Source: Candidatus Firestoneibacteriota bacterium (lineage in GTDB: Bacteria; Oederibacteriota; D2-FULL-39-29). From it: a stretch of 41,426 nucleotides of DNA. Below the pieces are notes generated by a model. It worked only from the letters and a program-made list of their open reading frames with translations, was not told the DNA's origin and ran no database searches. Positions 1 through 41,426 of this stretch are shown in pieces; positions within the stretch are counted from its first letter, which is position 1, and every line of letters starts with the position of its first letter. The stretch spans positions 1-41,426 of the forward strand of contig CAITEH010000026.1 in NCBI GenBank assembly GCA_903891415.1, in the 5' to 3' direction. A program made the position numbers and the translations under genes.

Positions 1-54
1 CTTGAACTTAGTGAATGGTACAGGGTCAGTGAAATCGCTTTATGAGGTAAATAT
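1..54 (+). promoter_or_regulatory. repeat-like 5' leader and ribosome binding site of tyrA
   Basis: The 54 bases before tyrA hold an AGGGTCAGTGAAATCG stretch (about 22-37) followed by GAGGT (44-48), a good ribosome binding site 6 bases from the ATG. Nearly the same stretch precedes the ThuA gene (4864-4896), and a weaker relative precedes the 2-epimerase gene (9137-9171). No gene end is recognisable in this sliver. Confidence 0.45.
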
Positions 55-900
55 ATGAAAAAATTTAATACGGTTGCGATCATTGGAGTGGGGTTGATAG
101 GCGGGGCTTTTGGTATGGCACTTTTGAAAAAAGGCCTTGCGAAAAGGATTATTGGCATCGGCAGGAATGAAAAAAAATTAAAACTTGCGGAAAAGCTCGG
201 GGCGCTAAGCGAATATTCTCTGGATTACTGGATCCTGGGCGAGGCCGACCTGGTTTTCCTGGCCACTCCGGTACAGCATATTGAAGGTTTGCTTGAAAGA
301 ATAGGCCCGTATCTTAAGGCCGGCGCTCTTGTTACGGACGGCGGCAGTACCAAGGAAAAAATAGTTGCCACGGCCCGGCGTTACCTGCCCGCGTATGTTT
401 CTTTTGTCGGCTCGCATCCGGTTACGGGTTCCGAAAAAAGCGGCGTTGATTTTGCCTCCGCAGAGCTTTTTAGCGGCGCTGTCTGTGTTGTAACTCCCTG
501 CAGTTTTACGGATAAAAAAGCCCTGGGAAACGTGATAAAACTCTGGAAGGCGCTCGGTTCAAAAATTATCAGCATGCCACCCGCCCGACACGACAAGATC
601 CTGGCGGCAACGAGCCACCTGCCGCATTTTGCCGCGGCGGCGCTTGCTCTTGCCGTGATAAAGAAGGATAAAGATCTAAGGGCCCTGCTGGGGAATGGTT
701 TTAAAGATACCACCCGGATAGCCGCTTCAAATCCCGAAGTTTGGGCGGAGATCGCGCTTGCAAACAAAAAAAATATCTGCGGCAGTCTGGAAACTTTTTT
801 AAGACAGGCAGGAAAGCTTAAGGCCGCTATCGGAAGCGGGAACAAAAACGCTGTTGTGAAACTGCTGCAAGCGGCGAAAGACGGCAGGGAGCGTATCTGA
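55..900 (+). CDS. tyrA: prephenate dehydrogenase
   Basis: This is a 281-residue NAD(P)-dependent dehydrogenase of the TyrA family, converting prephenate (or arogenate) to the tyrosine precursor in the cytoplasm. A Rossmann nucleotide-binding motif GVGLIG lies at residues 11-16. The family motif around the catalytic histidine, GSHPVTGSEKSG, starts at residue 119 with His121. A second conserved stretch, SHLPHF, is at 187-192 in the helical dimerisation domain. The length fits stand-alone TyrA without a chorismate mutase or ACT domain. A GAGGT ribosome binding site supports the ATG. The stop is followed directly by the next start codon, so the two genes are probably co-transcribed. aroA lies 0.7 kb downstream. 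Arogenate versus prephenate preference cannot be read from sequence. Confidence 0.93.
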   Translation: MKKFNTVAIIGVGLIGGAFGMALLKKGLAKRIIGIGRNEKKLKLAEKLGALSEYSLDYWILGEADLVFLATPVQHIEGLLERIGPYLKAGALVTDGGSTKEKIVATARRYLPAYVSFVGSHPVTGSEKSGVDFASAELFSGAVCVVTPCSFTDKKALGNVIKLWKALGSKIISMPPARHDKILAATSHLPHFAAAALALAVIKKDKDLRALLGNGFKDTTRIAASNPEVWAEIALANKKNICGSLETFLRQAGKLKAAIGSGNKNAVVKLLQAAKDGRERI

Positions 901-1359
901 ATGGAATATACAAAAGGCAGGATAAAAAATATTTATGTCCTCAGGTTTAATGACGGGGATGATGTGCTTGCCGGGCTTACAAAAGTTGTAAAACAGGAAA
1001 AGATAAAGGCCGGCATCATCCATCTTACCGGCGGCATAAAGAATTGCAGGGTGGTGACGGGGCCTAAAAAGACCTGTATTCCCCCGGTACCCGTCTGGCA
1101 GAAAATTAAAGAAGCGCATGAGGTCGTGGCCTTCGGTACGGTTTTTCTGGCGGGAAAAGAACCCAGGATACATATCCATCTGGCCCTGGGCCGCGGAAAA
1201 GCCGCCTATGTGGGTTGCCTCCGTACCGGCAGTGAAGCTTACCTTGTGCTGGAAGGCGTAATAATAGAAATGGAAGCAAAAGTTGTCAGAGAATACGATA
1301 AAAAATCCGGATTTAATTTGATAAAAATAATAGGAAAGAAAGGAAAAAACAGGTCCTAG
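901..1359 (+). CDS. PPC (DUF296) domain protein
   Basis: The 152-residue protein is almost entirely one PPC domain (plant and prokaryote conserved, DUF296). The hallmark is PRIHIHLALGR at residues 88-98, with His91 and His93 where bacterial members place their metal-binding histidines, followed by GCLRTGSEAYLVLEG. In plants this domain sits in AT-hook proteins. Stand-alone bacterial copies are trimers of unsettled function and carry no obvious DNA-binding motif; none is seen here. The gene starts on the base after the tyrA stop, with GGGAG as ribosome binding site inside the tyrA end. That suggests translational coupling, but a role in aromatic metabolism is only a guess from position. Confidence 0.85.
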   Translation: MEYTKGRIKNIYVLRFNDGDDVLAGLTKVVKQEKIKAGIIHLTGGIKNCRVVTGPKKTCIPPVPVWQKIKEAHEVVAFGTVFLAGKEPRIHIHLALGRGKAAYVGCLRTGSEAYLVLEGVIIEMEAKVVREYDKKSGFNLIKIIGKKGKNRS

Positions 1360-1386
1360 GTTTTGGGTTCTAGGGACTGGGTTTAA
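1350..1386. repeat. CTAGG/CTGGG low-complexity repeat fragment
   Basis: A short stretch rich in GGTCCTAGG, GGGTTCTAGGG and ACTGGG overlaps the stop codon of the PPC gene. It resembles the larger CTAGG/CTGGG element at 8999-9133, so it is probably a fragment of the same family. Confidence 0.4.
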
Positions 1387-1400
1387 ATCAATAATACCTT

Positions 1401-1553
1401 AATGTAAGACTTTATAGACCTTACAGACATTATGGACTTTTAGACTTTTTTTGGTAATGTGAGACCTTACAGACATTATGGACTTTAGACTGTTTTTTGG
1501 AATGTAAGACTTTATAGACCTTACGGACGTTATGGACTTTTAGACTTTTTTTA
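1401..1553. repeat. tandem array of about 50-bp units with an inner 9-bp period
   Basis: Three consecutive copies (about 1401-1454, 1455-1500 and 1501-1553) share an AATGTRAGAC start, a GACATTATGGACTTT core and an oligo-T end. Inside each copy a 9-base word recurs as AGACTTTAT, AGACCTTAC, AGACATTAT and so on. Copy 2 lacks one word. The array fills the gap before aroA. A related piece on the other strand is at 4694-4730. There are no unrelated spacers, so it is not CRISPR-like. Confidence 0.8.
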
Positions 1554-1566
1554 AGTTCGAGGTATA

Positions 1567-2853
1567 ATGGAAAAGCTGATAATACACAAGGCAAAAGGGC
1601 TCACCGGTACCATTACAATTCCCGGGGATAAGTCTATTTCCCACAGGTGCCTTATGCTCGGTTCTCTTGCCTCGGGCAAGACCGTTATCAGGAACTTTTT
1701 ACGGTCAGAGGACTGTCTTTCTACTATGGAGAGTTTCCGGAAGCTGGGCATAAAAATAATAAGAAAAAAAAATAAAGTTACGGTCTTTGGAAAAGGGCTT
1801 TACGGCCTAAAAGCGCCAAAAAAGATGCTTAACGCCAATAATTCCGGAACCACGACACGGCTCATGCTGGGAATTCTTGCAGCCCAGCCTTTTACGTCAA
1901 AAATTACGGGGGATAAGTCGCTCTGCCGGCGGCCCATGCTCAGGGTTACAGAGCCGCTGCGCAGGATGGGCGCTTCCATTACGGGTAAAGACGGGGGTAA
2001 CTACACGCCGCTTACCATCTCCGGCGGGCGCCTGCAAGGAATTAATTTCAGGTCAAAAGTAGCCAGCGCCCAGGTAAAATCAGCGGTGCTGCTGGCGGGC
2101 CTTTATGCTTCGGGAAAAACCTGCGTAACCGAACCCGTTAAGTCGCGCGACCACACCGAGAGGATGCTGGGCTATTTTGGCGTCAAACCGGATATAAAAG
2201 GAAATACGGTCTGCGTAAAAGGCGGCCGGGAATTAAAAGGCCGGAAAATAGAGATACCGGGGGATATTTCCTCGGCGGCTTTTTTTATAGTGGCCGGGCT
2301 TATAGTGCCAAATTCAAAACTCGTGATAAAAAATGTAGGAATTAATCCCACCCGCACCGGTATTCTTGAGGCCCTGCTTAAAATGGGTGCGAAACTTAAA
2401 ATTGTAAATAAGCGCAACAGGGAGTACGAACCGGCGGCGGATATAATAGTCCGGCCGGGTAATTTGAAAGGTACCCTTATAGGCGGAAAGATAATTCCGC
2501 GCCTTATTGACGAAATACCCATCCTGGCCGTCGCGGCGGCAATGGCCCGGGGAAAAACGGTTTTTAAGGATGCGGGAGAATTAAGGGTCAAAGAGAGCGA
2601 CAGAATAAAGACCCTTTGTACCGAGCTGAATAAATTCGGGGTCAAGACCAGGGAATTAAAGAATGGTTTTATTGTTTACGGAGGCGCCCCGCCAAAAGGC
2701 GCAAAAAGCATTTCCCACGGCGACCACAGGATCTCCATGTCCATGGCGGTACTCGCGCTGGCTGCCCAAGGTGTATCGGAAATAAAAGACACGGCCTGTA
2801 TTAAAACCTCTTTTCCTGAGTTCTTCGGCTTGTTAAAAAAAATAACCGGTTAA
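1567..2853 (+). CDS. aroA: 3-phosphoshikimate 1-carboxyvinyltransferase (EPSP synthase)
   Basis: The 428-residue enzyme joins shikimate-3-phosphate and phosphoenolpyruvate in the sixth step of the shikimate pathway. The substrate loop PGDKSISHR (residues 19-27, Lys22) is intact, as are NNSGTTTRL (91-99), GDKSLCRRPM (115-124) and SAQVKSA (167-173). The catalytic acids Asp315 (RLIDEIP) and Glu343 (VKESDRI) are also present. Length and order match the usual two-domain inverse alpha-beta barrel. A CGAGGT ribosome binding site precedes the ATG. Together with tyrA upstream and the shikimate-kinase-like gene at 34316 it shows aromatic amino acid synthesis, though the other shikimate genes are outside the window. 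Confidence 0.96.
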   Translation: MEKLIIHKAKGLTGTITIPGDKSISHRCLMLGSLASGKTVIRNFLRSEDCLSTMESFRKLGIKIIRKKNKVTVFGKGLYGLKAPKKMLNANNSGTTTRLMLGILAAQPFTSKITGDKSLCRRPMLRVTEPLRRMGASITGKDGGNYTPLTISGGRLQGINFRSKVASAQVKSAVLLAGLYASGKTCVTEPVKSRDHTERMLGYFGVKPDIKGNTVCVKGGRELKGRKIEIPGDISSAAFFIVAGLIVPNSKLVIKNVGINPTRTGILEALLKMGAKLKIVNKRNREYEPAADIIVRPGNLKGTLIGGKIIPRLIDEIPILAVAAAMARGKTVFKDAGELRVKESDRIKTLCTELNKFGVKTRELKNGFIVYGGAPPKGAKSISHGDHRISMSMAVLALAAQGVSEIKDTACIKTSFPEFFGLLKKITG

Positions 2854-2914
2854 ATTAATATTATTAAACGTGCCAAATTAAGCTGTAGATAGTGAACGGG
2901 TGATAGGAGAAAAA

Positions 2915-4006
2915 ATGTTAAGAAAATTAATCATAATAAGCAGTCTGTTTACGGCTGTCCTCCCCGGCCAGGTCGTGAAAACCGGTACGGAACCTGAACT
3001 GCCATATGATGCCGTGGTCAGGGCGGGCCAAGCGTTTGAACTCTCTGTTGAACAAAAACCCGGTATCAAATATGAATGGAGCGACGGCGGCGCGGGCAGG
3101 CTGGAGTTGATCTCAGGCACAAGCAAAGCGCGCTGGACGGCTCCCGAAACTCCGGGGAAGGAAAATCCCGCGGTAATAAAAATACTGGCAAGGCCGGGGG
3201 AAAGCTCCGGAACGTTTACGGAAACTATTACCAAAAAAATTGCCGTTCTAGGGGGCAGAATAAATGCCCAGCCGCTGCTATTTTTCTGCGCCGGTCCGGG
3301 GCCGGCCAGGTTATTTAGATCCGCCGCGAACCAGGTCAAAGGTACCAGGTATCAATGGGAAATTGTCCGCGGTACGGAATATCTCAGCCTGCTTCCCGAG
3401 GATATTAACCGTTCCGAGGCGAAATTTAAGACCAGAAAACCGAGCGGGAAAAAAGACGACGTGGAAATAAAACTTACCTATACTCTGGGAACCGGCAGGG
3501 ACAGGACAGTTTACGAAAGTTCAAATAAGACCTATATTATGATGCCTGTGGCCCTGAAAAAATTAGCCCGGGAAAACTCGGTTGAAGAAGGGCCTGATCT
3601 TTACGGTTACGCGACCACGACCAAGTACCAGCTCCTGGACCAGTTCAATGAACCGGTGCAGGCGGAAGGTATTGTTATTGAACAGGATATCACGCTGGTT
3701 GCCAATCCTCTCGGGGTTTCGGAAAAGGCCATCAAACTGGATTTCAACCAGTATGTGACCGATTATGAAGGTATAATCGGCTCGCGGCGGTATATTTCTT
3801 CCGTGTTCCCTTTGCCGGTCAATTTCTCGGTGGTCTATGAACAGGACCTTTATGTGAACGGCTCCTGCCTTTTAGAGAAGCTGGATATTACCTACGGGAA
3901 AAACGGGGTTGACGAGGTAAAAAACAGAGACCGCCTGACCAGAAGGGAAAGACTGGAAAAGAGCAAAAACAAAAATGAGCCCGGCAAGGATAGCGATAAA
4001 AAATAA
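2915..4006 (+). CDS. exported protein of unknown function
   Basis: I do not recognise this 363-residue protein. An upstream in-frame GTG at 2900 exists, but the ATG at 2915 has AGGAGA five bases before it and begins a clean signal peptide: a positive start (MLRKL), then a hydrophobic IIISSLFTAVL, probably cut near PGQ. The mature part is rich in beta-type segments without clear repeats; two stretches (about 30-110 and 125-210) look like Ig-like or PKD-like sandwich modules. The tail is strongly charged (KNRDRLTRRERLEKSKNKNE). Its stop overlaps the next start as TAATG, so it is probably coupled with the ThiE/TenI gene, an odd pairing for an exported protein. Confidence 0.75.
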   Translation: MLRKLIIISSLFTAVLPGQVVKTGTEPELPYDAVVRAGQAFELSVEQKPGIKYEWSDGGAGRLELISGTSKARWTAPETPGKENPAVIKILARPGESSGTFTETITKKIAVLGGRINAQPLLFFCAGPGPARLFRSAANQVKGTRYQWEIVRGTEYLSLLPEDINRSEAKFKTRKPSGKKDDVEIKLTYTLGTGRDRTVYESSNKTYIMMPVALKKLARENSVEEGPDLYGYATTTKYQLLDQFNEPVQAEGIVIEQDITLVANPLGVSEKAIKLDFNQYVTDYEGIIGSRRYISSVFPLPVNFSVVYEQDLYVNGSCLLEKLDITYGKNGVDEVKNRDRLTRRERLEKSKNKNEPGKDSDKK

Positions 4007-4635
4007 TGTTTAAATTCTGCTTTGTGACCGATAGAAAGCAGCTGAAAAAAGGGTGGGGCCTGGCACGGACCGTCTCCCTGGCCGTGAAAAACGGCGTAGA
4101 TGCGGTCATGCTGCGGGAGAAGGATATTCAGGAAACCACCCGGCTTCTTGAACTGGCCGGAAAGATAAAAAAAGCCGCCGGCAAAGCCCGGTTTATAATT
4201 AACGGCAGGTGCGATATCGCGCGGGCGGTTGATGCTGACGGGGTGCATCTTGCCGCGAACTCAGTTACGGTGCGGCAGGCCAGAAAAATACTCGGGAAAA
4301 CAAAACTAATAGGAAGGTCCTGTCACAGTTTGAAGGACGCGGTTTCAGCGCAAAAGGAAGGCGCGGATTATATTTTTCTGGGCCCGCTGTTTTATACAGA
4401 AACTAAAGCGCGCTACGGAAAACCGCTGGGGTGTGCTGTAATAAACAAATTATTAAAGATCCGCGGGTTTAAGATACCTGTTATCGGTATCGGCGGAATA
4501 ACTCCGGAAAACGCTCCGGAGGTCCTCCGGTCCCGGGCTTTTGGGATAGCCGTGATCTCCGGTATCTCCAAAGCCGGTGCTCCCGGAAAAGCCACGGCAA
4601 GCTACAGTAAAATAATAAAGAAAAGATGTTTATAA
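4006..4635 (+). CDS. thiamine-phosphate synthase / TenI family protein
   Basis: The 209-residue protein is a TIM barrel of the ThiE/TenI superfamily. ThiE joins the pyrimidine and thiazole halves of thiamine; TenI isomerises the thiazole. Family segments are VMLREKD (residues 34-40), DADGVHLA (76-83), GRSCHSL (103-109), GADYIFLGPLFYTETK (119-134) and the phosphate-binding GIGGITPEN (161-169). The usual ThiE motif HLGQxD, whose aspartate binds magnesium, reads HLAANS here, and the expected IND reads ING. These changes lean towards TenI or a divergent ThiE. No other thiamine gene or TPP riboswitch is nearby. Its ATG overlaps the previous stop. Confidence 0.85.
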   Translation: MFKFCFVTDRKQLKKGWGLARTVSLAVKNGVDAVMLREKDIQETTRLLELAGKIKKAAGKARFIINGRCDIARAVDADGVHLAANSVTVRQARKILGKTKLIGRSCHSLKDAVSAQKEGADYIFLGPLFYTETKARYGKPLGCAVINKLLKIRGFKIPVIGIGGITPENAPEVLRSRAFGIAVISGISKAGAPGKATASYSKIIKKRCL

Positions 4636-4668
4636 GCAAAGCTTTTCTCGCAAGGAAAAGATATATAG

Positions 4669-4688
4669 ATGTCAACAATCGTTGACAT
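4669..4688. promoter_or_regulatory. 8-bp inverted repeat, possible operator or hairpin
   Basis: ATGTCAAC and GTTGACAT form perfect arms around a 4-base loop, 34 bases after the ThiE/TenI stop. There is no T-run, so it is not a canonical terminator. It could be an operator or part of the repeat cluster in this gap. Confidence 0.35.
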
Positions 4689-4693
4689 AGCGA

Positions 4694-4730
4694 GATAAGG
4701 TTTGTAAAGTTTGTAAGGTCTAAAATCTTT
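4694..4730 (-). repeat. short piece of the 9-bp-period GAC-TTA repeat, inverted
   Basis: Read on the minus strand it gives TTTTAGACC, TTACAAACT, TTACAAACC, TTATCTC, the same roughly 9-base rhythm as the array at 1401-1553. Confidence 0.5.
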
Positions 4731-4743
4731 GAAGGATATTATT

Positions 4744-4782
4744 TTTGTTTGTATCAGTGTCCACCTTTGGTGAGATCTCGCC
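4744..4782 (+). repeat. diverged copy of the ATCTGTG...AGATCTCGC hairpin repeat
   Basis: ATCAGTGTCCACC followed by TTTGGTGAGATCTCGCC parallels the copy at 30505-30549 (ATCTGTGGCCTCC then TTTGGAGAGATCTCGC). The hairpin arms are shortened to CACC/GGTG. Confidence 0.45.
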
Positions 4783-4863
4783 GGGGGCGGAGAATCCGAT
4801 AGTTTTGAAAACATGAACCATTCATAATTCAGGTTCATGGCCCTGCACACAAGAAGCGAGTGG

Positions 4864-4901
4864 GACAGGGTCAGTGGAATCGTTTTCAGAGGAGCATATA
4901 A
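4864..4901 (+). promoter_or_regulatory. repeat-like 5' leader and ribosome binding site of the ThuA gene
   Basis: GACAGGGTCAGTGGAATCG followed by GAGGAGC precedes the ATG at 4902. The first part is almost identical to the tyrA leader (19-37). The GAGGAG is a strong ribosome binding site. Confidence 0.5.
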
Positions 4902-5546
4902 ATGAAAAAAGCTATATTGGTCTGGGGCGGCTGGGAAGGGCATGAACCAAAAAAGTGCGTGGATATTTTTGCCCCTTTTCTACAGAGCCGGGGGTACAGT
5001 GTGGAGGTTTTTGATAAACTCGAGGTTTACACCGACGCGGAGAAAATGGCGGCAGTGGACCTTATTGTCCCGGCCTGGACTATGGGGACTATTACCCGGG
5101 AACAGGAAAAAGGCCTGCTTGGCGCGGTGGCAGGCGGAGCGGGTTTGGCCGGCTGGCACGGCGGTATGGGTGATTCTTTCAGGAATAACACGGAATACCA
5201 ATTTATGGTGGGCGGCCAGTGGGTGGCTCATCCCGGCGGCGTGATAGATTATACGGTCAAAATTACAAAAAAAGATGATCCGCTGGTCCGCGGTATCCCG
5301 GATTTTAAAATGAAGTCGGAACAGTATTATATGCACGTTGACCCCTCTAATGAAGTCCTGGCGGTCACGGTCTTTGACGGTAAGATCCATCCCTGGATAG
5401 ACGGCACGGCGATGCCGGTGGTCTGGAAGAGGAAATACGGCAAAGGCAGGGTTTTTTATACCTCTTTGGGCCATGTCGCGGCGGATTTTAACGTACCGGA
5501 AGCAAAAGAACTAGTGGAAAGAGGGCTGCTCTGGGCCGCCAGATAA
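4902..5546 (+). CDS. ThuA-like domain protein
   Basis: The 214-residue protein is a single ThuA domain, a class I glutamine-amidotransferase-like fold named after Rhizobium trehalose utilisation. Visible family stretches are [10 protein letters not shown] near the start, [13 protein letters not shown] in the middle, [20 protein letters not shown] and [12 protein letters not shown] close to the end. The nucleophile cysteine of true amidotransferases is absent, as usual for ThuA. There is no signal peptide. ThuA proteins are thought to act on keto or disaccharide intermediates, and plant-polysaccharide degraders carry many of them. It stands alone, with repeats on both sides and a strong GAGGAG ribosome binding site. 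Confidence 0.88.
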
Positions 5547-5605
5547 AAAGGCGTGAATGTGCCGGAATACAGGTTTTAACAGAAATTCCTAATCTTGGTT
5601 TTTTT

Positions 5606-5658
5606 TGTAGTTGCCTCATTTATGAGGCCAAAAATGCTTGATAAATCAAGCAACTACA
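5606..5658. repeat. TGTAGTT-ended element predicted to fold as a three-way junction
   Basis: Outer arms TGTAGTT (5606-5612) and AACTACA (5652-5658) enclose two perfect 7-bp hairpins, GCCTCAT/ATGAGGC (5613-5628) and GCTTGAT/ATCAAGC (5636-5651). A second element with the same ends lies at 40052-40131. Both are preceded at 30-35 bases by RGAAATTCCT. It may also work as a terminator-like structure after the ThuA gene. Confidence 0.7.
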
Positions 5659-5715
5659 GTTCTAGTATTATCTGATTCTATCTTCTTGAGGAATTTGGGA
5701 GTTTTAACATAAAAG

Positions 5716-5751
5716 TTTCTTTTACCGGGGGTATGTGTTAAAATATTAATT
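5716..5751 (+). promoter_or_regulatory. possible promoter of a leaderless dehydrogenase mRNA
   Basis: A -10-like TAAAAT (5739-5744) ends 7 bases before the ATG at 5752, and no ribosome binding site is visible. The -35 region 17 bases upstream (TTTCTT) is poor. The arrangement matches the better site before wzm, so a leaderless transcript is possible. Confidence 0.3.
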
Positions 5752-7068
5752 ATGAAAACAGCTGATAGCTTAATTAAAAAACTAAAAAATAAAACGGCCA
5801 GGATCGCGGTTATCGGCCTGGGTTATGTCGGCCTGCCTCTTGCTGTTGAAAAAGCAAAAATGGGTTTTAAGGTCACCGGTATTGATGTAAATCTTAAACG
5901 TGTTAAGATGGTCAATAAAGGGGAGTGCTATATACCCGATGTGGTTGATGCGGGTATGTCTGAACTGGTAAAGGCAAAGAAACTCCGCGCGACCAGGGAT
6001 TTTTCCGTTCTTAAAAATATGGATACCGTCTGTATCTGCGTGCCCACGCCGCTTGATGAAAATAAAGACCCTGATATATCCTATATAAGGGCTACCACCA
6101 AACAGGTCGCGAAATACCTGCACAAAGGCCAGCTGGTAAGCCTTGAAAGTACCACCTACCCGGGAACCACGGAAGAGATAATGCTCCCCGAACTGGAAAA
6201 GACAGGGCTGACAGCAGGTAAGGATTTCTTTCTCGTCTTCTCTCCGGAAAGAGTGGATCCCGGCAACAAACAATTCAAATTAAAAAATACCCCGAAAGTA
6301 ATCGGCGGGGTAACTAAGGCCTGCAGCCGGGTTGCGCAGGCGCTTTACGGCCAGATAATAGATAACATTATGGTTGTTTCCTCACCCAGGGTCGCGGAAA
6401 TGGAAAAATTGCTGGAAAATATTTTCCGCTCGGTGAATATCGCGCTGGTGAATGAGCTGGCGATGCTTTGCAAAAAAATGGGAATAAATATTTGGGAGGT
6501 GGTGGATGCCGCGGCGACCAAACCGTACGGCTTCATGCCTTTTTATCCCGGCCCCGGGATCGGCGGGCACTGTATACCTTTAGACCCCATTTATCTTTCC
6601 TGGAAGGCCAAAAAATATGATTTCCGGACGGAGTTCATAGAGCTTGCGGCCAGGATAAACGAAAATATGCCGGAATATGTCGTCCGCCTGCTGGTGGACG
6701 CGCTTAACAAACAGGGAAAGAGCATTAAGAACGCGAAGATCGTGCTTCTGGGGGTCGCTTACAAAAAAGATATTGATGACTGGCGGGAATCCCCTGCGCT
6801 GAAACTCTTTGAATTAATAAAAAAATTCGGGGCCCAAATAGTATATCATGACCCTTATATTCATTCTGTGAAGACGGCAAAGAACGGGAAACCGGAGAAG
6901 TCAGTCAAGCTCACCGGCGCCCTTATTAAAACGGCGGACTGTCTTTTAATAGCCACCGATCACAGCTGTTTTGACTATAAAAAGATCATAGCGGGCGCGA
7001 AGCTTATCGTGGATACGCGCGGGGTCACCAGAAAATTCGGTGAATTCAAAAATGTGGAAGTCCTATGA
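5752..7068 (+). CDS. nucleotide-sugar (UDP-GlcNAc/UDP-ManNAc type) 6-dehydrogenase
   Basis: The 438-residue protein belongs to the UDP-glucose/GDP-mannose dehydrogenase family, which oxidises C6 of a UDP-sugar to a carboxylate using two NAD+. The N-terminal Rossmann motif GLGYVG is at 22-27. The central helical linker NIFRSVNIALVNEL (223-236) and the catalytic cysteine in GGHCIPLDP (Cys274) are intact, as is a C-terminal UDP-binding domain with DWRESPALKL. The sequence style (PTPLDENKDPDISYI, KKMGINIWEVVDAA) resembles WbpA/WecC enzymes acting on N-acetylhexosamines more than UDP-glucose dehydrogenase. It overlaps the acetyltransferase start by ATGA and heads the nucleotide-sugar block, so it probably makes UDP-GlcNAcA or UDP-ManNAcA for the O-antigen. 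Confidence 0.92.
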   Translation: MKTADSLIKKLKNKTARIAVIGLGYVGLPLAVEKAKMGFKVTGIDVNLKRVKMVNKGECYIPDVVDAGMSELVKAKKLRATRDFSVLKNMDTVCICVPTPLDENKDPDISYIRATTKQVAKYLHKGQLVSLESTTYPGTTEEIMLPELEKTGLTAGKDFFLVFSPERVDPGNKQFKLKNTPKVIGGVTKACSRVAQALYGQIIDNIMVVSSPRVAEMEKLLENIFRSVNIALVNELAMLCKKMGINIWEVVDAAATKPYGFMPFYPGPGIGGHCIPLDPIYLSWKAKKYDFRTEFIELAARINENMPEYVVRLLVDALNKQGKSIKNAKIVLLGVAYKKDIDDWRESPALKLFELIKKFGAQIVYHDPYIHSVKTAKNGKPEKSVKLTGALIKTADCLLIATDHSCFDYKKIIAGAKLIVDTRGVTRKFGEFKNVEVL

Positions 7069-7817
7069 GTGAAAAATTTACGCTTGTTGAAATAGACGGC
7101 AGAAAAGCCAAACTTGGAAAGAACGTTAAGATCGGCTATAATTCCGTTATTTACCCCAACGTGGAACTAAAAGATAATGTAATTATCGGGGATAACTGCA
7201 TCATAGGCAAGACCGCGGAACGCGCCAAAACCTCCACTCTCAAGAAAGAGGTTTTTACACCGCTGGTGCTCGGAGAAGGCACGACGGTCTGCGCCTCCGC
7301 TATTATATGCGCCGGTACGGTGATCGGCAGGGATACGCTGGTCGGTGACGGGGCTTTTATCCGTGAAAAATGCGTGCTGGGCGATAACTGCCTCGTAGGA
7401 AGAGGCGTTACCATAGAGAATGACACAAAAATAGGCAATAATGTTAAGATGCAGGCGCACGCTTATATTACCGCCTGGATGACCATTGAAGATAATGTTT
7501 TTATTGCCCCCTGCGTAACTACGACAAATGATAATTTTATGGGCCGCACGGAAAAAAGATTTGCTTTAAAAAAAGGGGCGACTATAAAAAAAGGCGCCCG
7601 GATAGGGGCCAATTCCATACTCCTGCCGGGGATCACCGTCGGGCAAGAGGCCTTTGTAGCCGCCGGTTCGATAGTTACGAAAGATGTGCCGGCTTATAAA
7701 CTCGTGAAAGGCGTTCCGGCGAAAGTTATCCGCGACGTTCCAAAAGAAGAATGGTCAGACAATCAGATTCCTGAACTAAAAGATGTTCTTTGGGCAATAG
7801 CAAAGCACAAAAAATAA
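7065..7817 (+). CDS. left-handed beta-helix N-acetyltransferase (WbpD/WlbB type)
   Basis: The 250-residue protein is made of hexapeptide repeats, for example VIIGDNCIIG, TVIGRDTLVGDG, CVLGDNCLVG, TKIGNNV and ARIGANSILLPG. It ends with the family signature AAGSIVTKDVPAYKLVKGVPAKVI. In this context it should transfer an acetyl group from acetyl-CoA to the 3-amino group of a UDP-2-acetamido-3-amino uronic acid, like WbpD. It overlaps the dehydrogenase by four bases and is followed after 74 bases by the DegT aminotransferase that would make its substrate. Related enzymes acylate other amino sugars, so the exact substrate is inferred from neighbours. Confidence 0.88.
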   Translation: MSEKFTLVEIDGRKAKLGKNVKIGYNSVIYPNVELKDNVIIGDNCIIGKTAERAKTSTLKKEVFTPLVLGEGTTVCASAIICAGTVIGRDTLVGDGAFIREKCVLGDNCLVGRGVTIENDTKIGNNVKMQAHAYITAWMTIEDNVFIAPCVTTTNDNFMGRTEKRFALKKGATIKKGARIGANSILLPGITVGQEAFVAAGSIVTKDVPAYKLVKGVPAKVIRDVPKEEWSDNQIPELKDVLWAIAKHKK

Positions 7818-7822
7818 GTAGT

Positions 7823-7861
7823 GCATCTGTGCCATCTTATTTAAAATCTGTGTCATCAGCT
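7823..7861 (-). repeat. GATGRCACAGAT repeat piece in the aminotransferase leader
   Basis: Read on the minus strand the stretch gives GATGACACAGAT and, about 12 bases later, GATGGCACAGAT. The same words occur at 35868-35902. The repeat lies in the 74-base gap before the aminotransferase start and accounts for a false in-frame N-terminal extension from 7790. Confidence 0.4.
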
Positions 7862-7891
7862 TCGGATCTTACCCGAAGCCCGGAGGAGAGC

Positions 7892-8986
7892 GTGCAAGTA
7901 CCTTTAATAGACCTTAAAGCCCAATATCTAAGCATCAAAACCGAGCTCGATTCAGCCGTTCAAGAGGTCCTGAGGAACGGACATTTTATTCTGGGCCCGG
8001 AAACGGTTAAAGTTGAAGAGGAAATGGCAAAATTCTTCGGAGTAAAGCACGCCATCGGCGTAAATTCGGGGACTGATGCTCTCTTCCTTGCCGTAAAAGC
8101 GCTGGGTTTGGGCAAAGATGATGAGGTTATCGTTCCGGCTTTCTCTTTTTTCGCGACAGCGGAGACCGTGACCCTTGCCGGAGCCAGAGTGGTATTTGCG
8201 GACATCAGGCCGGATACTTTTAATCTTGATCCCAAACAGCTGGAAGCTAAAATTACTGGAAATACAAAAGCAATAATTCCGGTGCATCTTTACGGACAGC
8301 CGGCGGATATGGATGAAATTTTATCTCTTGCCAGATCAAAAAACCTCAGGGTCATTGAAGACTGCGCGCAGTCTATCGGCGCGGAATACCGGAACGTAAA
8401 GACCGGCGGTATCGGGGATATCGGCTGTCTGAGTTTCTTCCCCACCAAGAATCTCGGCTGCGCGGGTGACGGCGGGATGCTGCTTACAAATAACGACACG
8501 CTTGCAGAACAGATGAAATTACTGCATGCTCACGGGTCCGCCAGCAAATATATACATTCTTTGATAGGCCTGAACAGCCGGCTTGACGAGCTCCAGGCCG
8601 CGATCATCCGGGTGAAGCTGAAATATATCCAGGCCTGGAACGAGAAACGCAGGAAAAACGCGAAATTCTATAATAATAACCTTAAAAATGCTGCCATCCC
8701 GGTCACCCCTGAGCACGTAAAACATGTCTACAATCAGTATACGGTAAGGATCCCGGACGGAAAAAGATCCAAATTCCAGGCATATTTGAAGGAAAAAGGA
8801 GTTGCTTCGGCGGTGCATTATCCTATCCCGATGCATAAACAAAAAGCGTACACGGACCTGGGTTACAATATAAGCATGCCTGAAAGCGAAAAGGCCGCTC
8901 AGGAAGTCTGCTCTCTGCCCAACTATCCCGAAATGTCCGAAGAAATGCTGAATTATGTGGTAGAAACGATAAATAGTTATAAATAA
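7892..8986 (+). CDS. DegT/DnrJ/EryC1/StrS family PLP aminotransferase (WbpE type)
   Basis: This sugar aminotransferase converts a 3-keto (or 4-keto) UDP-sugar to the amino sugar with glutamate as donor. I chose the GTG at 7892 because GGAGG (7882-7886) sits five bases upstream and the family's usual start VPLIDLKAQY follows at once; an earlier ATG at 7790 would translate repeat sequence. Length from GTG is 364 residues. The PLP-binding lysine is Lys186 in FFPTKNLG, the PLP-contacting aspartate is Asp157 in EDCAQS, and GGMLLTN follows. With the dehydrogenase and acetyltransferase upstream and a 2-epimerase downstream it fits the WbpE position of the diacetamido uronic acid route. Confidence 0.92.
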   Translation: MQVPLIDLKAQYLSIKTELDSAVQEVLRNGHFILGPETVKVEEEMAKFFGVKHAIGVNSGTDALFLAVKALGLGKDDEVIVPAFSFFATAETVTLAGARVVFADIRPDTFNLDPKQLEAKITGNTKAIIPVHLYGQPADMDEILSLARSKNLRVIEDCAQSIGAEYRNVKTGGIGDIGCLSFFPTKNLGCAGDGGMLLTNNDTLAEQMKLLHAHGSASKYIHSLIGLNSRLDELQAAIIRVKLKYIQAWNEKRRKNAKFYNNNLKNAAIPVTPEHVKHVYNQYTVRIPDGKRSKFQAYLKEKGVASAVHYPIPMHKQKAYTDLGYNISMPESEKAAQEVCSLPNYPEMSEEMLNYVVETINSYK

Positions 8987-8998
8987 GAAAGAAAAGAA

Positions 8999-9133
8999 AG
9001 GTTCTGGGTCCTGGGTCTTAGGTGCTGGGAAAGAAGAAAAGAATAAAAAAAGGTTATGGGTTTTAGATCCTAGGTACTAGGAAATTATAAGAAAGATTTT
9101 ACCCAGCACCTAGAACCTAGCGCCCAGCACCTA
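8999..9133. repeat. CTAGG/CTGGG inverted-repeat element
   Basis: The left part runs in words like GGTTCTGGG, GGTCTTAGG, GTGCTGGG. The right part (9101-9133) is the approximate reverse complement, with CCCAGCACCTAGAACCTAG. The arms could form a long imperfect hairpin around a purine-rich middle. It fills the gap between the aminotransferase and the 2-epimerase. A fragment of the family is at 1350-1386. Confidence 0.6.
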
Positions 9134-9136
9134 TTC

Positions 9137-9174
9137 AAGATCAGTTCAATCCTTTTCAGTTGAGGTCAAACTTT
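9137..9174 (+). promoter_or_regulatory. leader and ribosome binding site of the 2-epimerase gene
   Basis: GATCAGTTCAATCCTTTTCAG then GAGGT (9162-9166) sits 8 bases before the ATG at 9175. It is a weak relative of the GGGTCAGTGGAATCGTTTTC leader before the ThuA gene. Confidence 0.35.
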
Positions 9175-10284
9175 ATGAAACCATTATTCATCTTTGGTAC
9201 ACGCCCTGAAGCACTCAAGCTTATTCCGCTTATTAAACAGTTTAAAAACCCTGTTATTTGCCTGACCGGCCAGCATAAGGAAATGCTTGCCCAAGTAATG
9301 TCTCTTTTTAAGATGAAAGCCGGCTATGATCTTAAGGTAATGAAAAAGGATCAGACGCTTTTTTCCATAACGGCAGGCATCCTCCTGAAAATTGAAAAGA
9401 TCCTGGAAAAAGAAAAACCTGACTGCGTTATAGTCCAGGGGGATACGACCACGACCCTGGCCGGGGCCCTGGCGGCCTTCTATAAAAAAATACCTGTCGG
9501 CTATGTCGAAGCCGGGCTCCGGTCTTTTGATAAATACAGGCCTTTCCCGGAAGAGATGAACAGAAAACTTGTGACCCCTTTGGCCGATATTTATTTCGCG
9601 CCGACAAAGGAAGCCGCAAAGAACCTTATTAATGAGGGGATCAATAAAAAAAATATTTATATGACCGGTAACACCTCCATAGATACCCTTATGCTTATGG
9701 TACAGGAACAAAAGAGCAGAGAAAAAGCCCTGCTTAACTTTTTCAAAGCCGCATACGGCATTGAGTTTGACAAAAAAACAATACTGGTCACGGGCCACCG
9801 CAGGGAAAATTTTGGCAAAGGTTTTCTTAATATCTGCGCGGCCCTGAAAGAGACCGCCTTGAAAAATGACGTAGATATTATTTATCCGGTCCATTTGAAC
9901 CCGCAAGTCCAAAAGCCGGTCAATAAAATACTCTCGGGGATAAAAAATATCTATCTTATCCCTCCTCAGGAATACGATAAGTTCGTTTTTCTCATGCAAA
10001 AGGCGTATTTCATAATTACAGATTCAGGAGGCGTGCAGGAAGAAGCCCCCTCTTTAAAAAAACCCGTGCTGGTGATGCGCGAGGTTACGGAGAGAAAAGA
10101 AGGCGTGGCCGCGGGAAATGCCGTCCTGGTCGGAACGGACAGGAAAAAGATAGTAAAATTTGCTTCAGCGCTCCTGAAAGGCGGCGCCCTGTATAAAAAA
10201 ATGACCGCCAAAAAGAATCCCTATGGGGACGGTAAAGCTTCAAAAAAGATCGGGGATATTTTGAAAAAAATAATTCCGGCTTAA
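9175..10284 (+). CDS. wecB: non-hydrolysing UDP-N-acetylglucosamine 2-epimerase (WecB/WbpI family)
   Basis: The 369-residue protein is a GT-B-fold UDP-GlcNAc 2-epimerase. Motifs are FGTRPEALKL at residues 7-16, VQGDTTTTLAGA, GYVEAGLRS with PFPEEMNR soon after, the GHRRENFG motif, and TDSGGVQEEAPSLKKPVLVMRE near the C-terminus. I start at the ATG (9175) with GAGGT upstream rather than at a TTG fifteen bases earlier. If it follows the acetyltransferase and aminotransferase it would be WbpI-like, epimerising UDP-GlcNAc(3NAc)A to the manno form. Alternatively it makes UDP-ManNAc for a WecC-like dehydrogenase. Sequence alone does not decide. It is the last gene of the nucleotide-sugar block. Confidence 0.93.
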   Translation: MKPLFIFGTRPEALKLIPLIKQFKNPVICLTGQHKEMLAQVMSLFKMKAGYDLKVMKKDQTLFSITAGILLKIEKILEKEKPDCVIVQGDTTTTLAGALAAFYKKIPVGYVEAGLRSFDKYRPFPEEMNRKLVTPLADIYFAPTKEAAKNLINEGINKKNIYMTGNTSIDTLMLMVQEQKSREKALLNFFKAAYGIEFDKKTILVTGHRRENFGKGFLNICAALKETALKNDVDIIYPVHLNPQVQKPVNKILSGIKNIYLIPPQEYDKFVFLMQKAYFIITDSGGVQEEAPSLKKPVLVMREVTERKEGVAAGNAVLVGTDRKKIVKFASALLKGGALYKKMTAKKNPYGDGKASKKIGDILKKIIPA

Positions 10285-10344
10285 GACCCGCCCGGTACTG
10301 ATAGATAAACGCAAACCAGACAGTTTAAAAAATATTACGTCCTG

Positions 10345-10359
10345 GTAATGCGGCATTAC
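10345..10359. promoter_or_regulatory. perfect palindromic operator candidate of toxin-antitoxin pair 1
   Basis: GTAATGC-G-GCATTAC is a perfect 7-bp-arm inverted repeat eight bases before the -35 box. A looser relative (CATTACAATGCTGCATAAT) overlaps the spacer and -10 box. AbrB-type antitoxins usually repress their own operon, so this is the natural operator candidate. Confidence 0.5.
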
Positions 10360-10367
10360 TATATTGC

Positions 10368-10396
10368 TTGACAACTACATTACAATGCTGCATAAT
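10368..10396 (+). promoter_or_regulatory. sigma-70-type promoter of toxin-antitoxin pair 1
   Basis: TTGACA (10368-10373), a 17-base spacer and CATAAT (10391-10396) form a near-consensus promoter 20 bases before the antitoxin ATG, with GAGGTGG as ribosome binding site. Confidence 0.7.
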
Positions 10397-10415
10397 TATA
10401 ACAGAGGTGGCAAAA

Positions 10416-10655
10416 ATGCTTGTAAAAAAGACTTATAAAAATCAGATAACGCTTCCAAAGGCTCTTGCCGGGAGATTCCCCGGAATTGACTACTTTGAGG
10501 CGGAAGAGAATGAGACAGGTTATTTAATTTTAAAACCTGTTAAAATGACAGCTGCAACGGGATCGAATGCTGAAATAGTCAAAGCGAAGATAAAGAAATT
10601 AGGTATTGATGAGAAAGATATTGAAAAGGCGATAGAATGGGCAAGAAAAAAATAA
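10416..10655 (+). CDS. AbrB/MazE-like antitoxin
   Basis: The 79-residue protein starts at the ATG after AGAGGTGG. An in-frame start at 10368 would translate the promoter and is rejected. Residues 1-43 are a short swapped-hairpin AbrB-type DNA-binding domain: VKKTYKNQITLPKAL, then the acidic middle and GYLILKPV. Residues 44-79 form a charged helix (VKAKIKKLGIDEKDIEKAIEW) that would wrap the toxin. The end overlaps the PIN gene by 19 bases, typical of type II toxin-antitoxin operons. It should neutralise the PIN RNase and repress the operon from the palindrome upstream. Confidence 0.82.
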   Translation: MLVKKTYKNQITLPKALAGRFPGIDYFEAEENETGYLILKPVKMTAATGSNAEIVKAKIKKLGIDEKDIEKAIEWARKK

Positions 10656-11080
10656 AAAGTCCGGGTTTTGGAACTAATAAAAGAAAAGTTGTCCTCGATA
10701 CAAATATTTTTATATCCTCCGTGCTTTTTCGCGGTAAATTGGAAATTATTGCCCGGAACTGGAAAAACGGGGCCTTCGAATTTCTGCTTTCAAAAGAAGT
10801 TCTGAATGAGTACATACGGGTATTGCATTACCCGAAGTTTGCGCTTAGCGGTAAAGAAATAAAAGGAATAATAGAGGAAGAACTCCTTCCTTATATAACC
10901 CCGGTTATAACACATTCCAATGAGCAGATCGTAAAAAATGATCCCTCTGACGATAAATTCTTTATACTCGCTATTGACGGTAAAGCTGATGTAATAGTCA
11001 ACGGGGACTCCCATATTCTTTCTATAAAAAAGTATAAAGGCACAGTAGTAATGAACGCAGCGGAATTCCTGGAAAACTAA
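10637..11080 (+). CDS. PIN-domain toxin (putative RNase)
   Basis: The 147-residue protein is a PIN-domain nuclease of the COG1569 type. Acidic metal-binding residues are visible: Asp21 in VVLDTNIF, Glu58 in LNEYIRVL, the DPSDDKF cluster (102-108) and Asp124 in VNGDSHIL. Such toxins cut RNA when the antitoxin is lost. The ATG has AAGG upstream inside the antitoxin gene. It shares the antitoxin promoter. The natural RNA target cannot be inferred. Confidence 0.87.
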   Translation: MGKKKIKSPGFGTNKRKVVLDTNIFISSVLFRGKLEIIARNWKNGAFEFLLSKEVLNEYIRVLHYPKFALSGKEIKGIIEEELLPYITPVITHSNEQIVKNDPSDDKFFILAIDGKADVIVNGDSHILSIKKYKGTVVMNAAEFLEN

Positions 11081-11103
11081 AAAACTGTTAAAAGGAGCCC
11101 TTT

Positions 11104-11286
11104 TTGCCGGCATTTGCCTTCGGTGTTTTCCTGACCAGCTTCAGTGCAGTTCTCGCTTTAATTAATTTTGCGGTACTCAACGGGCTTTTCATTGCTTTTG
11201 GGATAACTCTTCCGCACCCGGGTGGATCCGGGATGCGGATAGGCACCGACAGTGAAATAAATCTGCTTAAACTCAGGAAATTCTGA
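11104..11286 (+). CDS. possible small membrane protein (TTG start)
   Basis: A 60-codon reading frame begins at TTG (11104), with AGGAG (11093-11097) at ideal spacing. It would encode a hydrophobic segment (FLTSFSAVLALINFAVLNGLF split by no charge) and a short polar tail ending LLKLRKF. I recognise no family. The good ribosome binding site right after the toxin gene is the only argument for it; it could also be a decayed remnant. Confidence 0.3.
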   Translation: MPAFAFGVFLTSFSAVLALINFAVLNGLFIAFGITLPHPGGSGMRIGTDSEINLLKLRKF

Positions 11287-11357
11287 GTATGGTTTTTTAA
11301 CCGGTTGGCAACCGGATATGCTCAGTAAACAGGTAATGGTTTTTATTGATTAATTTA
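11287..11357. other. AT-rich gap with no recognised feature
   Basis: Between the small possible gene and the inverted-repeat element I see only AT-rich sequence with GGTTGGCAACCGG as a small imperfect palindrome (about 11301-11313). Confidence 0.3.
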
Positions 11358-11502
11358 AGCTGTCATTGCGAGGAATGCGGCGTTAGCCGCGGCTTATGAC
11401 GAAGCAAACTCAAATTAGAACTTATGTTTCAGAACGGACAATTATTACTGGTTTGCTTCGTCGAGAGACCCACCTATCGGTGGACTCCTCGCAATGACAG
11501 CT
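11358..11502. repeat. 145-bp MITE-like element with 17-bp perfect terminal inverted repeats
   Basis: AGCTGTCATTGCGAGGA (11358-11374) and TCCTCGCAATGACAGCT (11486-11502) are perfect inverted ends. Inside, GACGAAGCAAAC and GTTTGCTTCGTC extend the symmetry around a central CTTATG/TTCAGAA region. The element is non-coding. TGTCATTGCGAGG-type elements are widespread in bacterial genomes; no transposase is seen here. Confidence 0.8.
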
Positions 11503-11539
11503 AAAAAGTGTTTAATATATTTAAGCTGTGAGCTATATT

Positions 11540-11632
11540 TGGTCGAAGGCTCCACCACAAAGCGCTGGTGGGTCAAGCCCTGCCTGTCGGCAGGCTCTTC
11601 CCGCCTAGATGAGTAGGCGAGGCTGGCGCGAT
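11540..11632. repeat. cluster of three small hairpins
   Basis: Three perfect stems follow each other: CCACCA/TGGTGG (11552-11571), GCCTG/CAGGC (11582-11595) and CGCCTA/TAGGCG (11602-11619). They are probably another non-coding repeat unit, upstream of the wzm promoter. Confidence 0.45.
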
Positions 11633-11719
11633 GACGAAAGGTTATCGGATTAGTGAAAAAGTTTGCAGCAGTGGCTTTTTTCAGGAAGGCCTTGCGCCAC
11701 CTTGCTCCTCAGATATACA

Positions 11720-11748
11720 TTGTTTTTGAGCCCCTAAAAATATATAAT
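11720..11748 (+). promoter_or_regulatory. promoter of the O-antigen export operon, possibly leaderless
   Basis: TTGTTT (11720-11725), a 17-base spacer and TATAAT (11743-11748) precede the ATG at 11756 by only 7 bases. Transcription would then start at or next to the start codon, giving a leaderless mRNA. Confidence 0.5.
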
Positions 11749-11755
11749 GATATAA

Positions 11756-12601
11756 ATGAAAAGGTATCTGAACACATATGAGCCGGATAACTGTCTGAAA
11801 CAGGGGTATTTTCCCATGTTCAAACAGATAGCGCGGGAAATAATAGACAGCAAATGGCTTATTTATCAATTGTTTAAGAGAGATTTCTCGGCTGCCTACC
11901 GGCAGTCTATTTTTGGGATATTATGGATAATCGTGATCCCGGTAATCGGAATAGCCGGGGTTTTTCTTTTAAACCGGTCTAATATCGTAAATATTGGCGA
12001 GACACCGGTTTCTTTTCTTCTCTACGCGGCAAGCGGGCTGGCTGTCTGGCAGATATTCGGGATCGGCCTTGTTTCCGCTACTTCCTCCCTGGCAAAAGCC
12101 GGCCCTATGATAGTAAAAGTAAACTTTTCAAAAAAATCCCTGGTGATCTCGGCTTTTTCCCAGTGCCTGGCTCCCTTTCTTGTGCTTTTTACCGTTACTC
12201 TTATTCTCTGCCTCGTTGAAGGTGTCAAAGCCACGTTCTTTACTTTACTTTTTCCCGTGTTATTGCTCCCCCTGATACTTTTCACCCTGGGGCTGGGTTT
12301 TATGCTTGCCCTTTTGAACGGGATCATAAGGGACATAGCGAGCGCGGTCTCCGTACTGGCTACATTCCTGCTGCTCTTCACTCCGATCCTCTATGCGGCG
12401 CCAAAAACCGGCGGCTATATATACGCGGTCAGATACAACCCGCTCTATTACCTTATTTCTGTTCCCCGGGACGCGCTTATTACCGGAGCCCCCGGGCATC
12501 TGTACGGTTATTTTATTTCAGCTCTGCTTTCCCTGCTGATCTTTTGTGTTTGCATCACGGTATTTCATATCACGGAAACAAGAATTGCCGAGAGGATCTG
12601 A
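11756..12601 (+). CDS. wzm: O-antigen/polysaccharide ABC transporter permease
   Basis: The 281-residue inner-membrane protein is an ABC-2-type permease. The N-terminal amphipathic LFKRDFSAAYRQSIFGILW, before the first membrane helix, is the classic entry of Wzm/TagG proteins. About six hydrophobic segments follow, with an RYNPLYYLISVPRD segment before the last. With Wzt it moves a lipid-linked polysaccharide across the inner membrane. The first ATG (11756) would need leaderless translation. An internal ATG at 11816, with AGGGG nine bases upstream, also leaves the whole permease domain and may be the real start. Wzt follows four bases after the stop. Confidence 0.9.
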   Translation: MKRYLNTYEPDNCLKQGYFPMFKQIAREIIDSKWLIYQLFKRDFSAAYRQSIFGILWIIVIPVIGIAGVFLLNRSNIVNIGETPVSFLLYAASGLAVWQIFGIGLVSATSSLAKAGPMIVKVNFSKKSLVISAFSQCLAPFLVLFTVTLILCLVEGVKATFFTLLFPVLLLPLILFTLGLGFMLALLNGIIRDIASAVSVLATFLLLFTPILYAAPKTGGYIYAVRYNPLYYLISVPRDALITGAPGHLYGYFISALLSLLIFCVCITVFHITETRIAERI

Positions 12602-12604
12602 AAG

Positions 12605-13840
12605 ATGAACGATAACATTTCCATAAAAGCGGAAGGGCTGGCAAAAAAATACTGCAAATCCCTGAAGCGTTCCATGTTCTACGGCATGACCGATATCCTG
12701 AAAAATATTTTCGGGAAAAGTTCCGCCCCGGGCCTTTTGAGAAAGGATGAGTTCTGGGCGCTTGCAGAACTTAATTTTGAGATAAAAAAAGGCGAGACGG
12801 TGGGGGTGATAGGCGGTAACGGTTCCGGCAAGACCACCCTGCTCAAGATGCTCAACGGCATATTCTGGCCGGATAAGGGAAAACTTTCGGTGGACGGAAA
12901 AGTCGGAGCGCTTATTGAGGTCGGCGCCGGTTTCCAGCCCCTGCTTACCGGCAGGGAAAATATCTATATTAACGGGGCTGTTTTAGGCATGTCGAAAAGC
13001 GAAGTAGAAGCAAAGTTCCTGGCCATTGTCGAGTTTGCGGAACTAGGTGACTTCCTGGAGGTTCCCGTAAAACATTATTCCAGCGGAATGTTCGTCCGCC
13101 TGGGGTTTGCCATAGCGGTCCATTCCGACCCCGGAATACTTCTGGTAGATGAGATACTTTCCGTCGGAGATGAAAAATTCAGGAACAAATGCCAGAACCG
13201 GATAGACGAGTTAAGAAAAAAAGAAGTGACTATTATTTATGTTTCGCATGATCTCATGAGCGTAAAGCGCCTCTGTTCCAGAGCTCTCTGGCTTAAGAGC
13301 GGGGAGCCGGCTTTTTTCGGCGCGGCGGACCAGGCGGTAAATGCTTATCTTGATTCTTTGAACGCGGACTATAACCGCGAGCTGGCCGGAAAAAACAAGC
13401 AGGCAGTAATTCACCGCTCGGGGACAGGAGAAGCGGTCATCCGGAAAGCCGAATTTTCAGGCGGAAAATATGTTTTTAAGACCGGAGACGATATGCTGGT
13501 GGACGCGGAATGCTATTCCGAAAAAGGCGTAAAAAACCCGCTTTTTGGCGCCATAATTCATTCCTCAAGCGGGGTATATATTGCCGGCACAAATTCTTCT
13601 ACGGGTGAAAAACTTGAAGAGTTAAAGGGTAAAGTGAATGTCAGATATGTCTTCGAAAAGCTGCAGTTACTGCCCGGTAATTATTTTTTAAGCCTGGCCC
13701 TGCACGACGAAGAAGGCCGCAGGATCTATGACCTGCATGAACAAAGTTATGAATTTCAAATAGCCGTTTCCGCCGGAGAAAAGGTGCCGGCCTCTTCCGG
13801 TTTTATGAAGCTCAATTGCAAATGGGAATATAAGGGGTAA
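12605..13840 (+). CDS. wzt: O-antigen/polysaccharide ABC transporter ATP-binding protein with C-terminal domain
   Basis: The 411-residue protein couples ATP hydrolysis to polysaccharide export with Wzm. The nucleotide-binding domain carries Walker A GGNGSGKTT (70-78), the signature YSSGM (158-162), Walker B GILLVDE (177-183) and the switch YVSHD. Residues from about 265 to 411 form an extra beta-rich domain (KTGDDMLVDAECYSE, LLPGNYFLSLALHDEEGRRIYDL) like the carbohydrate-binding C-terminal domain of Wzt. That domain reads the capped end of the glycan in E. coli O9a. Its presence implies export of a finished, terminally modified chain. GAGAGGA upstream serves as ribosome binding site. Confidence 0.94.
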   Translation: MNDNISIKAEGLAKKYCKSLKRSMFYGMTDILKNIFGKSSAPGLLRKDEFWALAELNFEIKKGETVGVIGGNGSGKTTLLKMLNGIFWPDKGKLSVDGKVGALIEVGAGFQPLLTGRENIYINGAVLGMSKSEVEAKFLAIVEFAELGDFLEVPVKHYSSGMFVRLGFAIAVHSDPGILLVDEILSVGDEKFRNKCQNRIDELRKKEVTIIYVSHDLMSVKRLCSRALWLKSGEPAFFGAADQAVNAYLDSLNADYNRELAGKNKQAVIHRSGTGEAVIRKAEFSGGKYVFKTGDDMLVDAECYSEKGVKNPLFGAIIHSSSGVYIAGTNSSTGEKLEELKGKVNVRYVFEKLQLLPGNYFLSLALHDEEGRRIYDLHEQSYEFQIAVSAGEKVPASSGFMKLNCKWEYKG

Positions 13841-13843
13841 GGC

Positions 13844-15553
13844 ATGTTCATTCTGTTAAATCCTCCCAGCCCGGCCGGGAGAGTATCCAATAAAGAGATG
13901 ATGGGCGGGTTTGGACAGTGTTATCCCGGAGACTGCACGGTTAAAGTCCCGCCTCTGGACCTGGTCTATACCGCCTCGGTACTGCAAGAAACAGGCGTGA
14001 ATTTTAAGGTCATAGAATGCCTGGGCGCCGATATTTCTGCTGAAAACCTGCCGGAAGCCCTCTCCCGGCTGCCCGAAAAAATAGAGATCATTTTTATACG
14101 GACTTCCACGTCAACTTACGGTATGGACCTGGAGCTTGCAGGAAAATTAAAAGAACTTACCGGGGCCTTGACAGTATTTTTCGGGCCGCACGCGGATATT
14201 AATGCCGAAACCATAATAAAAGAGCGGCATGTTGACGGGCTGGTTCTGGGAGAACCCGAGTATACCGTGCCGGATATCTGCCTGAAAGGGTTCAAAGGGA
14301 CTGAAGGAATATGGTACAAGGAGAACGGCACTGTCGTTAAAAAAAATAAAAAGGAACCCCTCCGGGACCTGGACAAGCTCCCCTTTCCGGCCTGGGAACT
14401 TTTTCCTTATAAGGCCTACAATGTTGATGTGCACCTGCCGGTCAAAGGTACCACGCTTTTTATCCTTACTTCCCGGGGCTGCCCTTTTTTCTGCGACTAC
14501 TGCCCGTACCCGGTCGCGCAGGGTTCTCAATACAGAAAGCGGTCGGCAGAGAATGTTCTCGCTGAACTGAAAGAACTGGCCGCAAAGTACCGGGTAAAAA
14601 ATATTCTGATAAGGGACGCGGAGTTTACCCTGGATAAGTCAAGAGCGGTAGATATTTGTAACGGTATAATAAATGCAGGCCTGAAGATAAATTTCAGATG
14701 CGAGACCCGGGCCGATACCCTGGATGAGGAGCTCTTAACGCTCATGGCCAGGGCCGGTTTTACGGGGCTTAACATGGGTATAGAAAGCGCGAGCGAGCGG
14801 GTAATAGAAAGATCCGGCAGGAAACAGACGGACCGGGAGCATATCGCGCGGCTGGTTGAAAAGTGCAGGCAGCTGAAAATAAACGTATTTTGTTTTTATA
14901 TTATAGGACTTCCCGGGGATGATCTGGATTCCATTATCGAGACCCTGAATTTCGCGGAGCGGCTGAACGCGGATGTGTCCCAGTTTACCATTGCCACTCC
15001 CTATCCCGGCACCAAACTTTACGCCTGGGCAAAAGAGCATGATTTTATCGAGAATTTTATTTCTGATAATATTACCGGTTACGAAGCCATGCTTAAAAAT
15101 GAAGATCTTTCCCGGGAACAGATACTTGCTTTAAGAAACGATGTCCAGGCCCGGGTTGACAGCATAAGAAAATACGGTTCAAAACCGGCGGCCAAACAGC
15201 TAGGTAAAAACAGCCCGTTTAGCTTCCCTGTTTTACGGGCCTTGAAGAAACTGGCGAAAAAAGAAGACAGAATAGTGCTCTACGGAGCCCGGGGAGTTTC
15301 GCCGGAAGCGCTAAAAAAGCAAGGTTTTAATATCGCGGGTATAATAGATGAAATATATTTTGGCGAGAAGGTTGACGGCTTTACGGTAATGCGGCCCCTG
15401 GTGTTATCCGCCTATAAAGCGCAGGTCCTGCTTGTTTCGCCGCTCAAAAGGTCGGCCAATATTAAACAGTATCTGGGCGGGATAAAGGTGGCGGAAAGCC
15501 TGGTGCTGGCCAAAAACATCGCAAAAAAACTCAAGAATATGGTGAAAAAATGA
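13844..15553 (+). CDS. B12-binding-domain radical SAM protein 1
   Basis: The 569-residue protein has an N-terminal cobalamin-binding-like Rossmann domain (about 1-150) and a radical SAM core with the 4Fe-4S triad CPFFCDYC (Cys213, Cys217, Cys220). The conserved SAM-domain segments GIESASERV and PYPGTKLY follow. The last roughly 110 residues add a small domain starting RIVLYGARGVSP, which looks like a nucleotide-binding or NDP-sugar-sensor fold. Related proteins methylate unactivated carbons or rearrange substrates. In this cluster a sugar or lipid-carrier substrate is likely but unproven. It sits between wzt and an epimerase gene with a four-base overlap. Confidence 0.88.
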   Translation: MFILLNPPSPAGRVSNKEMMGGFGQCYPGDCTVKVPPLDLVYTASVLQETGVNFKVIECLGADISAENLPEALSRLPEKIEIIFIRTSTSTYGMDLELAGKLKELTGALTVFFGPHADINAETIIKERHVDGLVLGEPEYTVPDICLKGFKGTEGIWYKENGTVVKKNKKEPLRDLDKLPFPAWELFPYKAYNVDVHLPVKGTTLFILTSRGCPFFCDYCPYPVAQGSQYRKRSAENVLAELKELAAKYRVKNILIRDAEFTLDKSRAVDICNGIINAGLKINFRCETRADTLDEELLTLMARAGFTGLNMGIESASERVIERSGRKQTDREHIARLVEKCRQLKINVFCFYIIGLPGDDLDSIIETLNFAERLNADVSQFTIATPYPGTKLYAWAKEHDFIENFISDNITGYEAMLKNEDLSREQILALRNDVQARVDSIRKYGSKPAAKQLGKNSPFSFPVLRALKKLAKKEDRIVLYGARGVSPEALKKQGFNIAGIIDEIYFGEKVDGFTVMRPLVLSAYKAQVLLVSPLKRSANIKQYLGGIKVAESLVLAKNIAKKLKNMVKK

Positions 15554-16308
15554 GGAAGATATTTTTAACCGGAGCCACCGGCTTTATAGGAAAGGCCATT
15601 ATCGCGGAATTCGGCAAGAATTATGAGATAAAAGCCTTCACAAGGGATCTTGGAGACATCAGGAACCCGGAAGCTGTGCTCAACTCGTCCAAAGGTTCTG
15701 AAATAATAATACATATGGCGGCAATAACTCCATCGGCGCATCCCGGAGCGGATGATAACTCTGTTCTGGAGGTCAATATCGAGGGGACCAGGAATGTCCT
15801 GGAGGCGGCGGTAAAAAACGGAATAAAAAAGATCATCTACTTCAGTTCGGTCTGCGCCGTCGGTTTCCGGGAGGAGAACTACCCGGTAAAAGAAGATGAG
15901 GTTTGCCGTCCCACGCAGGGGGCCTACGGTATTAGCAAGCTGAAAGGGGAGGAACTTTGCAAAGAATATTCGCAAAAACACGGGCTGAGTATTATCTGCC
16001 TCCGGCCCGCAACGGTCATTCCCCAGCACGAGTTTGCCCCGCCGGCAGCAGGGACTATGCCCTGGATAGGTTTTGTTCATATAGAGGACGTCCTTTTACT
16101 TTTGAAACTGGCTCTGGAAAATGAAAGCATTAAATTCGGGATCTTCCATGCCGCGCCGGACAGTAAGTTCTCGAAATTTGATATTTCTCTGGCAAAAAAA
16201 CAACTGCATTACCGGCCCGTGCATAATTTTAATGAGTTCACAAAAGTCAGTTATTTGAAAGTTATAAAAAGAAAACTGAGAGAATTTCTTAAAGGAAAAG
16301 CCGTATGA
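15550..16308 (+). CDS. short NAD-dependent epimerase/dehydratase family protein
   Basis: The 252-residue extended short-chain dehydrogenase carries the NAD-binding motif GATGFIG (8-14), the HMAAITPSAH stretch and the catalytic pair in YGISK (Tyr126, Lys130), with the serine of YFSSVCA before it. Typical sugar epimerases run 300-330 residues; this one is shortened in the substrate-binding half. It could be a 4-epimerase, reductase or dehydratase acting on a nucleotide sugar. It overlaps both neighbours by ATGA and lies between two B12-radical SAM genes, so the three enzymes may modify one sugar in sequence. Confidence 0.86.
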   Translation: MRKIFLTGATGFIGKAIIAEFGKNYEIKAFTRDLGDIRNPEAVLNSSKGSEIIIHMAAITPSAHPGADDNSVLEVNIEGTRNVLEAAVKNGIKKIIYFSSVCAVGFREENYPVKEDEVCRPTQGAYGISKLKGEELCKEYSQKHGLSIICLRPATVIPQHEFAPPAAGTMPWIGFVHIEDVLLLLKLALENESIKFGIFHAAPDSKFSKFDISLAKKQLHYRPVHNFNEFTKVSYLKVIKRKLREFLKGKAV

Positions 16309-18146
16309 AAATATTATTAATAAATCCTCCGGGCTGGCAGAAGGGCAGTATCAACCTCGGGCTTTCCTATCTGGCCGCGGGCCTGCTCAAAGCGGGGCAC
16401 GAAGTAAAGATATTTGACGTGAATGAGAGCGAGCTTTTACCGGAAGCTGTCGCGGAAAGAGCCGCGGTCTTCGCGCCGGCAGTGATCGGCTTTTCCATAA
16501 AGACCGCGACCGTAAAACCGGCTCTCCTGCTCTCTGCCGCGATAAAGAAGGTGTATAAAAACGCTCTCCATATTGCCGGCGGGCCCCATATTTCGCTGGA
16601 CTATGAAAATTTCCTGCAAGAAAACCCGGAAATAGCTTATGCCTTTCTTGGGGAAGCCGACCTGTCTCTTGTGGAGTTCATCAATAAACTTTCAAAAAAA
16701 GAAGAGCTTTCCGTCGTGCCGGGGCTGGCTTTCAGAAATGCGTCCGGGATCACGGCGAATGCCCCGAAGATAGTTGAGCTGCTGGACGAACTCCCTTTTC
16801 CGGAATATGAAGTAATTGATACTTTTACTCCGGCCGGTTTCAGGTATCCGCTTATTACCAGCCGCGGGTGCCCCTACAACTGTACCTATTGCTGTGTCGG
16901 TGTTGTCTCCACAAAGAAATGGCGGTCCAGAAGCGTGGCCGGTATTATGAACGAGCTTGCTACCGCGAAGCAGAAGTATAATATTACTCAGTTTGAAGTC
17001 CTGGATGACAATTTTACCCTGAAACTTGACCGCGCGAAGGACCTGTGCCGGGAACTTATTGCCGGGAAAATGCGGCTGGAGTGGTATTGCCATAACGGGA
17101 TAAGAGCGGATAAGCTGGACCCGGAACTTGCAAAATTGATGAAAAAAGCCGGTTGTACCAGCGTGGCTTTGGGCATTGAATCCGGCAATGAAAGGGTCTT
17201 TGACAGCATAAAAAAAGGAGAAAAACTTTCTGATATTGTTAAGGCGGTCAAGCTCATCAAAAAAGCAGGAATGCGCGCGGTGGGCTATTTTATCATCGGC
17301 CTCCCGGGAGATACGCTTGCCGGCATAAAAAGTACCATAGCTTTTCAGCGGTCCCTGGAACTGGATAATTACGTTTACGGGATCCTTACGCCGTATCCGA
17401 GAACTGAAGTCTGGGAACTGGTAAAAAAAGAAGGCACTATTTTACTGGATATAAAAGATACTTATCATTTTTCGGCGGAGGTCAACCCGCCGTTGGAATA
17501 CCCGTATTTTAAAGCCGCCAGGATACGCGAGGCCTATTATCTGGCCACCTATTACGGCCTCTATTTATTTAAGGAAAATTTTACCCGGAAATACGGAAAA
17601 GCCCCCGGTAGAATTCTCTATATTAATTTTTCCGCTGAGACCGGTTTTACCGCGACCGTGAATACGGTATTTGACGGCGTGCAGGCGGATGTTTTTACTT
17701 CCAAATACAAAGCCGGGCTTTATCTCCCTAACGGGCAAAAAGCAGGCATTAATAACCTGTATGTGTTTGAAGGCAAAGAAACAGGGCTGGCCAAAGTGGC
17801 AGCGTTTGTAAAATTTGCCTCTCTGCTTGCAAGGCAGAAATATGACGCTGTTTTTTACAACAGCGCCACAAAGAGGCTGTTTTTGCCGGCGGTACTGCTT
17901 GTGATCCGGCCTAAGGCTTTTTTTCTTGAAGAAGAAAAAGGCAAATATGTCTTCGGGTTTTTCAGCAAAAAGGTGCTGAAATATGTGCTTAGCAGGTTTA
18001 ACTTTAAAAAACTTGTTTTTGCCGCGGTTTCGCTTTTACTCTATCCCGTGTTCCGGCTGGGCGCGTTATTGCTGGCGGGGCTGCTGCTCTTAAAGAGAAG
18101 CGAAAAGCGGTTTCCGTCCCGGGAAGCGGAGGAAGGAAAAAAGTAA
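16305..18146 (+). CDS. B12-binding-domain radical SAM protein 2 with membrane-anchored C-terminus
   Basis: The 613-residue protein starts with a cobalamin-binding-like domain (about 1-150, GGPHISLDY near 92). The radical SAM triad CPYNCTYC follows (Cys189, Cys193, Cys196), then GIESGNERVFDSIKKGE and PYPRTEVWELV. From about 430 a further region unlike the core (RILYINFSAETGF onward) resembles the first half of a glycosyltransferase fold. The last 60 residues contain two hydrophobic stretches, so the enzyme is probably held to the inner membrane. Such placement would suit a lipid-linked glycan substrate. It is only distantly similar to protein 1. It overlaps the epimerase by four bases. Confidence 0.86.
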   Translation: MKILLINPPGWQKGSINLGLSYLAAGLLKAGHEVKIFDVNESELLPEAVAERAAVFAPAVIGFSIKTATVKPALLLSAAIKKVYKNALHIAGGPHISLDYENFLQENPEIAYAFLGEADLSLVEFINKLSKKEELSVVPGLAFRNASGITANAPKIVELLDELPFPEYEVIDTFTPAGFRYPLITSRGCPYNCTYCCVGVVSTKKWRSRSVAGIMNELATAKQKYNITQFEVLDDNFTLKLDRAKDLCRELIAGKMRLEWYCHNGIRADKLDPELAKLMKKAGCTSVALGIESGNERVFDSIKKGEKLSDIVKAVKLIKKAGMRAVGYFIIGLPGDTLAGIKSTIAFQRSLELDNYVYGILTPYPRTEVWELVKKEGTILLDIKDTYHFSAEVNPPLEYPYFKAARIREAYYLATYYGLYLFKENFTRKYGKAPGRILYINFSAETGFTATVNTVFDGVQADVFTSKYKAGLYLPNGQKAGINNLYVFEGKETGLAKVAAFVKFASLLARQKYDAVFYNSATKRLFLPAVLLVIRPKAFFLEEEKGKYVFGFFSKKVLKYVLSRFNFKKLVFAAVSLLLYPVFRLGALLLAGLLLLKRSEKRFPSREAEEGKK

Positions 18147-18147
18147 A

Positions 18148-19392
18148 ATGAAGATCTTACACCTTTGTGATCATTACAGGCCGCTGGGCGGCGCCGAAAA
18201 ACTTCTTTTTGACACGCTCCGGGCGCTTGAAGCGGCCGGCATTCAAAACTCCGTGGCCATGCACGATTATCCGGAAAACAGGATCTCCGGGGCAAGAAAA
18301 GAATATATTGTACCGGGGCTTGACGCCCAGCCCGGGAGCGGCGGTATCTTAAGCTATCTTAAAATATGTTTTCGGGCAAAAAAATGCCTGGCGGAAATCA
18401 TCAGGGCCGAAAAACCCGATGTTATTCATGTACATAATATCCAGAACCCTTTCACTTTCCGGGAATGCGTAAAGCGGGCTCCCGTGGTAAGGTCCATACA
18501 CGATCCGAGATTATATTGTTTTACCGATTGGCGGCTTCTGCCGGGCAGCCGGAAGATCTGTCCCTATCCTCTGGGCGCAAAATGCATAGCGGAGGGCTGT
18601 ATAGGAAAAGACCTGCTTCTCTATACCCTTGCCGGTAAAAGGGCAATTTTTAAATTCCTGCATTATCTGGCGCACAGGAAAGCAAACAAGCTTATCCTGG
18701 AAAGCAAAGCCATGATCTCCTGTATCCTGCAAAACGGCTACCGGGAAGAACAGGCGGCCTGCCTTCCCAATTTTACCGTAACGCATGAACTTTTAGAGGT
18801 GGAAGAGCGGAATAAAAAATACGGCGTACCGGGGGAGAACAGCCTTGTTTTTGTCGGCCGGGCTTCCTATGAGAAAGGGCTCAGTTATCTGCTGGAAGCG
18901 GTCAGCTTGCTGAAAATCCCCTTCCGGCTTTATCTGGTCACAGGCGGGCCGGAAATGCACGCGGTCTCTCAAAAAATAAAAGAACTTAAACTTGAAGACA
19001 GGGTTACCGTTCCGGGCATACTTTCCTATGAGGAAACCAGAAAATATTATAATCTCGCGGATGTAGTTGTCGTACCTTCGGTCTGGCTTGAGTCTTTTTG
19101 CCTTGTGGGACTGGAAGCCATGGCGAACGCCAAGCCCGTGGTGGCTTATAGAACGGGAGGCATATCCGACTGGCTGGAGGACGGTAAGACCGGCTTGCTG
19201 GCCGGATGTGGAAATGTCCCGGAGCTGGCAGAGAAAATAGAGGCCCTGCTTCTGGATAAAACGCGGGCCGCGGAATACGGCAGGAACGGCTACAATAGAG
19301 TCAGAGAATTCTACAGCAGGGAAGTCTATCTTCCCCGGCTAATAGACATATATAAAGAAGCCGCGAAGAAAAGTGACAAAAGTTTACAATAA
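18148..19392 (+). CDS. GT4-family glycosyltransferase
   Basis: The 414-residue GT-B enzyme starts with HLCDHYRPLGGAEKLL, a typical GT4 nucleotide-free lobe entry. The donor-binding lobe begins at SLVFVGRASYEKGLSYLLEA (232-251) and carries the E-x7-E motif in ESFCLVGLE (Glu315, Glu323). A cysteine group at 138-151 (ICPYPLGAKCIAEGC) is a known feature of some GT4 subfamilies. It should add one sugar from a nucleotide donor to the growing glycan at the cytoplasmic face. The last 16 codons are copied twice more in the following non-coding region (from 19534 and 19726). Confidence 0.93.
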   Translation: MKILHLCDHYRPLGGAEKLLFDTLRALEAAGIQNSVAMHDYPENRISGARKEYIVPGLDAQPGSGGILSYLKICFRAKKCLAEIIRAEKPDVIHVHNIQNPFTFRECVKRAPVVRSIHDPRLYCFTDWRLLPGSRKICPYPLGAKCIAEGCIGKDLLLYTLAGKRAIFKFLHYLAHRKANKLILESKAMISCILQNGYREEQAACLPNFTVTHELLEVEERNKKYGVPGENSLVFVGRASYEKGLSYLLEAVSLLKIPFRLYLVTGGPEMHAVSQKIKELKLEDRVTVPGILSYEETRKYYNLADVVVVPSVWLESFCLVGLEAMANAKPVVAYRTGGISDWLEDGKTGLLAGCGNVPELAEKIEALLLDKTRAAEYGRNGYNRVREFYSREVYLPRLIDIYKEAAKKSDKSLQ

Positions 19393-20003
19393 GTATTTGT
19401 AATATACTTTTGTCATCCTGAGTCATTTTTTTGACGAAGGATCTTAGCTATTAGACGAAGGATCCCAGCACTTAAAAATAGTAAAAGCAGAGATGCTTCG
19501 CAAAGAGCAGCTCAGCATGACAAGTTGAGGTTGAATAGGCATATATAAAGAAGCCGCGAAGAAAAGTGACAAAAGTTTACAATAAGTATTTGTAATATAC
19601 TTTTGTCATCCTGAGTCGTTTTTAGACGAAGGATCCCAGCTATTTGACGAAGGATCTCAGCACTTAGAAATATTAAAAGCAGATATGTTTCGCAAAGAGC
19701 AGCTCAGCATGACAAGTTGAGGTTGAATAGGCATATATAAAGAAGCCGCGAAGAAAAGTGACAAAAGTAAACAGTAAGTATTTGTAATAACCTTTTGTCA
19801 TCCTGAGTCATTTTTTTGACGAAGGATCTCTGTGTTTTAAGTCTGAAGAACAAGGATGTTTCGCCAAGGATTTATCATAACCTTTTGTCATCCTGAGTCG
19901 TTTTTAGACGAAGGATCTTAGCTATTAGACGAAGGATCCCGGCACTTAGAAATATTAAAAGCAGATATGTTTCGCGAAGAGCAGCTCAGCACCACAAGTT
20001 GAA
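19341..20003. repeat. tandem 192-bp repeats: glycosyltransferase gene tail plus TGTCATCCTGAG hairpin element
   Basis: Copy 1 (19341-19533) holds the last 52 bases of the GT4 gene and a hairpin element with ends TTGTCATCCTGAG and CTCAGCATGACAA (19410-19523). Copy 2 (19534-19725) repeats all of it, including the coding tail and stop. Copy 3 (19726 to about 19876) repeats the tail but has a different, truncated hairpin interior. Copy 4 (about 19877-20003) has only the hairpin. The GT9 ribosome binding site follows directly. The elements are non-coding and fill the whole 623-base gap. Confidence 0.92.
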
Positions 20004-20015
20004 GAGGAAACATTA

Positions 20016-21689
20016 ATGAAAAATTTTGTTGCCACAAATAACTCCTCTTTAGGGGCGATCCAAAATTGCCTTGCCGACCTCAAGCACAGGTACGGCGGGA
20101 GCGAATTATTTGTCCTGGTGGAAGAAAATAAGGCGGAGGCTTACGGTAAAATACTTGAAGGCTGCAAAATAATCAGCTACCGGCAGGGCTCGCTTTTTTC
20201 CTCGGGAGGGATGTACCGGTTTTACCGGGAGCTGCGCGCGCATGAATTCGAGCAGTTTACCGTGATAAAAGAAAAAGAAAAAAAATATGACACCAAATAC
20301 GATATCCTGTTTTACCTTTCCGGGGCCAGGTGTAAACTGCTCTACAATGCCGTGGACAGGAATATCTATGAAAAGAGCGGGGCCGATAAGCTTCTTAAGA
20401 TAATAGTTTCCAGGCTCTGGATAGCGTTCTGGCTGATCTTTTTTTTGCACTATATCTTACCGGTCTATCTTCTGGCTCTTCCGGGGTATCTGTTTCGCGG
20501 AAAAATAGTGACAGCGCTCAGGTTTTTGCGGAAGAACGTGCTTGAACTTGCAGGTTACCTTGCGCAGGACCTTTCAGTGTTCAAAGAGCACATATTCCTG
20601 GACCTGCTGCTGCAGCTCGAATTTTTGAGGACAGCTTATGAAAGCCCGGTGCTTCCCGGCAGAGAAAACATTAAAAATATTCTGGTTCTGAAGCCGGAAC
20701 ATATCGGGGACATGGTCCTGTTCCTGCCTTTTTTAAGGGAGCTTAGAAAGAACTTCCCCGGGGCAAAGATAACTTTGCTGGCTTGTCCCTGGAACGTAAA
20801 AGTGGTTGAGAATTGCCCCTATGTGGATGAAATAATAATATATTACACGAACAATGCTGTGTTTAACCGCGGCAGGAAACGGGCGGACTACTGCTTGAAA
20901 AGAATATTCCTGCTGGTAAAGCTTGCGTTAAAAGGGTATGATTTATGTCTGGACCCGGGCGGCTGGGCTGAAACCTTTAAAATAGCCTGTATAACCGGAG
21001 CCGGGCGGAAAATAGCAGTAAACTACAACAGGTTTCCGCGTTTGTTCAATTATACGCTGGTGGAGCCCAAAGCGGAGCAAAATGATATTCTGCGTAATTT
21101 TTTACTGCTCGGGCCTCTCGGGCTCAAAGAAAATTTTGATACCGGGCTTGAGTTTGCCGTGCCCGCGCTCGAGCTCCAAAAAGCAAAAATATTTCTCGAA
21201 AAAAACGGTTTTAAAGGCGGCCGGCTGCTCGGTTTTTACGCGGGCAGCAGTTCTCCCGCGAGGATGTGGCCGAAAGAAAATTTTATTGAATTGGCAGACG
21301 CACTCGGGGAATATGAACTGATACTTTTTGACTCCCCCGGCGGTGGCGGGCCGGTAAAGGAAATAGCCGGTAAACTGAAAAAGAAGCCCATAGTTACCCC
21401 GGAGAGTTTAAGTCTTGAAGAATTTGCAGCGCTTGTAAGTTACTGTAAGGTTTTTGTAGCTGAAGGCGGCGGACTTTTCCATATAGCTACTGCGAGAGGG
21501 GTGTCCTCGATAGGGTTATTCGGCGCGGAAGATGTCTTAAGATGGGGTAATTATTCCGCGAATAATAAAGGTATCTCAAAAATGTTTCCCTGCAGTCCCT
21601 GCAGGAAAAACCACTGTATAAGGAATCTTTGCATGGAAGCCATAAAAGTAGAGGAAGTTTTACAGGCGGTAAAATGCGCATTGGAATAG
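20016..21689 (+). CDS. GT9 (heptosyltransferase-family) glycosyltransferase with extra N-terminal region
   Basis: The 557-residue protein has a GT9 core from about residue 221 (NILVLKPEHIGDMVLFLPFL). It continues through LLACPWNVKVVENCPYVDEI, the donor-site stretch LGFYAGSSSPARMWPKENF, FVAEGGGLFHIATARG and the cysteine cluster CSPCRKNHCIRNLC near the end, a common mark of WaaF-like enzymes. The first 220 residues are unusual for the family: an alpha-beta part (GGSELFVLVEENK) and a hydrophobic pair of segments at 133-160 that may anchor the protein to the membrane. It likely adds a heptose or other sugar to lipopolysaccharide. An AGAGGA ribosome binding site is directly after the last repeat copy. 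Confidence 0.9.
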   Translation: MKNFVATNNSSLGAIQNCLADLKHRYGGSELFVLVEENKAEAYGKILEGCKIISYRQGSLFSSGGMYRFYRELRAHEFEQFTVIKEKEKKYDTKYDILFYLSGARCKLLYNAVDRNIYEKSGADKLLKIIVSRLWIAFWLIFFLHYILPVYLLALPGYLFRGKIVTALRFLRKNVLELAGYLAQDLSVFKEHIFLDLLLQLEFLRTAYESPVLPGRENIKNILVLKPEHIGDMVLFLPFLRELRKNFPGAKITLLACPWNVKVVENCPYVDEIIIYYTNNAVFNRGRKRADYCLKRIFLLVKLALKGYDLCLDPGGWAETFKIACITGAGRKIAVNYNRFPRLFNYTLVEPKAEQNDILRNFLLLGPLGLKENFDTGLEFAVPALELQKAKIFLEKNGFKGGRLLGFYAGSSSPARMWPKENFIELADALGEYELILFDSPGGGGPVKEIAGKLKKKPIVTPESLSLEEFAALVSYCKVFVAEGGGLFHIATARGVSSIGLFGAEDVLRWGNYSANNKGISKMFPCSPCRKNHCIRNLCMEAIKVEEVLQAVKCALE

Positions 21690-24310
21690 ATGCCGCCAGC
21701 CTTGAAGGCAAAAAGACCGGGGTCGGCAGGTATCTGTATAACCTGCTGGTCAATCTTGCGGTTATTGACAGAGAAAATGAATATGTGCTCTTTTTTAAGA
21801 GCCCGGATTACCCGGCGGAGCTGCGTACTTATAGAAATATTAAATGCACCGTAATAAAACCGTTAATTAACAGCGGTTTTATCTGGCGGCAGTTTTATCT
21901 TTATCGCGCGGCCAGAAAAGAGAATATTGAGATCTTCCATTTTCCGTTCTATACCCTGCCCTTCGGCTTCAAGATCCCCGCGCTGGTGACCATACATGAT
22001 ATCTCATATGAACATAACCCCGCGTGGTTCACTTTTGGGGCCGGGTTGCTGTTCTCCTTTTTCTCCCGGCTGGCGGCGCGGCATGCAAAAAAAATAACCA
22101 CGGACTCGGAATTTTCAAAAGCGGAGCTGATCCGGGCCTATAAAATAGACCCGGACAGGATAAAAGTAATTCCCCTTTCCGTGGATCCTTTATTCAAAGA
22201 GGCCGGCACCGATACGGCGGTAAAGGAAAAGTACCATATAACCGGGGACTATATACTTTATGCCGGGACGGTCACAAAAAGAAGGAATATCGAACGGCTG
22301 CTGAGGGCATTTGCGAAGCTGGTAAAAGAACATAACCGCAAAGAAACTCTGGTACTCGCGGGCGGTCTTATTAAACCGGCCTGGAATATTAAAAAACTGG
22401 CCGCGAAAAATGGTTTGAGCGGCAGGGTAATTCATACGGGTTATATCCCCGACGTTGACCTGGCAAAACTTTACAGGTCAGCGGTTTGTTTTGTTTATCC
22501 TTCTCTTTATGAAGGTTTTGGCCTTCCAGTCCTTGAGGCCTTTGCCTCCGGCTGTCCGGTCATTACTTCCAATACAACCTCTCTGCCTGAAGTAGCCGGT
22601 GACGCCGCGCTTCTTGTGGATCCGGAAAAGGAAGAAGAAATAACTGAAGCACTTTTTAAAGTAGTTTCGAATGAGAAGCTGAGGGTAGATCTTGCGGAAA
22701 AGGGTTTACAAAGATTAAGGCATTTTTCCTGGGAAACTGCGGCATATGAAACACTTCTGGCTTATAAGGAAGTTAAAGGCGAAAAGGTAAAAGACGAATA
22801 CAAGCAGCTGATAGAAAACCTTGATAAAAAGGGTTATCACAAATTCTTTTTGCCGGCAAAGCCGGAAGAAAAACAAAGAGTTAAAAGAGTCCTGGAACGG
22901 CTGAAGCTCGATACCCTGCTTGAGAAAGAAGCCGCCCGGGTACTCTCCTCGCTCTTGCCGGAAGATCCGCCGGTCCTGGTATTTTTAGGCAGAATGTACT
23001 ATTTGTCGGGTGACCTTAAATATGTGAAACGGTTTGAAGAGGGTTTTGAACGGAGTCTTAAGGGCAAGAAGACGGCAGCCGATATCCTAAATTTACTCTT
23101 TGCTTACGGCTTTTTTAAGGATGCCGGTCTGGGTACCGGGCTCAAAAGAAAATTCCTGCAGCTTATCGTGAATTATCTTAAAGAGCATCAAACAGGAGCG
23201 GCCTCTCTTATGGAAAGAACGGTCCTGCATGCCGCCGGTTTATTCCTTCCTTTTCTTTATAAAGCCCCGCAAGCGGAAGAGGATGATCTTAAAGCACTGG
23301 TTGCGGGGGCGGGTAAGGACGGGCTTGCGGGAGTGGCGCGGCCCGAAGAAAATCTTTTTCTTCTGGAGGCCGTTGCGGTAAACCTTGCCCTGGCCCGGTT
23401 GAAAAAGAAAGTTGATACGGAAGACATCAGATTTATATTGAACAGCCTTTTTGACTTTGTTTTTAAAATTTCAAAGCCGGACGGCTCCTATGACAGCAGT
23501 TTTACTCCCTCGCCTCTTAACGTCCATACGCCCGAACTGGATTACGTGAAGTATTTAAAGTTCCTTTGTGAAGAAGACTGGGACAATGTGTCCGTTTTGA
23601 AGGCCCCGTATATACTGGATTATATTTTTTTTGGCGCCGCGTTCGAGCCGGAAGAGAAAGATCTTAAACCGGGAGTGTTCAAACCGGAGCTGGATTCTAC
23701 CGGCTACCCGAAAAATAAATATTACATAATGCGGGAACGGGAAGCCCGGGTGCTTACGGGGATCTTTAATTTCAGCTTTCTTAAGAACGGCACGGAAGTG
23801 ATCAGTAATTATCCGGATAAATATTTTACGCTGGATGACGGCCTTATTGTTTATGATAAGAATCTTGAGACCTCGCTCTGGGTGGCCGGCCGGGAGTATG
23901 ACTTTCTCGATGCCGATTACGATATGACGCCTTCGGTCCGGCACCGGCTGCAGTACTTTTTCCACAAAAAAAGCGGCTCCCTTGTGCTCCGGCATAAATT
24001 CTCCGGAGCGGAACAGCATGCCGTGTCCCTGAAGTTCAACACCGGAAACACCGGCGCGAGTACGGCGCTTGCCGGTTATGACAAGCAGTTCGTCAGGGAG
24101 GTTATTAATAAATTCACCCGCGCCAACAGGACGGAACAGGCCTTCCTTAAACTTAACGGCGAAGAGGCCCTGGGCGCTTCTATATGCGGAGGCAGGCACA
24201 CAATTCTCCCGCTCTTAAATCCCGGCTTGAAGGTGGAACTTAAAGACGACTGCGTTGTTTACACGGCTTCCCTGCTGTTTCCGAACGAACTGGTGTTCAT
24301 GATCTACTGA
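21674..24310 (+). CDS. GT4 glycosyltransferase fused to a large domain of unknown function
   Basis: Start at ATG 21674 (AGGCGG upstream), overlapping the GT9 gene by 16 bases; an earlier in-frame ATG at 21629 lies deeper in that gene. The 878-residue protein opens MRIGIDAASLEGKKTGVGRY, a GT4 entry. It has IHDISYEHNP, YILYAGTVTKRRNI and the E-x7-E in EGFGLPVLE, closing near residue 365. The following roughly 500 residues are not a glycosyltransferase. About 390-620 is helix-rich, then comes a beta-rich part with YYIMREREARVL, TLDDGLIVYDKN and QYFFHKKSGSLVLRHKF. The order helices then beta sandwich recalls polysaccharide lyases and alpha/alpha-toroid enzymes, but I see no lyase motif. Confidence 0.88.
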   Translation: MRIGIDAASLEGKKTGVGRYLYNLLVNLAVIDRENEYVLFFKSPDYPAELRTYRNIKCTVIKPLINSGFIWRQFYLYRAARKENIEIFHFPFYTLPFGFKIPALVTIHDISYEHNPAWFTFGAGLLFSFFSRLAARHAKKITTDSEFSKAELIRAYKIDPDRIKVIPLSVDPLFKEAGTDTAVKEKYHITGDYILYAGTVTKRRNIERLLRAFAKLVKEHNRKETLVLAGGLIKPAWNIKKLAAKNGLSGRVIHTGYIPDVDLAKLYRSAVCFVYPSLYEGFGLPVLEAFASGCPVITSNTTSLPEVAGDAALLVDPEKEEEITEALFKVVSNEKLRVDLAEKGLQRLRHFSWETAAYETLLAYKEVKGEKVKDEYKQLIENLDKKGYHKFFLPAKPEEKQRVKRVLERLKLDTLLEKEAARVLSSLLPEDPPVLVFLGRMYYLSGDLKYVKRFEEGFERSLKGKKTAADILNLLFAYGFFKDAGLGTGLKRKFLQLIVNYLKEHQTGAASLMERTVLHAAGLFLPFLYKAPQAEEDDLKALVAGAGKDGLAGVARPEENLFLLEAVAVNLALARLKKKVDTEDIRFILNSLFDFVFKISKPDGSYDSSFTPSPLNVHTPELDYVKYLKFLCEEDWDNVSVLKAPYILDYIFFGAAFEPEEKDLKPGVFKPELDSTGYPKNKYYIMREREARVLTGIFNFSFLKNGTEVISNYPDKYFTLDDGLIVYDKNLETSLWVAGREYDFLDADYDMTPSVRHRLQYFFHKKSGSLVLRHKFSGAEQHAVSLKFNTGNTGASTALAGYDKQFVREVINKFTRANRTEQAFLKLNGEEALGASICGGRHTILPLLNPGLKVELKDDCVVYTASLLFPNELVFMIY

Positions 24311-24377
24311 AATAATAAGAGAAATGCAATGCCCGGCTGAAACGGGCCTGCAAGGATATCTTGAGCGCGGAGCTGGA

Positions 24378-25640
24378 GTGACAGACCTAATTTTAATTAA
24401 CAGGTTACCGTTCTTTATAAAACGCGGTATTTTGACCGCCGTACTCTTTTCACTGGTCTGTGTTTCGGAACTGCCAGCCGGGGAAGGGGCCAAAGAAAGT
24501 AAAAAAGACCCGAATGAATACTGGCAGAAACAAATAGAAAAATTCGAGAAAAAATACAGGCTCACAGTTGACTATAAGAAACTTTTTTATAACTACTCCG
24601 GTATAAACGGGGAAAAAGCCCTGGATTCAGAACTCGCGGTCTATGTTCCCCTGCTCCTGTCCGAGTTTTCCATATATCCCGCCGAACTCTTTAAGAGTTC
24701 CAAGCTGAAAAAGGTCATTCTTTGCCGCAATATGAAAAATGACCAAAATAAAAAACTGGGTTACGCGCTTTTTATGCCGGCCTATAACGCTTTTTTTCAG
24801 AATGTGGGGGAACTTGATAACATTAACTATATCCGCATGACCGTGCATCATGAATTTTTTCATTCTCTGGATGACCTGGGCACGGCGGATGATGAATGGC
24901 AAAAACTGAATTCCCCGGGGTTCGAGTATTATTGCAGCGCGGGCGTGAGCGAGGAATTTATCAATATGATCAGGCGCGACCGCGAGCAGAACAAGCCGTT
25001 CCCGGGTTTTATTACAAGATACTCCCAGGCCAATATGAAAGAAGACAAAGCCGAGGTGTTCTGCCATCTGGTTTTCTATCCGGAAGTGCTGAAGAAAAAG
25101 TGCAGCTCCGATCCGGTCCTCACGGAGAAAGTCCGGTATCTGAAGGCCCTGTTAAAAAAGAAGTGCGGAGAGCTGGATGAACTTTTCTGGGAAAGGGCGG
25201 AGAAAAGAGAGGTCTGGAAAATGAATTCCTGCGCCCGGGGCGAGTATTATCAATATACCGGGGACAAAAAAAATGCTCTTAAATATTTTCTGCGGGCTGC
25301 CGGAGAGGAAGCTGCGGAAAACCCCGTTACTGACGAATTCTATACCGTGGAATGGTATAAGAACTCCTCCGAGCTGGCAAAGACCCTTGCCGGATATGAG
25401 GCCGGAAGATATTTACTTGATGCCGGGGGCAAGGCGAATATAAAAAAAGCCGTCTCTTTCCTCCAAAAGTCCGCGGAAAGAGGTTATGTCGAAGCCCAGA
25501 TATTTCTGGGCCGCATGTATGAACAAGGCCTAGGCGTCGAAAAAGATACAGAAGAAGCGAAGAAATGGTACAGTCTCGCCGAAAAACAAGGCAGCCGGGA
25601 AGCCACTGAACTACTTAATAAACTGTTATTTAACCGGTAA
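24378..25640 (+). CDS. exported HEXXH metallopeptidase-like protein with Sel1 repeats
   Basis: I prefer GTG 24378, with GGAG five bases upstream; ATG 24324 would add 18 residues of poor quality. From GTG the 420-residue protein starts with a signal peptide or anchor (PFFIKRGILTAVLFSLVCV). A zinc-protease motif HEFFH lies at 158-162 and a possible third ligand glutamate at 226 in EDKAEVF, a gluzincin-like layout. The C-terminal third carries TPR/Sel1 repeats (YQYTGDKKNALKYFLRAA, then ARYLLDAGGKANIKKAVSFL and QIFLGRMYEQGLGVEKD). It is probably periplasmic. The gene follows the GT4 fusion by 67 bases, so it may belong to the same transcript, but no link to glycan synthesis is evident. Confidence 0.78.
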   Translation: MTDLILINRLPFFIKRGILTAVLFSLVCVSELPAGEGAKESKKDPNEYWQKQIEKFEKKYRLTVDYKKLFYNYSGINGEKALDSELAVYVPLLLSEFSIYPAELFKSSKLKKVILCRNMKNDQNKKLGYALFMPAYNAFFQNVGELDNINYIRMTVHHEFFHSLDDLGTADDEWQKLNSPGFEYYCSAGVSEEFINMIRRDREQNKPFPGFITRYSQANMKEDKAEVFCHLVFYPEVLKKKCSSDPVLTEKVRYLKALLKKKCGELDELFWERAEKREVWKMNSCARGEYYQYTGDKKNALKYFLRAAGEEAAENPVTDEFYTVEWYKNSSELAKTLAGYEAGRYLLDAGGKANIKKAVSFLQKSAERGYVEAQIFLGRMYEQGLGVEKDTEEAKKWYSLAEKQGSREATELLNKLLFNR

Positions 25641-25763
25641 GCAAAACATTATCCCCATATATACGTTCTTCTATGTTTTTTCACTCGTGTTCTCACGAAC
25701 AAAATAAGGTTGAGTCCCTTTTTATTAATGTACTTTTCCATTTCCAGGGATCATCTTTTGTGT

Positions 25764-25792
25764 TTGACAAAGTACAGGAAAGGATATAAAAT
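25764..25792 (+). promoter_or_regulatory. sigma-70-type promoter of toxin-antitoxin pair 2
   Basis: TTGACA (25764-25769), a 17-base spacer and TAAAAT (25787-25792) lie 34 bases before the ATG at 25827. GGAGGAA serves as ribosome binding site. Confidence 0.75.
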
Positions 25793-25826
25793 ACAATAGG
25801 TTCAGATATGATGGAGGAATAAAGAA

Positions 25827-26069
25827 ATGAAAGTTGCTGTAAGAAAGGAACTGCTAAATGAAATAAAAAATCTGCCATCTGATTTAACGAAAGATGTGCT
25901 GAAGTATGTTGTTTTTGTTAAATATAAGAAGGTCGTAGATACAGACCAGTCCTATTTCTGGTCTAAACGGTGGCAGGGTCTTGAAAAGGAAGCCGACAGG
26001 AATATTAAAGCAGGGAAAGTACACAGATACAATTCCCTGAAAGAATTAAGAGCAAAAATGGGCGACTGA
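25827..26069 (+). CDS. small antitoxin-like protein
   Basis: The 80-residue protein begins MKVAVRKELLNEIKNLP, continues with helical segments (LTKDVLKYVVFVKYKK) and a basic-acidic middle, and ends YNSLKELRAKMGD. That end is a common antitoxin C-terminus which inserts into the toxin. I cannot assign a named DNA-binding fold. Its stop overlaps the toxin start as TGATG, it has its own near-consensus promoter, and it is followed by a clear RelE-fold toxin. The antitoxin role rests mainly on that pairing. Confidence 0.75.
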   Translation: MKVAVRKELLNEIKNLPSDLTKDVLKYVVFVKYKKVVDTDQSYFWSKRWQGLEKEADRNIKAGKVHRYNSLKELRAKMGD

Positions 26070-26332
26070 TGTTGGAATTCAGGACTACCGAAAGATTTGA
26101 AAAAAGCCTAAAAATCCTACCCAAAGAAATCAGAAACAAATTCTATAAACAACTGAACCTGTTGCTTTCCAATCCCGGACATCCGTCACTTCACACTAAA
26201 AGAATTCAAGGTGTGAATGACATCTGGGAAGGCAGGGTAGATTACAAGTACCGTTTTACTTTTAACAAATATCAGGGAATCGTGATATTAAGGGTGATTG
26301 GTAATCACGATGAAGTCTTAAAGCGGCCGTGA
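26069..26332 (+). CDS. RelE/ParE-superfamily toxin
   Basis: The 87-residue protein has the compact RelE fold: FRTTERFEKSLKILPKEIRNKF (two helices), the HPSLHTKRIQG connector, then IWEGRVDYKYRFTF and IVILRVIGNHDEVLKRP, the last two beta strands and tail. The arginines and the terminal histidine of the GNHDEVL motif lie where mRNA-cutting members have catalytic residues. It would inhibit translation when free of its antitoxin. The overlap TGATG shows translational coupling. Gyrase-poisoning ParE activity is an alternative. Confidence 0.85.
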   Translation: MLEFRTTERFEKSLKILPKEIRNKFYKQLNLLLSNPGHPSLHTKRIQGVNDIWEGRVDYKYRFTFNKYQGIVILRVIGNHDEVLKRP

Positions 26333-26345
26333 TCGAAGGTATTAG

Positions 26346-26573
26346 TTAAGCAGCCGGGAAAAACAATGGAAGAAAGTACTTGAAGAAGAAGACAAGAAAG
26401 AATTCTCCGGAGAGATCCGAAAGATAACAAATTCAAGCAAAGCGCCAGACGGCCCGGACTTTATAGGAAAGATGGAATGCCAAATAAGGGTGGCTGTTGT
26501 CCCTCTTTTCCTTTTCTATGAAAACAGGGTCAGGTTCAGGGCCCCAAAAGCATACGGTAAAGGAAAATATTAA
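26346..26573 (+). pseudogene. C-terminal remnant of a REP-associated tyrosine transposase (RAYT)
   Basis: An open stretch without its own start encodes REKQWKKVLEEEDK, then EIRKITNSSKAPDGPDFIGKME. This pattern matches the end of TnpA/RAYT (Y1) transposases: W..L.E, then EIR..T..G.P.G..FI..LE. The catalytic HUH and tyrosine region is absent. After the last recognisable residue (about 26485) the reading frame runs through the 19-bp inverted repeat and a GGGTCAGG stretch and stops on TAATG, overlapping the AraC start. It is thus a decayed end of a mobile gene. Confidence 0.5.
26492..26510 (+). repeat. left copy of a 19-bp inverted repeat bounding a 3.8-kb cassette
   Basis: GGCTGTTGTCCCTCTTTTC occurs here and, as a perfect reverse complement, at 30281-30299. 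It lies just behind the transposase remnant. The two copies enclose the AraC, methyltransferase-like, sandwich and esterase genes. Confidence 0.75.
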
Positions 26574-27310
26574 TGGGTATAGCTTCTTTTTTCATAGTTA
26601 GGGCAAGCAAGGGATGCTCTTCAAAATGGCATTCTCATTCTTTTTGGGAAATTGTATACAATGAAAGCGCGGGCGGGTGCATAGAATTTGGAGATAAAAA
26701 GGAAAAGTACAAAAGGGGTTCGGTCATGGTATTACGTCCCAATGTTCCCCATCTGCAAATATGCGGCGGAGAGGGAGCCCACTGGTGCCTGGGACTTTCC
26801 GGCTATGAAACAGAGGGGTTCAAGGAAGTTATTTTTAAGGATAAAGGCCGGATACTTTCCCTTTTAAAAAATATGGCACGGGAACTTAAGGTAAAGAGGG
26901 TGTTTTACCGGGCTTTTATGGAGGCGGATGCCGCGAAGATCGCCCTTATATTAAAAAGACTGACTTCGGGAAAACAGGCTGTGCCCGAGGAAGATGAAAG
27001 AATCAGAAAGATAAAAAGAACCCTGGATGAAAAATTTGATAAAAATATTGATTTCGGGACGCTCATTGGAAACGTATTTCTAAGTAAAGAATATGTCAGA
27101 CAGGTTTTCAAGAAAGAATACGGGACTACTCCCCTAAAATATCTGATACAAAAAAGGATAGAAAAGGCAAAAATCCTGCTTCTCGAAAATAAGCTGACCA
27201 TAAAGGAAATAGCCGCTATATGCGGTTTTGAGAATGAGTATTATTTCAGCAGGCTCTTTAAGAAAGTAGTGTCCGTATCTCCAAAAGCATACCGTAACAC
27301 AAGCCAGTAA
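26573..27310 (+). CDS. AraC-family transcriptional regulator
   Basis: The 245-residue protein has a cupin-like sensing half: KWHSHSFWEIVYNESAGGCIEF with the metal- or ligand-binding His pair, then GSVMVLRPNVPHLQICGG. The C-terminal half has the double helix-turn-helix: FLSKEYVRQVFKKEYGTTP, YLIQKRIEKAKILLLE and the signature IKEIAAICGFENEYYFSRLF ending SPKAYRN. Regulators of this kind usually activate adjacent sugar-catabolic genes on binding a sugar. The next three genes on the same strand are natural targets. The start ATG overlaps the stop of the transposase remnant. GGTAAAGGAAAAT is a modest ribosome binding site. Confidence 0.92.
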   Translation: MGIASFFIVRASKGCSSKWHSHSFWEIVYNESAGGCIEFGDKKEKYKRGSVMVLRPNVPHLQICGGEGAHWCLGLSGYETEGFKEVIFKDKGRILSLLKNMARELKVKRVFYRAFMEADAAKIALILKRLTSGKQAVPEEDERIRKIKRTLDEKFDKNIDFGTLIGNVFLSKEYVRQVFKKEYGTTPLKYLIQKRIEKAKILLLENKLTIKEIAAICGFENEYYFSRLFKKVVSVSPKAYRNTSQ

Positions 27311-27418
27311 TTATCTTTCCAACGGCATTTTTAAGTCCATCATTTTCTACGTTTTGTGCATTTCAATTTACCGGTTCATAGACTATCATAAAAACTCAAT
27401 GCATGAAAAGGATAAAAA

Positions 27419-28474
27419 ATGGCAAAGCAATTGACTCCACGGGAAAGACTGAAATTGACTCTTGCTCACAAACAACCTGATAGGCCGCCTGTACGGATAG
27501 ACTATACTAAGGAAGTCCAAACAGTCCTTTCCGCCTATTTTAAGGAAAAGTTCGGGGATGAGGATATTGCCCGTATATTAAATATTGACTTTAGATATGT
27601 TAGTCCACAAAGAATTAAAGTGCAAAAGCAGAAAGAGGAAACTGCGCTTTTACACGGGATGTATCAGGATGTAACATTAAAACCGCTTGCCTGGATAAAA
27701 ACTATGGATGATGTTTGCAAGTTTCAGCCGGCAATCAATCCGGATGAATTTAATTATCAAAATATTGGAAATATGTGTGCTGCAAATGATCCCTTTATCC
27801 GTACCCTTGGAGATCCCGGGCAGTTTGATATTGTAAACGGGCTTGGAGCAAGGGGTATCGGTCTGGAAGATATGATCTGCGCGATCATGACCGAAGATCC
27901 CGTCGTTGTTGCTTTGATCGACAAGCATCTGGCAAATAACTACGAATTTTTAAGAAGATGCCTTGAAGCAGGAGGAGGAATGATAGAAATCGTGCACATC
28001 GGGGAAGACTGCGGCAATCAGCGAAGCCCTCTTTTCCCTCCTGAGTTTTTCAAACGCTTCTTCGCGCCGAGAATGAAAAGATTTGCCGACCTTGCCCATA
28101 ATTTTGGCGCGGCCTGTATGCTGCATTCCTGCGGGTCGGTAAGAGACATCCTTAATATTTTAATAAAAGATGTAGGCATAGATATTCATGACGCTTGCCA
28201 GCCGGAGCCCTCGGGAATGGCGCCGGCCGGCTTAAAACGGGATTTTGGCGGCAGGATAACTTTTTGCGGGATGCTTTCACTCCAAAAAACCCTCCCGTAT
28301 GGAACACCTGAAGACTGCCGGAAGGAAGCGGAGTTTCTGATAAAAGAAGCGGGCAAAAAAGGAGGTTATATTTTCTCTCCGCCAAATACGATTACTAATG
28401 ATGTTCCGCTGGAAAATATCCTTGCCATTTATGAAGCTGTAACCGGGAAGGATTTGCGTCAACCGGTCAGATGA
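27419..28474 (+). CDS. uroporphyrinogen decarboxylase-family protein, corrinoid methyltransferase-like
   Basis: The 351-residue TIM-barrel protein begins LTPRERLKLTLAHKQPDRPPV, the hallmark of the UroD/MtaA family. It carries HSCGS at 236-240 (His236, Cys238) and Cys283 in TFCGMLSL. An H-x-C plus later cysteine is the zinc site of methylcobamide-dependent methyltransferases and is absent from true UroD, which also needs an RxxxR start motif not seen here. So a methyl transfer or demethylation role is more likely than heme synthesis. No corrinoid protein is adjacent. Many polysaccharide-degrading bacteria keep such genes near sugar hydrolases, with unknown substrates. It lies 108 bases after the AraC gene. 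Confidence 0.85.
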   Translation: MAKQLTPRERLKLTLAHKQPDRPPVRIDYTKEVQTVLSAYFKEKFGDEDIARILNIDFRYVSPQRIKVQKQKEETALLHGMYQDVTLKPLAWIKTMDDVCKFQPAINPDEFNYQNIGNMCAANDPFIRTLGDPGQFDIVNGLGARGIGLEDMICAIMTEDPVVVALIDKHLANNYEFLRRCLEAGGGMIEIVHIGEDCGNQRSPLFPPEFFKRFFAPRMKRFADLAHNFGAACMLHSCGSVRDILNILIKDVGIDIHDACQPEPSGMAPAGLKRDFGGRITFCGMLSLQKTLPYGTPEDCRKEAEFLIKEAGKKGGYIFSPPNTITNDVPLENILAIYEAVTGKDLRQPVR

Positions 28475-28581
28475 CTAAACCTCTATTGGGGTCTAAATAT
28501 TTGTAGAAACAGGTTGGTGGCTTTATATAAATGACGAATTTCAGATAAAAGGTGATAAAAATAATTTAGTGAGGAGGAAAA

Positions 28582-29256
28582 ATGCTTAGGAGAATGGTAT
28601 TGACAATAATGATAGTAAGTTTGGCGGTATCAATGTATGCGGCAAAAGTAACAGAAGGGTTTGAAGATAAGACAATTTTGAAAAATTGGGAGATCGAAGG
28701 TGATGTCGCTATTTCCGGGGGTCAGAAGCATAGCGGAAAATCTGCTCTTTTTGTGCCTGCCGGCGCGAAAGCAATTTTAAGATTTGGCGCGGAAAACAAA
28801 TACGGTACTGTAACTATATGGGTCTATGATTCTTACGTAAATAATAAAAAAAATAAGCCGGGAAAAGAATGGAATGGCCCGTACTTCGGTTTGATTAATA
28901 GTGATGATGACAAAGCCGTTGAAATACTGGCATGGAAAACTTGGCTTTCCGTCCTCAACTACAATCAAGTGTTTACCGCGGAAAACCAGTGGTTTAGTAT
29001 AGGCTGGTCCGGTTTAAAAAGACCTGAGGCAGCAGCATGGAGTAAGTTTACCTTTACTTTTCCGAATGATAAAACATTAGGGCTTACATTCAACGATGAA
29101 AAAGAAGTTAATGGGTGGCCGGAAAAAATTGAATTTTTTAACAAAGGTGCTAACGGCATAGTCTTTGGAGGAGGACAAGATATCAAGGATAAGAATGAAA
29201 CCTTCTATTATGACGATATAGAAATAGATGTGAAGGATGCGGCCAAAGCCAAATAA
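28582..29256 (+). CDS. secreted beta-sandwich protein, possibly carbohydrate-binding
   Basis: The 224-residue protein has a clear signal peptide (MLRRMVLTIMIVSLAVSMYA) after a strong GAGGAGG ribosome binding site. The mature part starts EGFEDKTILKNWEIEGD, with HSGKSALFVPAGA and YGTVTIWVYDS after it, and ends ETFYYDDIEID. This style is typical of jelly-roll or concanavalin-like sandwich domains that bind sugars or accompany sugar hydrolases. I see no catalytic motif. It sits between the methyltransferase-like gene and the esterase, so it may be part of an extracellular degradation set. The assignment is by pattern only. Confidence 0.75.
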   Translation: MLRRMVLTIMIVSLAVSMYAAKVTEGFEDKTILKNWEIEGDVAISGGQKHSGKSALFVPAGAKAILRFGAENKYGTVTIWVYDSYVNNKKNKPGKEWNGPYFGLINSDDDKAVEILAWKTWLSVLNYNQVFTAENQWFSIGWSGLKRPEAAAWSKFTFTFPNDKTLGLTFNDEKEVNGWPEKIEFFNKGANGIVFGGGQDIKDKNETFYYDDIEIDVKDAAKAK

Positions 29257-29291
29257 ATATACTTGACTAAAATAAAAAAATGGGAGTTTAG

Positions 29292-30146
29292 GTGAAAATA
29301 AAAACAATTTTGCTGGGTATGTTATTGTGTCTCCCCGGTTTAGCGGGAGAGGTTGAAGTAATTAATGATGTTGTATATGGAAAAGGCGGGGATGAGATTC
29401 TGAAACTTGATATAGTCAGGCCTAAAGAAAAAATGAGTAAACCTATGCCTGTGATAGTATTTATGCACGGCGGCGGCTGGGGAAAAGACTGGGGTGATAA
29501 AAAGCACGGGATTGGATACCTTACCAAATTCGCCAAAAGAGGCTATTTTGGAGCTACAATAAATTACAGGCTGATACCTAAGGATAAGTTTCCGGCTCAA
29601 ATAGAAGACTGTAAATGTGCTGTCAGATTTTTAAGGGCCCATGCCAAGGAGTATAATATTGATCCGGACCATATTGCCTCATGGGGCGGTTCTGCCGGAG
29701 GACATCTAGCGTCTATGCTTGGTACCGCCGGTAACGTAAAAGAGTTCGAAGGAACCGGAGGCTGGGAAGGGTATTCAAGTAAAGTGCAAGCAGTTATAGA
29801 TTGCTGCGGACCCGTGGATCTGTTTAAATGGAGAAATCAAAATGAACCGGGCGGTATGCTGATAGGCCTCGTCGGGGGCGCTTCTATAAAATTTAAAGAC
29901 GCAATGATTAAAGCCAGCCCGATCACCTATGTAAGCAAAGATGCCCCGCCGTTTTTAATAGTTCACGGGGATAAAGACGATCAGGTTTCTATAAAACAGA
30001 GCCAGGCTTTTTCTGAGGCTTTGAAGGCTGCCGGAGTAGATGTAAATTTTATTACGATAAAGGATGCTACGCATAGTAAAGGCTGGGAAAACTTTAATGA
30101 AGATAAAATAGTGGGAGATTTTTTAGAGAAGTATCTTAAAAAGTAA
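29292..30146 (+). CDS. secreted alpha/beta-hydrolase, carboxylesterase/acetyl xylan esterase-like
   Basis: The GTG start (29292) follows GGAG at five bases and begins a signal peptide MKIKTILLGMLLCLPGLA. The 284-residue protein is an alpha/beta hydrolase of the BD-FAE/COG0657 type. The oxyanion loop is HGGGW (59-63), the nucleophile Ser134 is in GGSAGG, the acid is in HGDKDDQV (Asp227 or Asp230) and His261 is in DATHSKGW. Such enzymes remove acetyl or feruloyl groups from plant polysaccharides. It belongs to the inverted-repeat-bounded cassette and would act outside the cytoplasm. Confidence 0.92.
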   Translation: MKIKTILLGMLLCLPGLAGEVEVINDVVYGKGGDEILKLDIVRPKEKMSKPMPVIVFMHGGGWGKDWGDKKHGIGYLTKFAKRGYFGATINYRLIPKDKFPAQIEDCKCAVRFLRAHAKEYNIDPDHIASWGGSAGGHLASMLGTAGNVKEFEGTGGWEGYSSKVQAVIDCCGPVDLFKWRNQNEPGGMLIGLVGGASIKFKDAMIKASPITYVSKDAPPFLIVHGDKDDQVSIKQSQAFSEALKAAGVDVNFITIKDATHSKGWENFNEDKIVGDFLEKYLKK

Positions 30147-30156
30147 GGAGAAATCT

Positions 30157-30312
30157 ATGAGAGTAGCAATGAAAGAAGAAGGCCAAAAAGCAGGTTCCAT
30201 AAATTTGCTTCATCTCTGGTCCTCTATCTTAACCCTGCCCATATTCCTGGGTTCCTCCTTGCTATTTCAAGAAAAGAGAAGAAAAGAGGGACAACAGCCC
30301 CCTTTAGTTTGA
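30157..30312 (+). CDS. small reading frame with strong ribosome binding site, possibly a truncated gene
   Basis: AAGGAG six bases before an ATG opens a 51-codon frame: MRVAMKEEGQKAGSI, then a hydrophobic LLHLWSSILTLPIFLGSSLLF, ending QEKRRKEGQQPPLV. Its last third is the right copy of the 19-bp inverted repeat and its purine-rich flank. The good ribosome binding site right after the esterase suggests that a further operon gene once began here and was cut by the repeat. No family is recognised. Confidence 0.35.
   Translation: MRVAMKEEGQKAGSINLLHLWSSILTLPIFLGSSLLFQEKRRKEGQQPPLV
30281..30299 (-). repeat. right copy of the 19-bp inverted repeat
   Basis: GAAAAGAGGGACAACAGCC is the perfect reverse complement of the copy at 26492-26510. 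Confidence 0.75.
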
Positions 30313-30595
30313 CAAAATAGCGGAAAAATTGATGCAAAGAGATATGGCAAAAATATCGAGAATGTATTAGAAGGTATCCGCATCATGTAACACTGAGAGG
30401 GAATTACCGGCATAAGATATTTGACGGCCAAAGGATACGGAAAATTACAAATATAGAATAGTCTTAATTTTATGCTTTTTTTATTATCATTTATCTGCGT
30501 TTGTGTTTTTATCTGTGGCCTCCAAAGTTTTCTTTGGAGAGATCTCGCTGTAAGCGGACCATCAACCCATCCGTACTTAACGGGACATTTTGGGC
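30313..30595. other. non-coding gap with a hairpin repeat
   Basis: No gene is supported. A short open stretch around 30335-30455 (translated CKEIWQKYREC onward) matches no family I know and may be a remnant. The right half holds the CTCCAAAG hairpin repeat at 30505-30549 and a GGGACATT stretch at 30581-30588 shared with the region before exbD. Confidence 0.4.
30505..30549 (+). repeat. CTCCAAAG hairpin repeat
   Basis: CTCCAAAG (30520-30527) and CTTTGGAG (30532-30539) form a perfect 8-bp stem with a TTTT loop, flanked by ATCTGTGG and AGATCTCGC. An inverted copy is at 36011-36040 and a diverged one at 4744-4782. Confidence 0.65.
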
Positions 30596-30625
30596 TTGAC
30601 AACATACACTACTGTATGCTATACT
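30596..30625 (+). promoter_or_regulatory. lexA promoter
   Basis: TTGACA (30596-30601), an 18-base spacer and TATACT (30620-30625) lie 41 bases before the lexA ATG. AAAGGAGA is the ribosome binding site. A perfect palindrome fills the spacer. Confidence 0.7.
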
Positions 30626-30652
30626 ACATACATAAGCATACACTAATGTGTT
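30603..30652. promoter_or_regulatory. candidate LexA operators (two related palindromes)
   Basis: Site 1 (30603-30618) is the perfect palindrome CATACA-CTAC-TGTATG, between the -35 and -10 boxes. Site 2 (30637-30652) is CATACA-CTAA-TGTGTT, with the same left arm and a partly conserved right arm, between the -10 box and the ribosome binding site. Autorepression by LexA through such paired sites is normal. The motif differs from the E. coli (CTGT-N8-ACAG) and Bacillus boxes. Confidence 0.6.
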
Positions 30653-30666
30653 AAAGGAGAATACAG

Positions 30667-31290
30667 ATGGCAGAACACGAGCTGGGAGCAAGAGAAGTAG
30701 AAGCACTCAGGCAGATAAGGAATTACTATATTACCAACGGAGAATTTCCTTCTGTTCGAAAACTTAGCGCGCTTATAAAGTACAAGTCGCCCAGGTCAAC
30801 TTTCTTATTGATCCAAAAGATAGTTGAAAAGGGCTTAATACTGCGTGATCCGGATGGTAACTACGAGCTGAAGGATGACCCGAATGATCTGCAGAGTGAA
30901 ACTACCGTTGATATCCCGCTTATCGGTTCTGTCGCCTGCGGGGCGCCGATCCTTGCGGAGCAAAACTTTGAAGCTATGGTGCCGGTCTCTAGGAAACTGG
31001 TAGCGCCGGGCAATAAGTACTTTTTTGTCAGAGCCCGCGGGGACAGTATGAATCTTGCGGGAATAAATGACGGGGATTTCGTGCTTATCAGGCAGACCAA
31101 TACGGCCAGGAACGGTGACGCCGTTGTTGCCCTTATAAATGATGAAGCCACGATAAAACAGATCCAGTATGAAGATAATTATGTTATATTAAAACCCAAC
31201 TCTTCAAGCAAGAAACATATGCCTATTATACTTTCCGGAGAATTCCAGATCCAGGGTGTAGTTGTTTCCGCTATTCCCAAGATCTTTTAA
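30667..31290 (+). CDS. lexA: SOS repressor LexA
   Basis: The 207-residue protein has an N-terminal winged helix (about 1-68, recognition part PSVRKLSALIKYKSPRST) and a C-terminal S24 self-cleavage domain. The catalytic serine is Ser127 in RGDSM and the lysine is Lys164 in EATIKQI. The scissile site lies in GSVACGAPI; here it reads Cys91-Gly92, where most LexA proteins have Ala-Gly. RecA filaments should trigger its autocleavage and derepress the SOS genes. recA follows 83 bases downstream with its own promoter. Two palindromes in the lexA promoter are the likely operators. Confidence 0.95.
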   Translation: MAEHELGAREVEALRQIRNYYITNGEFPSVRKLSALIKYKSPRSTFLLIQKIVEKGLILRDPDGNYELKDDPNDLQSETTVDIPLIGSVACGAPILAEQNFEAMVPVSRKLVAPGNKYFFVRARGDSMNLAGINDGDFVLIRQTNTARNGDAVVALINDEATIKQIQYEDNYVILKPNSSSKKHMPIILSGEFQIQGVVVSAIPKIF

Positions 31291-31304
31291 AACCCTATTT
31301 TTCT

Positions 31305-31333
31305 TTGATTTTTTAGAGGTTTTAAGTTATAAT
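31305..31333 (+). promoter_or_regulatory. recA promoter
   Basis: TTGATT (31305-31310), a 17-base spacer and TATAAT (31328-31333) form a near-consensus promoter 40 bases before the recA ATG, with AAGGGGGAGG as ribosome binding site. The CATACA/TGTATG palindrome of lexA is not present here. Confidence 0.75.
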
Positions 31334-31372
31334 TATTAACGAACAATTAACTCAAGGGGGAGGCAAATATTT

Positions 31373-32467
31373 ATGAGCACGGATAAAGAAAGAGCAATAG
31401 ATCTTGCACTGGCACATATCGAGAAGCAGTTTGGCAAGGGAGCCATAATGCGTCTTGGAGATATGGCAACGGTTAAGGATATTAAGGTAATTCCCACGGG
31501 TTCCATAGCCATTGACCTGGCGATCGGCATCGGCGGAGTACCCAGGGGCAGGGTTGTCGAGATCTTCGGACCGGAATCCTGCGGTAAGACCACTCTTTCG
31601 CTCCAGATAATTGCTGAAGCGCAAAAAGCAGGAGGCGCGGCGGCGTTTGTCGATGTTGAACATGCTTTGGATCCCGCCTACGCCAAGAAACTCGGCGTGG
31701 ACCTGGAAAAACTCCTGGTTTCCCAGCCGGATTCCGCGGAACAGGCGCTTGAGATCTGTGAGACCCTGGTCAGGAGCGGAGCGGTTGATGTTGTCGTGCT
31801 TGACTCGGTCGCGGCTCTTTCACCGAGAGCGGAAATAGAGGGCGAAATGGGGGATTCCCATATGGGGCTGCAGGCAAGGCTTATGTCCCAGGCACTCAGA
31901 AAATTAACGGCAGTGATCAGCAAGACCAAAACCTGCGCTATCTTCATTAACCAGATAAGAGAAAAGATAGGTGTTATGTTCGGCAGCCCGGAAACAACTC
32001 CCGGCGGCCGCGCGCTTAAGTTCTACTCCTCTGTCAGAATAGATATGAGAAGGATAGAATCCATCAAGAACGGCACGGATAATATAGGCAACCGGGTCAG
32101 AGTCAAGATAGTAAAAAACAAAGTTGCTCCGCCGTTCCGTGAAGCCGAAGTCGAGATATTTTTCGGCGAGGGTATTTCAAAAGAAAGCAGCCTGATAGAA
32201 GCCGCGGTTAATTTCAATGTAATTGAGAAAAGCGGTTCCTGGTTCACCTATGGCGCCGAAAGGATAGGCCAGGGCAAAGACAATGTGAGAGATTATCTCA
32301 GGGCTAACCCGAAGGTGGCGGTTGAAATTGAGGGTAAAGTCCTTGAAAAAGCGGGCCTTTCCGATAAAAAACCGGAAACGAAAGACGCGGCCCCTGAAAA
32401 ACCGGCAAAGGTAGAAGCACATCCCAAACCTGAAAAACCGGAAATCCAGAAAGCAAAAGGCAGGTAA
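31373..32467 (+). CDS. recA: recombinase RecA
   Basis: The 364-residue protein forms ATP-dependent filaments on single-stranded DNA for strand exchange and LexA cleavage. The core is highly conserved: [15 protein letters not shown] near the start, Walker [10 protein letters not shown] (66-74), [18 protein letters not shown] (Walker B) and the loop segments [15 protein letters not shown] and [20 protein letters not shown]. Walker A has Cys70 where the usual residue is Ser. The C-terminal tail is a Lys/Pro/Glu-rich linker instead of the usual acidic tail. The stop overlaps the next gene as TAATG, so that unknown protein is co-translated. Confidence 0.98.
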
Positions 32468-33285
32468 TGAACAGTATTTCAAAAGGCGGAAATTTTAAAG
32501 ATTATGCCAGTATCGCTGATATTGTCATAGATTCTCTCCGCATTTTCTCTGATTTTAAGATAGAGTATGAAAGTTTTAAGAAAGAGAAAAAATGCAGTTT
32601 TATGCGGATAGACGCGCTTGAGAAAGAGCTTTTTATTTTAAAAGAAGAGACCCACGCGCTTTTTCGGGCGGAAGCAACGGAAAAGAAAGAAATAAAAGAA
32701 ACGGATCTTTATGATCTGATCGTGAGCTCTATTTTTCACGAACTGCTCCATTTGAAGGAGTATGTATATATCCTGGATAAATACGAGCCCAGCTTTAATA
32801 TCCTGGAAAAGAAACTTGATGATAAAGATATAGAAATTTTCAAGAAAGATTTCTTGAGGCATAGCCGGGAAATGGTCGGTGAAGCCAAGCTGGGCCTGCC
32901 CTTAAAGTTACAGGGTATTAATGAACTGGTGAATGACGCCATAAGGCATCTGGGGCAGATCATTAAGGTAAATTCTTTTAATAGCCATATGTTACGGTCC
33001 ATTTATGTTTCAAGCAAGGTCGTGGAAAAAATATACGGTGAGAACGGCCTGGAAAAACTTTATGACCTGATCTATGAAGGCGGCTGGATCGAAGGCTATT
33101 TCCTTGTGGCCGAGAGTTTTGAAAAAAGCGGCTTTTATGAGGAAACAGAACAGATCCTGGCGGGGATCATCAAGCGCGCAGATGTCCTGGACAAAGAACA
33201 TAAACAATATAAAACGCACCGCGATTTTATTGAACGTTCCCGGCTGGAACTTAAGGCCGTAAGAGAGAAAATGGCCGCGGTATGA
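32467..33285 (+). CDS. helical protein of unknown function encoded directly after recA
   Basis: I do not recognise the family of this 272-residue protein. It is almost wholly helical, charged and without signal peptide or membrane segment. Notable stretches are SIFHELLHLKEYVYILDKYEP in the middle and ESFEKSGFYEETEQILAGIIKRAD near the end, the latter TPR-like. It is not RecX, the usual recA neighbour. Start and stop overlap both neighbours (TAATG, ATGA), so it is expressed with recA and the LiaF-like small gene. A role in DNA repair would be a guess from position. Confidence 0.75.
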   Translation: MNSISKGGNFKDYASIADIVIDSLRIFSDFKIEYESFKKEKKCSFMRIDALEKELFILKEETHALFRAEATEKKEIKETDLYDLIVSSIFHELLHLKEYVYILDKYEPSFNILEKKLDDKDIEIFKKDFLRHSREMVGEAKLGLPLKLQGINELVNDAIRHLGQIIKVNSFNSHMLRSIYVSSKVVEKIYGENGLEKLYDLIYEGGWIEGYFLVAESFEKSGFYEETEQILAGIIKRADVLDKEHKQYKTHRDFIERSRLELKAVREKMAAV

Positions 33286-33482
33286 CAAAAAGCTATTCTA
33301 TTGGCAAGGCCCTGCTCGGAGGGGTTGTTGCGCTGTTCGGGCTTTCTTTACTCCTGGAAGCTGTTTTTGACGTGCATATTCCGTTCCGGTTCTTTGCCGG
33401 CATGTTCTTTATCTTATTCGGGATAACTATTATTTTCAAGAGTTTAAAAAGCAATAAAACTGCAGTGTCAAACAGAAAATGA
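33282..33482 (+). CDS. small two-helix membrane protein, LiaF/DUF5668-like N-terminal domain
   Basis: The 66-residue protein has two membrane segments (KALLGGVVALFGLSLLLEAVF and FFAGMFFILFGITIIF) and a basic tail. It resembles the N-terminal membrane domain of the larger protein at 33759, also with a GxxxxxFGxxxLL pattern, but lacks the soluble C-terminal domain. It overlaps the previous gene by ATGA. A TGTCATCCTG repeat separates it from its larger relative. Confidence 0.75.
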   Translation: MTKSYSIGKALLGGVVALFGLSLLLEAVFDVHIPFRFFAGMFFILFGITIIFKSLKSNKTAVSNRK

Positions 33483-33533
33483 AAGATAGAAAAAGGCAGA
33501 CTTGTTACAGCGGAAGTAGTTACCTGAATAGCT

Positions 33534-33646
33534 TTGTCATCCTGCCTGTCCGCCTGTGGAGGAAGCGCTTTTAGCGAAGGATCTCTGTATTTTAAGTCTG
33601 AAAAGCAGGGATGTTTCGCCAAGAGAAAAATGGCTCAACATGACAA
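33534..33646. repeat. single copy of the TGTCATCCTGAG hairpin element
   Basis: Ends TTGTCATCCTG and CTCAACATGACAA and the inner GAAGGATCTCTGTATTTTAAG and GGATGTTTCGCC match the third copy of the array at 19341-20003. It is non-coding and interrupts the run of LiaF-like genes. Confidence 0.75.
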
Positions 33647-33758
33647 GAAAAAGCCCGGAGATGCAATCTAAAACCGAAGAAATGCTTGTAAAAGCAGATG
33701 CAAGCAAAGATTTACTAAAAGAAGTTTGACAGTACTAATAAAACTTGAGGGGGAGGAA

Positions 33759-34319
33759 ATGAAAATGGGCTTTATTTTTTCCGGAGTTTTTTGGGGCATA
33801 GTTGTTGTTGTCCTTGGTATACTTCTTATTCTTAAGGCCCTGGGCCTCGCAATCCCTGTCGGTAAAGTATTCTGGGGCCTATTATTCATATATATAGGGA
33901 TAAGCATTATTTTCTGGTCTTTTGGCGGCTGTTCCCGCAAGCCTGGCCGGATGATGTATAATGATTTTAAGGTTGAAGCTGACGGGAAACAGGATAAATA
34001 TTCCATACTCTTCGGTTCCGGGGATATTGACCTGACCAAGATAGATGTCAAAGAAAAAACGGTAAAGATCGAGGTTACGAACGTGTTTGCCGAATGTTAC
34101 ATCAGGCTAAATCCTGAAATTCCGACAAAAGTATTTGTGACTTCAGCTTTTGGCGGCGCGGTGACTCCGGATAAGACCGATGTCGCTTTTGGCAGCTATA
34201 CCTATAAGAACAGTAAATACAAAGAAGGCGCTAATTACCTCTTTGTTGAAGCTCACGTGGTATTTGCCGGGCTAAAGATCGTTGAGCAGTCCGCTCCAAA
34301 GGCAGAAGAGAAAAAATGA
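33759..34319 (+). CDS. LiaF-like membrane protein with C-terminal sensor-like domain
   Basis: The start is ATG 33759 or the next ATG at 33765; GAGGGGGAGG just upstream fits either, and an in-frame TTG at 33726 has no such site. From 33759 the 186-residue protein has two membrane segments (GVFWGIVVVVLGILLILKALG and WGLLFIYIGISIIFWSFGG). A soluble beta-rich part follows (FKVEADGKQDKYSILFGSGDIDLT, KIEVTNVFAECYIRL, AFGGAVTPDKT). This layout is that of LiaF/VraT-like cell-envelope stress proteins; the repeated FGSGDIDL pattern is the beta-helix-like toastrack part. No LiaRS two-component genes are adjacent. It overlaps the next gene by ATGA. Confidence 0.82.
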   Translation: MKMGFIFSGVFWGIVVVVLGILLILKALGLAIPVGKVFWGLLFIYIGISIIFWSFGGCSRKPGRMMYNDFKVEADGKQDKYSILFGSGDIDLTKIDVKEKTVKIEVTNVFAECYIRLNPEIPTKVFVTSAFGGAVTPDKTDVAFGSYTYKNSKYKEGANYLFVEAHVVFAGLKIVEQSAPKAEEKK

Positions 34320-34801
34320 ATTTAACTTTTATAGGTATGGCAGGAGCGGGAAAGAGTTATGTCGGCAAGGCACTGGCCCGCAGGCTTAAATATAGATATC
34401 TTGATTTTGACGTTGAAATAGAAAAAAAATACGGCAAGACCCTGAAAGAGCTTATTTCTAAATACGGTGAAAACGGCTTTATCAAGCTCGAAGAAAAAGT
34501 AGTTATCAAACATACCAGGGAAAAAGATACGGTCTTTTCTCCCGGGGGCAGTATTATTTATTCCAAAAACGCCATGCATCATCTCCGGCGGCACTCGCTC
34601 GTGGTTTACCTTGACGTGCCGTTCAAGGTAATCTCCGGCAGGGTTAAATGCATAATAGACCGCGGGATAATTACGCGGGGTGCTGCAACTTTAGAACAGG
34701 TATATACAAAAAGGAAAGCTTTATATAAAAAATATGCCCATGTAACGGTTAAGTGCGGCAGGGATATACCTTTAAAGAAAGTTATCAAGGCCGTTTTTTA
34801 A
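34316..34801 (+). CDS. shikimate kinase-like protein
   Basis: The 161-residue P-loop kinase has Walker A GMAGAGKS (7-14), the Asp pair in YLDFDVEIEKKYG (Asp30, Asp32) and the late RKALYKKYA helix of shikimate kinases. Two active-site features differ. The shikimate-binding FR..E motif reads FIKLEE (55-60), with Ile56 in place of Arg, and the GGG loop reads PGGS (76-79). The first change removes a residue contacting the shikimate carboxylate. It may use another substrate or a lysine nearby (Lys57) may compensate. aroA and tyrA lie in the same window but 32 kb away. Its start overlaps the LiaF-like stop. Confidence 0.72.
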   Translation: MNLTFIGMAGAGKSYVGKALARRLKYRYLDFDVEIEKKYGKTLKELISKYGENGFIKLEEKVVIKHTREKDTVFSPGGSIIYSKNAMHHLRRHSLVVYLDVPFKVISGRVKCIIDRGIITRGAATLEQVYTKRKALYKKYAHVTVKCGRDIPLKKVIKAVF

Positions 34802-34819
34802 GAGACTTCAGGAGCTCAG

Positions 34820-35860
34820 GTGAAACGATCCACTATCCTGGCAATAACAATAGTTCTCGGGCTCACCCTTATTGTACTTCTTGTTAAATTATTTTTCCCT
34901 TCCTCTTCTACAAACATAACAAAAACCGTGCTGACCGGAAAAGAATGGTTAAACACGGAATTTGGAAAAGACCGGGTTGAACTGAAGGGGAAAAATTCAC
35001 TTGTATTTTTCTGGAATGCTTCGGATGTAAACAGCCGGAAAATGATAAAAATAGTGAATGAGTGGAACACGCGCTACGCCGGGTTGCTCCAGATAACCGG
35101 AATTCATTGCCCGGAATTCGATTTTGAAAAAGAAAAAAAGAATATTGTAAAGCTCGTTGAAGACTTAAATATAAAATGGCCGCTGGTCCTGGATAATGAA
35201 AATACCTTAAGAAAAATGTTTATGAATGACGAACTACCGGCCTTGTACCTGTTAAATTATAAGGGAAAAACCGTGTATTTTCACAAAGGGCCCGGGGATT
35301 ACGAAACAGCCGAAGCAGCCCTGCAAGCGGCTATAAGTCAATTGAATCCGAAAGCGCTCCTGCCGGAACTTGAAAAACCTGAAATTACCGGTGTTTGTTT
35401 TATGGTTACTCCAGATCTTTATTGCGGTTACAGGAAAGGCGCCATTGTCAATAAGGGCGGCTTTTTTACGGAAAAATCCCATGACTATAAAGGAAATATA
35501 AACCTGCCGGCGGATACTATGGCCTTAAGAGGCAGATTTAAGGTATTCAAAGAATATATTGAAACAGACGGTTCCGGAGCCGAAGTCCTTTTAAATTTCA
35601 CCGCCACCGAAGTTAATATCGTGGCTGAAACCATCCCTCCCGGAGAGGCCTGCCTTGAACTCCTGTTTAACGGACAACCGCTGACGAAAGAAATTAAGGG
35701 TGAAAATGTTGATGAGAATGATCAGGTAAAGCTGAAATTTCCGGGAATGTATCAGCTGCTTAAGAACCGGAAGAAAGCCGAGAAAGGTATTCTTTCAGTT
35801 AAAGCCGTCAAAGGTAAATTTAGGTTGTATGCTTTCCGTTTTTATGGTTGTTCGGAATAG
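34820..35860 (+). CDS. membrane-anchored DipZ-like thioredoxin-fold protein lacking the CxxC motif
   Basis: The GTG start has AGGAG upstream. The 346-residue protein has an N-terminal anchor (ILAITIVLGLTLIVLLVKLFF), then a TlpA/DipZ-type thioredoxin fold. SLVFFWNASDVNSRKM (60-75) is where WATWCxxC normally lies, then GIHCPEFDFEKE, PLVLDNENTLRKMF and the cis-proline LPALYLL. Residues about 195-346 match the DipZ C-terminal sandwich: TPDLYCGYRKGAIVNKGGF, with YAFRFYG at the end. Both redox cysteines are replaced (Asn-Ala-Ser-Asp-Val), so it cannot work as a disulfide reductase. It likely faces the periplasm. The integral CcdA part of full DipZ is missing. Confidence 0.82.
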   Translation: MKRSTILAITIVLGLTLIVLLVKLFFPSSSTNITKTVLTGKEWLNTEFGKDRVELKGKNSLVFFWNASDVNSRKMIKIVNEWNTRYAGLLQITGIHCPEFDFEKEKKNIVKLVEDLNIKWPLVLDNENTLRKMFMNDELPALYLLNYKGKTVYFHKGPGDYETAEAALQAAISQLNPKALLPELEKPEITGVCFMVTPDLYCGYRKGAIVNKGGFFTEKSHDYKGNINLPADTMALRGRFKVFKEYIETDGSGAEVLLNFTATEVNIVAETIPPGEACLELLFNGQPLTKEIKGENVDENDQVKLKFPGMYQLLKNRKKAEKGILSVKAVKGKFRLYAFRFYGCSE

Positions 35861-35867
35861 AACAACC

Positions 35868-35975
35868 TGATGGCACAGATAGAAGAAGTGAGATGACACA
35901 GATAGTGCAGAATAAAGATAGTTCAACAGATATAACAGCGGGCATTGACGTATTGAGATGATTCAGATAGAGCAA
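35868..35975. repeat. degenerate CAGATAG-word repeat
   Basis: Words such as GATGGCACAGATAG, GATGACACAGATAG, CAACAGATA and GATTCAGATAG recur through the gap after the DipZ-like gene. GATGACACAGAT and GATGGCACAGAT also occur inverted at 7823-7861. Confidence 0.45.
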
Positions 35976-36010
35976 CAGAGATAATAGGACGCCAAAACTT
36001 CTTGATAGCT

Positions 36011-36040
36011 CTCCAAAGTTTAGCTTTGGAGGACACGGAT
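36011..36040 (-). repeat. CTCCAAAG hairpin repeat, inverted copy
   Basis: Arms CTCCAAAG (36011-36018) and CTTTGGAG (36024-36031) form an 8-bp stem. The flank on the minus strand reads ATCCGTGTCCTCC, matching ATCTGTGGCCTCC at 30511. It lies between converging genes and might act as a weak terminator, although a T-run (36044-36050) is separated from the stem. Confidence 0.6.
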
Positions 36041-36048
36041 AGGTCTTT

Positions 36049-36567
36049 TTAAATAAACCTTTCGAAGCGGTCTTTTGTTACTTTACATATCGGGCAGATG
36101 TCCGGCGGCTCCGGCCGGGCGCAAAGGTAACCGCAGACTTTGCAGCGATAGACCGGCAGAGGTAGTTTAGAAGGGAAGGGAGTTTCTTTAGTTTGCTTAT
36201 TTTGCTCCTGTGCCATTTTTAGCCTCTCTTGTTTTCCGGGCCTGCTTTCAGGGATCGCCTTGACAGGTATTTCTCCTTTAGATGTTTGCTTTGAAACATA
36301 GAGCGCGCAGTAACAGGCACCGTATCCGGTAACGTCCCGGTCCCGGTAATCACACGGGCAGATTATATCAAGGTCTTCTTCTCTTTTTCCCGAGGCTAGC
36401 CTGCAAGGGCAGGCCGGGTAGCCAAAGCGTTCTTCATTAATAAGCAGGCTTTTTACCAGATCGAGAGTGAATTCTTTGTCAGGATTCAGGTAGTAGCCGC
36501 TGTTTCCGGCCTCTTTTCTCAGTTTTTCATGCAGTTCTTCTATTTTTGTTCCCGGAATTTCGCTCAA
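36049..36567 (-). CDS. ferredoxin:thioredoxin reductase catalytic-subunit-like protein fused to rubredoxin-like domain
   Basis: The 172-residue protein begins with a FTR catalytic domain. Motifs are CPC (53-55), CPC (70-72) and CYC (85-87); in plants and cyanobacteria these ligate a 4Fe-4S cluster and form the active disulfide. The classic third motif is CHC; here the histidine is Tyr86, and the loop lengths differ (14 and 12 residues instead of 16 and 8). After a charged linker a rubredoxin-like knuckle pair follows (YRCKVCGY and CPICKVTKDRF). It could pass electrons from rubredoxin to the disulfide of the glutaredoxin encoded just upstream, with which it overlaps by ATGA. Bacterial FTR-like proteins of this type are known mainly from anaerobes. 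Confidence 0.88.
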   Translation of the reverse strand: MSEIPGTKIEELHEKLRKEAGNSGYYLNPDKEFTLDLVKSLLINEERFGYPACPCRLASGKREEDLDIICPCDYRDRDVTGYGACYCALYVSKQTSKGEIPVKAIPESRPGKQERLKMAQEQNKQTKETPFPSKLPLPVYRCKVCGYLCARPEPPDICPICKVTKDRFERFI

Positions 36568-36845
36568 ATTTTCAATTTTTCCCTGATATCGTCAGGCTGA
36601 TATCCCAGAATAGCTTCCTTATTATTAATGACCATTGTCGGAAAAGATACGGCAGCGTTCCATTTCTCTATTTCTACGGTCAGTTTTTCTTTATCTTCTG
36701 CTGTGAGGGTGTCAACATCTATGTAATTGTATTCCACACCGAGGTCATTTAAAAGCTGTTTTGTTTTCTTACACCAGATACAGGTACTGAGCGTATACAA
36801 CATAATTTCTGCTTTTTTTACGCCTTTAACGCTGTTTATCTTCAT
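36564..36845 (-). CDS. glutaredoxin-family protein
   Basis: The 93-residue protein has a glutaredoxin fold: MLYTLSTCIWCKKTKQLL with the active-site CIWC (23-26), YNYIDVDTL, the cis-proline in SFPTMVINN and the end YQPDDIREKL. It starts at the ATG after AGGAGGT; an internal Met15 is less likely. The active pair resembles the NrdH/glutaredoxin-like proteins that pair with FTR-like reductases in anaerobes rather than glutathione-dependent ones. It precedes and overlaps the FTR-rubredoxin gene, so the two probably form one electron chain. Its target proteins are unknown. Confidence 0.88.
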   Translation of the reverse strand: MKINSVKGVKKAEIMLYTLSTCIWCKKTKQLLNDLGVEYNYIDVDTLTAEDKEKLTVEIEKWNAAVSFPTMVINNKEAILGYQPDDIREKLKI

Positions 36846-36887
36846 ATTACCTCCTGGCCCAAGTGTTTGTACCTATATTTCTTTTTA

Positions 36888-36916
36888 ATTATAAACTAAT
36901 AAAAGTTATATCGCAA
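36888..36916 (-). promoter_or_regulatory. promoter of the glutaredoxin/FTR operon
   Basis: On the minus strand TTGCGA (36911-36916), 17 bases and TATAAT (36888-36893) form a good promoter 42 bases before the glutaredoxin ATG. Confidence 0.65.
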
Positions 36917-36928
36917 CAGGATAATTTT

Positions 36929-36940
36929 GGTTTTAAAACC
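36929..36940. promoter_or_regulatory. 12-bp perfect palindrome between divergent genes
   Basis: GGTTTTAAAACC lies between the minus-strand glutaredoxin promoter and the plus-strand GH78-like gene. It may be an operator for either; AT-rich sequence makes chance palindromes more likely. Confidence 0.35.
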
Positions 36941-36972
36941 TATACAGAAAGACGAAAAGCATGGTATATTAT

Positions 36973-37001
36973 TTGTGCAAATATAAAAAAAGAAATATAT
37001 A
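36973..37001 (+). promoter_or_regulatory. possible promoter of the GH78-like gene
   Basis: TTGTGC (36973-36978), 17 bases and TATATA (36996-37001) are present 68 bases before the ATG at 37070. The region is very AT-rich, so this is tentative. GGGGGAT precedes the ATG as ribosome binding site. Confidence 0.35.
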
Positions 37002-37069
37002 TTTTATCTGTTCTGTTTCTAAAATATTTTGAAATAGGATAAGCGAAACTATGTATTGGGGGATATTTT

Positions 37070-40006
37070 ATGGCTGAATTAGAGTCTAAGAAAAAGGCGT
37101 TAAAGGCCCCGGTGCGGTCGGGCTGGATCTGGCTTGACGGCTGCCGCAAAGAAATCGACTGCCATCTTTTGTTCCGGAAGGAATTTGTCTGCCGTAATTC
37201 TCCAAAAGAGCCCCTGCTGCGCATTGCCGCAAGCGATCAATACCGGCTTTTTATTAACGGGCGGCTGATCGGAGACGGCCCGGCCCGAAGCGAAAAACCA
37301 ACAGCCTACGTTGATACCTACCGGGCCTCCGAACTGCGTTTAAGAACCGGGGTTAATTGTATCGCGGTACTGGCTCATAATACAATGATGCCGCAGCACG
37401 GCCAAGCTCTTGTGCCGGGCGGCCTCAAAGTAGAGCTTGAATACCGGAATTCAAACGGGCGCAGGTTCCGGGTCCAAAGTGACGGGTCCTGGCGCGTTCT
37501 CAAGGCGTCTCAATTTCAGAAGCCCGCACCCCGGAGGTTCTTTGCCGTGGGCTTTAATGAAAAAATAGAATTTTCTGTTCAAAAGAACGGTTGGGAGCTG
37601 GCAGGATATGATGCCCGGGGCTGGCAAAAGGCCGTTTGCGTTGATGACCGGCCCTACCGTAATACTATAGACCGTCCCATTCCGCTCTTCAAATTTGAAA
37701 ATTGGAAACCTGCAAAGATACGCGGTTCGGGCAGGCTGGGTCCGCTTGACGGGATCTGGGGGCTGCCCTTTGATAAATGCAGGCTGAACAGTATAAAAAA
37801 AGAAGGCCTGTTTGCCACTTATATCTACTCTGCCAGAAAAACACGTGCCAATTTGAGTTTTGGCTGCGATAATTGGGCGCGGGTCCTGTTGAATGGGCAG
37901 CAAATATTTGAAAAAGGACGTCCTGACGCGAAATTTCGTAATCATCTGGAATACAATATTATGGGCTACAAGGGCATGCTTCACGGTAACGGGCATCGCT
38001 GGGAATCCTGGTCCGCTACTCCGCAGGGCGGGTTTTACTTAAAGCGGGGTTGGAACAGGCTTGTGGTATGGCTTTTTGAACCCGCGGAAGCTTACGGCTT
38101 TGAAGGGGCTTTTTTTCCTGTTGGACAGGAGATGCTGGGCTTATCAGAGCGCTTGCCGGTAATATGTTCGGCAGTAAAGGAGAGCACCCGCCCGGATACC
38201 TGGGTTTTCCTCCCGCGGGAAGATGCGCCTATCGAGCAGGGTGCCCCGGTTGAAATTTCAGTCCCGGATGCCAGGCCCCGGCTGGAGGCCTCCCATCTTT
38301 TTGATTGGGATATCCAGAAAAGGTCCGCAAAAATACCCGCCGGAGCCCGGTCACTGCTGGATAAGCCCAAAAGCAAAGGGCCTATGATATTGCTACCCGG
38401 AGAATTCATTGAATTTCAACTTCCTAAAGAAGGTGTCGGTTTTATTGAGGTGGAACTTCGCGGGCCCGGGGGAGCTCTGGTGGATGTTACTATTACCGAA
38501 GCTCAAACAAAGCTGAAAAACGGCAGGATGAGGTCCCTCTACAACGGGTTGTGGCAGACAGACCGCCTGGTACTCAGCGGGGGAAAAGACCGCTGGCTTT
38601 CTTTGGACCGCCGGGCGGGCCGGTTTTTGGCTATAACAATACGTCAAGCCGGCGGGCCGGTTGAAGTTTTTAAACTGGCAATGCTGACCCAGCATTATCC
38701 CGCGGGCCGTTTGGGGCAATTTAAATGTTCCGACCGGGTTTTCACGCGCATGTGGGAAGCCGGCGCGGCTACGGTTGCTGCGGCCACTTTTGACGTGGCT
38801 GAAGATTGTCCGACCCGCGAGAAAGCACAGTGGAACGGAGATACATATCTTCGCATGTTCCAGATGGCCTATCTTTACGGCGATCTGCGCTTGTCCGCCA
38901 AAGGTGCCCGTGAATTTGCTTTCGATCAGAAACCTGACCGGTGGTCGCGTCCTATGGTCCCTTCCGGTTACGGGGATAAGCTTGTAGAGTATTGCTTCAT
39001 AATCGCGCCCTGGTATTGGCATCATTACCGTTTTACCGGCGATATTGAATTGCTCAGGGAAACTTTCCGGGGCGTGCGCAATCTTTTGAGCTACACGGCT
39101 TCATTGGCCGATAGCCGCGGTTTTGCCCTGCCGGGCGCGGATATAAGGAACTTGTTGTATATTGATTACACCATGATCCCTGTAAGGAAACGTTTGGGTG
39201 ATACGATAGGTGTTATGCAAGGCCTGTATGTTATGGCCCTGGATGCAGCGGCAAAACTGGCGGAGCTGCTTAATGAACGCGATCTGGCCGTTGAGTGGCG
39301 TTACCGGGCGGTTAAAGTACGCGAGCAGGCCGGAAAGTTGTTCTGGTCAGAAAAAAAAGGACTTTTTGCGGATAGTTTTCAAGACGGCAGGGCCGGTAAG
39401 ACGTTTTCCGGGCCTACCAATTACTGGATGCTGCTGGCCGGTATTCCGGCTCCCGGACAGGAGCAAAGGATATTGAAATGGTTGTGGCCCGCGCCGGAAA
39501 AAGAAAACATGGCGGCCTGGGCGCGCGGGGAAAGCCCGTATACAAAATATTTTGCGTCGGAAGCCCTGCTGGCGCGCGGTATGTGGAAAGAGGCCTTTAC
39601 CCTGTGGCGCGGGTTTTACGGTTCGCTCTTTAAACACCCTGAAACAGACACTGTCCCTGAATGGTGGGACCGCGGTTATTCCCTGAAAGCACCATTGTCC
39701 AGAAGCAGCCTGGTACATCCCTTCGGGATCGGCCCCATGGCGCATTTGGCCTCGCATGTTGCCGGGATCCGTCCGCTGGAGCCGGGTTACAAGATCCTGC
39801 TTTGGGAGCCCATGCCGGGGGACCTTAAATGGTTCAAAGCGGAATTGCCGTTAGCCGGTACCGGGCATTGGGTAAAAGTAACCATGGAACCGCGAAAGGG
39901 AGGCGGGCGGCAATTGCTCCTGCGCACTCCCCGGAACCTGAAAGTCCGGGCCAGTTCCGCCTATCTTTTAAAGGGAGACCGCCTTATCGTTAAAGAGCAG
40001 AAGTGA
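37070..40006 (+). CDS. GH78-like alpha-L-rhamnosidase family protein
   Basis: The 978-residue protein has a beta-rich N-terminal half (sandwich modules, e.g. YRLFINGRLIGDGPAR and GVNCIAVLAHNTM). An alpha/alpha-barrel follows from about residue 560 and a short C-terminal beta domain (about 895-978). The catalytic stretch DCPTREKAQWNGD starts at Asp579. By spacing, Asp579, Glu584 and Asp591 match the conserved Asp, the general acid Glu and the second Asp of bacterial GH78 enzymes. A late PEWWD may carry the base. It should release terminal rhamnose from glycans or glycosides. No signal peptide is present, so it probably acts on imported oligosaccharides. It is a single-gene unit divergent from the glutaredoxin operon. 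Confidence 0.87.
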   Translation: MAELESKKKALKAPVRSGWIWLDGCRKEIDCHLLFRKEFVCRNSPKEPLLRIAASDQYRLFINGRLIGDGPARSEKPTAYVDTYRASELRLRTGVNCIAVLAHNTMMPQHGQALVPGGLKVELEYRNSNGRRFRVQSDGSWRVLKASQFQKPAPRRFFAVGFNEKIEFSVQKNGWELAGYDARGWQKAVCVDDRPYRNTIDRPIPLFKFENWKPAKIRGSGRLGPLDGIWGLPFDKCRLNSIKKEGLFATYIYSARKTRANLSFGCDNWARVLLNGQQIFEKGRPDAKFRNHLEYNIMGYKGMLHGNGHRWESWSATPQGGFYLKRGWNRLVVWLFEPAEAYGFEGAFFPVGQEMLGLSERLPVICSAVKESTRPDTWVFLPREDAPIEQGAPVEISVPDARPRLEASHLFDWDIQKRSAKIPAGARSLLDKPKSKGPMILLPGEFIEFQLPKEGVGFIEVELRGPGGALVDVTITEAQTKLKNGRMRSLYNGLWQTDRLVLSGGKDRWLSLDRRAGRFLAITIRQAGGPVEVFKLAMLTQHYPAGRLGQFKCSDRVFTRMWEAGAATVAAATFDVAEDCPTREKAQWNGDTYLRMFQMAYLYGDLRLSAKGAREFAFDQKPDRWSRPMVPSGYGDKLVEYCFIIAPWYWHHYRFTGDIELLRETFRGVRNLLSYTASLADSRGFALPGADIRNLLYIDYTMIPVRKRLGDTIGVMQGLYVMALDAAAKLAELLNERDLAVEWRYRAVKVREQAGKLFWSEKKGLFADSFQDGRAGKTFSGPTNYWMLLAGIPAPGQEQRILKWLWPAPEKENMAAWARGESPYTKYFASEALLARGMWKEAFTLWRGFYGSLFKHPETDTVPEWWDRGYSLKAPLSRSSLVHPFGIGPMAHLASHVAGIRPLEPGYKILLWEPMPGDLKWFKAELPLAGTGHWVKVTMEPRKGGGRQLLLRTPRNLKVRASSAYLLKGDRLIVKEQK

Positions 40007-40051
40007 AATTTAAGAGGTAAGGAAATTCCTCATGACAGTTATTTTGGTGAT

Positions 40052-40131
40052 CTTGTAGTTGCCCAATTTCCGCCTGAGGCGGACCTGTCTAAGGTATGAC
40101 ACCGGGCGCCTTAAGAATACTCAACTACAAG
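40052..40131. repeat. second TGTAGTT-ended inverted-repeat element
   Basis: CTTGTAGTTG (40052-40061) and CAACTACAAG (40122-40131) are perfect 10-bp ends. Inside are TCCGCC/GGCGGA (40069-40083) and a weaker TAAGG/CCTTA stem. The ends and the upstream GGAAATTCCT match the element at 5606-5658, while the inner stems differ in sequence. Confidence 0.7.
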
Positions 40132-40272
40132 AAAAACTATACACTTCCCTTAGCCGTATATCCCGGTTGAAAAAGAGCTGACGAAAAATCAATAGCTGCA
40201 ATAACTTTTTTGCATCATCAAAGTAATAAGTTTTCCTTCGCATGGATCCCCGGGGAACCTGGGTACTAAACC

Positions 40273-40322
40273 GGACATTTCTGCTTTGGCAGAAAGCGGA
40301 CATTCTTACTTTGGCTTGACAA
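40273..40322 (+). repeat. paired GGACATT...CTTTGGC words leading into TTGACA
   Basis: GGACATTTCTGCTTTGGC and GGACATTCTTACTTTGGC are direct repeats; the first contains a TTTCTGC/GCAGAAA hairpin. The second runs into TTGACA. A related GGGACATTTTGGGC-TTGACA forms the upstream part of the lexA promoter (30582-30601). They may be remnants of insertion-sequence ends. Confidence 0.5.
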
Positions 40323-40366
40323 TGCGCAAAGATGTTCTTTATGCGACTCTGAAAATCTGATATAAT
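40316..40366 (+). promoter_or_regulatory. promoter-like boxes before the exbD genes
   Basis: TTGACA (about 40316-40321) has only a weak -10 at 17 bases (TTATGC). A perfect TATAAT (40361-40366) has only a weak -35. One of the two likely starts the exbD transcript. Confidence 0.4.
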
Positions 40367-40473
40367 AAAGAAGCGCCGTTTTGAGCAGTTTCACGCAAAA
40401 AAGACCGTTTAGCAGGAAATTAAAGGAACGGTCCCGAAATATTGCGGCGGCAAGGCAGGGAGAATTAAGACAA

Positions 40474-40887
40474 ATGGCAATGAAAACCGATGATAATGAT
40501 TCACCCATAGCGGATATTAATGTAACTCCCCTCGTGGATGTCTGCCTGGTACTGGTAATAATATTTATGGTTACAGCTAATTTTACAATGCAAGGCGGGA
40601 TCAAATTAACCCAGTCTGCCCAGGGTGCCGCGTCCGGAAAACATTCCATAGAAGAAAATGTAAATGTTATTCTGACAAAAGATAATAAAATATTGGTGAA
40701 CGGGCGGGAAATTGGCAGGGCTGACCTTGAGCTTGAACTGCGCAGTTGTATTGCAAAAAGCAAAGATAAACTCGTGACTATTGTCGCGGACAAGACCAAC
40801 CGGGTGGAAAGTGTCGTGGATGTCATGGATCTGGCAAAACAATCCGGCGCGGAAAAACTTTCTGTTCTGAAAAAACTTCAGGAGTAA
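40474..40887 (+). CDS. exbD: ExbD/TolR-family protein 1
   Basis: I place the start at ATG 40474; upstream in-frame sequence from 40381 (FTQKRPFSRKLKERSRN) is basic and lacks a ribosome binding site, and the one before 40474 is weak (GGGAG at 11 bases). The 137-residue protein has the short cytoplasmic INVTPLVDVCLVLVIIFMVTA membrane entry in which the aspartate is the proton-carrying residue. A periplasmic domain follows (IEENVNVILTKDNKILVNG, LVTIVADKTNRVESVVDVMDLAKQSG). With ExbB it would use the proton gradient to drive TonB or Tol. ExbB is not in the window, and a promoter lies directly upstream. Confidence 0.88.
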   Translation: MAMKTDDNDSPIADINVTPLVDVCLVLVIIFMVTANFTMQGGIKLTQSAQGAASGKHSIEENVNVILTKDNKILVNGREIGRADLELELRSCIAKSKDKLVTIVADKTNRVESVVDVMDLAKQSGAEKLSVLKKLQE

Positions 40888-40891
40888 TTAT

Positions 40892-41296
40892 ATGGGAATG
40901 CAAAACAACGGAGAAGAAGAGGATATATACGGTATTAACGTGACACCTCTCGTAGATGTGTGCCTGGTGCTGGTTATTATCTTTATGGTTACCGCCCCGA
41001 TGATGGTGCATCCAAATATGGAACTGGCTCTGCCCAAGGCCTCAACAAAAGAAGGAGAGGTTAAAGAAAATATCACTATCTCCATAAGCAGTAAAGGAGA
41101 ATGGGCGATAAACCAGGATATAGTAGGGAAAGAAGGCGTTGCCGCGCAGCTGCTGGTAATGATAAAAAAGAATAAGGATAAATATATAGTAATAAGAGCG
41201 GACAAAGACGCTCCCTGGGGTGCTGCCGAAGAGGCAATGTTCATGGCAAAGAAGGTCGGAGCCAAATACGCGTTAGCCACGGAGCAAAAAAGGTAA
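40892..41296 (+). CDS. exbD: ExbD/TolR-family protein 2
   Basis: The 134-residue protein is a second ExbD/TolR. The membrane entry INVTPLVDVCLVLVIIFMVTAP again carries the key aspartate. The periplasmic part (ITISISSKGEWAINQDIVG, YIVIRADKDAPWGAAEEAMFMAKKVGA) is diverged from the first copy. AGGAG seven bases upstream supports the ATG. The pair may form a mixed stator or serve two energisers. A TonB-like gene starts right after its stop. Confidence 0.93.
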   Translation: MGMQNNGEEEDIYGINVTPLVDVCLVLVIIFMVTAPMMVHPNMELALPKASTKEGEVKENITISISSKGEWAINQDIVGKEGVAAQLLVMIKKNKDKYIVIRADKDAPWGAAEEAMFMAKKVGAKYALATEQKR

Positions 41297-41426
41297 ATGA
41301 TCCTGGAAAAAAGGATAAAATATTCTTTTCTGGTAAGCTTAGGGCTGCATCTGCTGGTGATCTGGTTTTTTGCCTATATTTCCGTTAAGGAGAAGCGGGA
41401 AATAAAATTTATTACGAATATTGATA
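41297..41426 (+). CDS. TonB-like protein, N-terminal part (cut by the window end)
   Basis: The first 43 codons begin MILEKRIKYSFLVSLGLHLLVIWFF, a single membrane anchor with the SLGLHL pattern in which TonB and TolA carry their key histidine. They end KREIKFITNID at the window edge. The position directly after two exbD genes supports a TonB family role: carrying energy from the inner membrane to outer-membrane receptors. The proline-rich spacer and C-terminal domain are outside the window. Confidence 0.72.
   Translation, partial: MILEKRIKYSFLVSLGLHLLVIWFFAYISVKEKREIKFITNID

Follow-up and report, generated by a model that had tools for sequence, protein, structure and literature searches.

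The window analysed here, 41,426 nucleotides long, makes up all of contig C26 in a Candidatus Firestoneibacteriota genome (G000; 2.5 Mb, 86 contigs, 86.7% complete) and contains four genes between two inverted repeats. It is very likely that these repeats are the RE and the LE of one or more decayed TIRtrons flanking the four-gene segment, and that terminal inverted repeats (TIRs) do not enclose the segment as cargo. A TIRtron is an IS200-like element consisting of a Y1 tyrosine transposase gene (TIRYT) and its flanking TIRs, and the only parts left here are the transposase C-terminus with the RE and the N-terminus with the LE.

The 19-mer GGCTGTTGTCCCTCTTTTC lies at positions 26492-26510 and its exact complement at 30281-30299, in agreement with a preliminary description of a perfect 19-bp inverted repeat. 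When up to 3 mismatches were allowed, 2 matches were seen versus 0.02 expected by chance, and no shuffle had 2. The inverted arms lengthen to 29 nt at 90% (26482-26510 / 30281-30309). Between the repeats are the genes of an AraC-family regulator, a URO-D-fold protein, a secreted beta-sandwich protein and a BD-FAE esterase; all four ORFs that had been claimed to lie there are present. The exact 19-mer is confined to the window pair in G000, while its 17-mer core occurs four times in G000 and has no exact match among 20 relatives, which excludes the very common intergenic repeat that had been raised as a counter-explanation. No known RNA or tRNA site was found at the locus, and a literature search with the repeat sequence returned no relevant paper.

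Transposase remnants lie at both repeats. A tblastn search with the intact 230-aa transposase from contig C46 of the same genome found a C-terminal remnant of a TIRYT/RAYT Y1 transposase (aa ~166-212 of 230) at 26355..26495 on the + strand (64% over 45 aa, E 9e-13), and the whole-genome search with the intact transposase gave an E of 1.8e-11. It is 62-64% identical to the intact Y1 transposase that the genome itself encodes, and corroborates the RAYT-like remnant reported to abut the left end. The RE-type TIR (26482..26510, +) lies where the intact C46 and C75 elements have theirs relative to the gene; its tip faces the cassette and its internal side the transposase C-terminus. On the right, the LE-type TIR (30281..30309, -) also points its tip towards the cassette and is ~45 bp upstream of the start codon of the second remnant, as in C46. 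The truncated small frame noted earlier at this end exists, but it is a frameshifted transposase N-terminus on the + strand (aa ~1-35, MAKISR..YPHHVTLRGNYRHKIF; 30344..30446; tblastn 43% over 30 aa, E 2e-5), of which aa 6-32 were recovered at 30357-30437 (+) in the whole-genome search (E 7e-4). Beyond the right remnant are the lexA gene and its promoter (30595..31290, +), and nucleotide homology to G001, the sole same-genus genome used for comparison, resumes at 30595. The left remnant is abutted by a two-gene cassette, possibly toxin-antitoxin (DUF2281/VapB-like and Gp49/ParE-like; 25827..26332, +), which had sub-threshold Pfam/NCBIfam matches and no match in PADLOC.

The window therefore has the order C-term>-RE-cassette-LE-N-term>, with both remnants on the + strand and the element-internal sides of both TIRs facing away from the cassette. 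Since every intact element examined has the order LE-gene-RE, the cassette lies outside the element and is not TIR-bounded cargo. The preliminary description was right in deriving the ends from a RAYT-type element with transposase remnants on both flanks, but it missed the polarity of the ends. Insertion of the cassette into the transposase gene was excluded, the order being C-term-cassette-N-term and not N-C. The polarity fits two same-orientation copies flanking the genes, or one element together with the genes opened inside the transposase gene; because the surviving transposase pieces do not overlap, one copy and two copies are both compatible with them. The two window ends are the mutual best match among all ends compared and have a 3-bp TTG insertion in common, and mutual best matches are also formed by the LE and RE of the C75, G005 and G007 elements. 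The mutual best match and the complementary transposase halves thus place the window TIRs in the same element or subfamily. These comparisons demonstrate the identity of the ends and the remnants with their polarity.

G000 has three PF01797 genes. The intact C46 element has the order AAGAGGGACAGCCACC..tnp..GGTGGCTGTCCCTCTTTTC, with AAGAGGGACAGCCACCC ~45 bp upstream of the start and GGTGGCTGTCCCTCTTTTC directly after the stop, and the C75 transposase copy is flanked by an inverted pair that is perfect over 26 bp (AAATTAGGGACAGCGACCAATTATTT). Elsewhere in the phylum, G005, G007 and G008 have elements laid out in this way, with ends that have a GGGACAG core; in G002 and G001, ends of the LE type were seen. 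The window repeat is an end of this kind that carries the 3-bp insertion in addition. The motif GGCTGTN{0,3}CCCTCTT occurs 11 times in the 2.5 Mb of G000, while the reversed control and G001 had no occurrence; the sites are the window pair, three at C46, two at C11, and a dimer each at C5 and C80. Solo and dimeric TIRs at C5, C80 and C46 stand beside unrelated genes. The C11 pair (G000:C11:14922-15644) brackets a DUF4919 gene in the RE-gene-LE order of the window, so chance alone may not explain the arrangement. At C46, an AbiEi/AbiEii module lies between the LE of the intact element and a further LE in direct orientation. A look for empty sites of the C11 and C46 loci in 0.84 Mb of G001 showed synteny that was only partial and reordered. 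The search for the same ends elsewhere thus yielded a second RE-gene-LE pair, but no other TIR-bounded copy of the four genes.

TIRYTs have been described as RAYT-like genes flanked by non-REP TIRs with the motif GGGGWSAS (Di Nocera et al. 2013, PMC3733652), and these TIRs also occur as singles, dimers or clusters (PMC3733652). Published TIRYTs are mostly in TnpA_Y1 subclass 2.1 (PMC6006769), and most of those described, not all, have an HTH-type C-terminal extension (PMC6006769). RAYTs and REPtrons were described by Nunvar et al. 2010 (PMC2817692). The intact C46, C75 and G002 transposases match PF01797 and NF047646, that of C75 below the NF047646 cut-off, and HUH (NHVHF) and Y---NP (YVERNP) motifs are visible in the intact translations. 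A Pfam search (E<=1) found no HTH domain in four intact copies. Compared with GGGGWSAS, GGGGACAG in G001 and G005 agrees at 8/8 positions and AGGGACAG in G000 at 7/8, and the window pair has GAGGGACAACAG. The locus resembles TIRYTs/TIRtrons in its Y1_Tnp transposase, its short-distance non-palindromic TIRs, its GGGACAG core, and the single and dimeric TIRs elsewhere in G000. It differs from them in that the window has two non-overlapping, permuted gene fragments around four other genes instead of a complete LE-gene-RE, in that only aa ~1-35 and ~166-212 are left, in the in-genome motif AGGGACAG instead of GGGGACAG, and in the absence of a Pfam HTH from the intact copies. With RAYTs/REPtrons the locus shares a homologous transposase (NCBIfam NF047646, 81.9 bits vs cut-off 80) and inverted repeats bracketing the gene, but the window-type repeats are low copy and are not GT(A/G)G-headed GC-rich palindromes, whereas REPs are usually many per genome. 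With mostly non-palindromic TIRs, a GGGACAG core and low copy number, the TIRYT/TIRtron class fits better than the RAYT/REPtron class. The ends are thus not of REP type, as had been proposed, but TIRs of a TIRYT, most of them without a stable palindrome; hairpin folding of most ends was no better than that of shuffles.

The first of the four genes (26573..27310, +) encodes an AraC-family regulator (PF12833, E 6e-21) with a cupin-like N-terminus (weak Cupin_2). Directly after the RE tip is a weak candidate for what remains of the C-terminal part of a further AraC gene (26543..26571, +; CCAAAAGCATACGGTAA..., PKAYGKGKY*); over 17 bp (16/17) it matches the 3' end of the AraC gene next to it, a score reached in 2/1000 shuffles. 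The second gene (27419..28474, +) encodes a URO-D-fold protein of MtaA/CmuA-like type (PF01208, E 1e-16). Like the MtaA/CmuA methylcobamide methyltransferases, it has the URO-D fold and the HxC zinc half-site (HSC), but the PGC-type third zinc Cys is replaced in the alignment (SPPNT), the score is far below the cut-off (TIGR01463, 59 bits vs 235), and no corrinoid protein gene is nearby. The match to PDB 4ay7 has an E of 1.6e-5, with the MtaA resemblance confined to the C-terminal half. With only two of the three zinc ligands of MtaA present, methyl transfer by this protein is doubtful, and so is the corrinoid-methyltransferase-like function given to it earlier. Cobalamin-dependent chemistry is possible, given that a single small protein of the corrinoid type (208-aa frame) is encoded elsewhere in G000, but it is unsupported at this locus. 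The URO-D-fold protein had no relative in its own genome's contigs, and full-length matches in relatives reached at best ~37%.

The product of the third gene (28582..29256, +) is secreted, has a concanavalin-like beta-sandwich and belongs to a multicopy family restricted to the genus, with 12 copies in G000, 17 in G001 and none in 57 other genomes. Its AF2 model is a confident one, with a pLDDT of 88.7, and the closest Foldseek neighbours have folds that bind carbohydrates (Cip1, the Emp47 CRD, CBM22 and TtX122, with TM about 0.5), which makes the protein lectin-like. The fourth gene (29292..30146, +) encodes a secreted BD-FAE-family carbohydrate esterase (HGGGW, GGSAGG, D, H) with a full PF20434 domain (217.6 bits vs gathering score 26.8); the catalytic Ser/Asp/His residues are visible in the alignment to PDB 6nkf, other PDB matches are the GH43-CE protein 6mly and the acetyl xylan esterase 6xyc, and a 68% paralog is at G000:C33. 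The full domain and the triad motifs are those of BD-FAE (PF20434) bifunctional feruloyl/acetyl xylan esterases, from which the substrate is predicted only. These matches establish the families of all four genes, and extracellular glycan binding plus de-esterification would be the most economical, and a plausible, reading of the locus. Of the proposed processing of a methylated or acetylated plant glycan, a glycan-esterase role is reasonable for the esterase, and methyl transfer is doubtful, given the replaced zinc Cys.

Low GC3 is the only hint, and a weak one, that the four genes were acquired: at 38-43%, they fall at percentiles 8, 11, 1 and 3 among 157 sampled ORFs in the kind of base-composition comparison suggested earlier. 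In G001, the four genes and the remnants are absent upstream of lexA. However, the GT-lexA interval there is a different, rearranged block, with the TonB/ExbBD/TPR block at another place, so it offers no clean empty site; in G002 and G003 the neighbourhood is missing. Neither a further copy of the cassette nor the gene set with such ends was found elsewhere in G000 or in the relatives searched, and a search for the source of the 30147-30290 spacer returned the window alone. Together with the inside-out polarity, these results do not support the earlier proposal that the cassette was moved or captured by REP-type elements.

That proposal, in which a RAYT acting in trans mobilised a REP-bounded, MITE-like unit with the genes as TIR-bounded cargo, draws on the perfect 19-bp inverted repeat and on the cognate intact transposases in the genome. 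We consider it barely credible, since the ends are turned inside-out in comparison with all intact elements examined, most ends form hairpins no better than shuffles, and the four genes have no other TIR-bounded copies. Two direct TIRtron copies could also have moved the four genes together into the site as a composite-type unit and lost their outer halves later. RE-cassette-LE is indeed the interior of LE-tnp-RE-cassette-LE-tnp-RE, and the mutual best match of the window TIRs, the low GC3, the absence of the cassette upstream of lexA in G001 and the lack of a close relative of the URO-D gene in the phylum would all agree with such a history. Nevertheless, it is quite unlikely: there is neither a second copy nor a clean empty site, and the outer ends are missing, so the target sites of such a unit are unreadable. 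Moreover, an outside source is not needed, as close paralogs of the secreted gene and of the esterase occur within the genome or genus. Two TIRs or TIRtrons might instead have inserted independently into adjacent intergenic regions, with no relation between them or to the intervening genes. This history is possible but rather unlikely; it would be in keeping with the solo and dimeric TIRs beside unrelated genes at C5, C80 and C46, but not with the complementary transposase halves, the mutual best match and the shared 3-bp insertion.

We infer that, most likely, same-orientation TIRtron copies inserted upstream of lexA, next to a small catabolic locus of accessory type, and then decayed from their outer sides. 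The window TIRs would most likely be inert relics by now. A single element together with the segment, opened inside the transposase gene, would have led to an identical outcome. The four-gene segment would probably function on its own, under regulation, in the extracellular binding and de-esterification of a plant-type glycan. Counter-points to this explanation are the joint low GC3 of the genes, the RE-gene-LE locus at C11, the 7/8 agreement with GGGGWSAS and the 3-bp insertion in the window pair.

On present evidence the locus is an ordinary one, with what is left of an element of known kind next to a plausible accessory glycan locus, its glycan role being predicted from sequence. An apparent "catabolic transposon" would be the decay product of a described but little-studied class of elements, the TIRYTs, which the papers found on this phylum do not mention. 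It is very unlikely that TIRYT ends in G000 acquire or move ordinary genes inside-out or composite-wise (C26, C11, and AbiEi/AbiEii at C46), with Y1 transposases mobilising passengers. If true, such movement of passengers by TIRYT ends would be a gene-transfer role for a domesticated-looking group of transposases.

Elsewhere in the source genome (G000), the AbiEi/AbiEii module (L178:520-2897, contig C46) lies between the LE of the intact TIRYT and a second LE, which is in direct orientation relative to the LE of the intact element. On contig C11, a DUF4919 gene (L179:6923-7650) has RE- and LE-type TIRs on either side in the inside-out sense, as in the window, and its predicted GTG start falls within a TIR.

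In the window, the RE tip may be located inside an older AraC gene. A possible relic of an AraC C-terminus was seen immediately 5' of the AraC gene (26543-26571), and a toxin-antitoxin-like gene pair (VapB/DUF2281-like and ParE/Gp49-like; 25827-26332) abuts the left transposase remnant. While the TPR-ExbB-ExbD block is placed 3' of recA in the window (37070-41426), it is found between GT genes and lexA in the same-genus Firestonebacteria genome G001 (L048:4488-12483). This difference in placement is a chromosomal rearrangement close to the transposase remnants. The window also contains 192-bp tandem repeats (19341-20092; GTCATCCTGAGTC type, after 19392), a related 55-bp copy (33569-33623) and a big imperfect hairpin with GTCATTGCGAGGA arms (11354-11506), which is likely a dispersed intergenic repeat.

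The URO-D-fold family of window 27419-28474 is greatly expanded in the genus, with 25 genome-wide matches in G000 and 28 in G001, versus just one small corrinoid protein per genome. The zinc-site residues differ among these URO-D-fold proteins, with P-x-H/N replacing PGC. The secreted beta-sandwich family (window 28582-29256; further members include L076:6936-7607, L087:7166-9225 and L078:5851-6516) has no model in Pfam or NCBIfam. It has 12 copies in G000 and 17 in G001, including three genes in tandem on G001 contig C111, and is nearly absent outside this Firestonebacteria genus, with one distant match in Candidatus Zipacnadia. Genes of the family frequently adjoin glycoside-hydrolase-like genes.

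Another genome, G002, encodes a Y1 transposase (L172:13158-13853, contig C71) that is 86% identical to the intact G000 copy on C46, whereas the LexA proteins of the two genomes share just 44% identity. Because of this disparity, the sequences suggest a recent transfer of the element carrying the transposase.
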